Source: Isoetes taiwanensis (Eukaryota; Streptophyta; Lycopodiopsida; Isoetales; Isoetaceae). From it: 64,000 bases of DNA. The notes under the pieces are model-generated. The model saw nothing but the letters and a program-made list of their open reading frames with translations. It had not been told where the DNA came from and did no database searches. Positions 1 through 64,000 of the stretch are shown in pieces. Position numbers and translations under genes: made by a program. Each line of letters opens with the position of its first letter. The first letter of the stretch is position 1. The DNA lies in contig JAJEKV010000149.1 in the NCBI GenBank assembly GCA_021234155.1, forward strand, positions 1 to 64,000. The letters are read 5' to 3'.

Positions 1-1340
1 CCAAGTACTTAACTAACAAGCCGCTGTAGGTTATCGACTACATGGTCCTCGATGCTGAGACCAAGTACTTCTCCCACAATCACTCTAGCCATTTTCCTAT
101 CCCACCGTGCCAAAACCTTAGCCAAAGTAACCCCATCCCTCCCATGGAGGTGGACCCCATAGCAGCCTGCCTAAGAGCGGATGCTTTTGCAAAGACGGAA
201 GAAGGAAGAAGGAAGAGAAGGAAGAAGAAGAGCCTGACGACTTAAGAGTACAATCGAGCTAGACTCGAGGAGGAACGGGCGACAAGCGTAAGAGGAGCTG
301 GTCAATCCTCGGTGCAGCCTGCAACACTGCAGTTGCTCCTTCACTCTGGGCTGCATCACAAGCCCAGCCCCTGTATCATCATCAACGGAGAGGAGCATCT
401 ACTCCTCAATGACATCCTAACCTCCCTGAATGCAGAGAGGGGGTTTCGACTGGATGAACTGCTCCACCAACTACGGCAGTCCGACTTGGACGACTTCATC
501 GCCCCGGGCGGCCACACCCGTGAGGAGGAGTTCCTCGCCTCCAGAACGTAGATGGGGATCCGTGAAAAAGACCACGAGCATCTTAATGCCGAGGTTCGAC
601 ACCACCTCCAACAAGAGGAGAGTGAATTGACCAAAGCGAAGTCGACTCCACAATTGAAGACTACCGGAGCTGACCGGGAGATAGAGGTCGACCTAACACG
701 GGCTGCATAGAGTCGGAGGCCAAACAAGCTGAGAAGTTTCCGGCCGACACACACAATGACAGTCCCCCAGGTACCTACCCGCCCCGGCGATGTGGGGAGA
801 ATAGCGGTAGTACACCGCAAGTTCAGCCCCCGGGGAGAAGAAGGAGTGTTCATGCTTATTGCACTCTCAGGCTTCGGCAGGCATGCTCGAATAGCGGCAA
901 ATGTCGACTATGATGTCCTAGTCAAGAGAGCAATGGCACTTGACCTCTTCGGACTTTGCCATACCCCATCGGCGCGGGCAGATTGGCGCGGACCCATTTC
1001 CACATCCGCCGCAAGAGGGTGGAAGAGTTAATTAGAGAGCCTTGCAGGCGGACTCGTCGACAAAGCGTCCTCGGGAACTTGGGTCATTCGGTAGGAACGG
1101 CCCAAGTTAAGAAGTTCCTTGAGAACAACCCATCTTACCGGCGATTTCAAGATTAGTTAGACTCTTGATCCCGGAGACTTTTTGTACTAAAATATTATAT
1201 ATATTATATATATATGAATATAATTTCTTTTGCACTTTAAATGTTTTGTTGATGTATTTTGTCCCACAACTATACCAACAAACATAAATAATACAAGAGA
1301 ACAAGCTAAAACTAACCATATAGCCATGAATTACTTGTGC
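1..1340 (+). other. Unclassified retroelement-like DNA with short broken reading frames
   Basis: This stretch is GC-rich up to about 1160 and then turns AT-rich, with a TATATA run near 1195-1215. Plus-strand frames give short acidic and basic segments. One runs from about 312 to 551; another, around 1021-1156, ends in a segment reading GHSVGTAQVKKFLE. None matches a family I can name. The base composition and the patchy frame breaks resemble the gypsy pol region downstream, so this is probably the 5' part of the same or a neighbouring retroelement. I could not find LTR ends or a primer-binding site here. Confidence 0.3.
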
Positions 1341-1374
1341 ATGCAGCTAGAGGCCTAAGCTCAGGGGAACGACA

Positions 1375-3320
1375 ATGCCGGAGACCACGTGGAAAACAGA
1401 GTCCGCCCAGGCCACCCCGACAAGGAACCTATTTGAGGAATTTGGACCCATGACCCCGGAAGAGGAAATATCACAAATGAGGGCCGGACCTTGGAGCGGA
1501 TAAAAGGCTTTTGCCGGGCGCACAAGCTGGGAGGCTGGTTCAGTGGACAACTCAGTTGCCTCAAAGCATCAATTTCGGAAAGTCAGGAAGGGACAAAGAA
1601 GAGTGAGCAAGAGAAGGAGGTCCTCCGGTTTCCGGGAATCCCTCAGACTCAAGTTCAGATCTCGCATCCGAACTGGAGAGGAAGAGGAAGAGCGTGCCCG
1701 TGACCGACCTAAATCTTAAGACAAAGCGAACTACCCGGATGGGGCCGTAGGGCGCCCATAGATGGGCGACAAAGGGACACGGAGCCTCCGACTACGTAAG
1801 AAGGTAGATTCCCTCGCGACCGGCAATGGAAGGCCCGCTTCGAAACGGTTCGGGAGAAGAAGTCGAGTTAGAAGCTGCAGGCATGGCTGGGCCTAAATGA
1901 GTGAGTATGGCAATGCCTATGGCATGAAGGATAAAAAGACAAAGCTGAGTAGCAAATGCGACCAACCTTGAAAGGGAGCGGATTTGGTGGAAGGGTTATG
2001 CAAGGCACCGGCTTAAGCGGGGATGCTTGTAAGTTCGAAAAGTTTGCTAAAGCCTTCAAAGCGCCATTACGATCCCAAGAGAGCACAAGTCCGGCCATGA
2101 TGCAACAGTTCTACAGAGGCAACCTTGGGAAACTAATCAGTCCAGAAATATACAGAGGAATTCATGAGGCTAAGGCTTTATGTGCCAAAGTTGGGCGAAA
2201 AACATGCAGTAGAGAGCAGGGAAAAAAATAGCGGCTAATATTAGCCAAATGGCGATTTTTTGGACATTTTTGGAAAAAGTACGGCTAAACTATAAAGGAG
2301 GGAATTTTTGGAAAAAAGAAAAAAATCGCCAAATATTTTTAAAGTTGACCTCCCTTACACCAAGGTTTAGCCAAACATAAGAAAGAAGGAGAGGAAAAAT
2401 TCTTCCACTTTAGCCAAACGTTCGAAAGTTTTCCTATGCATTTAGGGATAGATTAGCCATACTTTTTAATAGCTAATGTAAAATATGAGATTATTCATGA
2501 GATTATGGAATAGAGGTTGCTAATACTATATTAGATGGACAGTTTTTTGTTCTTCAACTAGTAGATTTCTATTATTAATATGTTCGTACAATAAAAAGTT
2601 TGGCATAGCATAAATGTTTGGCTAAAGTTTTATATAAAGATTCAAACAAAAATAGCCAAACATTCAAAAACTAGTAAAGGAAAATTATTCAACTTTAGCC
2701 AAACATTCGAAAGATTTCCTATGTATTTTGGGTTAAATTAGCCAAAGTTGTTCTAGCTAAACTAAAATATGACTTTAGTAATTTTTTCCCTGGTAGAGAG
2801 CTACATTGAGAGGCTGAACGAGGAGATCCGCAAGCTTGTAAGGGCAATAAACCTAAGACAAAGATGTCGAAAGCGTAATCCGGGCAATAAGCTTGCAGGG
2901 GCCGGGGAACTTCGAATAGCGGGCGAGGGCCGGCATTACGGGGATAAAGGCAAGGCAACAGGGAGTTATAGCCCTAGGGCGGCCGGTCTAGGTCCGGCTA
3001 GAGCCCCATATGGTGGCAACCCGGGGAAGCGGGCGGAGAAGCGGGTGTCCTTCAAGGACAAGCGGGGAAGGGTCAAACTACTCCAAAGCGGTCGCGATCC
3101 TTTTTCACGAGCTATGCCCAAGGAAAAAAGCGAGGAGTGCATAAGCGGCTTTGCTTGAGGTGCTTCCGGCCGGGCCATAGGGACGGTGGCGCCCCCTCGT
3201 CATGAGTCACGACACTGGCGGAGTTGGGAGATTGGGACACTTGTCTGCGATGGCGGCGGCGAGGCAGCCAGCGACTACATCGAGGGGTGAGTGTCATATC
3301 TTTGCGCAATAGACCGAGAG
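1375..3320 (+). pseudogene. gag: Ty3/gypsy gag remnant, interrupted by a MITE
   Basis: This is the capsid/nucleocapsid part of an LTR retrotransposon. A plausible start at 1375 begins M-P-E-T-T and reads NLFEEFGPMTPEEEISQM. A helical capsid-like stretch lies at about 1956-2216 (FEKFAKAFKAPLRSQ). After the MITE at 2217-2792 is removed, the frame runs directly from HAVES into YIERLNEEIRKLV, which shows that the MITE split a continuous gag. A basic, Gly/Arg-rich region follows (2900-3120). A degenerate zinc knuckle lies near 3150-3185 (C-x2-C-F-x-P-G-H). Several frameshifts separate these blocks, so no intact protein is encoded as written. Assignment rests on domain order with the pol segment just downstream. 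Confidence 0.6.
2217..2792. mobile_element. hAT-like MITE inserted in gag, 8-bp target duplication
   Basis: A 576-bp AT-rich element without coding capacity. It begins CAGGGAAAAAAATAG and ends with the inverse of CAGGGAAAAAATTAC, the terminal pattern typical of hAT transposons. It is flanked by a perfect 8-bp direct repeat, GTAGAGAG, at 2209-2216 and 2793-2800, the duplication length made by hAT transposases. Inside, about 100 bp is repeated directly (about 2390-2490 and 2678-2772, both containing TTTAGCCAAAC followed by TTCGAAAG). Removing the element plus one duplication restores the gag frame. It must have been moved by a transposase encoded elsewhere. Confidence 0.85.
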
Positions 3321-5487
3321 CAAGCGAAAAGTCGGTATAAGGTAATTTTACGGTAGGGAAGGCCAAGGCCAAATCTTTCATAGTCGATGGGCTTCGGGGA
3401 AGTAGCCATAACTTTGCATCCCCGGAATGGTTGAAATGTTGAAGTTGAAACCACTAAAGTCAAAGCCAAGGCCCGTTGTCTTAGCAAGTGTGGGCGATAA
3501 AGGCGGCGGCCGGCGTGCAAAAGAATTAACCGACATCGACTTGCCGGGGATTAATATCGGATAGGGGGCAGAAGTAATGGGCATTGGCAAGTAAATACGA
3601 CTTGATCATAGGAATGGAGTACCTTGGACCAGCAGGGGCCATTATTGATTGTGGAAAGCGGAAGGTGACCTTCCCAACACCCGACGGCAAGATCATTGAG
3701 ATCACAGGTAAAGAAGTTGTTCCCATCATGCAATGTATGTCTTCTAAGCGGCTGTTCAAGTGCATCAAGAGCGAGCAGGTAGCATACATCTTCAAGCTTG
3801 AGATTGAAGAACCGGAGTTGGAACAAAGCAAAGAAGACAAGGTGCTCAGCAAGTTGCCGAAGCAAATAGCTAAATTGATCACGGAGTTCCATGATCTCTT
3901 TCCAGATGAGATCAAGCAGCTTCCTCCTTACAAGGGAGTCGAGTGTGAGATAGCACTTTCGAACCGGGGAACAAAGCGACAAGCAAGGCTCCATACGAGA
4001 ATGGACGACGCAGGAGTTGGCCGGAAATCGAAGAAGCAATTGCAGGAGTTGCTCGACCTAGGCTTCATTAGACCTAGCGTCTCGCCATTTGGAGCACCCA
4101 TTCTCTTTGTAAAGAAGAAGGATGGCAGTTTAAGGATGTGCATAGATTATAGGCAATTGAACAAGCACACCATTAAGAACAAGTATGCGCTTCCCAGATC
4201 ATATGACTTGATGGATCAGCTCCAAGGTGCAAAGGTCTTCTCAAAAATCGACTTAAGGTCGGGTTATCATCAGATCAGGATAAAGGAAGAAGATATCCAT
4301 AAGACGCCTTGACGGCGGTATGGGCATTATGAGTTCCGCGGTAATGCCTTCTCGCTTATCGAATGCCCCCAGCGGCGTTCATGAGGCTCATGAGCGACAT
4401 CTTGGGGAGTTTTAGACACTTTTGTGATTGTATTCTTTGCGACATTTTGGTGTATAGCAGATCCCTTGAAGAGCACGCATTACAACACTTAAGGAGAGTG
4501 CTAGAGAAGTTGAAGAGGCACCGGTTATGCGCCAAGTTGTGAAGTGTCACCGCGCGAAGAGAAGGTGGAATACCCGGGTCATGTGATCTCGCCAGAAGGA
4601 ATCTCGGACGGATCCCCGCTAAGATTGAAGCGGCTATCATTGATGGCCGCAACAGAAGAATGTGCATGAAGTGAGAAGTTTTTCGGCCTAGCGGTACTAC
4701 AGGAAGTTCGTGGAAGAACTTTGCTAAGATAGCGGCCCCCGCCAGACTTGGACTTGGCGGAGAAAGGTGAAAAGAAGGCGAGCATTGGCACAAGAAAGCT
4801 GGCTGGGGTTTGAATTGTTGAAGGAAGCTTTAACAAGCCTGATCCTAACCCTTAGGACCCGTGAGAAAGATAAGCTTGTAGCAGACGGCGAGTAAGATAG
4901 CTACAGGCGCAGTGCTCATGCAAGAAGAGCGCGTGTGGTAGCGTCGACTCGGGAAGATGAACGACGCCGAAACGCCGCAGCTACCGAACGCCACGATCGA
5001 ATTGCTTGCGGTTGTCAGGGCATTAAGAATTTGGAGGCACTATCTTTTGGGAAGGAAGTTCCAATTGGATCTGAGACCATCAGAGCCTCCATTATATATT
5101 CGCAACCACACCTCAACCCGAGGAAAGAGAAGGTGGATGGAATTCCTTGAGGAATATGATTTTGATATAGTCTACAAGCGGGGAAGCTCAATGTGGTAGC
5201 GAATGCGCTTTTCAAGGCATCCCCGACAACTAGAGTGCATTGCAATGCAATTTCGGCGCTCTCGGCCCGATTTTGGTAAGAAGATTGAAGAGTCCTTGCC
5301 AACGGATGTGGATTTCGAGGAAGTATGGGCAAGCCTCTCTAGGGAAGCTAGAACGGATAAAAGAGGGGAAGCCTTTAAACATTATAAGAAGGAAGGCAAC
5401 CTGTTATACCATAAGAACAAGTTGTGCGTAGCCGAATCATCAGGTGTAAGGAAATTGATCCTCCATGACACGCTGCTCCTAGATTAG
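3320..5487 (+). pseudogene. pol: Ty3/gypsy pol remnant: protease, RT, RNase H, start of integrase
   Basis: The order is protease-RT-RNase H-integrase. The protease shows an eroded active-site region near 3379-3430 (GSSHNFASPEWL) and the downstream block [20 protein letters not shown] (from about 3600). RT is the clearest part, an open frame at 3584-4312 with [40 protein letters not shown] and [15 protein letters not shown], the conserved Ty3/gypsy blocks. The frame breaks at about 4312, just before the expected KTAF block. RNase H is visible at 4960-5200 (ELLAVVRALRIWRHYLLGRK, RRWMEFLEEYDFDIVYKRGS). The start of integrase is at 5203-5487 (LLYHKNKLCV). The YVDD catalytic region survives only partly (about 4390-4450). 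The element ends abruptly at about 5487; the integrase core and 3' LTR are not recognisable. Confidence 0.85.
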
Positions 5488-6600
5488 CCTCTCTAGCACA
5501 CTATAGTTTCGGCTCAGGTACAAGAACCACACCCGGGTTGTGGGTGAAGGGGCCAGGCGGCTAAGAAGGAGGTTCATGTTCGACTCTTGGGCGATCCCTC
5601 CGGTGTGTAAGGCCCTAGGGGATCATTGTGACTAAGGTCGATGGCTCACCACCGAGTGCTGGGTGAGGCATGGACTCGACACCGAGTGAAGTGGTGTACA
5701 CTTTTCCGGTGGGTTGGTCGAATCTGGGCGGGGCCCTCTAGTCACCTTGAGTCGGCATGTAGATCTGCGGAGGGAGTGATCCCTTCTGCCCCATCGAAGG
5801 CGGGAGGATGAGACCCGGGAATAGCCCCTTTGGCTATGCATCCGTGAGAACTCTGATCAGTCCCGACACTTTTTCGACCTACTACGCAAAGTGTGCACAG
5901 GAGGGGCGGATGGAGTGGACAACCCGATGCCATGTTCTTATGCCAGCCAAATCCATTGCCATGAATTACATGCGCAATGAACTCTAGAGACCAAGCCGTC
6001 CGGTCATCCCATCGAAGTCCGAGCCTTGGTAGGGATTCCCCATATGCTTTGTCTTGATCTTTATCTCGAGATGTGATGGACCACCCTTTTGGGGTGGATA
6101 TGTGATTATGTTGTATACCGACATGTATGTTTACGCTTCGCGACTAGGTAGGCCACGAGGGAGGCGGGTAAAATGACCCTTCACTCTTCCCCTTTGGAAC
6201 CCAAAATCCGCGGTTGCGGTGTCATGTGGAGGGCCCCGTATCGGCATGGAGCTGGTATGAACTCCTGTTTGTATACGGTGAGTGCACCGTATGCAAGTAG
6301 GGGACGTCACAGTTTCCATAGGTTGGAACTTGCCATTACCCTCGCAGGAGGTCCATATAGCGGTGTGGGGTATATTTTTGAGGAAAAGTACAATGCCAAA
6401 CTTCTTGGGCTTTGAGGGATCCACATGAGACATAGCACGTATCTTTGGATCGGACCTCATTCTTATTAGGCGGCTGGCTTTGAAAGCCACCACGATGTCC
6501 AAAGATGTAGCATGCAGCCTCATTCTTATTTTGCGGTGGCCCGAGAAAGCCACACGATGTCCAAACATGTCTATGTAGAAGGGTCGAAGCCCATCTTTGA
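5488..6600. other. GC-rich non-coding repeat DNA with a short tandem duplication
   Basis: No convincing gene. A tRNA-like B-box motif (TGTTCGACTC) sits near 5577-5587 behind an A-box-like stretch, so a SINE-derived piece is possible but weak. The block around 5958-6000 resembles 1325-1360 (both start CCATGAATTAC), which hints at retroelement-related repeats on both sides of the gypsy remnant. At about 6447-6575 a unit of roughly 66 bp occurs twice in tandem, each copy containing CCTCATTCTTATT and CACGATGTCCAAA. Confidence 0.35.
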
Positions 6601-8090
6601 AATAGCCTCAGACATTAATACTTAAAATTGAACCTCAATATGGCTTAATCATCTTGTCAAGAGCGCATTCAATGCCTCTGGTAAATGCCTCTGGTAAAGG
6701 AGCAGCTTTTAAGAGTCCTTGGCTGTCCAATCTTGTGACATTTTATTTCAGCAAAGTAAGATGCTTGCGTAATTAAGTATTCAGCTTTATTTTGTGTTTT
6801 TCCTTTGAAAGCTTTGAGTTACCCATAATGGTACCTAATACCTGATTATGATGGACGTCTTGAGAGAAGTTAATGACAAGTTTTTGCAATATTAATAAAC
6901 CATATACCTAAGTTAAATTTTAATTTTCACTAATAACATTGCCAGGCTTTAGTAGCCGTTGAAGATATTCCTGGCAAACCTTCAACCTTAGTGGTTTAGA
7001 ACCTCCAGATTGCTTCAGGCACTCTGAGCAAAAAGATTGCAAAGAAAAAGCTCAAAGTTTGAGTTAGAAATGCTATCTCAAAACAAGAAAAAAGGGACCT
7101 CAGAAAAACTTATGCCATTTATTGCTATCTGACTCGAGCTTCAATGCGATTTCAATTCAAGAAGGTGCTTTATAACATCAAAAGAATCTACGTTCAAATG
7201 CAAGAAAATATGCAGAAGACCTCCAAATCTGCATTCTTGACCAAGTCAAAACTTGGTCAATATCCCTGGCAGCAAGCTAAAAATTGCAGATGAGAAAATA
7301 CACAACATTTTCCACCTCTGACACTTTGTACTAACTCTATCAGATCTAGAAGCAAGGTGCATCAAGTTTTTTGACAAAAATTCATGCTTAGATGGTCAGA
7401 AACCTTGTTTTTTTAGCAAAAATATTGTTTTGATGCAAGAACCAGCAAGCAGAATTTTGCAGATTGTGCAAATGATACCTTTTTTTACTTTTGATACTTC
7501 TTATGATCTCTGAAAAGCCTGCATATGAGGTGCATCTATCAATTTTGCAAGATATTGATTTGTCCCACAAGATCAATTTTTTCAAATAAATGACGTTATG
7601 AATGACTAAACAGTTGGAATTCAATGCGTTATACACTTTTAAAGTAATTTTTTTGAGTTTTTTCAGTAGAATGGTGGCATGCCAACTAAATGATAACAAG
7701 TGCACCTATTCTTTCCTTGTCTGATTTAATGATATCTATGCCTAATTATCTAGTGCTTGCGATTTTTTGTTTTTCACTGAAACCACACTTCTATAAGAAC
7801 AAAGATTTGCTTGTACAAACTTATGTGAAAGTAGCAGAGTTTATCTTACCTGAGTTTTGAGTGTCATAAAATTTTTTACCTCATTGAGTAATCTTAGCAT
7901 AAACTGAATGGAAATCTTTTGTCAACGGATTTTCATTCAAAGGCATCATACAGCAAATTCTATCAAATCCAAGCTCTATTGTCTTGGGCACAAGATCAAA
8001 TATGAAAGTAAATGAAGAAATCTCGCAATTTTGCATCAAAAATTCATGTTTTTTGAAGCAAGGAAGGTTTTTCAAGCATCAAATGGTCGT
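6601..8090. other. AT-rich intergenic DNA, nothing recognised
   Basis: I see no domain-bearing frame, no strong repeat and no terminal repeats. The longest frames are below 110 codons and lack recognisable motifs. Confidence 0.5.
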
Positions 8091-8098
8091 TTTGGCAT

Positions 8099-8762
8099 CA
8101 GGGATAGGTTCTGTACGTAAATAATTATTTTTCTGGACGTATAAGGTCCAAAAATACGTATTTTTTGGTTAAAAATGTATTTCCCATATTTTTCCGTCGC
8201 CGGCCGGAAAAAAAAATTTCGCACAAGCGAAACCTCAGTTTCACTTACGCAAAAATTCAAAAAATTAAATAAATAAATAAATAAATTTTCGGCGTAAAAG
8301 CGAAAATATTTGTTTTAACTTCTTACGTAGCTTGTTTTTTGGCGTAAAGCGAAACGGAGTTTAAACACATAAATCCCCCTCCCCCTTTTTGAAAGTTTTT
8401 TCGTATAAGCGAAGTAGATGTTTTGCTTACGCAAAAATAGTTTCGCGTAAGTGAAACAGCTATTTCACTTATGCGGGAAAAAACAAAAATAATAATTGTT
8501 TAAAAATTTTCGTGTAAGTCAAACCTCACGCGAAAACAGTTTCATGTAAGCAAAACTGCTATTTCGCTTACGCAAAAATCCACTTTTTTTTTTTTTATAA
8601 AAATTTCGCGTAAGCGAACTTTAAATTTCGCTTATACGAAAAGTTTCCGATGCCGGAATTTTTTTTGCCGTATTTTTGACGTATTATACTTCAAATTTGT
8701 GCCGTATCATTCGAATAATACGTATTGAGTATAAAACATGTACAATATTGAACCTATCCCTA
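8099..8762. mobile_element. hAT-like MITE packed with TTTCGC/GCGAAA palindromes
   Basis: A 664-bp non-coding element with termini CAGGGATAGGTTC at the left and the inverse of TAGGGATAGGTTC at the right. The flanks carry an 8-bp direct repeat with one mismatch (TTTGGCAT at 8091-8098, TTTGACAT at 8763-8770), fitting a hAT insertion of some age. The interior holds roughly ten copies, in both orientations, of a motif close to TTTCGCGTAAGCGAAA or TTTTGCTTACGCAAAA, so a single strand could fold into serial hairpins. Small tracts of (AAAT)n and poly(T) separate the motifs. Confidence 0.8.
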
Positions 8763-8770
8763 TTTGACAT

Positions 8771-9297
8771 TCATCACAGGTAATCCAATTGATGTGATCG
8801 CTCAAAGCCCTCAAAATTCTCTATAGCAAAGAACCCACTTTCAAATCCCCACAGAATGGTAATGACTAAGCTGCCAAATCGGGACAAAAAGCCGGATCTT
8901 GGCTTGTTCAGGATTTAAGGCTCTTGAAAAAACAGCAGAAATACCCCACAAGCCGATTTCATATGGGAAGCCCTGGTCATATAAGGATTAGTCCATGTGT
9001 AATTATAAAATTGTGTGCTCCCTCCATGTGGGCTCTGGTCCGTTGCCACCTCACATGCCCAGAGGTATTGCATGGGGGCGGGGGGATTGGGGAAAATGAG
9101 TGACTAGACCAAGGAGGGTAGATAGAATTTTTTTTTTTCAAATTTGGCACGGTTCCCAAGAAATGAAATATGAATGTCATAACAAGGTCTTTTTCAAAAA
9201 TTCCTTTTTGAAGCTTTTTTTATGCTCTACAAGATCAGAGAATCTTTTTGCAAAAATGAACATCTTGATTTTTGGCACAAAAATGAGGTTAATTTGG
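8771..9297. other. Intergenic DNA, nothing recognised
   Basis: Mixed sequence with a G-rich run near 9072-9086 and a poly(T) run near 9129. No coding or repeat signal that I can support. Confidence 0.45.
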
Positions 9298-9600
9298 TGA
9301 TGCGGTAAGGTTATGGGATGATGTGGCAAATAGTGATGACATGGCACAATGAGATGATGATGTGGCAAGCAAAGTGGCAAAAGAACTTTTTTATAATCAA
9401 AACTTTTTGTGATGTGGTGATGAGGTGGGTGACACGTGTATGGTGAGGTGGATGTACTTGGGTGATGATGTGGATGACATTTGGCATTTTGATGATGATA
9501 TGGATTATTTGGTATAACATTTTATATTTTGGTGATGATGTGGATGACTTGGCATAATATTTGGCACTTGTGTACATACACACTAGAATTTGTGGATCTA
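9298..9600 (+). repeat. Degenerate GATGATGTGG-rich low-complexity tract
   Basis: The words GATGATGTGG, GATGACATGG, GTGATGAGG and GGATGACTTGGCA recur irregularly over about 300 bp. The spacing is not constant, so this is an eroded minisatellite or low-complexity region rather than a clean tandem array. No protein product is likely. Confidence 0.6.
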
Positions 9601-9699
9601 CTTGGCAAATTTGCTTTTTCAAAATTGTTTGGAAAAAAGTGCACTTGCTCTCCCTAGTTTTGTTTTTAGAGAGATAATATAGTCTTAGACCTTAGGAAT

Positions 9700-10056
9700 A
9701 ACCCAATTTGGTATTCTATGGAATTACATCCAACATATACCTCTAGCATGATTTGCCTTATTTCCAAGGAATGTAATCCCATTGCTATGAGTAGAGGCCT
9801 ATATCCCTTATCAATACTACGTATAAAATACTGGCAATGATTATTGCTAACAGAATAAAATCCCACTTACAGAAGACTATCTCTAGTTGCTAATCTGCCT
9901 TTTTACCCAAAATGTTCATTCTGGATAATTACATAGCAACTAATGAGGCTTTACATTGGAATAAAATATCAAATCAAGATTGTTTACTTCTAAAATTGGA
10001 TTTTAAAAAAGCATATGACTGCATTATTTGGAACTTCTTAGAGCATGCTATGAACT
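9700..10056 (+). pseudogene. L1-type LINE reverse transcriptase, first part
   Basis: Pieces of the plant L1 RT palm domain can be read across frames: ISKECNPI, a degenerate RPISLLN-like segment, MIIANRIKSHLQ, then FILDNYIATNEALHW and LLLKLDFKKAYDCIIWNFLE (about 9920-10045). This is the block containing the first catalytic aspartate (LDFKKAYD). Homology stops at about 10056-10068 and resumes at about 14935 with the next RT block, so the element has been split by inserted DNA. Frameshifts and stops show that it is dead. Confidence 0.75.
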
Positions 10057-10063
10057 GTGTTGG

Positions 10064-10290
10064 CAATATGTAGCATAATAACAGGGGTTTTTTTTGTGTT
10101 TTTGTACGCTTTTCACAAAGGTTTTCCTAAGATTTCATGGCGTATTCGAATGGATGTACTAATGCGTACATCTAGAGTGCACCATTTCTTAGTCGTTGAT
10201 TTAGCTTTTTTTTTTCAATGGTCCGACATCCAAGGGCTCACAACAAAAAGCCCTCTTTTTATTTTAGGGGCTGAACATGCAAGCCTCGTG
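10064..10290 (+). repeat. Dispersed repeat, copy 1 (pairs with 11670-11870)
   Basis: This segment and 11670-11870 share, in order, an ATAACAGGGG start, a TTTTTGTACG/TTTTTATAC block, CTAAGATTT/ATAAGATTT, GTACTAATGCGTACATCTAG and GAGTGCAC, then a CAATGGT block and a GGGGCTGA/GGGCTCGA block. They are in the same orientation and clearly diverged. The start lies exactly where the L1 RT homology ends, so this repeat probably belongs to the DNA inserted into the LINE. Confidence 0.6.
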
Positions 10291-11044
10291 GATAGCATTT
10301 CAGGGCATTCTTGCAAAAAATTAATGTTCTTGTGATCAGAGTGGAAACAGATTTGGATCTGTGTTGTTTGTTGCCATATTGAATCTGTCTGGGCATTTTT
10401 GGAGCTGCTTGATAGCAGTCCGGTGAGTTGTAGGCTCTTGATCAAGTCAAGTGATTGGCACTAAGATCTTCATTTGAAGACTGCCCACATACATTAGGGC
10501 ACGAAACAGGGCATGCAAATCTGCGACAACAGGGATTAGCAAGATAAGATTACAGGCTGTGAATATGCTAGCTACCATTTAAAGGCCAAAATCTTTCGTT
10601 TTCATGGCCACAATCTTGTTGGAGCGATTTAGGTCAAAGACCTTTGCTTCTGATAAGTGATTGCATCTCCAATCTTTGGCTTCAGTCTGAGGCAAACATT
10701 ATAAGAGTTATAGGTCTGGCAGGGGTATATCAAATATATTCAGCCATATCTGGAGCTTTTAAAGATACGTGTAGAATACAGGGCATGAAAGCTAATCCGA
10801 CAGAATGGAGAAGGTCTCTAGGTTTTGTTTGTGCCGTTTGGTTATTGGAGCTCTGGACAAAACACAGGCATTCAACTCAGCTGGAGATTTCGTCCTTGTT
10901 ATACGATTTGTGCTGGAGATTCCTGGTATTCTTTAAACGTTTCTATTTTCACTTCTTTCTCCACTTTGCTTATACATCATAGAATATGGTATTGTTTAAA
11001 TCCTTCTCACATATATGCTTCATAATTTGCCAAAGGAATTAGAT

Positions 11045-11427
11045 CTTGCCTCCTTATGCAAGCATTGTTGGAATTGTATTATTTTTGGGTATGCCAGCCA
11101 TGGACAATTGGATGAAGTTTTGCAATTCTTTACTGAAATGCAAATGCAAAGTATGCAGCCCAACCATGTAACCTTCATTGGAATTCTTGATGCATGTTCA
11201 AACATCATAGCTTTGTCTCTCGTGGAAAATGGGTTCAATGCACTTATCAATATGTATGGCACAATGTGGTGTCATGGAATTCATTAATTACAGCATATGG
11301 GCAACATGGATATAGAAAAGATGCCATTTGCGCGATGCAAGCAGAGGGCGTGATGCTTGATGAGGTTACACTTTATAGCATCATTTCTGGGTGTAGTCAT
11401 GCTGGCCCTTTGGAGGAAAAGCATTGA
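11045..11427 (+). pseudogene. Pentatricopeptide-repeat (PPR) protein fragment
   Basis: PPR proteins are organellar RNA-binding proteins made of repeated 35-residue helical hairpins and are very numerous in land plants. At 11080-11220 the plus strand reads WNCIIFGYASHGQLDEVLQF and FTEMQMQSMQPNHVTFIGIL, then DACSNIIAL. After a deletion it continues NALINMYG, and in another frame VVSWNSLITAYGQHGYRKDA, AEGVMLDEVTLYSIISGCSH and AGPLEE. These are typical PLS-class repeats, but with a missing segment and a frame change between them and no full-length frame. It is a dead fragment, probably carried in with the DNA that splits the L1 element. Confidence 0.75.
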
Positions 11428-11624
11428 TTAGCAAGATTTTTAGTACCTCCATTAATCAAAGTAGGATATTCGGAGTCTCACGCTCAAAGTCTAAATTTGG
11501 AGCCTATAAATTATGCAATTTAAAATATATGGTTTGCAATAAAACATCATCCATTTTGTACTTTTATTTTATTTTGATTTTTATTTTTTTGTTTACCTCA
11601 GAGTTTATCTATGTTTGTTTCTTT

Positions 11625-11870
11625 TGGGGCTCGAGGGGCCGAAATTTTTTTCTAATATAACAACCAACATATGTAGTAAAATAACAGGGGGTTTCTTTTG
11701 TATTTTTATACTTTTTTCCTTAAGGTTTTTATAAGATTTGATGATGGTATTCTATGAGACGTACTAATCAGTACATCTAGAGTGCACATACGCTGGCGTT
11801 AGATTTTGGTGCCAATTTCCAATGGTTCATCTATGAATTTCGAAAGCTGAAGCATGCAGGGCTCGACCTA
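11625..11870 (+). repeat. Dispersed repeat, copy 2, joined to a hairpin-family fragment
   Basis: From about 11670 this is the second copy of the repeat at 10064-10290. Just upstream (11625-11680) the sequence GGGGCCGAAATTTTTTTC followed by TAATATAACAACCAACATAT resembles the arms of the hairpin elements at 13770-14868. Two repeat families therefore abut here, and both recur within the same inserted segment. Confidence 0.5.
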
Positions 11871-11979
11871 ATCCATTTTAGGGTTCTATGGTTTCGTGCA
11901 AAATTTCTTTACTAAAGCAAGACCGGAGAAGGCCAAGGAACTTTGCATACAGGTCGCTTTTTTCTGATTTGTGAAGCCG

Positions 11980-12105
11980 AATGCAGAGCCGAAGAAGCAG
12001 AGCAGAGCAGAGCCGAAGAAGCAGAGCCAAAGGATGGGTTCTATTCTGTTTACAGCCTTCTGCCCCTTTTTCTTCTTCTACCCCTTTTTCTTCTTCTGGT
12101 GATGA
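11980..12105 (+). repeat. Short (AGCAG)n and CTTCTTCT simple-sequence tracts
   Basis: GAAGAAGCAGAGCAGAGCAG repeats at 11988-12030, and pyrimidine-rich CCCCTTTTTCTTCTTCT runs twice at 12060-12100. Low complexity only; the frames through it are not proteins. Confidence 0.6.
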
Positions 12106-12391
12106 TAGGCATTCCCGTAGTAATGCCTTTGACGAATCTATTCTGAACAAAGGCTTGAGGTTAGTGACAGTTATGATGTAATTGTATTCTGGTTGAACGC
12201 AAAAGCACTATACTTATAGCTCACTACTGCACCCATAGCCAGAAAACTCATATATGACTTTTAACAACAGAAATGGAACCCACATATTCGTTTGACAAGT
12301 ATTCCATGTTGTTTCACTGCAAATATGGCACCCACAGATGTTTTTTGATAAGAAATGCGCTTAGTCTAATAATTGCTTTAATTTGCAACAG

Positions 12392-12601
12392 GCTCTTCAT
12401 CATCCATTCACAGCACCTCATCCAGATGACATGGGAAATATGCGAAATGCACGAGCTCTCGCCTATGACATGGTTTATAATGGAGTTGAGGTAAGAGCTC
12501 TATGCTATTGCACATGAATATAAGTGAACAAAGTCTGAGAATTTACAGAAGGGATATCCAAGAGAGGATTTTTCAAGCAATTGGCTTAAGTTCACATGAG
12601 G
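12392..12601 (+). pseudogene. Aspartyl-tRNA synthetase (bacterial/organellar type), two-exon fragment
   Basis: AspRS charges tRNA-Asp; the bacterial-type enzyme serves plant organelles. Exon-like block 12392-12490 follows an acceptor (TTTGCAACAG) and reads [16 protein letters not shown] then [13 protein letters not shown], ending at a GTAAGA donor. This is the highly conserved class II motif-2/3 linker. The second block at 12533-12600 reads SLRIYRRDIQERIFQAIGLS, ending before GTAGTG. The residues that normally join the two blocks (an IGGG-type segment) are missing, and only about 43 bp separates them, so the original intron and exon edge were deleted. No other AspRS exons are recognisable nearby. 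It is a gene fragment, not a working gene. Confidence 0.78.
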
Positions 12602-12604
12602 TAG

Positions 12605-13715
12605 TGTTTAGATTTTTCTGTCCTTCAAGGGTACTTCATCTAGTGGCATTAGCTCATTAGTGCATCATCGTGGAACTGGTTATTGGACTTTAAAAGTATA
12701 TTTTTCAACTAAGCCCTATTAGTGCGAATTTCGAGGTTCCAGCTCTGGGATGAAGCCTGATTGATAGTGGAAGGGGCTTTGGTTTTTGGCAGTCAAAGTG
12801 GACAAAATATAAATGATCTTAACTAACATTAACACAGAAGTCATGCTTTCCATTCTAACTTCTGGCACAGTATTTGTATGCAGAATTGCAGCTCCAAATT
12901 TAAAAAGTAAATTTTCAGCACATTGCAGCACTCTAGCTGGAGCTCTGAAGCAGAAGATGCGAGAACCTTGTCCTAATTTTGAAATTGTTAAACAGAATGG
13001 AAGACTCCTTTGCTTGCTTGGGCAATTTGGTGGAGATTTGCAGACACCTCATTAGAGGCAGTTCGAATTACATCATCTTATCTTCAAAAGCTTTCTTTGG
13101 ATTCAGAATCAATTAGAAATAAAGGTATACTTGTGGGTGTCCCAGGCTTAAGTCATTGCATATGCAATGCATGAATGTGATTGATGAGGCTTTGCAAGCC
13201 GTGGGAAAGTCTTACATATTTTTAGAAACACTAGAGCTGTTCAGCTACCACAAATTTACAGACAGGTATTGCATGGTTTAAACTAATTCATTTGGAATGG
13301 ATTTGGCATTATAGGAGCTATGGAGATTTTAGCAGGGTCTTAAGCTTGCAGCCGCTAATACATCATGCCATAATGTTTGGATTTTCTCTTGATTCTCACC
13401 TTCTACAGCATAACATTTCCTATGTTCGTGCACCGTTCTGATTATTCCCTCAAGCAAAAGCTACATGTGCAAAAGCATTGCAGGTTATTTCCAAAAGCAC
13501 TTCAAATTATTTCGATATTAGGTTCCAATGATTCCCCAAATTTTAATGGAGTTATCTAGGGTTCAATTCCCTGGGGAGATGCGATATATCCTTTGGAAAC
13601 CAGTTATACGATGTACTTAAAAATTATCCAAAATTTGTGGATATACATAGCATATGTGAAGCAGCATCCCATCATGCAACTAATGCACGTCATTGTATTT
13701 ATATTAGAAGTCTCT
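12605..13715. other. Intergenic or inserted DNA, no recognised gene
   Basis: A plus-strand frame at 12813-13055 (TSGTVFVCRIAAPNLKSKFS, FEIVKQNGRLLCLLGQFGGD) looks protein-like in composition but matches nothing I know. It could be another captured exon. The rest shows only short frames. Confidence 0.35.
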
Positions 13716-13771
13716 TGTAATTGGATTACATGCACGACTTGTCTCATGTAATTGGATTACATGCACGAATG
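13716..13771 (+). repeat. Short direct repeat at the edge of the hairpin element
   Basis: TGTAATTGGATTACATGCAC occurs twice, 32 bp apart (start to start), immediately left of the inverted repeat that begins at 13770. Confidence 0.7.
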
Positions 13772-14476
13772 TTTTTAAAATAGTCATATGCAATAGTGTT
13801 TCTAGAATTGTTACATGCATTTATGCCATTCTTAATGCCCGAAATGACCCAAGGGCTTTATTAGGGCCCGAAGGGCCCAAAATTTTTTTTAATATAACAA
13901 TCAATACATATATACTATTAACATTAATTAACTCAAACCATTGCATCCAACATATTTAAATTGGAAACCCCCTGAAACCCCCTTTGGTTTGGGTGCATAT
14001 TCACACGGGGGGTTATGTAGGGCAGCGAGAGCCTCAAAAAATTTATAATACATGTACAAAATTAACACCATTAAGTACATTCTCTCAAACCTTATTGTAT
14101 TTTGCAAACTTTAATATACAGTATATAAAAACTTGTATATGCATACCCCACAAACGAGGATCGCTATGTATGGTCCAGATCTTGGAATAAAGGGCAAATA
14201 TGCCCATCCGACAGCTCTCGGTGCCCGGAGTAACCCCCCGTGTGAATATGCACCCAAACCAAAGGGGGTTTCAGGGGGTTTCCAATTTAAATATGTTGGA
14301 TGCAATGGTTTGAGTTAATTAATGTTAATAGTATATATGTATTGATTGTTATATTAAAAAAAATTTTGGGCCCTTCGGGCCCTAATAAAGCCCTTGGGTC
14401 ATTTCGGGCATTAAGAATGGCATAAATGCATGTAACAATTCTAGAAACACTATTGCATATGACTATTTTAAAAACA
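13770..14476. mobile_element. Hairpin (fold-back) element with perfect ~240-bp arms, copy A
   Basis: The left arm starts at 13770 (TGTTTTTAAAATAGTC) and reads inward to the TTCACACGGGGGGTTA block near 14013. The right arm is its exact reverse complement, ending at 14476. I found no mismatch in about 240 bp of arm, including an 8-T/8-A run. A loop of about 215 bp with weaker pairing (GGGCAGCGAGAGC against GCTCTCGGTGCCC) joins them. Transcripts through it would form a long double-stranded RNA. The arms hold a GC-rich palindrome (GGGCCCTTCGGGCCC). No coding capacity, and no target duplication found. Confidence 0.85.
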
Positions 14477-14868
14477 CAAACCATTACATTAAACATGTTT
14501 AAAATTAAATTCCCCCTTAAACCCCCTTTTATTTGGGTGCATATTCACACGGGGGTGACATAGGGCAGCGAGAGCCCCTGTAATTATGTTTTGCACGTAC
14601 AAAATCAACACCATATAGTATATTGCCTGAAATCTTATAGTATTTTGCAAATCTTGTTATACAGTATAACAAATTCTATACATCCATACCCCACAAACGA
14701 GGAACTTTGTGTACGGTGTAGATTAAGGAATAACGGGTGAATATGCCTATCCAACAGCTCTCGTTGCCCGGAGTCACCCCCCGTGTAAATATGCACCCAA
14801 ACAAAAGGGGGTTTAAGGGGGAATTTAATTTTAAACATGTTTAATGTAATGGTTTGTGTTAATTAATG
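14471..14868. mobile_element. Hairpin element, diverged copy B
   Basis: This has the same architecture and the same loop sequence as copy A (CATACCCCACAAACGAGGA, GGGCAGCGAGAGCC) but shorter, imperfect arms: ACAAACCATTACATTAAACA on the left against its inverse near 14850-14868. The right side continues (TTAATTAATGTTAATAGTA) into sequence found in the arms of copy A, so the left end of copy B appears truncated where copy A begins. The two copies are head-to-tail neighbours. Confidence 0.75.
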
Positions 14869-14934
14869 TTAATAGTAGTTATGTTGGTTGTATTAACCCT
14901 CAGTTAATTCAGAGGTTTTGCGGTTGAATAACAA

Positions 14935-15460
14935 TGCCTAATCTGCCTTGACAATCAATGGTACTCCTACTAACTTCTTTTCTATAAAAGAGGAGTTAGG
15001 CAAGGGTACTCTTTGGCTCCTTACCTCTTGCTAATTGTTGCAGAAATCCTTGCCAGATTTATCTTCTGCTTACAAACTTCTCAACAAATAATCGGTCTTC
15101 AAATGCCTGATTCTTAGAAACAACTAATTGTGCTTCAGTATTCTAACAATACCTTAATCTACCATGCTTAAGGCTAGTAATGACATCGTAGATAATTTCT
15201 TTGACTGGATCAACTTGTTTGGGATAGCATCTGGTGTCTATCTCAATATTTAAAAGTGTTTTTTCCTCTAGGACAAGCCTGATTCAATACTATAGCTCCA
15301 AATGAATGCATTATTCTTCTACACATGCATATTGCTATTAACAACACTGTCAAAGGGGCTTGGAATTCTATTATTAATAGAATAAAAAAAAAAGTGAGTG
15401 GTATCAGCAGAACGCATTTCAGGGCTGGCAAAACTATTATCAATAACCATTGGCCTAATG
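14935..15460 (+). pseudogene. L1-type LINE reverse transcriptase, second part
   Basis: This continues the RT begun at 9700-10056. It reads SALTINGTPTNFFSIK, then across frames a diverged RGVRQG-like block, LLLIVAEILARFI, IIGLQMPDS, LIVLQYSNNTLIY (the YADD-equivalent block), WINLFGIASGVYLNI, and near 15375 RIKKKVSG and RAGKTIINNHW, which match the L1 C-terminal 'GR' region. All blocks are in the expected order for a plant L1 ORF2, with many stops and frameshifts. Confidence 0.7.
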
Positions 15461-17696
15461 TCTTTGCAGGTCTTAATGCATATACTTGTAGGAGTTCCAG
15501 AAGCAGAGCGGACCATTAAAGCTTTTGTTGCTACTTGCAATGTTGGCAATGAAAGACCAGTATACCACTATACTTTATGTTTCCACACAAATCAAGTTGT
15601 CAGAAGCATCCTGGCTAGTGTTGGTCTTCTTTCTTAAGTTCTGTTAAGTGTTGCTCTTGTGTTCTTAGCAGGCATAATTTTTGCCTGGCAAAAATGAGAC
15701 ATCTTAGTGACAAATATGGGTTCATTTTGCAGTATGTAAATATGCTCGTTTACCACAAAGACAGATGGGAGTTGCAATTTAAATTTATAAATTGATTTAT
15801 GTTGGGAACCACTAATTCTCCATTTATGGCATTTTCTCATGCATGATGGCGCAAAATCTCCAGTTGATTAGGATGGATTCTAATTTATTTTGTAGTACTA
15901 ACAAACATGTTTAGCTCATTGCTGTTTATAAATTTTGTTTCCCAATGTAGCCAAAGGATTTGTCTTCGTGGCTTCCAAATAATGGAATGTACAAGATTGT
16001 GGCTGTTAGCTCACTAGTTCGTATATGATGACATTGCAATCCTTTCTCCTTGCTTGTTTGTTGAAGGAAAGGGCAATCTTTATATCAATCATGCTCGCAA
16101 TGGATGTCAAGGATACGTTGAAGAGGGTACAGCAAAATTAGTAGAGATTATATGATGTATAGCACTTGTCAACATGCATGGTTATGTCTTTACTTTCTCC
16201 TAAGATTTACTCGAAGCAATAGTAATTCTCTATTGGGAACTTCCAAAGTACTTTTTGGATCATCTAAGTTAGTAGACCCAATTATAATTGATTGTGCAAT
16301 GAAGTGGTCTTTCTCTACCTTGATGGAGAAAAGGGGGAAGAGTTAGCATAGGCACAGGCATGATAAAATGTGCATCCTCTATTTCAAGCCCATGAGAATT
16401 ATGTTCCCAAATATTCTTTTTATGACTCTAGGAATGCGATTTTGTTCCAAGGCCACCTTTTGTGGAATGCGGAAAGGAATGGATGCACACTTTGAAGTAC
16501 ATCTCTTTTCTTGGCCCTCATCATTTTCTCGTAAGTTTAGATTAAATATAATGTAGCACTTTTTTTTGCTACATATTTAATTGTGGGAGCTCAACTTGTA
16601 ATTACCAACTCAATGTCATCAATATTAATGAAGTGAACTCTAAAATCCACAAACAATATATAGAATCAATAAGTTTTAATATTTTAGATGCATCGCAACT
16701 TAAACAAATATAGAATCGATGAGTCCTAATATCACAAAGTCCTTTAAGGCACATCCAACCATATGCCCAGCAATGCCGGGCACAGTCTACTTATTTAAAA
16801 AGTTTTTGGGGGAGGGTGTCTCCTTTTTTTCGGCAGCCGATAACGCCGAAAGCACTCCATTTTCCGGCCAAAATGCAAAATTTTGTCACCGGAATATCGT
16901 TTTTTAGCACTGCAGCCCAACCAAACCTACATCCTTTCTTGCAATTCTAAGCTATCCACCTAGCACTTCCACCTAAGCAAAATATGATATGGCAATATTT
17001 TAGCCATTAGATTTTAGATTTTCACATCCTACAATTATGAAAATTAGAAGCTCACCAAAATTTTGACACGGAGATGCCGAAGGACGTAGGATTGTTGTAC
17101 TTGGCTTCCTTCCATGATTTCTTCCACGAACAATAATCTCCTCTTATTCCCTCTGGCTTGTTTCAACCTTTTCCGACTTCTCCTGACCTCTTCTTCTCTG
17201 ACAATCACAATCTGATAATCTTATTTTATGAAAATCTTCAGCTTTCATTCGTTTCTTTCAATTCCTATCGTCATTTTTTTATGGATTTTATATAAGGAGA
17301 ACTCAATTTTGTATCTCGTCCATTGTCTCTCGGTTTGTTGGGTTCATGGCTGCCAGTCTCTGAAAAATGTTAAAATATATGGCTCCCTTAGTTGGGATCA
17401 TGGCGGCCATTTTTCCCAACAAGTTCAAAGCATTTTAGGTAGAGTTTTATTACATGCTACTCTTTTCTACCAGACCTAGCAAAGATTCTTATGCTATGCA
17501 TTCCCCTTTCTTGTAGTGGCCAATGTAGTGTTCACAATACTCTGCTTTATCGGGTCTGTTACAGAGCCTGACGCCCGATTTCTTCAAGATTCATTTCGGC
17601 TGATTTGGTATGTTATCAAGTCTTATTCTTCCCTTTCTTAAGCTCATGTGTGAAACCTATTGTCTTAATATTATTCTCTGGCATGCAATACCTTTT
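15461..17696. other. Intergenic DNA, no gene recognised
   Basis: Only short frames. One segment near 16065-16140 reads GKGNLYINHARNGCQGYVEE, which looks protein-like, but I cannot place it. A hairpin motif CCCAGCAATGCCGGGC near 16766 resembles CCCGGCATTGCCGGG near 45199, so a shared small repeat may exist. Confidence 0.35.
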
Positions 17697-17995
17697 CCTA
17701 ACAATTTTGGGCAACCATTAGTAATAAGGCTTGTATGTGCACCGTAAATAAGTTCAGCTAAGATCCTACGTTAAACAGACCACAACAAGCAATTTGGTGC
17801 CTAACAATCTTGGGCAACCATTAGTAATAAGATTTGTATGTGCAAGTAAATAATAAGTTCAGCTAAGATCCCTCGTTAAGCGGACCACACAGCGGTTTGG
17901 TGCCTAACAATTTTGGGCAAGCATTAGTAATAAGGCTTGTATGTACACCGTAAATAAGTTCAGCTAAGATCCTACGTTAAATAGACCACAGCAAG
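17697..17995 (+). repeat. Tandem repeat, three copies of about 104 bp
   Basis: Each unit starts CTAACAATTTTGGGCAACCA or a variant, continues TTAGTAATAAGGCTTGTATG, then AAGTTCAGCTAAGATCC, and ends with a GGACCACA/AGACCACA block. Copies 1 and 3 are closest; copy 2 has several changes (CTTGGGCAACC, CCTCGTTAAGCGG). No coding potential. Confidence 0.85.
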
Positions 17996-18189
17996 CAGGG
18001 TGATTCGAAGCACAGGACGACTGACTCTTCTATCATATTCATTACCTATGTTGATTTGCATGTGGAAGCCAAAATGATAGAGCATCTGCTTGGATCATTT
18101 GGTCCATCTGGAAGAGACGAAATCTCCTCATCTTCAAGGGACAGGTCTTTTCAGACCATAAGGTGCTTAGCGTCTGGCGTGAGTCGCAT

Positions 18190-19660
18190 TGTGAAGGCGC
18201 AAGTGTTCTTCCCTCTCTAGCCCCAAAACCCCCAAACCCTAAAAGGTGCTCGACATACGTTTTTTGGTCCCCAAATTGGATTACTCGAGCGCAATTTTGT
18301 ATGCGAGAGACCCCCTTTGCCTTTGGAAGTCGGTAGCATAGAATAATGTTGAGCTAGGCTCCAACATTTGCGACATTGCCATAGCCCAACCAATTTGCCT
18401 CTTGGCCTTGCCTAGCTCCTTGGCCACATTGCCCACCGCCATAGCCTTCCCTAGCCCCTGCTAGACGGACGACAAGCCCCTGCCATAGCCTAAACCTTGC
18501 TTGACGTGCCATACCCCCAGTCATGGCCACAGAAGCAGCCCAGTGTCCGACTCACCCCTAGCAGGTGAGCTTCCACAGACCACAGTACCCCACCTCGGGC
18601 AAACCCGGCCACGGCCTGCCGACCTCCCCTTGGTAGAGCACACTGGGAAAACCAAGAAGGGCCACCAAGGAAGTGGCCCGTCGCAGGCTGTGATGGGCAA
18701 GGGAGAGACATCCTCCATGAAGAAGGAGGCCCGAGGGCCAAGGCCCACACGGCCGGGCTGCTTTCGGCAGCGGAAGTTGGCTGCTCAGGCCCCACAGGGC
18801 CCCCTCCATTGGCAGAACCTTGGGCCGCGATCCAAGCTAGGGTTGAGGCCAATAGTGCCCGAATTGTGGGCCTGGAGACGGACATGGAGTCTGCAAATCC
18901 CACGTGTTGCGCAGACAGTTGGTGATAGCGAAACAACAGATCACTGAGTTGGAGACCCAAGCACACAAGACCGGTTGGACTTTAATGAAAGATCCGCTTA
19001 GTGCACCCCGCGAGACAGACAAAGAAGCCGGTGTGCTGAACATCATGAGGCTTCGCATGGATACCCCGGACGAGGCGACGGGCCGGGGACCTGGGGACAG
19101 CAGGCGAAGACACTTGCAATCACGTCTCAACTCCGCATCGAGATTGATGAGGCCAATGCCATGGCACGGCGCGCACAGGCCACACTCCAGTTGGAAGTTG
19201 AGGAGGAGACAGGGCCAAGCCTTGCAAGAGCTGAGCTCCAGACTTCAGAGAACAGAAGCTGCAACACATGACACACCAGCATTCCTTAAGCCCAACAACT
19301 CCTCGTAAGATGTCCCGGGGTCACCGGGTCAACACGAACGCCAGCAAGAGCAGCCCATGCAGCCAGCACCATCATCACGCGCCACCACCCGGGCCGGGTG
19401 GGCGGTTCCCTCAGGACGACGAGCTCTGTGTGCAGCGACGGAGCCACAACCTAGTAGTTCGGGGCCTGCCGGAAGAGCTGGGAGAGAATCTCATCCAGAA
19501 GATACACACAAAGATCCTTGTGCGCATGACGTTTCCTGGTCCAGCACCTGTTCAGGTTACGTGACCAGCCCGGTGTGGGGTCCAGCGCCCAGGCCACAGC
19601 CGAGTCGTGGTGTTCACGGTTGCTGATGCACGAGTTCGAGAGGCCATACTGCGACAGGGC
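18190..19660 (+). pseudogene. LINE ORF1 (RNA-binding protein), broken
   Basis: This is the 5' part of a non-LTR retrotransposon that runs to about 23454. A GC-rich leader with repeated GCCATAGCC words (18380-18490) precedes a proline-rich N-terminal segment (18523-18800). Coiled-coil-like stretches follow at 18904-19250 (QLVIAKQQITELETQ, NAMARRAQATLQLEVEEE). At 19438-19560 RSHNLVVRGLPEELGENLIQ matches the LINE ORF1 RRM-like core. Such proteins coat the element RNA. Stops and frame changes occur between the segments, so the protein is not intact as written. Confidence 0.6.
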
Positions 19661-19989
19661 AAGTTACTGAAGGGCACATCTCTCAGATGTGAGCGAGATC
19701 TTACTCCGGTCTAACAGAGAGGCTGCAGAGGGAGTTCGCCGTCGGTCGGGGGGATGCCCGCGGTCGACCAAATCTGCCGCGGCTACACCTTCGACCAAAT
19801 GCTACCCCTGCTGCAGCGCCACGATCCTCCGCTCGGCCAAATCGCCCCTACAACTTCGATTCTGCTCCCCGCAGCCAAATGCTGCCCTGCCGCCTCCGCT
19901 TACGCTTGTCCGAAGTCGCCCCATAACTCAGTTGCTCCGCTGCTGGTCCATCCGTGACACACACTCAGCATCTCCGGCGGCTCAATAGG

Positions 19990-22900
19990 AATTGTACCTC
20001 CGGGTGGTGGTGCGAACTGTCCGGGGTTTTCCCGTGGGCGAGAAAGGCGATAGCCTCAATTCGGTAGGGGCTGTGGACATGGACCTCATCTTCCTCATGG
20101 AGACATGGGAACACCCAGACCCACAGCTGCCCGTCTGCCAAGGTACCGGCATTTTTCGGTGTTCAATGGTTGTCAGGGGGGAGGCGTGGGGCGCGGTGGG
20201 GTTGCTCGCTACTAGGGTAGCCTTGGCACATTTGTTTTCCCTCCGGAAGACCGCCAGACATAACCGCTACTTGTGGATCGAGTGCACCACCTGGGGCGGA
20301 GATCCTCTCTTCCTAGCTGCTTGCTACTTTTCCCATGCGAGAGAGTCCCTTCTATCACGACCACCCGGAGGTGGGCGGGATGGACCCGTATGTCGATCTA
20401 TATGATGACATCTGGGAAGGCCAAGCGGATGGGGCGAGTCATGCTCCTTGGAGACTTCAATGCTTGTGAGGGCGGGGTGGGTGGAAGGCCATGCGGCTGG
20501 ACCCCCTCGCGGATGGCGTCTTTGCGATTTGCGTCTGGGCAGAGGCGGCTTGCACCGCGGCTTTTCGGATGCCGGTCAGGTCACCCCGGTAGACAATTGC
20601 TCGATGTTATGCAATGGCCTACCACAATGGCCCTCTTCCCATGGGTACACTTGCCGAGCGGGGACAATCACGGCGGGCCGGAACTAGTGTCGTGGATTAT
20701 GTCATAGTGGCGGGCGTAGGATGTACACCTTGTCAGCCATTTTCCGTAAACACGGGACGGTCGGGGCGAGGAGGCCAACTTCGAGATCACCTCCCACTCT
20801 ATGTGAAGTGGCCGGCGGCCGCTATGGCCCCCCCCGATAGCGATACCCTTGCCGACCTCGGTTGCGCTTGGATTATGGCGGCGAAGCCCCTCCGCGATTC
20901 TGGGGCCCACATCTTTGGAGCGACAAACCCGACCCACCTGGTTGAGCTCCCCGAGCAGGCGGAACATGTGCTTTGGGAGACCTCCCCACGCCCGAGATCG
21001 AGGCATAACCTTTCGCCCTAACGGATGGTTTGATGTTTGAGTGTAAGGAGCGCATAAATCGCACTCCGTCTCGCCGCGGGTTCGGAGGACCGCCATGAGC
21101 TCGGGCCACCGGCCATTACCGTGCCTTCCTCAAAGGAAACAAAGGCAAGGTACACGGCAAGGCACCAAGGAGAAATCTTTCGACCTCTTGGATGCCCACG
21201 CGAGAACTTTTTCGGGCGAGGGTACTCTGCCAGGGCAGCCGCGGCCACGAGGGAACATCGGGCGAGTGCAATGGGGCGCATTACACAGCGGCTTTATGAT
21301 CCCAGGAACACGGGCCGGATGTGCCCCCCGCAACATGGCCCACGTTGGTGATCCGCGAAGAAGATGTCGAAGAGGGCTGCGGCTGGCTAATGGGAAGGCA
21401 TCGGACTTAGGCGGCCTCGCAAAGCGAGAAGTTGCTCAAGTGGGCGGGACGGCCCATGGTGCCGAATCCTTCTTTGCATTGTTCAGCGGTATTTGCAAGA
21501 GGGTTTCCCGGTCATGGACCCTGGCGGGGTTGTTCAGATCTACAAGGCGAGGGGACCCACCTTTGTCCGACCAATTCTTGAACCATCATGGTCATTTCGG
21601 TGTTTGCCAAAATTTTGTCGGCGGGCATTCTCGGAAACTTGAGGTAACGGATGGGTAGAGGCGCGGCGGAAGTCGGGGCACTTACCGAGGCGGGCTTCCG
21701 GGCCAGGCATTCGGCCCGTTGATCACATCTTCACACTCGGGGCCACTGGTTGAGGATAACAGGAACCGTCGGGGAGGACTGTCTTGCTGTTTTGTGGACT
21801 TAGCTTTCGACCGCCACCATTCCCGGGGGAAAAGTTGTGGGCGAGATGCACCATCTCGGACTCCCCTATGGATCTGCGAGCAGGCGGTTAATGGGGTATC
21901 GAGAGCTGCATAGGCGCAATGCGAAGGAAGGGCGGTCATTTGCCGGTAGCATTGGAGTTAGACAAGGTTGTCCTCTCTCACCCACACTCTTTGGACTTTA
22001 CATTGACCGGTTGGAACGGCTTGCTGCCAATGGGGGGCGGTATCTGACTCTTGCACCCGGTCATCCGGCGGCTCATCTATGCGGATGATGTGGACCTCTT
22101 GCCCCATACACGGAGGGCATGCGGGCACACCTAGATGCCTGGACACATTCTCGGGGTGGCCGGACATGCGTGTCAGCCTGGCCAAGACTAAGGTGGTCCT
22201 CATATCCTCCTCCGTCATCTAGCACCTCCGGCGCTCACTTATCGAGGCGGATAGTAGAGGTCACACCCGACTACAAGTACACGGGGGTGGAATTTCCAAA
22301 TCCTCCATGTATTGGGATGCATCCATTAGCCTTCGGTGACCCTTGAGTTGGAAAGTATGCGCTAATGCAAAACAATAGTCCAGGCGTAGTTTGTATGGTG
22401 GGGCCACCGGTCACATTTGTTAGAACATCGGTGGAGCCAATTCTTACGTATGGGGTCGACGTGTAGGGCCCAGTGGTGTCTTTGGCGATTTGGAGCGACT
22501 TAGAGCAGGTCCGAAGGCATTTTTTGACGCGGGCACTTGGGGGTCAAGCCCTCGTTCCATATCGGATCTTCTTGCGGGGAGGCGATGCGGCCCCTCGATA
22601 GACACATTGTTTATTTCGTATGAAGGTGGCGGCATGGCGACACTCGGCTCCCCGCGCAGCTTCTGTTGTGGCGATGAGCCTTAGCGACTTCGGGGGCTTG
22701 TTAGAAGGACAAAGAGAGCCCGGTGGGTGGCGTTGGAGCGTAGAGCGCACATAGGCGCGTCAGTGCCTACAGCGGCCCAAGGCGGGATAGGCTGAGGGGT
22801 ACTTGGACTCTTGTTTCAGGGGAAGCTCACGGGACCACCATGCTCTGGAGCAGGTAAAGATGGCACACTACAAACATCACATAAACCCCACCACAGTTGA

Positions 22901-23330
22901 GGCCCACGGCTCTACTGCGTTCTCGGTTGCCCATGAAGAAGCGCATGATCATCGCGTCCATTGAGCGGGGGCCCACCATCTTCGGCTTGAGGCAGTCGGT
23001 GGATTGGAGAGCAGCGCGGGGACAGGCTTTGTCGGTGTTGCCGGGGGGTTGTTGAGGATGAAAGCCATGCCTTCCAGAGCTGTCCAGCCTATAGTTAGAT
23101 TCGGGCTCGCTACATTCTCTTGGTGCGACACGTGCGCGCCCCGCGAGAAGCTTTCAAGACGCAGCCGTCGGTTCGATCCCTTGGCTCCCTACCTCCGGGG
23201 AGGTTTTGGATCTGCGGACTCACCTCGCCCGGGACGCCCCTACCCGAGGTGCGAGGGAATTCATGTGTATATGTATATTTGTAATTTTGCCGGCCAGCTT
23301 GTTGTTGTCTGCGGCGGTTTTCCCTCCTAA
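19990..23330 (+). pseudogene. LINE ORF2: AP-like endonuclease plus reverse transcriptase, broken
   Basis: The endonuclease is at 19990-20815: DLIFLMETWEHPDPQLP (metal-binding E), VMLLGDFNACEGG (the GDFN block) and a terminal LRDHLPLYVKW (the DH motif). RT is at about 21380-22340: NGKASDLGGLAKRE, the RPVDHIFTLGATG segment (about 21713-21752), IGVRQGCPLSPTLFGLYIDR, a degraded YADDVDLL at 22077-22103, and TPDYKYTGVEFP. The C-terminal region has a cysteine pair (WCDTCAPRE) near 23120. The same RT family occurs on the minus strand at 47420-49605. Local frameshifts are numerous, so the element is inactive as written. I have not assigned a clade. Confidence 0.8.
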
Positions 23331-23454
23331 GGGGGAGATTTTTTAATCCGGGTAGCAACGGGCTTGCTGCACCCGTGTAATTTGGGTCCCATAGGCCGAT
23401 TGGCCTCCGCGGATGATAAAAGAACCTTCCTTCCTTCCTTCCTTAAGGGATGAT
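23280..23454 (+). mobile_element. LINE 3' end with stem-loop and (TTCC)n tail
   Basis: The 3' terminus contains a conserved block, GGGTCCCATAGGCCGATTGG then CCTCCGCGGATGATAAAA, in which AGGCC-GATT-GGCCT can form a stem-loop. It ends in a short (CTTC)n array at 23426-23454. The same block ends two other LINE copies here (25387-25430, and inverted at 47419-47465), each with a different microsatellite. This is likely the RNA signal recognised by the element's RT. Confidence 0.8.
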
Positions 23455-23705
23455 GTAAAGAGTGTCATAAGGGAGCAATATCTTCAGATACAGACCTACT
23501 CATAGCAAATAGTTGTGCTCGTGGTGATATGTATTCTCTTCTTTTCTATGTTATGTATGTGGTGGGTAGTGTTGCTCTAGTGGATATATTCTCCATTGGG
23601 TTTTGAGTCCCCCATGTACTCTTTAAAAAAAAAATGATAGAGCTAGAAAAAGCATAAAGATATAATTAATATAAACTTAGGTTGTTGCATATGCTAGAGA
23701 ACAAT
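23455..23705. other. Short spacer with a poly(A)-tailed fragment
   Basis: A run of A at about 23624-23633 follows TTGAGTCCCCCATGTACTC and may be the tail of another truncated retroposon. Otherwise nothing is recognised. Confidence 0.35.
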
Positions 23706-23718
23706 CATTGCAATATTT

Positions 23719-24785
23719 TTTTTTTTTTTTTTTTTTTGAAGGAAAGAAGTTTCTGTATTAATCAGATAGGAAGAATTACAATACAGAGATCCCTCTATGG
23801 ATCAGATATAAGTTAAGTACAAAGGATCCCATCTGGATCTGAATCATGTATGTAACTAAAGAACACATGAGCCTCTCTCAACCTCTTCTTCTGTCTCAAT
23901 TAAACAGAGTACTATAGGAGCCAAGTACCCATTTTCCATAGCTACAAACAAATCTTGAATGCTCCAAAAACCTCTTGCAAAACTAGAAATGAAGATGGAA
24001 AGAGATGAAGAGTAACACGAAACGGTCTCCTTGCCTCTCGTTAGGGGAATCCCATACTTCAAACTATGATCAAATTATACAATTTTATTACCGTATGTGA
24101 GATCAAAAGGAGATCTTTGCATTGTCGGGATGCGGATCAGCCGACACCATGAATCGGCTAGACACACAGCCCAGCCACCAGAACTCTCCCTAAAATCCTG
24201 GCTCATGATATCTGGTCTTGATATGGAAGCATCAGCCTGGCACAATAGATCCCTAGCTCGGCAATCTCAAATAACCCAACATTCTTTATAAAACCGTAAC
24301 CGAGATCAAGAATTTACTCAACTTCTTCCAAGAAAAACACCTCCGCATCTTTTCGCTAGCAAGAAAGAGCAAGAGGAGGAAAAAACCAAATGATCCGAAG
24401 ATCCAACTAGAAAGACCGCTAAAAAGACCCTAAGCCGCTTTTAAAGATTCTCGCTTTTTAAATTTCGGCTCCACCTTATAGACTCTACGCTTTTTGATTG
24501 TGATATAAATCATCATTCTTCTAAAGATTGAGAGCAAAAATGCCACGTTAGTGGCTTACCAGCCTGAATCCAAAAGACCGCCTTGAAGCTGCTTCAAAAT
24601 CTGATCTGCAAATTCTTTGAAGGCAAAATCGTCTGGAGCACCGGCAAACCCCACTAGCACCGGTTTGGTCTTTGATCTGCAAGAAGGTCTGCAGCAGTGC
24701 CGGAAAGAGAGGAGAGGAGGGCGGCCTCCTTCCTCTGCTGCCGCCCTAGCCGCAGGCGCTAAGGGCTGCGCCAAGAACCATCCCC
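23719..24785 (-). mobile_element. 1.07-kb retroposon with poly(A) tail and perfect 13-bp target duplication
   Basis: CATTGCAATATTT flanks the element at 23706-23718 and 24786-24798. The plus-strand left end is a run of about 20 T, the poly(A) tail of a minus-strand element. Its 5' end on the minus strand encodes a short frame (24774-24556) reading MAQPLAPAARAAAEEGGRPP, then FAGAPDDFAFKEFADQILKQ and a stop. The 3' part (TTAATACAGAAACTTC before the tail) looks like the 3' end of a plant L1. No RT is present. It is either an internally deleted LINE or a retroposed mRNA mobilised by L1. Confidence 0.85.
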
Positions 24786-24798
24786 CATTGCAATATTT

Positions 24799-25104
24799 CT
24801 AGCAAGAAAGGGCATAAAGATGTGGAAGCCATTAATCCGGATGGCTCAAAACCTTCAATTGTGGACGTGTTTTAATTCTTGGCCTTAACATTTAATTTGA
24901 CGTAAATAACATCTCGATCCCCATAAATGTTGGATGCATCAATATATATAAATTGACATATTTGGCATCAAGTTAATAAAGATTTTGCATAATAATTGAT
25001 CCCTTTTTGCATCAAAGTTGAATTGAATTGTGTGAACACAATGTACAAATAAAAAAAGCAAGAAACACTTTCATGCTTCAAAATGAACAAATGCGATAAA
25101 TCTG
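24799..25104. other. AT-rich spacer, nothing recognised
   Basis: No frame, repeat or boundary signal that I can support. Confidence 0.4.
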
Positions 25105-25450
25105 CGATATGCTGAGTTGGTCAGGCCTGGCCAGCCGCTACATGTGACGTTGAGTACGGCTTCCGTATGGGTGCTGGGATCATACCTTCAGGAGGTCATG
25201 GACATGCGAGATCAGCTATGTCCTCGGACACACACTTGGCATGTATATATACCTTTATTTCATGATGATGTATACTTGTACAGTTTGACATCATTCTTAT
25301 TATTGCCACAGTTTTTCCGTCGAAAACCCTTTGGGGCGGGGGTTTTTTAACCCGGACAGTAATAAGTTTCCTGCGCTCCTTTTGGATCCCATAGGTCGAT
25401 TGGTCTCAGTGGACGATAAAAAACATTATTTCTTTCTTTCTTTCTTTCTA
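25105..25450 (+). mobile_element. 5'-truncated LINE copy with (TTTC)n tail
   Basis: This retains only the 3' region of the LINE family seen at 18190-23454. It has TTTTTCCGTCGAAAACCC, a GGCGGGGG block, TAACCCGGACAG and the terminal ATCCCATAGGTCGATTGGTC stem-loop, ending GTGGACGATAAAAA and then TTTCTTTCTTTC. No coding sequence of note remains. The tail unit differs from the sibling copies. Confidence 0.75.
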
Positions 25451-25672
25451 CTGCGTTAACCACAAGAAGTACAATTCAATTTATATTACTTTGCCCTTAT
25501 TTTCATATGTCTTTATTTTCTATGGCCTCTGGCGTGCCTTTTTGCTAACGTTTGCACAAACACAAGTTGACACTTTGAAGCAATTTTAGAGTGTCCACAT
25601 TGCTGCGAACTAGGACTTTTATCCACATGGATTACCTACAAGCGTCCCATATCATCTAGGGCTGTGAAAATT

Positions 25673-26333
25673 TGTTACGAACCAAAGGTTAGCCAGTAAT
25701 CAAAAGATCAAACATCTAGTAAACTAACACTAAACATTAAAGATTCTCAATGGAATATAAAGACAGTAAGGCATACCTGACAATCAATTTCCTCTTGTAG
25801 CTCCTTTCTCTAGCTAGCAGTCCTCAATATAATAATAATAACAATATTATGATCACGCCCGCAAAAGACCTTGAAGGTACCAAGAGTAAGGTTCTAAGAT
25901 AGTAACAGGATATTAAACAACAACAGCAAAAGCTCTAGGAAAAAGGTAATGGCTTTCTAAGAATCAGATTCAAGAGTGAATGAGTAAAGCAGTCTTTCTT
26001 AAATGCCTAACACTCTTCTGGCCATAACTCTCTTAATCGGATGAGCTATGGGAAGCACCACCTCAATTCAGAAATTAGACTCCGAGATGGTTCTAATGAA
26101 ACAAATATCACCTCAATCGGAGCTCTGGTTGCATAGATCTCGTCAATTGAAGTTTAGGTTCTATTTATAGAAATCTCTGTGACTTTAGCCTTCTTTGGCC
26201 TGCCTTTTGCCATTGCCTTTGCCTTTTGTTCCCAACCATGATGCATACTAACTCTATATGATTTCGCCCAATGCTTAATCATATTGGCCGCTCCCCTGAG
26301 CTCATTATTTGATATTAACCTTAAATCATATCA
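25673..26333 (-). repeat. 3' LTR of the 25673-27871 element
   Basis: A 661-bp LTR that matches 27205-27871 along its length. It has a private segment near 25828-25878 (an AATAATAATAAC run) and lacks the block at about 27283-27345 of the other LTR. Confidence 0.88.
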
Positions 26334-26439
26334 ATTCCTCCTCTTCTCGGAATTGATCGTCCTCGATCAAGAAATTATATGGAAAATTAGCATAATGAAA
26401 TCCATGGCTACAACTTGCACAATAAAAAATAGTCAAGTC

Positions 26440-26520
26440 CAGCCCTTTAGGCTAAAAATTTCCAAGTCCAGCCCTTTAGGCTACAAAATAACCTAGTTTA
26501 GCCCTTTAGGCTAAAAAATT
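26440..26520 (+). repeat. Three copies of a CAGCCCTTTAGGCTA motif
   Basis: Inside the LTR element, (C/T)AGCCCTTTAGGCTA occurs three times in about 80 bp; each copy contains the inverted pair AGCC...GGCT. Function unknown. Confidence 0.75.
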
Positions 26521-27190
26521 TCGTCCAACTATTATACTACAGACATATTAGTTGTCTCAAGATTTACTATAAACTACACAAAGAAAAGAACACCTTATAC
26601 TTCCCTTAAGGCAAATGTAACTCAAATATCCGTTTACCTTATAGCTGCAAACGCCTAAAACGTAGGTTGCTCATTATAAGAAGGTAAGAATATCACCCAA
26701 AATAATTCCCTGCATGGCAATTTCTATGTCCTGCAAAAAACTCAATCTTGACATTAGAACCTGCAAACCCAAACAAATGGTATAGTTCTTTGCTAACATA
26801 GCCTTAAATGATCTTTCTTTCGACATAACCAGGAAATATTATAGGAAGTTCTAAAGCTTGAAACGATTTATTCCAAAGTAAGTAATGTCTCAAATAAAAT
26901 ATCGATAATGGTTTTAAATACGTTATAAAGGCATCATGAATTTCTTCAGGAATACCCTAAAGGCATCGAATTTCATAAAACTGTAAGGGCAATGTTAGGG
27001 TTCCAAAGACGAAGAATTCTACAGCAAGAGTCTGAGAGATATAACGCCTTTTTCTAAGGCTTATTCTTGATCTTTAGAATTAAACTTCTTAACTTTTCTT
27101 ATAGAAATAATAAACTACTTCTAATAGAATAGTTAAACTAACTTTAGTCAAATAAAAGCACACACAGGCTTCAAGAGAAATCGGAACCGT

Positions 27191-27202
27191 GCTCTGATAC
27201 CA
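27191..27202 (-). other. Primer-binding site, tRNA-Met type
   Basis: On the minus strand this reads TGGTATCAGAGC, the standard complement to the 3' end of initiator tRNA-Met used by many plant LTR elements. It sits two bases from the 5' LTR end, as expected. Confidence 0.9.
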
Positions 27203-27204
27203 CT

Positions 27205-27871
27205 TGTTACAAACCAAAGGTTAGCCAGTAATCAAAAGATCAAACATCTAGTGATCTAACACTAAACATTAAAGATTCTTAAAAAACCAAGCCTTTAGCC
27301 CAAAGCTCTCCACCCAACCGGACCACTCTGCTAGCAATATCAGGTTGGAATATAAAGACAGTAAGGCATACTTGACAATCAGTTTTCTCTTGTAGCTCCT
27401 TTCTCGAGCTAGCAGTCCTCAATCTGATGCACCAAGAGTAAGGTTCTAGGATAGTAACAGGATATTAAACAAGAACAGCAAAAGCTCTAGGAAAAAGGTA
27501 ATGGCTTTCTAGGAATCAGATTCAAGAGTGAATGAGTAGAGCAGTCTTTCTCAACCCCCTATCACTCTTCTGGCCATAACTCTCTTAGTCAGATGAGCTA
27601 TGGAAGTGTCACCCCAATTCAGAAATTAAACTTCGAGACGGTTCCAGTGAAACAAATATCACCTCAATCGGAGCTCTGATTTCGGAGATCTCATCAATTG
27701 AAGTTCAGGTTCTATTTATAAAAGTCTCTGCAACTTTAGCCTTCTTTGGCCTGCCTTTGCCTTTTGTTCCCAACCATGATATATACTAACTCTATATGAT
27801 TTCGCCCAATGCTTAATCATATTGGCCGCTGCCCTTAGCTCATTATTAGATATTAACCTTAAATCATATCA
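27205..27871 (-). repeat. 5' LTR of the 25673-27871 element
   Basis: A 667-bp LTR, the partner of 25673-26333. It carries an extra block (about 27283-27345, with CCAAGCCTTTAGCCC) absent from the 3' LTR. Confidence 0.88.
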
Positions 27872-28105
27872 AAATTCAAGAAAATTCCACGTCGGCCATG
27901 GCTAGGATTTCCATTGAGAGGAATGCTTGAACGGGACATCACTGGTTTGTCCCTGGTTGCTCTTTAGTTGAATATCAGCATTTGCATTTATCAATGCATG
28001 TCCAAGTAGAGCTTTTAATTTCTCAATGCTCCAGCTATGTCTTAAACTCCATGTCTCAGGCTCTCACTTCAGTTCCCAGACCTGGTCTCGCCCTGCTAAT
28101 TCGTG

Positions 28106-29604
28106 ATGCCCATAGCACTTTGTTTTAGTTTCAGAGAACTCATCCACTCTAAGTTTTTGCCAGGAAATGTGACTGCAAGGGCCAGAAATTATAGCAAGTT
28201 TGTTACCAGATCACCGTCCTTGGCCAGTGACAACAAATTGGGTTTTGCGGAAATGACTTCTTCTAAACTCAGTAAGGATGCCAAATTGAAGATCTTTGAA
28301 AGCGTTGAAGAACTATAGTGGAGTTTGGCGAATCACATTGCAAAGCTGTCTGCCAATTCTATTAAAGACAGGGGAGCTTTTTCTGTTGCATTATCTAGCG
28401 GTTCTCTTATTAGCGCATTAGGGTAAGCACATTTCTCAGATTATTAAGTTAGAAAACGCGGATGCGTAGAGTGGCCAAAGGAAAGCTCTTTTTTGTTTTT
28501 TCTGAATTGCATATGCATCTGAGAGACTTATATCTCATGTATTTGACGTTTTGTAGTTCATATATAAAGGGAGGTTTCCTTTTCTGTCATCCATTGTCGT
28601 ATGCATTTAGTATATGTTTCACTAGTAATGCTCCTCGGATTTTACTAAGTTAGCATATCATAATTCGTCTTGTTTCGGCAAAAAATCCATGCATTTTATC
28701 AAGCTTCTAGAATAGATATTTTGTATATTTTATTTATTTGCTGATTCCAGGAAGTTGCACGAACCTAAACACCATGAATCTATAGATTGGGAAAAATGGC
28801 ATGTGCTTTGGGCTGATGAACGAGTTGTGCCTAAAGATGATAAAGAGAGCAACTATAGGCTGGCCAGAGGTCTTCTTTCTAAGGTACATTAACTTGGATT
28901 CGGAAAATGCCAGTTTTGAGGATTCCAATAGACCTTTTTCTGCTATGCAAATAAGCATACCTATTGGTCATGTATATACAATCAATAAAGTGCTTAATGC
29001 AGCTGAAGATTATGAACGTTGTTTAACGCAACTTGTGAAGACAAAAATGGTGGATGTTTCTGAAGATGGATTTCCCAGATTTGATTTGATATTGCTAGGG
29101 ATGGGACCTGATGGACATATTGCATCATCATTTCCTAACCACCCTCTTGTGAAGGAGACAGAAAAATGGATAACTCACATACTTGACTCGCCAAAACCAT
29201 CGCCCGAACATATTACAATGGGCTAGTTTTCATTTTGCAGCCCCCCACCCCTTCAAAATTGGAAAAGCTTTTCCCGGCAGTTTTTTTCATGTTTTGAACA
29301 CTTCTCGATGCTTTTTATCTGTTTTCTTTTCCTTTTTTTTCCTGTTTTTTCTTCATCTGCAATTTTTCGGTAATGTTTTCTTTTTGGGGCATGTAAACCA
29401 AAAGTCTTCCTTACAATGATGGTTCCCGTGATAAATGCAGCAGCAAACACCATTTTTGTGGCTACTGGGTTTGGCAAAGTGGATATGATGAAAAAGGTAT
29501 TTGGCGAGAAACTGCCACCACTGGAATTACCAGCACAAATGGTGTTTCCTTTCAAGGGGAGTGTCATTTGGTATGCCGATAAAGCAACAGCCACCACTTT
29601 ATAG
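28106..29604 (+). pseudogene. PGL: 6-phosphogluconolactonase, non-processed pseudogene
   Basis: PGL hydrolyses 6-phosphogluconolactone in the oxidative pentose phosphate pathway (plastid or cytosol). Exon 1 runs from ATG 28106 to a GTAAG donor after 28422, with a Ser/Arg-rich N-terminus that could be a transit peptide, then LSKDAKLKIFESVEEL and SVALSSGSLISALG. Exon 2 (28751-28883) reads WHVLWADERVVPKDDKESNY. The next block reads IPIGHVYTINKV and FDLILLGMGPDGHIASSFPN, the family signature. The last block (from 29419) reads MVPVINAAANTIFVATGFGK and ends ATATTL-stop at 29604. There are three lesions. An in-frame TAG lies at 28316-28318. About 70 nt after exon 2 has no GT-AG pair that keeps frame. 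A 198-bp disruption begins at 29221. Introns are retained, so this is a duplicated copy, not a retrocopy. Confidence 0.8.
29221..29410. mobile_element. Small insertion in the PGL copy with 8-bp duplication TTACAATG
   Basis: TTACAATG occurs at 29213-29220 and 29411-29418. Removing the 190-bp insert and one repeat (198 bp, a multiple of three) joins the two PGL blocks in frame (HITM to MVPVINAAAN). The insert is pyrimidine-rich and brings an immediate TAG. Its ends (GGCTAGTTTTC and the inverse of GGAAGACTTTTGG) are only weakly alike, so the transposon class is unclear. A GC-AG intron (about 29222-29403) would also keep frame but would need a poor donor. Confidence 0.55.
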
Positions 29605-30246
29605 GTAACTCGTGTAGTCAATGAAGATTTTGGATAATGGTGGTTAGAACATCTTGTTGAACATACATAAAATCTGAAGTTGGCATTTTCCACTACTTTT
29701 AGTTATGTGAAATGTCTATATAGACATTTGTACTAATAATATTCAGATCTTGGTTTGCAATGCCAGTCTGGAAGACACTCTTTTGGTAGTGTTAACGAGT
29801 CATAATAATAGGAGATTGTGACATTTTTTTGAGCCCATAATAGGCATTCAAAATGATGGCTTTTAATTCAGATAAAGGTAAGACAAAAAATTGCTAATGG
29901 TCCCTATACTATGCAAGGATCTCTAGATTGAAGTATTTGAGACTGGAGTAATTGTCTTCATTATATCAATGAAAGCATTGAGATTTGCCTTAACATTTGT
30001 GTTAAGGTCTGCTTAAACATTTTATCTTCAAATTCTTCCTGGCTAAGGCATTCCAAGGCAGTTTGGAGCGTGAATATAGGAAAGTATTAAACTGATTTAC
30101 AAATAATTTTGTTAAGTTTGACAGAGGCTTTTGGTGGTACTTAATTATTATGGATTGGGGCTAAAAAGCTACTAAGAAAACAAGGTGCTGCGTATGGAAG
30201 GTTGCTCGCTAGTGCCCCGAGGGTGTGTTTGTATTTTTTATTTTGT
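29605..30246. other. Intergenic DNA, nothing recognised
   Basis: AT-rich flank between the PGL copy and the LTR array. Possible PGL 3' UTR at its start; no other signal. Confidence 0.4.
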
Positions 30247-30251
30247 AGTTT

Positions 30252-31872
30252 TGTAACGAACCTAGTGGCTTACTTTGTCTCAGTATAAGAGGGTGTAGAT
30301 CATCTAACGGCCTTGTTGATATGCGTCCATGGGTTATGCTAGTAGTGGCATTTAAAACTATAGAAATGTATTGGCAAAGGTTATATAAGCAGAAGGTGTT
30401 AGATTAATGTGTAGTGGACTTATAAAATATGCTAAACATGCATTAGATTGCATGCATATACATGCACATGTGCATGCATGCATGTGATTGCATGCACAAC
30501 ACTTGTCTAGCATGCATGTACATGCACATGCGCATGCACGCATATGATTGCATGCACGACACTTGTCTAGCATGCATATGCATGGAGATGTACTCATTGT
30601 GTATATATATTGGATGTGAACAAAGGAGAGGGTGCCTTGGTTTGGTGAAGGATCTTGTTTATTGTTCTCCTCTGCCGATTCTCTAGAGAAGGAGAGGATG
30701 GCCGAATTGTGGAACAGTAGCAGAAACCGGAAAGAGTTTGCAAATGGAAAGGCAATGAGGAAATAGAAGCAAGGAAGATAGACCCAGTTAATAAGAAGTG
30801 GAATCAATCCGAGAAACTGAGGTGGGGATTTGACGCGTGCTTGGGGATTTGATGAGTGCTTGGTCTATTGTATTGCTTGGTTATGCTTCTAGTAGAATAT
30901 GTGAATTATCTCTAGGACGTTAGTGTAATTATGGTATTACCTGGAAGATATGGTTGCTTATATGTTAAGGGAGTTCCTGTTCTTGCTTTGAGATGTGCAA
31001 TGATGTGTTGTCACTTGGATATGAAATATCTTGGTATGAACCTCATTCTATTGTATTGCATTGTTTTGTGGTTGTTCTTGGACGTAAGATGTATTGTAAA
31101 GTCATGATGGATGATGTTGCATCTTGCATTGCAAACGGACCACCTTCGGAGGGGTGGAATGGCCGTGAGACTCCGCATCCGGCCAGATGGCCTGTTGGAT
31201 GGCATATTGCATTTGCGGCCCACCTTCGGAGGGGTGGGGTGGCCGTGTAGACTCCGCATCCGGCCAGAGAGCCTGTTGGATGAGTTTAGCCCTGTACGTA
31301 CAGATGGAGAGAGTGGTCCCCTTGGGGTCGCAACCCAAGGATTACGCTTGGCATATGTGCATACATACAGAAGATTGATGTGAATGTAAACATGCTTGTA
31401 GCCTGAGTTCTAACTAATGCAGGGGCGTAGTGGAGCAGGTAAAATTGTTGTTGTTCTTATCTTTGATGGTTATGGTAGATTACCCGGTGGTTGATGTTGT
31501 GGATGCTCCCAAATGTTCCCCCCCACTTAGTCCTTGTGGACTAACCCCTTATGTTGTTTGTGTATGTTTAAGATGGCACGCCCGAAATGAGAATGCAAAG
31601 ATTCGGATGGAGAGTCTAGGGATGGGGGTGCGACAGCAGGAGCGTTTTCCCGAGTCATCCTCAGTGACCTATAAGGTTGGAGAATTCGGAGTGACCTGTT
31701 AAGCTAAAGGAGTTGTAGTATGCCAAGACTCAGAGGAGTTTGGTCTTGTATGTAATTATCTGATCAATGGGACTATACTTTATTGAGCATGTATATAAGT
31801 CTCATGTATGTTTAACTTAGATGTTAAACGTGTTGGTGCAATGGCCTAGGCCAAGGGGCTAGGTCCGTTTCA
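30252..31872 (+). repeat. LTR 1, with RY-motif cluster and TATA boxes
   Basis: A 1621-bp LTR. TATA-like sequences occur at 30381-30388 (TTATATAA) and at 30601-30610 (GTATATATAT). Between them, at about 30429-30585, CATGCA/TGCATG words recur more than a dozen times in two related ~75-bp units, each ending ACACTTGTCTAGCATGCAT. CATGCA is the RY element bound by plant B3-domain (ABI3/FUS3-type) factors. Short frames through this cluster (Met/His/Cys-rich) are artefacts of the repeat. Confidence 0.88.
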
Positions 31873-33187
31873 GTTGGTATCAGAGCGGAAAGTTCCGACA
31901 CCTTCGGGCCGTGGGAATTAGGAGCTAAGAGGCTAAGAGTTCAAGAGATTCTACTATAAAGTAGAACGGTTTGTTGTTTGGTAAATGCACTGGCCAAGAT
32001 AAGTTAAGAGCAACAAGAAACGGGCATAGGACTAAGGGATTGATAGTATCTTAAGTTTTGATTATTATTCTATGCTATGTAAGGTAGAAAAGCTAATGGA
32101 ATGCAGTTCATCAAGGAGCTAAACTTGGTCTAAAGTTACGGAAAATAGGATGAAATGTTAAGTCGAATGTTTTCATGCAAGGCATGGACAGCGGGCCATG
32201 ATAATTGTGAAGGTATGTTCCTACAAATTTCTATAATTGGTAGATTGTCTAATGGTGGACCACGTTGCCGCATTATTTTAAAGTAGACCATGTGTAGGGA
32301 GTTGTAGTGCTTTAGCAAAATCAATGCTAGGGTTGTGAGGGCCCATGAACAGTGCTTAAAGAGGTAAACTCGAGGGTTTAGGAAGTCGTTAGCTATGTTG
32401 AGTAGGTTCTTTTTGTGAGAAGTCATAGTAAACTATGTTCATAATCTTTTAGGTTCCCTTGAATTTACTTGTGTGGGTTGTATAGCCATAAGATACACAG
32501 ATGGGGGATGTGATTATGTTTTTATTTGTCTCTTTTGGATTGGCCACCCAAAACGTGTCATATGAATACATATCTAGTCTGAGCTGAGTATCTCTCTTGC
32601 CATGGTGGAGTTAGTATTTCATAATGTGCTATTTTATTCTTAGTAGGAAAAAGTGGATTAACCCTATAATGCAGATGTTTGCTACGTCAGCTTGAACATG
32701 TGTAGTAAATAATTTATACGAATTTCATAAATGGTTTAGTTCCAAACTTTATACATGCTAGTGGCAAGGTTGATGCACTTACTTGTATTTTGAGTATGTG
32801 GTAGATTAAGTTGCGACTGCACCAATTTCGTCAGAAACAGTAGAGCTTAAGCCATATGTAGGTTAATGAGGAAGTTGTTGTATAATGTGGAAGGGTATTG
32901 GGAATACCCATGTTCTATTGCTATTGTGGCAGAAATGTGCAATTGAGAAGACTGCATCAGAACATAGCGGAGGCTCAGAATCACCAAAAGCCATATGTGG
33001 ATAAGAGATGTAAAACCATAGAGTTGGCTAAAGCTTAGTCTTTTGCATTTAAAAGTAGTAGAAGCAGTGTTAGCCCACATTGAAGCAGTGCCTTATAAAG
33101 TAGAGTTATGCCACATATTAAGGTTGAAGAAGCATGTGTACCTCAAGTAACTCATGAGGACATGAGTTGAATTTTACAAGGGGAGAA
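31873..33187 (+). repeat. Internal region 1 of the tandem LTR element
   Basis: Begins with the tRNA-Met primer-binding site (TGGTATCAGAGC at 31875-31886) and ends with a purine tract next to LTR2. It is mostly non-coding, with a decayed gypsy integrase C-terminal stretch at about 32960-33170. Confidence 0.88.
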
Positions 33188-34804
33188 TGTAACGAACCTA
33201 GTGGCTTACTTTGTCTCAGTATAAGAGGGTGTAGATCATCTAACGGCCTTGTTGATATGCGTCCATGGGTTATGCTAGTAGTGGCATTTAAAACTATAGA
33301 AATGTATTGGCAAAGGTTATATAAGCAGAAGGTGTTAGATTAATGTGTAGTGGACTTATAAAATATGCTAAACATGCATTAGATTGCATGCATATACATG
33401 CACATGTGCATGCATGCATGTGATTGCATGCACAACACTTGTCTAGCATGCATGTACATGCACATGCGCATGCACGCATATGATTGCATGCACGACACTT
33501 GTCTAGCATGCATATGCATGGAGATGTACTCATTGTGTATATATATTGGATGTGAACAAAGGAGAGGGTGCCTTGGTTTGGTGAAGGATCTTGTTTATTG
33601 TTTCTCCTCAACCGATTCTCTAGAGAAGGAGAGGATGGCGAATTGTGGAACAAAGAGCGTAAACCGGAAAGAGTTTGCAAATGGAAAGGCAATGAGGAAA
33701 TAGAAGCAAAGGAAGATAGACCCAGTTAATAAGAAGTGGAATCAATCCGAGAAAACCGAGGTGGGGATTTTGGCGTGCTTGGGGATTTGATGAGTGCTTG
33801 GTCTATTGTATTGCTTGGTTATGCTTCTAGTAGAATATGTGAATTATCTCTAGGACGTTAGTGTAATTATGGTATTACACGGAAGATATGGTTGCTTATA
33901 TGTTAAGGGAGTTCTGTTCTTGCTTTGAGATGTGCAATGATGTGTTGTCACTTGGATATGAAATATCTTGGTATGAACCTCATTCTATTGTATTGCATTG
34001 TTTTGTGGTTGTTCTTGGGCGTAAGATGTATTGTAAAGTCATGATGGATGATGTTGCATCTTGCATTGCAAACGGACCACCTTCGGAGGGGTGGAATGGC
34101 GTGAGACTCCGCGATCCGGCGGATGGCCTGTTGGATGGCATATTGCATTTGCGGCCCACCTTGGAGGTGGGGGTGGCCGTGTAGACTCGCATCCCGGCGG
34201 AGAGCCTGTTGGATGAGTTTAGCCCCTGCACGCGTCTGGATGGAGAGTGGTCCCTTGGGGTCGCAACCCAAGGATTACGCTTGGCATATGTGCATACATG
34301 AAGATTGATGTGAATGTAAACATGCTTGTAGTATGAGTTCTAACTAATGCGGGGCATAGTGGAGCGGGTAAAATTGTTGTTGTTCTTATCTTTGATGGTT
34401 ATGGTAGATTACCTGGTGGTTGATGTTGTGGATGCTCCCGAAATGTTCCCTCCCCACTTAGTCCTTGTGGACTAACCCCCTTATGTTGTTTGTGTATGTT
34501 TAAGATGGTACGTCCCGAACCGAGAATGCGATGATTAGGATGGAGAGTCTAGGGATGGGGGTGCGACATGAAAGGAGGCGTTTTCGAAGTCATCCTCGGT
34601 GACCTATAAGGTTGGAGGAGGAGTGACTGTTAAGCTAAAGGAGTTGTAGTATGCCAAGACTCGGGAGGAGTTTGGTCTTGTATGTAATTATCTGATCAAT
34701 GGGACTATACTTTATTGAGCATGTATATAAGTCTCATGTATGTTTAACTTAGATGTTAAACGTGTTGGTGCAATGGCCTAGGCCAAGGGGCTAGGTCCGT
34801 TTCG
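33188..34804 (+). repeat. LTR 2 of the tandem LTR element
   Basis: The middle LTR. The first 390 bp or so are identical to LTR1. Differences are short scrambles (for example CTCCTCTGCCGATT becoming CTCCTCAACCGATT). The adjoining primer-binding site is altered here (TTAAGTATCGAGGCGG). Confidence 0.87.
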
Positions 34805-36118
34805 ATTAAGTATCGAGGCGGAAAGTTCCGACACCGCCGGGCCGTGGGAATTAGGAGCTAAGAGGCTAAGAGTTCAAGAGATTCTACTATAAAGTAGAAC
34901 GGTTTGTTGTTTGGTAAATGCACTGGCCAAGATAAGTTAAGAGCAACAAGAAACGGGCATAGGACTAAGGGATTGATAGTATCTTAAGTTTTGATTATTA
35001 TTCTATGCTATGTAAGGTAGAAAAGCTAATGGAATGCAGTTCATCAAGGAGCTAAACTTGGTCTAAAGTTACGGAAAATAGGATGAAATGTTAAGTCGAA
35101 TGTTTTCATGCAAGGCATGGACAGCGGGCCATGATAATTGTGAAGGTATGTTCCTACAAATTTCTATAATTGGTAGATTGTCTAATGGTGGACCACGTTG
35201 CCGCATTATTTTAAAGTAGACCATGTGTAGGGAGTTGTAGTGCTTTAGCAAAATCAATGCTAGGGTTGTGAGGGCCCATGAGCGATTGCTTAAAGAGGTA
35301 AACTTCAAGGGTTTAGGAAGTTGTTAGCTATGTTGAGTAGGTTCTTTTTGTGAGAAGTCATAGTAAACTATGTTCATAATCTTTTAGGTTCCCTTGAATT
35401 TACTTGTGTGGGTTGTATAGCCATAAGATACACAGATGGGGGATGTGATTATGTTTTTATTTGTCTCTTTTGGATTGGCCACCCAAAACGTGTCATATGA
35501 ATACATATCTAGTCTGAGCTGAGTATCTCTCTTGCCATGGTGGAGTTAGTATTTCATAATGTGCTATTTTATTCTTAGTAGGAAAAAGTGGATTAACCCT
35601 ATAATGCAGATGTTTGCTACGTCAGCTTGAACATGTGTAGTAAATAATTTATACGAATTTCATAAATGGTTTAGTTCCAAACTTTATACATGCTAGTGGC
35701 AAGGTTGATGCACTTACTTGTATTTTGAGTATGTGGTAGATTAAGTTGCGACTGCACCAATTTCGTCAGAAACAGTAGAGCTTAAGCCATATGTAGGTTA
35801 ATGAGGAAGTTGTTGTATAATGTGGAAGGGTATTGGGAATACCCATGTTCTATTGCTATTAATGAAATGTGCAATTGAGAAAGGCATCGAGAACATAGCG
35901 GAGGCTCAGAATCACCAAAAGCCATATGTGGATAAGAGATGTAAAACCATAGAGTTGGCTAAAGCTTAGTCTTTTGCATTTAAAAGTAGTAGAAGCAGTG
36001 TTAGCCCACATTGAAGCAGTGCCTTATAAAGTAGAGTTATGCCACATATTAAGGTTGAAGAAGCATGTGTACCTCAAGTAACTCATGAGGACATGAGTTG
36101 AATTTTACAAGGGGAGAA
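34805..36118 (+). repeat. Internal region 2 of the tandem LTR element
   Basis: Near-identical to internal region 1. The few differences are clustered, for example around 35278-35290 and 35868-35895. It ends with the purine tract before LTR3. Confidence 0.87.
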
Positions 36119-37721
36119 TGTAACGAACCTAGTGGCTTACTTTGTCTCAGTATAAGAGGGTGTAGATCATCTAACGGCCTTGTTGATATGCGTCCATGGG
36201 TTATGCTAGTAGTGGCATTTAAAACTATAGAAATGTATTGGCAAAGGTTATATAAGCAGAAGGTGTTAGATTAATGTGTAGTGGACTTATAAAATATGCT
36301 AAACATGCATTAGATTGCATGCATATACATGCACATGTGCATGCATGCATGTGATTGCATGCACAACACTTGTCTAGCATGCATGTACATGCACATGCGC
36401 ATGCACGCATATGATTGCATGCACGACACTTGTCTAGCATGCATATGCATGGAGATGTACTCATTGTGTATATATATTGGATGTGAACAAAGGAGAGGGT
36501 GCCTTGGTTTGGTGAAGGATCTTGTTTATTGTTCTCCTCTACCCGATTCTCTAGAGAAGGAGAGGATGGCGAATTGTGGAACGATGCTTGGCAGGAAAGA
36601 GTTTGCAAATGGAAAGGCAATGAGGAAATAGAAGCAAAGGAAGATAGACCCGATTAATAAGAAGTGGAATCAATCCAGAAACCGAGGTGGGGATTTGTGG
36701 CGTGCTTGGGGATTTGATGAGTGCTTGGTCTATTGTATTGCTTGGTTATGCTTCTAGTAGAATATGTGAATTATCTCTAGGGCGTTAGTGTAATTATGGT
36801 ATTACCTGGAAGATATGGTTGCTTATATGTTAAGGGAGTTCCTGTTCTTGCTTTGAGATGTGCAATGATGTGTTGTCACTTGGATATGAAATATCTTGGT
36901 ATGAACCTCATTCTATTGTATTGCATTGTTTTGTGGTTGTTCTTGGACGTAAGATGTATTGTAAAGTCATGATGGATGATGTTGCATCTTGCATTGCAAG
37001 CGGACCACCTTAGGAGGGTGGAATGGCGTGAGACTCGCATCCGGCCCGGATGGCCTGTTGGATGGCATATTGCATTTGCGGCCCACAACCGGAGGGGTGG
37101 GGTGGCCGTGTAGACTCACGATGTCGGAGAGAGCCCTGTTGGATGAGTTTAGCCCTGCACGCATGGATGGAAGAGTGGTCCCTTGGGGTCGCAACCCAAG
37201 GATTACGCTTGGCATATGTGCATACATCTGAAGATTGATGTGAATGTAAACATGCTTGTAGTATGAGTTCTAACTAATGCGGTAGTGGGGAGGTAAAATT
37301 GTTGTTGTTCTTATCTTTGATGGTTATGGTAGATTACGGTGGTTGATGTTGTGGATGCTCGAAATGTTCCCTCCCCACTTAGTCCTTGTGGACTAACCCC
37401 TTATGTTGTTTGTGTATGTTTAAGATGGTGCGTCCCCGTGAGAATGCGATGATTAGGATGGAGAGTCTAGGGATGGGGGGGGTGCAATGAGGGAAGCGTT
37501 TTCGAGTCATCCTCGGTGACCTATAAGGTTGGAGACTTGAGTGACTGTTAAGCTAAAGGAGTTGTAGTATGCCAAGACTCAGAGGAGTTTGGTCTTGTAT
37601 GTAATTATCTGATCAATGGGACTATACTTTATTGAGCATGTATATAAGTCTCATGTATGTTTAACTTAGATGTTAAACGTGTTGGTGCAATGGCCTAGGC
37701 CAAGGGGCTAGGTCCGTTTCA
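36119..37721 (+). repeat. LTR 3 of the tandem LTR element
   Basis: The last LTR, 1603 bp, ending GTCCGTTTCA and followed directly by the target duplication AGTTT. Confidence 0.88.
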
Positions 37722-37726
37722 AGTTT

Positions 37727-39372
37727 CGTGTTGTATCGTCTTGCTTTAATATTGAACCTTCTAAATGTTATAAAGATATAGATTCTATATGTTTGCAACT
37801 TTCTTTAAATCATCATTTACAATTACTTGCAAATTTCTCCATATGGTAATGACAATTTCTAGCCATACATAGCATGTATGGCTGATGGGCGCTCTAGTGA
37901 ATTCTCGGCCATCAGATGCGGGAATATTTTGAGGGATGTTCCCTCTAGTGCGATCCCATGCCTACACCTCAGCAGGGGATGGGGTCAAATGCTGATGTGG
38001 CCCTATCTTAAGGGCATTTGACAACCATTGGAAAGAAATCTAATGTGGGTTTGACTTTAAAATAGCAAGGTCCTATTTTAAAGCATGCCACACCCTATTA
38101 CAGGCATTAAGAATAGAGAGGTGTGTGCCACAAACTTCCCTGGTACAAAAAGCATGCAAGCCCATAGCAAACTCGGCTGGGTGCAACGGCCTCATCCTTC
38201 ACCTCCATACACCAATCTGCCCCAACGAAAGGTAGCATTTTCGAATTCTATACCAAGTCACCAGTGGGGAAGATACAATGTAAGGAGTTGAAAGAGCTTG
38301 CACACTCTAAGCTTTAGACATCTCCCCTCAACAAATGCTGGTTCTGGACTACCATAATATATTGGCAAATGCAACCAAAGTTTCAAAGGAAATAGATATA
38401 AGGTTTGCATAGGGTATAAATCATCAAAGAGTCTACAAAACATGCAACACAGATACACATAATGAGACCTCTAGAAATTTATATGGACCCTGCGCCTGAT
38501 GCAAAGAAGTCTGGTGCACAAACAATCTTTCTGGCTAATTAACTTAAACTTTTTTACTAGTATGCTTAAACTTGACAGTTGCTGGAAACTTGACAAGCGC
38601 TCTCAATTTCAAAACTATATTATGCTCCAAAATATATTGGGGGATTTACATATGAGGTTGTCTAGCAACCCCATCAGGAGGCTTTGAAGAAATGCACTAA
38701 TCAACACAAAATAATAGACTTATTTGGACGAAAAATGCCACTTCTTGCATGGTGTCCATAAAGAGTTTTGTACAGAATTCATCGACTGCCATGTGCAATT
38801 AGTTTGGCATAATAGACCCTTTTTCTACCATTAATGTCTTTGCCAAGCATTTGGAAGATGGAAACTACATTTAATTTAGTTACTAATTTTTTTTATTGTT
38901 GTAACCACGAGTGCTTTGAATACAAGATCAAGATGAGGATGTCATAAATCTTTCTGCCATTGCGCAAATAAGAATCTAGCTGCATGTCGTACAGGCATTT
39001 AGGATATTGTAATAAATGCAGGCTGCTCATAAGACAAGGACTCTACAGATTGGTGAAGCCCTCCAAGGTCTTCACAATTTTCTACCCTTGAACCTTGCAA
39101 TTGGAGCTCAATATAAGACAGATAAGGTATCCTTATTGCTAGCAGTCTTTCGTTTTCTGAGAAGACGACTTGGATTTGACTTGGTAGAGCAGGAAAAAGA
39201 AGATGAACCTGCATAAATCCAAACGTTTCAGATCAAATTAGCAATTCACTTACTAAAACGAATAAAGAACTTGCCTGAATAGGATCAAAGGATCCTGTCT
39301 CTACACAAACTTCGCTATGTGAAGCCAATACCACTAGATCTTTTACCTCAACCTATCAAATGGTAATTATTC
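37727..39372. other. Intergenic DNA and likely 3' flank of the PIH1 gene
   Basis: A perfect hairpin AGCCATACAT-AGC-ATGTATGGCT lies at about 37862-37884. Otherwise there are only short frames without motifs. The part nearest 39372 may be the 3' UTR of the minus-strand gene. Confidence 0.4.
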
Positions 39373-42300
39373 TCATAAGTTGGCTTCAGGCCATTCTCTG
39401 TTAAATACAAGCTTTTCGTTGTAGCCTTGAAACAAAACACGTACCACAATTGGGAACGTCATGTGTACCACTGTATATTCAACGGGATGCCCTTCATATA
39501 CGGTTTTAATAAGTGGTTTCATCGGATTATTAAGAATCCTTTTAATTTGAGAGGTTCCTATAGATTTGTCCTTATTTCCTGGCAATCTTGCATGTGCATA
39601 AGTTCCATTACCTTGCAGAGTTAGCTCTTCACGTTTTAGCACACAGTCATCTCCATAACTATCATGTCTGGACGAGGCCTCTGTTTTGAACAAACTCATA
39701 AAGTCTTCTTTATCCTGCTGTTTGAGCAGCCGCATTTGTTCATTAGTAATGCGTTTTCCCTGTTCAGTTTCTACAGATTTTGTCTTATGTTGTGGAGTTG
39801 CATTCATGTAGCCATCACCGTGTTGTGCATCAGGTAAAGACGCCTCTTGATGTTTTTGCTCATATTCAACGCTATTCTCTATAAAAGTTGCCTCAAATTT
39901 GGGTGACTGTACCTGTACCTCTTCTAAACTGGTATTTTGTTCTATAACTGCCATTAAAAGATAATGTGTCAGGAGATAGAAGGTAGAAGCAGGAAAACAA
40001 CATTTTGAAATATCAAACCTGTAGCAGCAAATGAATTGACGGCCATCATATCACACTTGTTTGGAGAATGCATTGGCAATTTAGTATCACATTCAAACTG
40101 TGCGGTCCTTGCAACACACGAACTTGTATCTCCACCCGAAGGGAGCAATGGAAATGATGGTTGCAAATCTATTAATAACAAGAGATCTCTACTTAAAATC
40201 TGGCATCAAATTCTGTTATGAAATCCAAGCCAAGATATGGATAAATTCCATAACTGCTTCCTTCCATGCTGAACAATATACAATTTCATAATTTTGCATG
40301 TGCTTTTATTTTCATATCAAATAAATGCTTAGATCTATCAGCAATCTATTCTTGTTATAAAGGCATTTTCATATTTCATTTGCTAGACAAGATTTTCAAA
40401 CGTGCAAACAAAGTTGTATTACAAACCTGGAATTTCTGTTACAAGTGGCGCTTTAGGGCCAGCCCGTATATAATGAGCCCTTACAGCCTTCCCTTTGTAT
40501 TTGATATGTAACAGCCTGAAGTTTGCTTAAATTTGATAGGCTTAGAAATGGAACTTTATTAACTTTGTGCATAGAAATCTTTAAATGGAGGCACTCAAAA
40601 CTACTTAATTCTTACTCTGAAGATCCAAATTTCTACAGAATCCAATCAGTTAAAAGCATGGAAGACATAAACCTGCACAAACAGATATCATAAAATTTAC
40701 ATGGACCAACTGATTTGGCACTAAGTTGCCAAATCTTTTGGAAATGATAACTCATAAGAATGCAGAAAGAATACCAGAATTTAGTGGACTATCATATTTT
40801 TGTCCTATCCATGTCAAAGCCATGGAGATGAGGAACACTTTTATCCTATTGCTCCGTTCACCCGCAAGTGAAAGAACTGACTGACTAAAGACAACATCGA
40901 AAACAAGAGAAGGTTTACCACCTGCAATAAAAACATAGTAAGTCAAGCGTCGGAATTACTGATATCTTAAAAGAAAAAAGAACTGCACACTTATGATATA
41001 CAAGTCCTGACTATTATCTGTAGAATTCACGGGGTCAGCACAGCTCAATGGCACTCGCAAATTTTCCACTGACTCTTTATCGGAGCTAATAGACTCTAGT
41101 GCTTCTTCAACTTCTGGAGGGATTCCATGATCCCAATTTTCAGGTGCCGGAATCTGCAAAGTTATACACGAAAAGTCAATTAAGCTTATCACACAACCAA
41201 ACCAAGAGCAATATCGAAGAGGTGCTAATTAACCTTGTTTGAAGCACATATATTAATGAATACTTTCTGCTCTTTGCTGTTTTTTGTCTTCACACAGAAA
41301 AAGGGTTGAGGTGTAATGGCCACACTCTCTATAGCCTCACTGGGATTAGAAGAGCCAGGCAACTTAAGGCCAATCTCTGAATCTTCTTCTCCATTAAGAG
41401 CAGCTAGCAGTGACTGCAATGCAAACAATTTATAAAATCCTAACATCTTACATTAATAATGGATGGAAGTGAACCAAACTTACCTCTAATTCTGAGTTCT
41501 GAGGTGCTATACCTTCATTTCTCGCCTGTTTATAGGATTTCAGCAACCGCATTAGGTCTTCGGGATCCATAGCTGGTGGTTTCAAGATTGATTTGCCGCA
41601 AGACAGGAAGGGGCTTCTATCCTTCAAATTTATACGGCCCATTGCATTATAACAACTATAATTGGGTATAGCTTAGTGTAAGACAGGAGACTATGCAAAC
41701 CCATCACTTAATAGTATCGAGCAAAATTTGAAATAGAAGAGAAGATAATATTCCAAGATAGCATCTAGTTTGGCATTCTATTCATAGCTAGAAAATTTAC
41801 TTCTGCAGATACCGTTGTCATCTTATCATTGACTACGAGCAGCAGGAAAGGGCCAAGCACATAGGACTCAATACTCAGGATTTCAAATGCTACTCTATCT
41901 AAACCACAATTTGTGTTGGATACAGATATGACTGCTAAATCATTAGAGGAGATCTAGTGATTTAATAGCCATGATGAAGAAACCAGATGAGACAAGAGCA
42001 GAGGATGTGTGGCGATCTTAGAAAGAAAGAACATGTGAGTAACCTAATGGTGAAATGGAAAGATGCAAAGTTTTGCTCAGTGCTCCTTTTCTTGGTTAGC
42101 TGTGTGCACCAATTTAAATTCTGCTCAGTCTGTGATCTGAAGCTGCAATTGTTACACACGATGAAAATTGACAGCCATAGATGAGGCACAAATGGATCTC
42201 TCTCTTTCTTTTTCCTTTTGATCTTTTTTCTTTCTGGGTTTTTACAAGGCCAACAATAACTATAAAGTCTGAAAGTCACTATAAAGGAACTATAAAGTCT

Positions 42301-44063
42301 GAAAGTAGCAAATCTGAGGTCAACAAAAGCACTAGAAGCCTGACGTAGCAAATGAAAATTTTCATCCTGCCTACCCAATATAGATTGAGAAGAGAATGGA
42401 CTATGAGGCAGAAAGCAATACCAAACGTAGAACAGGTACAAACTCTTTGAATGATACTAACTATTTACTAAAGTTGGCAAAAGACGTAATTAGCTAACAA
42501 AACAATAGCAACAATAGCAACATTCAAGGTATGCTCTGACTATGCACAAGATAATCGAGATTCATGCTTCTTACACAAACAAGAAACAAGCAATGTCCGT
42601 TTGTGCCACAATCTGCCAGGCGCCACAGGATGGCAATTGTCAATGGAGATCTGACCTGGATGCAATCACCATCAGATTTTTTTCCCCCAAGCCCTGTGAG
42701 ATCTTGGGGCTTTGTATTCTACTTTTTTATTTCCAATTTTTATATAAAACAAAACTAATGCTGCTAGAAATGTCAGGACAACTTCTATGAAATCAATCTT
42801 TCTTCCTTGGATGTAAACAACAGTTTCATTTGGCTTCATATGTCTCTTTCAATACACTAGAAAGGATAATCAAGGTTGTGCAATTCAAAGAAACTAATCT
42901 CAACAGGGATCGCAATTTCCAACTGACAGGAACATAAAAAGAAAGCTTAAAAATAAACCCAATGAAGAACACGGTGAGCCCAGAGGTCGAAGACAAGTTC
43001 GAGGTAATGTGCAAATCTAAGTTTGGCATTCTCCTTAAATTTTAACGGAGATATAAACAACCTTCCAGCAAGGCAGGGATTTGAACCCTGTACAATCACC
43101 ACTCTAGACAATGCTTTATGAAGGGTGCAAATGCTTGAGATGAGAAGTAAAGAATGCTAGTTTATGGAAAGGGAACTTAGAGATTCACAAATAGGATATT
43201 GTATACAAATTCTTAGGCACCAAGTCTATAAAATCTGACCTGTCATGAGCCAAAAACCAAAAAGCAGCAGATTAAGCAAAATGGCACAACATTTGCTCGC
43301 AACCAGCACCTCAAACGCAGCAGATAATGGAGTTTTCTCCGACCTGACTGATCTCAAGTAGGTGCAGCATTAAAATGAAGCACAATCTTAAGTATGCTTG
43401 CCTTGCAACCTGTAAAAATGACAATTCAGTCTTATGTATTTATTTGGAGATGGTGTCACAACACCCTCATCTAACCCATGGAAACATGGTAATTCAAATG
43501 AACATAGATCCCAACAAATGTTCTCAAAGACTCCAATGTTAATATATATTCCTCCTCTAACACTAACCCTACCCCAACATCCACATTATAAATATAAATA
43601 AAAAGCACAACCCTCCCTGTATAAGAAACCTTCAAGGTATCCAAGAACAAAATGCAATCTACATTTTCTCGTCTTTTGCAACAAGCAAGTTATTTCAAAG
43701 GGCAACAATCAGACAATAAATAATGAGCCATGATATACCTTGTATAGAAATTGAAAATTCAAGGTGGAGTCTAACAGAGTCTGAATTCTTTTCAGACTGA
43801 AACTTTAAGTTCGTTATGATCGAAAGAGAATAAAACATTAAATCTCGAGCTGTGCAATGCATAACTTTGCACGCTGCAACATATAAGACTCAAATTTTTC
43901 TGCGGCAAAAGATAAAGAATGCAACTCTACTGCCAAAAATCATGCAGCAAGGGGTATTGACGGAGCCAAAAGCGAAAACAAAATCACAAGCGACATCAGG
44001 CCACAAGATTCTGGTCAAAGATCTAATACGAGAGACTATTACCTGAACACCTTCGAGCGCCAT
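39373..44063 (-). CDS. PIH1-domain protein (HSP90 co-chaperone / dynein-assembly-factor-like)
   Basis: PIH1 proteins work with HSP90 and R2TP-type complexes in assembling large complexes, including axonemal dyneins in plants with motile sperm. Eight exons on the minus strand join in one frame: 44063-44043, 41621-41484, 41413-41234, 41153-41012, 40921-40775, 40525-40427, 40168-40019 and 39947-39373. They total 1452 nt, or 483 residues plus stop, and all introns are GT-AG. The PIH1 core reads PQPFFCVKTKNSKEQKVFIN (exon 3), PAPENWDHGIPPEVEEALES and VENLRVPLSCADP (exon 4), GKPSLVFDVVFSQSV and VFLISMALTWIGQKY (exon 5), and KYKGKAVRAHYIRAGP (exon 6). The C-terminal exon is acidic and ends in a possible CS-like strand region (VEYTVVHMTFPIVVRVLF). 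Less certain: the first exon (MALEGVQ), the exon 2 acceptor (TTTGAAG), and the weak donor of exon 4 (GTCAGG). No lesion seen. Confidence 0.82.
43060..43150 (-). repeat. tRNA-derived SINE-like fragment
   Basis: On the minus strand CAGGGTTCAAATCCCTG is a perfect pol III B box in a stem, followed by a TGGAAGGTTGTTTAT block shared with 45000-45040. An A box is not clear. It lies in the large first intron of the PIH1 gene. It is not a complete tRNA gene. Confidence 0.5.
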
Positions 44064-44170
44064 CGCTGCTCCGTCTGCGCAGCCCTAAACCACGTATTTC
44101 TGGAATATGAAATAATATATGTAAGAAATTTATCACAGCGGCCGCCGCCGCGACCATTTCTTTTGCGTAA
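44064..44170 (-). promoter_or_regulatory. Probable 5' UTR / promoter edge of the PIH1 gene
   Basis: Upstream of the ATG at 44063 there is a short GC-rich stretch (GCGGCCGCCGCCGCGACC near 44139-44156), unusual in this AT-rich neighbourhood and typical of a gene start. No TATA box could be assigned. Confidence 0.35.
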
Positions 44171-44999
44171 CTCGTGGCAAAAAGATTTTGTAAGTATCAA
44201 AAGATGCTATGGACCTGCCAAATTGAACTAAATGTGTGAACTCTAACCTCAATTTTTTTTCCAAGAAACTTCTCAGCTATTCCATGCAATTGCATCCTTA
44301 TCCACATTTTGCCAATGGATGTCATAGAAAACACATGCAGAAAAATGCAATGTTACACGCTTCTATGTAGTCCTGGCAAAAAATCTAGATATAATAGTTG
44401 TCTGGGCGAGAAAACATGAAAAAATCCAAGATACGGTATCTAGCTTATACATTTTTGCAATTTTGCACATGTAGCATGCCCACTCTTGCTCTAATCCAAT
44501 TCAGGTCCACCTATTCTCCTGGAAAGTGCAACAAACTGTATCAAGATCGATTCGACTTGCTACCTTGTCAGTCCCTACAGGAGGTTGGCAGAATTCATTA
44601 TGGCACAGCCATGGCCAGAGCCTTGCACTATTCTGCGAAAAACTCTCTACATCTAACTTTTCTTTGGCTAGCACAGAATCAAAATGGGCTCCTCTGTCTA
44701 TGATGTTGATGGAATAGAACAATAAAACACTCTCCATCAGTAGCTCAAGGTAAACAATCATTCGGCTGGGCTTATTGCTAGCTTGGAGTAAATTGTTGCC
44801 AGAGCTGGCTCTGAAAGCATTGAGGTATTTATCTCCTTTGGTACAGCCCATTCCATAACCCATAGTCTTGGTAACTCACCGGATTGAAACTAGCTTCGGA
44901 GGCCATACAAATCCTCAGAGTGCATACACCTATGTATGCCCAGTGATTGTCTATAGTTTCTTCTCATGTATGCCTAGTGATTGTCTATTAACCATAAAC

Positions 45000-45080
45000 A
45001 TTTTTCCAAGGGGCCAGGGATTTGAACCCTGGTATTCCCATCTGGCAACCTGTAAACTCAATGCACGCAAGTAGAACATT
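45000..45080 (-). repeat. Second tRNA-derived SINE-like fragment
   Basis: The minus strand reads CAGGGTTCAAATCCCTGGCC followed by TTGGAAAAATGTTTAT, matching the SINE-like fragment at 43060-43150. A nearby short direct repeat (AGTGATTGTCTAT twice, at about 44941 and 44977) lies on its downstream side. Confidence 0.5.
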
Positions 45081-45089
45081 CAATTTATT

Positions 45090-47335
45090 TTTCTGTATTA
45101 TTAAAAAGCAACACAAACCTTCAATTTGCATCTTTTTGCTGAAACCTGAGCAATTGATGTTAAGATATTCAAGATGGAAATAAACTAGTTATGGTTCCCG
45201 GCATTGCCGGGCTTTAGCAACTATCTGTCATGAAATAGAAAAATAAAAGTCGTTACGTGTAGAGATTATTGCTAAGATGTAAGAATTCATAGATAATTTA
45301 CTTGACATTTTATTGCAAGCATTGTAATGGAATTGATGAAGGTGCCAGTAATTCAAATGCAAATTTAAAATAGAAGATATTATGGTTGGGAGTTAATTTT
45401 CTCTCATACCTAGGTATTTATACACCATTCACTAAGTTGTAAGTTACCATTTTTTATTTTTACTTTTCGGTGCCCAAGCATGCAATTGATGTGTTTTAAG
45501 AGAGAAGGAACATAATACCTAAGACCTCATTGTGGTATGGAAACATAGAATACTTCAGTGCGTTAAAGAAAAAGCTACGTAATTATACACTTTTCTATGC
45601 TAAACAGTGCTCTGAACAGAGGTGGCCTGATGGTTTGTCCAAAACACGATAATAGCATATAGATATTCATTCCTATCAAACATGCATTGTAGATGCAAGC
45701 CCTTCCAGATTTAGCATCAGTTAATGTAGTGCAGGGGTACTGGATTTGTATACAATCCTAGAAGGTTCAAGATTGATAATAATCCTTCATGATTTTGCCT
45801 AAGAATGTACCTATAAAAACAATAGTCTTTCCATGTCGTCTATTCTACCTTTCGAAGAGGTGTGTGTATCTTCCCAGGTTGGTTCCCCTATTTGATTCTT
45901 GCTCTATTAGTATCATGTAGGCTAGAACAATTAGACACAATATGACCTAGATCCCACAATTAAAGCACATAGAGTGTTTGTTTAAATTGTTTGTTAGTCC
46001 TATGTGGAAGATATTATTAGGTTTATTAATACAACGATGTTTAAATAGCAAAGGGTATTTGTTTAAATTGTTTGTTATTCCTATGTGGAAGATATCATCA
46101 GATTAATCAATACAACATGGTCATGTGGGTAAAAGATGACATTCATTGGGCACCATGTCTTGCTTGCATGGGGTATGTTGTAGTCCATGAAGAGGACGGG
46201 GGCATAGGATAAGTGTAAAATGATGTCTTAAGATGTGAATGACCTTGGTTAGTTAAGGTTGCATTAGCCATTGGTTATATTGCACTCTCCTTTCATGAGA
46301 GATTATTTTCTCAACAGAAAAGTAAACTATAGTTGCCTTCCTTCCTCGTTCTATGTTATAGATGAATGGGTGCAAATGTATGGAAATGCGTATCAGAGAC
46401 ACTAAGCTAGAAACTTAACTATTTTGTTCCATGTTAAGAAATTGTACACTCGTTTGTTAGAAAGAATGATAAAAGATCCTTGTCCTATGACGAAGATGCT
46501 GATTATAAGGACCTAAGTCTTCTGATCAAGTACGAACACGTCTATGGTCATGTGTTGTTTCTTTTCTTAGATTGAATTTGATGGTCGTGGGAGATAGATG
46601 CGTCTCATGCTAGAGTTATTTATAATAAGTACATTCAAGACCATATGTAACTTGTTGAACATTATTATTTAGTATGGAATAGAACATGACAATGGGATTT
46701 GGCATTGAGGAAAAGGGCCGTGTGCCTATAATGAAAGAGCATAAAATGGATAAGTTATTTGTATGGAGCACTTGTGAAATAATTTCAGATCAACGAAATT
46801 TCAACATTCCTCACAAAGTGTTGGTAGTTGTTATGCTTACTGTTACATAAACATGTTATTTAGTAGCAGATAGCCCATCAAAGCTTGTTAAGATAATAAT
46901 TATTCTGTACTTTTGAAAAAAAATTATCTCAAACATGTTGTTTTGAAAAAAAAAATTCTCAAACATGGGAGCAGGAGAGTAGAAAAGAAGGCGATATGTG
47001 GAGTTGCACAGAACTATCAACACAGACGTTATGGTCCATGATATACAGATACAACGACACCAAAATGTACATTTAAGATAGAAACTTGTTCAATTACATA
47101 ATTTTGGTATTATTGAGAAATAGTAATCAAACATTAGAGCAGGAAAACATGAGTAGAAAAGGAGGCAAGGGCATGAAGTATATGGAGTTGCACAGAACAA
47201 TTTTAAGAAATATATGGTATAGATATGCAACAACATTAAAAGATACATTCACAGCCCATGAATCATGTACTTACTGGAATCATAGCAAAACTTGACTACT
47301 CTTAAATTATGTAGAGAAGAAAAAGATCTAAGATG
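45090..47335. other. Intergenic DNA with small tandem duplications
   Basis: At about 45971-46120 a unit of roughly 90 bp occurs twice (TTTGTTTAAATTGTTTGTTA then TCCTATGTGGAAGATAT). At about 46964-47030 and 47134-47205 similar blocks recur (GAGCAGGA, then a GAGTTGCACAGAAC block). CCCGGCATTGCCGGG at about 45199 is a perfect small hairpin. No gene recognised. Confidence 0.45.
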
Positions 47336-47419
47336 GAATAGAATAGAATAGAATAGAATAGAATAGAATAGAATAGAATAGAATAGAATAGAATAGAATA
47401 GAATAGAATAGAATAGAAT
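47336..47419 (-). repeat. (GAATA)n microsatellite, tail of the minus-strand LINE
   Basis: About 16-17 units of GAATA (TATTC on the minus strand). It directly follows, in element orientation, the LINE 3' terminal block GTGGACGATAAAAACA, so it is the retrotransposition tail rather than an independent satellite. Confidence 0.88.
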
Positions 47420-49605
47420 TGTTTTTATCGTCCACGGAGACCAATCGGCCTATGGGACCCAATACAAAAGCGCTTGTGATCACATTCTTGCCGGATTAAA
47501 ACCCCAGCCCGAAGGGTTTTCGAGGGAAAAACCGTGGCGATAATAAGATCGCCGACAACAATTAAATGGTTGGCCCGGGGCATATCGAGCCCTCAAGTCC
47601 GATTACTATCGAATGTATGATCCGAAGTGAGAGCACAGAAGTGGATTGCCGATTATCATGTGTAGCGGCTCATCGGGTCTAATCAACCGAGCATAGCGTG
47701 TCCGAATCGATCATATCATAGGGCGCTCTGGAAAGTGTGACACTCATCCTCAACAGGCTCCGCCCGTCAAAGACCGACAAACCCTATCGACGTGGCTCCC
47801 CAATCCATCGACTGTCTCAATCCGGAGATGGTGGGCACCTGTCTTGAATGGAGACGATATGCTGCGCTTTTCATGGGCGATGTGAGCGTAGGGTATTTGT
47901 GGGCCTCGTTCTAATGTGAGATTTATGTCTTTGCTTGTAATGTCTTTGTTTTGACTTGCTCGTGGCCCACGGAATCCCAAAGCTTGCTTTGGAGAAACAA
48001 GCATCAAGGTAACATCTCCGCCGCCGCGACCGCGCCTCTGTTTCTACTGGATGCACATGTGCTCCCTGGACATTCCATCTAGTTAGCCCCGCACTATTTT
48101 ATCCTTCCAACAATTCTTGAGTCGTTGTGGTCCCATTTGCCCTTTGCATAAGCCAAGTCGCGGTAGGCGATCATCATCCATATTTACCACCTTCTGGAAA
48201 TAGACGATGTGTCTATCAAGGGCCGCTCGCTAAGGTGGCAAGAAACTTGTCTCCTGCAACAAAATTTGATATGGGACCGTGGATTTCACTCCGAGTGCCT
48301 GTGCTAAGAAGGCCTTCTGCACCTGTTCTAAGTCGCTCCAAGTAGCAAGGGACACCATTGGGCCCGGACTTCAACCCCGCACAAAAGAGCGGGCTCTACC
48401 AATACCCTCGAGCGATGTGCCTGATGTCCCCAATCATACAATTCTGCTCTGTGGTTATTGTTCTGCATTGCATAAAGTGCTTTCCAGCTTGCTGCTACAC
48501 GCAATCTTATGGGAGTGTCCCAGCATAGTGTAGAAGGAAACTCCACTCCCAGATATTTGTAGGTAGGTGTCACCTCCACTTGTTGCCCTCGATAAGTGAA
48601 TGAAGGGGGCCTTGGATGGTGCGAGGATGAGATTAGGACCACCTTAGTCTTGGCGGATTGACGTTCATGTCCGTGGGCTGAGTAATGTATCCGAGCATCT
48701 AGGTGAGACCGCATATCCTGCAGGTGTGAGCTAAGAGGTCAACATCATCATGCATAGATGAGTTGCACGATGACCGATGCAAAAGTTGGATCCCCCCACC
48801 CCCATTGTCCATGAGCGGTGTTCCAACCGGTCAATTTCTGAACCAAACAATGTTGGGGAAAGAGGACATCCTGGCGGACCCCAATCTTTGCTAGTGAATA
48901 GTTGCCTGTCATCCGCGATCGACTGAACAACTCTTGTACAACCACGATATCTTGCATTTTGCATATCCCACGGGAACCTCCCGGTTGCCGCAATCTTTCC
49001 CATAACTTTTCAGAGGCACGGTGTCAAAAGCCTTCGCAAAGTCAACAAAGCAACAATACAGTCCGTAGGCGGTTTTACGCTATCCTCAATCAAAGTCCTC
49101 AATGTGAAGATATGATCAATGGTTGAATGCGAGGGGTGCGAACCACGCTTGCGAGAGCTCGCACACTGTTGCTTACGCCCACCGTCGGTCAGCTGTTGCT
49201 CAATAATGCCGGCTAGCGGTTTGACAAACACCGAAGCCCGACCATGATTGTTGGTGAATTGGTTGGACTATGTGGATCTCCGCCTTGTAAATGGGGACAA
49301 CTCGCTTTATGGTCCCATCTTTGGGGAATCCTTCTGCAAGCGCTTATGTTGAACATAGTGGTTAGGGATGGGTACCATAGGCTCCCCTGCCCACTTGAGC
49401 AACTCTGCCTGCATACCATCCAGGTCCGTTGCTTTTCCATTGGCCAAACGCTGCAGATTCTGGGTAACATCATCCTCTGTGATTTCTAATGTCGGACCAT
49501 TCTGTGGGGGTATGAGTGCTCGTGTCTCTTGAGGATCATAGAGTCCCTTGTAGGAAGTAATTGAATTGATTTGAACCAGCTGGACAATGTAAGAACCTCT
49601 CATTA
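47420..49605 (-). pseudogene. 5'-truncated LINE, reverse transcriptase ORF remnant
   Basis: Same family as 18190-23454, on the minus strand. RT blocks in order: ITEDDVTQNLQRLANGKATD and LDGMQAELLKWAGEP (about 49490-49370), STIDHIFTLRTL (about 49110), GCPLSPTLFGSEIDRLE (about 48860), and AKTKVVLISSS then VEVTPTYKYLGVEFPS (about 48640-48530). The terminal stem-loop block lies at 47419-47465. The endonuclease and ORF1 are missing, so it is truncated at about 49605. Multiple frameshifts. No target duplication found. Confidence 0.8.
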
Positions 49606-49629
49606 TTAGTACTCTCTATAGCCCTAACA

Positions 49630-49710
49630 GAAGTAGCAACCATTTTTGGGCTATATCAAATAAAGACCCTACAGCAACCATTTTTGGGCTATATCAAATA
49701 AAGACCCTGC
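49630..49710 (+). repeat. Direct tandem duplication of about 42 bp
   Basis: AGCAACCATTTTTGGGCTAT followed by ATCAAATAAAGACCCT occurs twice back to back, just beyond the 5' end of the minus-strand LINE. Confidence 0.85.
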
Positions 49711-50469
49711 TAGACAGCCGCATGCTCCTTTAAGGCATGAACCACTAAAGCAATTAAGGATACCTCTTTCAATCGCCTTTTCTTGTAATTACAAAAATTA
49801 GAACTCTTACCAACCTAACAAATTTGAAAATGCAATCTACTGCAAGGAATGTAGAATAACAAAATAATTTCATAATCATTCTATATTTATGAAAGCAGTG
49901 AAACAACCTATAGCCCCGAAGTCCTAAGCTATAGAATATTGCTTACTGGCCGTCAAATTGGATTGCAGAATGATCTCGAAGCTGATGATGCAGTAGACTC
50001 TACTATCAAAACCAGGTGGATATCGAGACAAACAAATACTACGTAGCTTGTTGCTTTCAGACAGATAGAAGATATCAAGCTCGCCTTCAAATAGCTTGAT
50101 GTAGAGCTGAAGCCAGAACCTGCAGCAGAGGTCCCTGTAGTACTGGAGACACTGTAGTCCTAGATTGAAGCACAGGTGAACTTTAGCTACTCACTCGATA
50201 ATATGTCATCAAACAGTAATAGCTACCTAATAAGAGCAACATCTGCTAAAACATGATCTCAGAGTGCCTGCATAGAGTCAATTGATCTCAGTAGAAGTTT
50301 GTGTGCCTTCATAAGTGCGACCATGGTTTGCAGCCTACACGCTGAGGCCTCAAGATCATTTGCTTCTTAGACATAAAGATGTTCTTGTGATTGCAGCAAT
50401 GCTTTGCAGCCTTAGCTGAGTCACGATGATTTGCTTCTGAAACACAAAGTCGTTGTGCTTTTACATTTT
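49711..50469. other. Spacer, nothing recognised
   Basis: Only short frames and no motif. It may include an unrecognised upstream part of the LINE that starts to be readable at about 50470. Confidence 0.35.
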
Positions 50470-50970
50470 CACCTCATAATAGCACATTAGTAGCATCAAC
50501 ACAGCTATATGGATGTGAGACATGGGGGCCAGGTCTGTCAGAGAAGAAATGGGAAAAACAGGAAGGCATACTGAGGCAATGGCACGGACAGGAATTCCAG
50601 GTTAAGGTAGGTACATCATTAGCAACAATCATATATGAAACAGGGGAAAAACCAATGGAAGTGAGAGCATGGGAAAGAACAATCAGGTACCTAATAAAAG
50701 ATAACACTGGCAATAGATGAATCAGCAAAGCAACACATAGTAACAGGCAAGGGATGGTTTAATGAAGTGGCGAAGTGGACGGCAAGCATGGGGATGCAAC
50801 TAAGCCATATTATACAATACACCGGGGGGTGCACAAAGAGAGAGGGCTAATAATCTGAGAAGCACTGTTGAGGCGAATCAGAGGAGCCCACAAAGTACAG
50901 TTCAAAACTGTTTATAACGATGCATTTGTGTATGGCCAAGAAGCCAGCTATAAGCACGATGCGGGTATTA
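50470..50970 (+). pseudogene. LINE ORF2 C-terminal region, left half (split by the big transposon)
   Basis: The plus strand reads LYGCETWGPGLSEKKWEKQE, then VGTSLATIIYETGEKPMEVR and AWERTIRYLIK (about 50500-50710). This is the usual C-terminal pattern of non-LTR retrotransposon RTs (LYG-E-WG ... YE-G-PM). It continues degenerately to the transposon boundary at 50970. The right half of the same LINE resumes at 59410. Confidence 0.7.
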
Positions 50971-51050
50971 AACAAGATTGCGTATTAAACGGGAGCAAAT
51001 CATTGAAACGAGAGCAAAAGGAATATTCCTCAAAGATTCCCTTTTTTTTT
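50971..51050. repeat. Left terminal inverted repeat of the 8.4-kb transposon
   Basis: The outer 25 bp match the inverse of the right end with three mismatches. CAAAGATTCCC recurs in both ends near the inner edge; in the left end the intervening spacer is longer. Confidence 0.75.
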
Positions 51051-51344
51051 ACAAAAAAGGGGGTAAAATGAGGTTAAAAAAAAAAAAAGATGCATGAAAT
51101 TCTATTTGACCCCCAAAAATGACTAATTTTTTTTTGCAACGAAGGAATTGACTTTTTTAAAGTGTCACTTTTCTTAGCAAAAAGAATGTTCTTAAAGTAT
51201 GTTTTAAGAGAGAAACTCTAATTTCAGAGGATAAAATATTTAACAAAAAATTGAAGTAAGTCTGTAATTGAAACTGTAGTATTCTCAAAATTTGAAGATA
51301 GAATCTTCATATTCACATCAAAATTTACAGTCTTTTTCTAAGAC

Positions 51345-54300
51345 TCAGTTATGTGCAAAAGTGTGAGGAGTGATGAGAGAGGGATCCAGGACGTCTTCAT
51401 GTTCATTTATGCCATCGTCATCACCTTCACTTCTTTCACTGTCACTCGAGGAAGTGCTTGAGTTATCTTCCTCATCACTATCAACAGACGGTGAAGCATT
51501 GTCACCACCTTCTTCATCATCTTCTTCGTAATTACAAGCTTTTTAAGCAAATTGATAGTCTTCCGGCGTAGAGCGATTGTCGATTTCAATTTAAAATCAT
51601 AGCACAATATAGTCCGTCATTAAGGTTCAGCTCGTCCCTACAACCCACCTTCTTGGACTTTCTCCCTTTTCCTTGGCTTCTCATTTCTAACTCATATCTA
51701 CCTTCAAAAGCATTTTCTGAGCGTGTTGCAAGCCAATGAATCTTGAGTTTAGTGACTAAGCCTTCCTCCTTGACTGTGTCAAGCACTTTTGCTATCCAGA
51801 ACGGTCGACCTTTGTCATCCTCCTCAGTCGGAAGAGCAATTAGCATACCTTTGGTAATTTCTGTGATATTACCTTGGGGCTCATTCTGCGTCTTGGTCCG
51901 AGGGTACATGACTCGGTCCTCCTCGTCTTCTGCGTAGGTGCAAATGTAGCCTTCGCTTGGACCTGCTTAGTGCTTTGGGGTTGATGGAAGGTGTTAGGCC
52001 ATTGAAATGGTTCTTGCAACCGTCTTAGAGCTATATTTTGTACAACAATTTTATTCGAGAAAGAAATTACTCCACCACATCCGATCTTCTTCTAAGAAGT
52101 ACTTAAAGCTCGAGGAAATTCCATTTTCAATGGCTTTTAAGGATGATTCGGGGTACTTTTCTTTTACGCTTGGACTCCTTAGGATTTTTGAGAGGAAGTT
52201 GCTCAAAGACGTTCTATGAAGGAAGTGTCCGGAATATATTTAAGGAAGCGTAATCCCTCCTCAAGGACTCAGTCCTTAGTTGTGGTATACTTCTTCCCCC
52301 GTGAAGAAGCTTTGGCCATCCTTCAAGTAGAACTTGATATGATGTTGAAAGGTGAGATCATTCAACTTGTTCACTGACTTGTTCTCGTTTGAACGTTGAG
52401 AGAAAACAAACTCTCGAAATCGCTGATCTCTTTAAGAAGATCGACCAATTGGAGTAGGAGTGTAAGAATCTTCAATAATTCGAACTAAAGAAGGAAGGAA
52501 AAGCCTTCTTCCTTCTAAGGCGCCTGTAAAAATCTCTTTGAACATTTGGTCAATCTGATCATGAGTGTGGCCTACAAGTAAGAAAAGCTTCACTTTTCTA
52601 AAGATCCCTAGCTCCACTAACATGGCACTTGATCGCATAAAGAGTGTTTGATTCTTGTTCTCCCTTGTAGTATTGTCAAGTTGCAGATAAAGCACTGGTG
52701 GTAATTGCTCTTGCTCGCACAGGACCTTGTTAAGAATTGTAATTGTGAGGTTCGGGTCACCATGCAAGTTTGGATACGTCAAAAATACTTTGCACCTTAG
52801 ACTTCCTTTGAAGACCATAGCTCCTACAAGGTGGACCTTAACAAAACATTCCTCTGGCACATCTTTAGGAATGTTCAAGAAATGTGGTAGAGTTGTTTTT
52901 TTTTGGTCCATTCCATCAATCACAACAGACATGTATTGCAGTGGACGTTCAAGAGCTTTTTTTCTATGCTTGGCAAGCTTTCTTCTCTCTGCTGCTTGTT
53001 GTTCACGATGTCTGGCAAGGTTCTGTTGCACAATATCTGTAGAAGAAATCAGGTCAAAGCATTTTCTCTGAAACAAGTGAGAGATTGGAGAACATGAACT
53101 TACTTCTTTCGACCTCTGTCTTTTGCGGTTTTCGTTGACTCTTTAATTACGCACACCTCGAGCAAAACAGACATTCTATGTTTTCTAGGAATTTTCACAA
53201 GACCGAATTCACTTTTCCACGTCACGGTGAAGTGTGAGTAAGAGATGTCTTTGAAGTGAGTGCAAGTCTCTTTGTACTCATTAAAAACATCTTTTTGGTG
53301 ATGTTATCGGTTAAATGATACATGTTCTTTGTTAGGTAGCTTCTCACATGTTTCTCTAAAATATTTCTCCATCCATGACACAAAGAGCAAGGGCATGCAT
53401 GGTTACAACTCTTCTTGGTCCACAATGATCATCGATTCTTTGGATTTTTGTCCGTCTTTTGTGTATTCTAGACATTCTTGTGGACCCTAAGCGGTGGACA
53501 ACCATAAAACATTTCGGCAAACTTCTTGGCCGGTTAATGTAGTGCAAGAAGGTGTTGCGGTGCGGTCTTACATGATAAGCTAAGTAGGCATTCTGGTCTC
53601 CGCCAATGTCATGGAAGCTGTAGTTGTCTCTAAGCGCTCGTAATTTAGCCATGTTAAATCTGTTGATGCAACCCAATGAGCAGCATTTAGTTCTCAAAAG
53701 TCTCCTCATTTTCTGTTCATCCATAAGATTTCTTCTTCTACAGAGGAGCAAGCCCTCAAACCAAAATCCACCTTGAATTTCTTTGAAGATTGGTTGGAGA
53801 ACATGTAATCTCTTTGTTCCTCGTTGGTGTCTTCATCTTCCGATGAAACTTCTACTCGGGGGTGACTTCCTCGTCACGAGTGGTGTGCTTGTAGAGGAAA
53901 ACAGACCCGCGTGAAGTTGTTCCCGGAATAGGCGGGGTATAGTGTTAAAGGGTGGTGATGGCCCATAAGAGGTTGTGGCATCATTTGTTCTTGTACCATC
54001 TTGAAAAGGAGTTCTTGCAAACATCTCCTTTAGAGCGGATTTGGAATTTCGCAAATCCATGTGTCACAACCGTTGTTGTGTGAAGAGGAGTGCATGCTGG
54101 AGCTTCGTCTTCATTTGTAGTGAAGTCCTGGTGAGAGAAATTGTAGTGAATCTCACAGTCTTCTGTGTTTTCTGTGTTCCTTGTATGTTTTACGAAGCGA
54201 GGCTAAACTACAAAAGGGGGGGGTAGCTTGTTCTTGAGCACCCTTTGTTGTGGAGCTTCTGTAGGTCCGGGGGATGGAACGAAGGGTGGTGGCAGCATGC

Positions 54301-54580
54301 TCCGAACTGGTGGTGATGCTTTGGAAGGAGATCCCAGTGGCAAGTCTACTGAACTTGGTGACGGTTGGAAGGGTGGTGGAAGTCTGTTACGTGCTGGACT
54401 CGGTGTCTTTTCAAGAAGCAAGAACGATGAAGTAGAGGTAGGAGTCGGAGAAAACCGGTCTTCAGAAGAAACGACGTTGGTCCCGAGTGTGTCCTCAGAA
54501 CTAGACGAGCTTGAGACAACGAAAGGTGGTGGAAGTTTGTTGACGGCGGTTTGTCATCTTAAGAACGCAAAGCGATTGTA
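51345..54580 (-). pseudogene. Transposase-like protein (RNase H-fold-like, D..D..GHTH family), reading frame broken as written
   Basis: Probably the transposase that moves the element. N-terminal part: a Pro-rich region with LPPPF repeated at least four times (54545-54205). Next comes a Cys segment KCCSLGCINRF (about 53690-53660), as in a zinc-binding module. The core at 53076-52432 reads MSVVIDGMDQKKTTLPHFLN, PPVLYLQLDNTTRENKNQTL and FLLVGHTHDQIDQMF. This D / DN-x4-ENKN / GHTH-x2-ID pattern occurs in a family of transposon-associated eukaryotic proteins that I recall as DUF7869 (name from memory). Near 51880-51690 a C-terminal domain (GMLIALPTEEDDKGRPFWIA) resembles BAH or chromatin-reader-like tails. 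An acidic Ser-rich tail ends FAHN-stop at 51345. Several short frameshifts split these parts; the start is unresolved. Confidence 0.65.
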
Positions 54581-54609
54581 GAGTTTAGATAATGTTTCTC
54601 TCTTCGCAG

Positions 54610-54810
54610 AGCTTTTCTTATTCGAATACAAGCCCGCCTACTACAAGTAGAAGTTCCCGCAACAATTAAGCGAAAGGCAAACTAAAAGCTATTCGAATAC
54701 ACTAGAAGCGAACAAGTAAGGCCAAAGCGTATTCCACTTCACATAGAAAACGAGCAAGGCGGAATGGACACCTTTAAAAGGAAATTTTGGCGCCTTGGGT
54801 TGCGTATTCC
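54610..54810. repeat. Scattered TATTCGAATA palindromes upstream of the transposase gene
   Basis: CTTATTCGAATACAAG (about 54618) and GCTATTCGAATACAC (about 54689), plus the half sites GCGTATTCC (54728) and GCGTATTCCGG (54803). They share the core of the larger arrays in this element. Confidence 0.65.
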
Positions 54811-54959
54811 GGTCTACGAGCTGAAGTCGCCCGGCCAAATCGACCGATTATAATATTGAAATGTATTAGATACTCATAGAGAAAACATGGAGAGGTGAGT
54901 AAGAAAGTACAAAGGTACAATCATTTGTGTGTTTGTTTCTTATTCGGAATACGTCGCCT

Positions 54960-55240
54960 TAAAGCGAAAGTGTATTCGAGGAATACACTTCGACTTTCAC
55001 CTTTTCAGCGAAAGTGTATTCCGGAATACACTTTCGACTTTCACCTTCTAGGCGAAAGTGTATTAGAATACACACTTCGAGGGGAAAAGCGTCGCGTGTC
55101 AGGAATACACTTACGCCTGAGGAAAGGGTAAGTGTATTTCGAATACACTTAAGCCGAGGAAAAGCGAAAAGTGTATTAGGAATACACTTTTCGCCTTCCC
55201 CTCAAAGGCTAAAGTGTATTAGGAATACACTTTTCGTGTT
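54960..55240. repeat. Palindrome array A (about seven GTGTATT-GAATACAC sites) between the divergent genes
   Basis: Sites lie near 54966, 55009, 55052, 55100 (half site), 55129, 55164 and 55210, spaced about 29-46 bp apart. The best is a perfect palindrome, CGAAAGTGTATTCC and its mirror (55010-55035). Several are flanked by CGAAA/TTTCG, lengthening the stem. The position between the two gene starts suits a shared regulatory region or transposase-binding sites. This is not a CRISPR array: repeats are palindromic and short, spacers are not uniform, and there are no cas genes. Confidence 0.85.
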
Positions 55241-55593
55241 CTTATGTTTTGTAAAGGTTACTTTTAAAGTGATTTTTGTAGTAACTTTAGGCGTTTTTTC
55301 TGCTTCTAAAACTTGTTTAGACCTGTTTTTTTTGTCAAGATTGCAGTGTTGTTTTGGCATTTTTGTCCTCTTTTTGCCCTCGTTTTTTCCTTTTCGCAAG
55401 ACATTTTATATTCTGGAATAGTTTTTTGCCACTGCTTTCTCTAACAAGATCGTGTTTACACACAATTTACCTGAGACAAAGAAGGCAGCAAGAAACAACA
55501 CAAGAGGACCGTTAAAATCCCAACGAAACCGCACCCACAGAGAAGGGTTGAGGAGACATCTGCGCCTGCTATCTACGAAAACTTTCAAACTCA

Positions 55594-58500
55594 ATGGTTT
55601 TTTACAAGGGGTACTTCTGGAAAGTACAGCACACTTACTTTCCTACATGTCGCAGTCTTTGCTGGAGCAAAAGGTACGATGAGAGGGAATTTGTGCGCAT
55701 GGGCACCATCCGGGCCGTGGAGTGAAGTAGCCGGGGAGTCCGGCCAGCCGAGGGAGACTGTCTTTTCGAGACATCCCAAAGCTTTATTCATGTTGATGAA
55801 TCCTATTTTAGAGTGGTGAAAGTAAATCCTCATCCTCTATATAAGTATGTTTCTCACTACCTCGAGCAAGAGGTCTGGCCTGTGCCATCATCAACTACGT
55901 TCAAGCTAATAACGAGCGAAGACTTCCCCTACAACGAGTCATCACAAGGGGAAGAGGATGACCAACCGAGCCCGAGCGATTGCATCATCACAACAACGGG
56001 AGTCCATCGGTCAGGCGGAAGGCCACCGTCACCACCACCAAAGAAGCGGCAAAGGGAAGCGATTCTTCGCTAAAGAGCCTAAAAAAGCGAGACGGCTTTA
56101 ATTGCGTGAGGAGAGGATATTTCCGAGGAACCTAAGAAGAAGAAGGGGAAGGGTAAAGCACCTGGTGTTGCTATTAAGGAAAAAAGTTGACAAAACAATT
56201 TGAAAAGATGGAAGAGATTAACCTGCACAAGTTTGTGCAAGGTGTCATTTATTTGCCAGTCACTTCAATGAAGCTTCCACCAGAAAAATGAAGCTGGTGA
56301 AAGGCCACTTCAGGTTCATAAAATTTATGCCGATCACTTAAGGAACTGAAAGCGAGAATAAGGAGCAATCCAAATGCTCATGTGGCCCCAATAGTTGTCC
56401 TTGTTGGCCGGGGAGCGTGCACAACCCCCCAGGACTATGACAGAGAAAACGCTGACACCTACACTCACTACGTCTTGGGAGGGAATCATAGCTTCAAGGC
56501 AAGAAGGCAACTTTACAAAGAAAAGAAGAACCCAAGGTACCTCTCCGTCCTCTGCGCTGTCTACTGTGGTCTTACAGATGAAGAAGCAAAAATCGTTGCC
56601 AACACCCACAATGCTGACAACGAGTACAAACTAAAGATGAGCTTTGTCGACAAGATTCGGTTTATGCGGGAGTATGTAATTTTCAAGGGAAAAAATGCGG
56701 TGAGGACCTTAAGAAGCCCCGTTTTCGTTGGAGCTTAAGGGGCGTGTGCCATTGAATCTTGCACTGAAATATGGCCGAGGCCAACAAAAGCGATCTCTCA
56801 TTGGCCCACGACAAGCTGGTTCCATTAGCTTTTAGAGATGGCAAGGTAAGCACAAAATGTATTCGGAATGGCAAATCAACTATTTAGCGTGAATCTTCTT
56901 GAACAGATTTGGGAACTCAGGACCCGGATATTTACAATGTTGGCGAGGGGAGTTAAAGAGCAAGGGAAAAGGAGACTAAGAAAAAACCTCGGGCGTACCC
57001 AAAAAAAAAAATGACCATTACCGTCGGGGGGAAATGCGAGGGCTTCTCGGCACGCGGAGCTTCTCGAGCAACTTCTCCAAAAAGTTGTTGATAAGGAGTT
57101 TAGCCTAGAAGAAATGTCAAAGGAATTGCACAAGTAAGTTCTCGACACAAACATTAGTCTTTGCATGTTAGATTCCCAAAAACATACGTAGCTAGTGTAT
57201 TCGAATACACATGCCTTCCTTTACCACGGGCAATGTGTATTAGGAATACACATTGCTTGTCTCTAGAAAGGCATTGTGTATTAATACACATTACTGTCAA
57301 TGAAGGAAGGCATGTGTATTCGGAATACACATTGCTCCTCCTCGAATGTTGGCACGTGTGATACGGAATACGCATGCGTTCCTTTAGAGAAGCAATCGTA
57401 TTAGGAATACACATTGCTTTTCTAGAGACAAGCAATGTGTTTGTCCCGCTTGAGAACTATTTTACGCATATTGTTTCGAGGTAGCATCACAAGTTAACCG
57501 GTTTGTATTCGAATACAAATAGCTTGACTTTTATTTGTTTTTTTTCACGTTGCCTTCATTCTTTCGTTTAAACTCATTGTTTCCTTAACGTCTTGCAGAC
57601 CAAAAGAAGCGTCATAACATGTCAAACATGTTTGATGGAGCAACTAAACGTCGACACATGGGAAAGGTGCAAGGAACTCTACCCAATTGCCACATCCGAC
57701 GAAATGATTTGTGCAATATTCACCAAATTTTGAGGGGCTGGGTAATTACTCTTAGAATTCCTTTTCTCTGCACAAAGCGATCTCTTGGCCGGTTGTTGTT
57801 TTGTTTTTCTTTAGAGCAAAAAAAAAAATAAAGACCTACCCGAGGGCTTTATGAATTTGGTTAGAACAAAGACGGAAGAGAGGTCGTTGAAAAAAGAATG
57901 TTGAGCGAGAACCATCCGACTACGAGAGATTCTGCATGTTTGATCAAAACAATTTATATTCAATCATTCATGGTGATTGCACGAACCTTGTCGGAATGGT
58001 TAAGCCACAGGACTTTACTTTGGTTATTGCTGATCTTCCCTACGGGTTTAAGCTTAAAAGACGCTAGAATCGACGACCACCCTTCAAATTTTCAGAGTTT
58101 AATGCTTTCATTGAAGGAATCAAGCAGATCTCAACGGCCAAACATTGGCGTTTAGTTACGTTCCATTCGAGCATGCAGTCTGGCTTGGTGGAATCAGCTT
58201 TCAAAAATCACTTTGGTTCTCCATTCAAGGCGGGATATGAAAACCTTGTGCGGTAAGTCTTATTCGAAGTACAATTACTTTTCTCTTTAATTACGTAGTG
58301 TGTATTAGGAATAGTATTTTCTGTTTTTACGGTTTTGAAGTGTTTTCTTGTTTTTTGCTAACATCACTTTAAATGCTTCACTAGGTACAAAACGAACATC
58401 AACTACCATGGTGGAGGACCAAGGTTGCTCAGCAAGGTAGAGTACCTTCATGTAGCTTATTGGAGTTTTGATGGGAAGAGGACCATGGAACACTTTAACA

Positions 58501-59057
58501 CTTGCCGCTTTGTCAAAAACTTTTCAAGCGTCCTAGAGTTTCCAGCGGTCTTCTGAGAAATTGCAGGACCCAAGTGCACAAGGCAAGATTGTGAATCACT
58601 ACCAAAAACCAAAAGCTCATCAACCATCTCACGGACATGTTCTCGCGTCCGAGGAGATTGGGTGCTTGATGCTTTCTCCGGTTCCAGTACTACTATCGCA
58701 TGTGCACTTAAGAAGGGCCATGAATCGTAGCCGTGGATATTGATAAGGAGGCTGTGCATTTTGTGAAGATGAGGCCGGGCTGCCTTACCTACTTTACCGG
58801 ATGAAAATCAAGAGTTAGGGGCCAAGTCTTCATCGATTATGCTAAACTAACGTCCTCGGAGAATCTGACCTCCATTCTCGAGCTCACTAGACGACGAGGC
58901 AACCTTTGCTTGAGCTTAAAAAGTAGCTTTAGCTACCATTCAGGAGAACAAGGAGGATACAAAACTTAAGTCTCCAGCAAAGGAGCAGATAGAACAGAAG
59001 GACGAGCCGGCAGAGAGCAGCAAAAAGAATGAGGAGGACTATGATGTAGATCTTTGA
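55594..59057 (+). pseudogene. ParB/sulfiredoxin-like domain fused to a DNA amino-methyltransferase; frames broken as written
   Basis: ATG 55594 opens MVFYKGYFWKVQHTYFP. An acidic and basic linker follows, with KKRQRE near 56045. ParB-like domain, 56195-56700: LHKFVQGVIYLPVTSMKLPP, EAGERPLQVHKIYADHL, ARIRSNPNAHVAPIVVLV, VLGGNHSFKARRQLY and CGLTDEEAKIVANTHNADNE. The methyltransferase follows: YSIIHGDCTNLVGMVKPQDF, VIADLPYGF (catalytic DPPY variant, about 58020-58046), WRLVTFHSSMQSGL, YHGGGPRLL, KPKA (motif X region), then DWVLDAFSGSSTTIACALKK (motif I, about 58659-58716). Motif order IV-X-I fits beta-class N6-adenine or N4-cytosine enzymes. The acidic tail ends EEDYDVDL-stop at 59057. GT-AG introns: 56846-56906, 57134-57598, 57742-57814 and 58253-58384. 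At least five small frame breaks; these may be sequence errors. Confidence 0.7.
57190..57440. repeat. Palindrome array B, within an intron of the ParB-methyltransferase gene
   Basis: About seven sites with the core GTGTATT-GAATACAC, here flanked by GCAAT/ATTGC or GCAT instead of CGAAA. The clearest is GCAATGTGTATTAGG with its mirror at 57230-57255. A related TTTGTATTCGAATACAAA lies at about 57501. All fall inside the intron 57134-57598. Array A uses the same core with different outer arms. Confidence 0.82.
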
Positions 59058-59339
59058 CTACTGCATATTAAAAGTATCATTATTTATTACAATGAATCTT
59101 CAATATTGATGTACAACAATTTATTAAAAACATAATACTTTTTTTTCCTTTCTATTCTGGTGCTTTTTTTTTGTAATGCTTTCAGTCTCTTCAAGTCTAT
59201 GCCTAAATTTCGCTATTTTTATGATTTCTATTTCATAAGTACAAAGTTTTCGTCTAATGATGGGCCAAAATGGCATGAAAAAAAATGCGAACCTCCATAA
59301 ATTCTCAACAACTATCAAAAAAGGCTTATTTTAGAAACA

Positions 59340-59409
59340 TGGTATTTTTTTAAAGGGAATCTTTGAAACGGGAGTGATGCAACACTCCCGTTTAATTTGC
59401 AATCGTGTT
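59340..59409. repeat. Right terminal inverted repeat of the 8.4-kb transposon
   Basis: Contains the inverse of the left outer 25 bp (three mismatches) and the subterminal AAAGGGAATCTTTG block. The region also holds its own palindrome, AAACGGGAG...CTCCCGTTT, at 59367-59393. Confidence 0.78.
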
Positions 59410-59572
59410 ATTATTATAAAGAACAAGAGAAGCCTGCTAGATGGCTACATAAACCTATGCGTCTGTTTGCTGGCAGCACCTTTTTGGGAGCTCGCAGGAT
59501 GCTACACAAGTCCGGGGGCCTCACGGCCTGAGGGACGTTAATGTATATTCTATTCTATTCTAATAAAGTAGG
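59410..59572 (+). mobile_element. LINE 3' end, right half, with (TATTC)n tail
   Basis: This continues the LINE interrupted at 50970. It ends with a stem-loop-capable GGGGGCCTCACGGCCTGAGG, then GACGTTAATG and a short ATTCTATTCTATTC tail. The ending resembles those of the other LINE copies here (GGCC hairpin, GAC-TTAAT/GATAAAA, microsatellite) but is a different subfamily. Confidence 0.65.
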
Positions 59573-60960
59573 ATTTGCTTGGATAGATAAGATTAAAAAC
59601 AATAGAGGAATGCCACTTGGACTTCAAAAACGGTAGAGGTATTCCACTTGGACTTCAAAATCTCAACAACATGCTATCATGCTGTTACCCTGCAAATTAT
59701 TGCATCCATTTTTTAGAACTTGGAGGTGTCCACCCTTAAAACGTCGAAGGAGCACAGATACTAATATAAAAAATGCATTTACCTTTGTCGAGAGATAAAA
59801 ATCCAAAGAAATGAGGGGATTTAGCTTGAGAACATATGATATGATATAGCGCATTATGTTGCCCCATCAAAAGAAGTCATGCCTTTAATGTGACATAAGA
59901 AACTTCGCAGATGTTACATAGAGTGTCTCCTCGCCCTATAAGAAGAAGTCATGCCTTTAATGTCACATAAAGTTGATTATGTTGTCTCAAGTTTCCATAT
60001 TCATAGATAATGTATTATGAATCTCCAAGGAGTGCCTCATCTATCTCCAACATTAGTGTCGCCTATAATTAGGATTTGCCAAGAATATCCCATGCAAGTC
60101 CTTCATCCTCTTCTTCTATAATGCATACCTATTATGTCAAACCCTACAATAGCTAAAAAATCAAACATAATATGGAAAATGAATGGCAAAACCTGCATCT
60201 TTATACTAGTGCAAAACTTGATAGTTAATCCAACTTGATGCCTAAAGCATGATTGTCCTTTAAAGTCATTACTTAGCACTTTCAAAACATCTAATGTGTT
60301 TACAACATGCTAAATTAATCCTGAAATATCTACATAGGAAAATTATTCCAATCTTGTCCGGTAGTACAGGAGGAAGAGGCAGGTGGTCCATCCAAGAACA
60401 TGTTATTTATATATTATCAAATAGTTAAAAACCACACCACCTGTGTTAGCATCTAGAAAATATATGCATCGTTTGAATAAATTGCCTATATGAGGGTCTA
60501 GATTACATGCATACAACAACAGCAGCAAGTCATCTCAGCGGATATGGCAAATTCATAGTTATCAACGATGAGAATGTCATGAAATCCAAAATTTTATACA
60601 CTGGCATGAACTTAGAGATTGCTTTGAATTGTTTCAAATCAAGAAAGAAGTATGACATGCATCCAACATCCCTCCTCGGTGGTCTCAATTAGGTCCTCAA
60701 CCTGTACTGTTCTTTTCCATTCTGCAATGTTCTTTCCCATTCTATTTTCCTTTGCCTACACTGCACTGTCGTATTCAACTATAGTTCTATAAGATTCAAC
60801 TATAATAAATGAATTGGAGATAGAGAACAAAGTGAAGGCCTAAGTAGATAATTGCAAGAAAGTCAGTATCTCACAAACCTGGAGTGGTGATTCATTTTTT
60901 TGCAAATATGAATGCCTCAGCCTTCCTAAGAAAGATGGAAACTCCCGTCAATGTAGCCCT
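59573..60960. other. Intergenic DNA with minor duplications
   Basis: CCACTTGGACTTCAAAA occurs twice (59605-59660), and AAGAAGTCATGCCTTTAATG twice (59871-59965). No gene recognised. Confidence 0.45.
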
Positions 60961-61095
60961 TTGCATCAATGAATTGTTGTTGCAAGCTCCCAAAAAGTGC
61001 CAAATTAGCATGCATGCATACTGATTCATTAACGAATTGTTGCTCCAAGCTCCCAGAAAATGCCAAATTAGCACGTGTGCGTACAGATTCATAAC
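60961..61095 (+). repeat. Direct tandem duplication of about 65 bp
   Basis: Two copies of a unit containing GAATTGTTG, CAAGCTCCCA and TGCCAAATTAGCA(C/T)G, diverged at about one position in eight. Confidence 0.75.
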
Positions 61096-61786
61096 CCTGC
61101 ATCTTCGAAATTGGACTTAACCCTGAATATGAACAAATGAGAGCATTCAAATAATCGCCAATCAACCAACTTAAGCTCATCAGAATAGGCTCATTAGAAC
61201 AGGCATGCAACAACCACCTCGGCAGCCATGGCCATAAATCTCTGCTTTAGCATCAGCCTGAATGAAGCTCTAAATCTTATCCTCTCAACATCCCAACCAT
61301 GTTTGCAACCAACAAAAGAACCAAAGAAGTTGAGCTAAGTTTTGGACCTTAAACAGATTAATGTGGATGCAGACAATACCTAATATTAGTAGATAGAGAA
61401 GAAATATAGAGTCAAATAGATAGAAAGACAAAGAGCTCTGGAGGCCTTTGTTATTTTGTCTGTTCAAGAACTCTCCAGATGCTATAGATGCCAAACTATC
61501 TTGTGAGAAAAGGATATAAGATTCCAAAGACCTCTCTATGGCATGGACAACTTGCTTTTATACAGACCCATCGAATAATTTTTGAGCCTCCCAAACATTT
61601 TAGGAGTATCAAAACTTCCCGCTTGCCAGAGACGAAGGCCATATCTGGAATTTGAGAACAAAGGCCATAGTCGTTGTTCATCCACCAAAAATTGGGCTGG
61701 CATAACATGGATGTCGGCGAAATCGGCTTGCAAATCTCGAAGGTTTTAAGCCGCCACTTCTGAGATCTTCGGGTTACGTTTCACCG
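61096..61786. other. Intergenic DNA, nothing recognised
   Basis: Short minus-strand frames only. The last 45 bp before the microsatellite (CCGCCACTTCTGAGATC, GGGTTACG) could be the 3' end of a retroelement whose tail became the ATCT array, but I cannot show it. Confidence 0.35.
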
Positions 61787-61938
<152 letters not shown>

Positions 61939-63151
61939 GTGTGGCATGTGGCGAGCCATCCCGACTTCCCGACTTGGATAAGGTGAAAATCAGAGAGCAC
62001 AAAATCATATGGAAAAAGTTCTATGATTTTGAGAGAATCGTGAAGTTTTTCCAGCAGTCAGAATAATCAAAATCTTAGGAAATCAATTAAAAAAAAATTC
62101 CAAAAATATTTTCCACCATACCTGAAAATCCCAAATTAACAAGATTGATACATAGATCCACATGCTTTTCGAGAGCGCCAATTCCACACTTAATCTTCTA
62201 TAACAGCAAAAGTGGAAGCTTTCTGGAAATCAGAATCAATTAAATTTAGCCATGAAGTTGGAACCTCAAGTTTGGTCAGCATAGATGTTAGAATATATGA
62301 GCAACCTCAAGTTTGCTTGGAATAAGAGAAGCAGATGAAGCATCTTTAACTTAGTAATATACCTCTAATGAACATTTTGGTAATAGGAATACATAAGCTA
62401 CAGAACTGAACTAACTTTATGCCTATGGAACCATTCCAATAGTCATCACTAAACGAACTGCTACATAAGAAGTGCATAGCCCAATAGGCTCACAAAAATG
62501 CATACCTAAAAATATCTCATTGAAAAAGCATTTGAGTTTTAAAAAAAAAACTAGCAGAACTGCCGGGTTGGGAAGAAGGCTAGGCAGTCGGGTTCGCGTT
62601 GGTTTTCCAAACGAATGTAACAAGTATCACGACATGATAAGTGGCATACCTAATTTTAAATAGGAGAAATATCACAAAAATACAAGCAAAGGGAGAATAT
62701 CTCTTGGGTTGTACTCTCCATTAGTTGGGACTATGTCAACCACCTCAACAGAGAAATGCCACCTGACTTCATAAGATCTATCAAAGAATAAACTTACAGG
62801 CAGCTTGCCGGGAGATCTGTTAAGACTTTATTGAATCATTAATTCTAAGTTTCAGTTATTTTCTGAGATCACTATTAACTGGAAGGGTGTTTCTCATCAG
62901 GCCAACAATAATTTTAATGCATCCATTCCTTGGTAGTTGAGTAAGCTTGTAGTACTTAGGCAATTGAACTTGTCCCCTAAAAACTTCAGCAGAGAAATAC
63001 CTCACCCATTTGGGAATCTTAAGCTTATGGAATCACTGGATATTCCCTGGAATATGTTCAGTGATACAAACAATTCCATCTAACCTATGTGGTCTGAGCT
63101 TCAATAATATGGGGGTGACTCACAAACAATTTAAGTGGGTCTCTTCTAACG
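61939..63151. other. Intergenic DNA, nothing recognised
   Basis: No coding motif or clear repeat. Confidence 0.4.
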
Positions 63152-63160
63152 TACAAAGAA

Positions 63161-63905
63161 GGGAAATTTACCAAAATAACCTTAATTGTTGACTTAATTC
63201 CCAAAAAACCTTTTTTTTTTTTTAAATTCTCAAAATGCCCTTCATTCTTTAAGTATTTTCCCAAATAGCCCTTTGTATTTTAAAAATCATCAAAAAGCAC
63301 GTATTCACAATAGAGGATCATTTTCTAAGAGGAAGTGTTTCTTTGCAGGTGACAATAATTTGGAAAATAAATTTTAAAAATCATTATGACAAAAATATGC
63401 AACAGAATGTTAAATAGAATTCTGCAACTGCTTTCATTATGCTCGGCATTACCACAACGTGTGCACTTGTACACACGCTTTTCTCTATCCCCGTCTTCTG
63501 TCATATCCCGTTTGCTTTTAGGCCTGCCAGGAGGATGACATGATGACATGTTGCAGGAGGTAGCAATTCATTATTTTCAAGAAATTCAATATTTAGAGGA
63601 TAGACAGCATATAAATAGCAAAATGAGCTCCACAAGTAACCTGGATAGGTATAAAGTAGCTTCTCCACAAGGTGCCCACAAAGCTTCTCCTTCAATATGA
63701 TTCTTGTAAAAGCATTAAGTTAGTTGTCTTTGATCCATTTCTAGTATTAGAATTATAGGTTTATCTCTAGCTTTTGGTGATTTTTAAATTACAAGGGGCT
63801 ATTTGGGAAAATACTTAAGAATTAAGGGCATTTTGGGAATTTCACAAATACGAAGGGCTTTTGGGGAATTAAGTCAACAATTAGGGTTATTTTGGTAAAT
63901 TTCCC
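63161..63905. mobile_element. Mutator-like element (MULE), deletion derivative
   Basis: Long inverted repeats of about 150 bp. The left end starts GGGAAATTTACCAAAATAAC (63161) and the right end is its inverse, ending GGTAAATTTCCC at 63905. Further matching blocks are AATTGTTGACTTAATTCCC and AAGTATTTTCCCAAATAGCC. The flanks carry a decayed 9-bp repeat (TACAAAGAA at 63152-63160, TTTAAAGAA at 63906-63914; 7 of 9 match), the duplication length of Mutator transposases. The centre keeps only the C-terminus of a MURA-like transposase. Confidence 0.85.
63325..63695 (-). pseudogene. MURA-like transposase, C-terminal remnant with zinc knuckle
   Basis: The minus strand reads YAVYPLNIEFLENNELLPPA (about 63625-63565). 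After a frame change it continues CHPPGRPKSKRDMTEDGD and then YKCTRCGNAEHNESSC (about 63535-63430). The PPGRPK-K/R stretch followed by a C-x2-C-x4-H-x4-C knuckle is the standard end of plant Mutator transposases. The catalytic domain is absent. Confidence 0.82.
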
Positions 63906-64000
63906 TTTAAAGAAAATGCTAAACTCTCTGGAGCACCATTGTTAGTAGCATGTAATCGTTTGGTGATGTCAGAGAAACAAGACTGGAATAGTTGGTTTGA

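Follow-up and report, generated by a model that had tools for sequence, protein, structure and literature searches.

A decayed Isoetes transposon with a bacterial-type DNA methyltransferase gene, a probable ParB-like domain and candidate palindromic binding arrays

Why would a plant transposon carry a bacterial-type DNA methyltransferase, and on which DNA might such an enzyme act? Sequence-specific adenine methylation is disputed in multicellular eukaryotes, and a numerous transposon family that kept such an enzyme under selection, together with repeated palindromes as candidate binding arrays, narrows down where to look for it. Were 6mA or 4mC to be found at the arrays or the element ends, that mark would gain a candidate writer and known sites.

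The element in question occupies positions 50971..59409 (8.4 kb, strand unassigned) of the window, by which we mean the whole stretch of 64,000 nucleotides of Isoetes taiwanensis DNA that was analysed, and is a decayed member of a numerous transposon family, as judged from terminal repeats, matching flanks and many genomic copies. Two of the structural marks that the initial annotation had given for a DNA transposon were recovered: 25-bp terminal inverted repeats at 50971..50995 (plus strand) and 59385..59409 (minus strand), matching each other at 22 of 25 positions, and a 4-bp target site duplication, ATTA, on the left (50967..50970) and the right (59410..59413), identified by flank comparison and without strand. 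Matching 4-bp flanks are present in all 13 copies with both ends (the window copy and 12 of 20 fetched places), against 1 of 247 shifted comparisons. Further genomic copies with the same ends, which the initial annotation had proposed as a check, are plentiful: a 28-nt pattern (one N) representing the subterminal palindrome of the right end (59366..59393, minus strand) has 229 exact matches in the element's own genome and 0 in the control, and at 11 of the 20 fetched places both ends were matched along with pieces of the transposase, the ParB-like domain and the methyltransferase. In the window copy, frameshifts and stops break both genes, so that it is no longer intact. Terminal inverted repeats with target duplications of fixed length, here 4 bp, are features of DDE/D cut-and-paste transposons, and duplications of 4 bp are shared with the Sola superfamily, being described for Sola2 (PMC3627910). 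The proposal that a LINE is split exactly at the element ends was not confirmed: the open reading frame at 50430-50720 in the left flank has no Pfam match and a search of the window for the joined flanks gave no empty copy.

A transposase gene on the minus strand of the element had been overlooked in the initial annotation. Its catalytic region (52432..53142, minus strand) corresponds to DUF7869 (PF25273), for which a Mos1/integrase fold is predicted, and it shows the RNase-H-like catalytic domain, conserved acidic residues included, that is again a feature of DDE/D transposons. The C-terminal part (51586..51966, minus strand) has no Pfam match and is linked to the gene by blastp matches to proteins P0083 (E 1.2e-9) and P0028 (E 1.2e-7), while an N-terminal exon region (53356..53832, minus strand), likewise with no Pfam match, is an open frame present in other copies, with codon position rates of.056/.043/.102. 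Searched against 5.8 billion proteins, the DUF7869 query matched 138; the same domain found no relative in viral contigs.

On the opposite strand lies the gene that raises our question. The motifs VIADLPYG and VLDAFSGSSTT fall in frames between 57936 and 58730, within two plus-strand exons whose frames are broken in the window copy: one with motif IV (DLPYG; 57815..58252), recognized from intron borders and codon bias, and the last, with motif I (DAFSGSSTT in the window copy; 58385..59057), recognized from PF01555 and intron borders, its stop codon being read from the sequence. PF01555 (N6_N4_Mtase) matches a read-through of the window copy, with X at the breaks, at E 5.7e-10 in its last quarter only, and matches the unaltered last-exon reading frame of copy L012 at E 5e-17; the scores of 40 and 63 bits, respectively, exceed the cut-off of 26.7, in both cases for the motif I part only. 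The motif IV half by itself matches no Pfam family and was aligned to phage enzymes with a probability of only 1.5%. A DPPY-like motif IV precedes an FxGxG motif I, which is the order found in N6/N4 methyltransferases; DLPYG is present in 26 of the 36 copies read at motif IV, and DAFSGSGTT in 13 of the 38 read at motif I. Comparison of borders among copies placed four plus-strand GT-AG introns (intron 1 at 56846..56906, intron 2 at 57134..57598, intron 3 at 57742..57814 and intron 4 at 58253..58384), and their GT and AG are kept in most readable copies (12/12, 9/12, 13/14, 27/28, 33/34, 27/31, 34/36, 32/32). The annotated methyltransferase motifs downstream of ParB-like blocks, with GT-AG introns, are borne out by a PF01555 match above its cut-off and by introns kept among copies, and the prediction that the plus-strand gene encodes a bacterial-type N6/N4 methyltransferase is firm for the motif I half. 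Going by what is known of the enzyme family, a motif IV of DLPYG rather than SPPY makes N6-adenine a likelier predicted product than N4-cytosine.

Two classes of copies, compared over the methyltransferase exons, differ by 0.37-0.57 at third codon positions and by 0.02-0.23 at first and second positions, in copy pairs that are not independent of one another. Because the classes differ mostly at third codon positions, the codon pattern indicates that the methyltransferase was once under purifying selection. Diversifying target specificity was considered as an account of the two classes, but the codon comparison weighs against it, the differences being mainly silent. Within class A the ParB-like reading frame has more nonsynonymous (540) than synonymous (462) single changes, as expected for decayed copies. 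Identity tables place both methyltransferase classes on one transposase half, and because of this double occurrence we suggest that the methyltransferase cassette may have been exchanged between element lineages. An apparently swapped cassette would also suit a passenger gene that serves itself, as an addiction or immunity module does, and has no role in the control of transposition or silencing, and phages do carry bacterial-type methyltransferases, in many cases preceded by an N-terminal domain that was read as ParB-like. We nonetheless think a mere passenger unlikely: a Pfam scan of ten element frames recognised no nuclease, methyltransferase sequence is present on 39 of 41 right ends, and the pairing of a transposase with a ParB-like methyltransferase recurs in Ectocarpus (PMC12477816).

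For the ParB-methyltransferase combination that the initial annotation had read from sequence blocks, profile search upheld the methyltransferase, and the ParB-like part remained below threshold in the curated libraries, with no match reaching the curated cut-off for a ParB/Srx-like domain. This part is a 138-aa reading frame at 56322..56738 (plus strand), on whose overlapping residues three models align: DUF6551 (.0072; 16.3 bits, or 17.7 in a cleaner copy, against a cut-off of 26.8), the ParB model TIGR03764 (.0076; 15.9 bits against 143.75) and the ParB model phrog_723 (.14). Aligned by hhalign with a phage domain, which was named ParB by eye in a protein for which Pfam gave only the methyltransferase, it scored 24.26, above 200 of 200 column shuffles, at a probability of only 8.7%. 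It could instead be an unrelated DNA-binding or dimerisation domain and no relative of ParB, a reading to which these scores lend weight, as does the cleaner copy, which has no NCBIfam match and in PHROGs matches only phrog_30771 (function unknown) at.065. A Mytilus protein (P0059) that shares 35% identity with the reading frame over 100 positions matches no ParB model in Pfam, NCBIfam or PHROGs. The AlphaFold model of the reading frame (pLDDT 48.7) is too poor for structure search, its matches being meaningless, and no relative of the domain was found among solved structures. Searches for relatives were negative for the reading frame and the read-through fused query among 5.8 billion proteins, for the ParB-like alignment in viral and prokaryotic contigs, for the Mytilus protein in viral contigs, and for the reading frame in phages by tblastn, where the cleaner copy gave three matches with E values between 3 and 5. 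A lone viral contig match to the reading frame (L001) resembles a phage tail region and was dropped as chance. Against an unrelated domain stand the agreement of the three models on overlapping residues, the shuffle comparison, a domain order that is the same in the phage protein, and the choice of the Ectocarpus authors to term their own domain ParB-like (PMC12477816), so that we regard this alternative as improbable. The domain order and the intron borders are consistent with a single gene; the domain upstream of the methyltransferase probably resembles ParB and probably belongs to one protein with the enzyme, its naming being sub-threshold.

What, then, might the protein bind? Repeat search and comparison of copies found two arrays, each of five strict units and without strand, one between the two divergent genes (array 1, 55008..55236) and one within intron 2 (array 2, 57189..57525). 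The units are 28-bp palindromes spaced at about 40 bp, and both arrays (core GTGTATTCCGGAATACAC) are present in 12 of 12 copies examined. Our main reading, to which we give a probability of about 60%, is of a cut-and-paste family that resembles Sola in its 4-bp duplications and has an integrase-fold transposase; an opposite gene joins a ParB-like domain to the methyltransferase, and its product would bind the element's own arrays and methylate the element. The ParB-like protein would bind the arrays that lie between the genes and inside intron 2 of its own gene, the methyltransferase would then mark the element's own DNA, and the mark might tune the transposase promoter or distinguish element from host DNA, for example by holding off host silencing or timing transposition after replication. 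Such self-marking is plausible and is consistent with the palindrome arrays. Alternatively, the arrays may be bound by the transposase or by a host regulator, with the ParB-like methyltransferase acting elsewhere, such as at the ends or genome-wide. Clustered internal binding sites are common among plant transposases, array 1 adjoins the transposase gene, and the arrays are not tied to the ParB-like protein in preference to the transposase; yet array 2 lies within an intron of the ParB-methyltransferase gene and palindromes are the usual binding sites of ParB-family proteins, so that this alternative seems to us possible and the less probable course. A more specific form of self-marking is proposed just as tentatively, in which the ParB-like methyltransferase would nucleate on the two arrays in a parS-like manner, a 6mA mark would time the transposase or hide the element from silencing, and the cassette would be exchanged as a unit.

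The initial annotation knew of no described plant family with this pair, and its claim of novelty fails in part: Sola1-1_Ec32 of Ectocarpus has a ParB-like and methyltransferase gene opposite its transposase (PMC12477816, 2025), and the same source cites Iyer 2011 and Petroll 2025 for similar proteins in green and red algal transposons. The pairing is already known from algae and is not new. By description, Sola1-1_Ec32 and the Isoetes element are both DNA transposons in which a gene of opposite orientation encodes a ParB-like domain and an N4mC/N6mA methyltransferase, and the authors who described Sola1-1_Ec32 propose binding and marking of its own sequence; it differs in being a 21.5-kb element of a brown alga with a protein of 1104 aa, against 8.4 kb here. 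The account in PMC12477816, as far as it is available to us, is without palindrome arrays, codon selection or cassette exchange, whereas the Isoetes element has the arrays and the signature of selection and suggests exchange. A further feature of the Isoetes family is its repeated palindromes, to which a protein of this type could bind. A pairing mentioned in passing for algae appears to recur in a land plant, and in a mollusc (Mytilus) gene model the ParB-like part appears to recur next to that transposase domain, DUF7869. Pseudomonas phage Touem01 (L031) also has an N-terminal ParB-like motif (by eye) followed by a PF01555 methyltransferase, but no introns and no transposase, and it is distant in sequence with an N-terminal domain unnamed by Pfam. 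KDZ and other fungal transposons with a TET/JBP dioxygenase (PMC12730594) are likewise DNA transposons with a DNA-modification enzyme, but there the mark is oxidised, not added, and Zisupton duplications are 8 bp. Sola2-Fanzor chimeric elements (PMC3627910) share the 4-bp duplications and a common half joined to a varying accessory half, but their accessory gene is Fanzor. In the Isoetes family, single-linkage clustering at 80% does not separate the two methyltransferase classes, 38 of the 41 right ends falling into a single group; copy L030 bridges the classes, being above the limit with copies from each of them, and the split is visible in the identity tables.

The 28-nt right-end pattern of the element (one N) has 229 exact occurrences in its own genome (1.66 Gb, 1110 contigs; control pattern, 0), a count that leaves out copies differing otherwise. 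At the borders of the window copy (50971-59409) the terminal inverted repeats agree at 22 of 25 positions. We took 20 of 100 listed right-end places as 10-kb stretches, and both ends are visible in 12 of these and in the window copy. With left ends placed by us at the AAC of the terminal repeat, all 13 two-ended copies have identical 4-bp flanks, with 12 distinct words among them, compared with 1 match in 247 comparisons in a shifted-position control. The left end was not recognised in the other 8 stretches, at least one of which (L023) extends past the stretch border. The initial annotation proposed a transposon carrying a ParB-like and methyltransferase gene, and further copies sharing termini and both genes were found: tblastn matches to the methyltransferase are present in 20/20 fetched places, to the ParB-like domain in 17 (merely a fragment in L024) and to the family's transposase in 14, with both ends and all three pieces together in 11. 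An extra tblastn match to DUF7869, the transposase catalytic region, in stretch L025 comes from a different element (341-aa ORF at 4370-5392 with a DUF7869 profile match, E 2.3e-27); the same stretch also holds a window-family copy, the left half of which was not found.

Downstream of a ParB-like ORF on the plus strand lie methyltransferase exons, and four introns have GT and AG borders in most readable copies. The motif I half of the methyltransferase is firmly identified: N6_N4_Mtase matches the window read-through (E 5.7e-10) and the unaltered ORF of copy L012 (E 5e-17), in agreement with the methyltransferase motifs of the initial annotation, and comparison with 76 phage proteins gives 96% probability (E 2.4e-9). 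In the motif IV half, DLPYG is present in 26 of 36 copies read; this half has no Pfam match of its own in the L026 ORF scanned. Its alignment to the phage set, though in correct register, has a probability of just 1.5%. Residues 8-214 of the whole read-through align to phrog_67 (E 2.3e-7), and the phage FP_Mushu methyltransferase is 24% identical to it over 91% (E 1e-5).

The ParB identity of the upstream domain is weaker than the methyltransferase identity. DUF6551, TIGR03764 and phrog_723 align on overlapping residues (E.0072,.0076 and.14), all under curated cut-offs where such exist. With a cleaner copy as query DUF6551 improves to E.0026, NCBIfam gives nothing and the sole PHROGs match is a family of unknown function. 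The domain also aligns to the N-terminal region of those phage proteins, labelled ParB-like by eye and unnamed in Pfam, at E.0038, but the probability is just 8.7%; the phage methyltransferase region, used as control, gave E.62. None of 200 column shuffles reached the alignment score of 24.26 (the highest was 21.1), and a reversed control scored 16.29. A Mytilus edulis protein, P0059, is the only one among 120 listed DUF7869 proteins with a ParB-like-resembling block (35% identity over 100 positions). Because its gene model unites this block with a following DUF7869, the association may extend to animals.

Right ends from the window and from 40 stretches, 20 of them long and 20 short (n=41), fall into methyltransferase class A (24) and class B (14, though L011, L024 and L127 only in part); L030 is ambiguous, and the remaining 2, L129 and L131, match little or not at all. 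In pairwise comparison of 12 copies, methyltransferase DNA identity is 68-76% between classes and 80-93% within them, whereas the transposase half has no such split: there L012, of class B, shares 93% identity with L014 and L028, both of class A. The split is less clear in the ParB exon (73-82% between classes). Since the methyltransferase is split and the transposase half is not, this pattern would be best explained by exchange of the right part onto a common transposase half. The right 330 bp are common to L012 and class A (91-94% identity). Those of L021 and L029 are closer to one another (94%) than to class A (79-90%), so in these two copies exchange may take in the right end.

Codon positions were compared between copies, omitting L030, L129 and L131 and, class-wise, rows <60% covered. 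Between classes, rates of difference at positions 1/2/3 are.100/.079/.567,.226/.076/.427,.106/.057/.397 and.041/.018/.365 for four methyltransferase pieces and.119/.089/.263 for the ParB piece, against flat values over all pairs in two non-coding controls (.119/.120/.103 and.069/.059/.071). Copy pairs are non-independent, but the pattern is large: selection maintained the methyltransferase over a long period. Within class A the bias is far smaller than between classes, as expected for copies decaying after insertion. In the transposase the bias is weaker (.052/.039/.075), and it all but disappears in the C-terminal part (.059/.055/.073).

Strict palindrome units, most commonly GTGTATTCCGGAATACAC with arms such as GCAAA, number 7-12 per copy in all 12 two-ended copies scanned (the internally shortened L019 was omitted), mostly ~40 bp apart, in one array between the two genes (1-7 units; just 1 in L020) and another in intron 2 (4-7). 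None lies in 18.7 kb of flank of these copies, and all 10 strict units in the window fall inside the element; the exact core occurs 2585 times genome-wide (control, 0). The centre CCGG is frequently CCAG or CTGG in these copies, as expected if CpG were methylated and decaying, and we read these variants as a probable sign of both. ParB-family proteins bind palindromes and then spread outward. On the simplest reading, the ParB-like-methyltransferase fusion would bind the arrays and, so bound, methylate element DNA; possibly the arrays instead serve the transposase.

A transposon with a ParB-like-methyltransferase pairing is of a kind already known from Sola1-1_Ec32 of Ectocarpus (PMC12477816). 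That account's treatment of the pairing holds no counterpart to the arrays, selection or exchange. Elsewhere in the window lie a reverse transcriptase fragment (3578-4312; RVT_1, E 2e-10), a 6-phosphogluconolactonase-like gene exon (28786-29226; PF01182, E 2e-22) and, at 30449-36458, three repeat-unit copies ~2.93 kb apart, each with one common tandem-repeat block.
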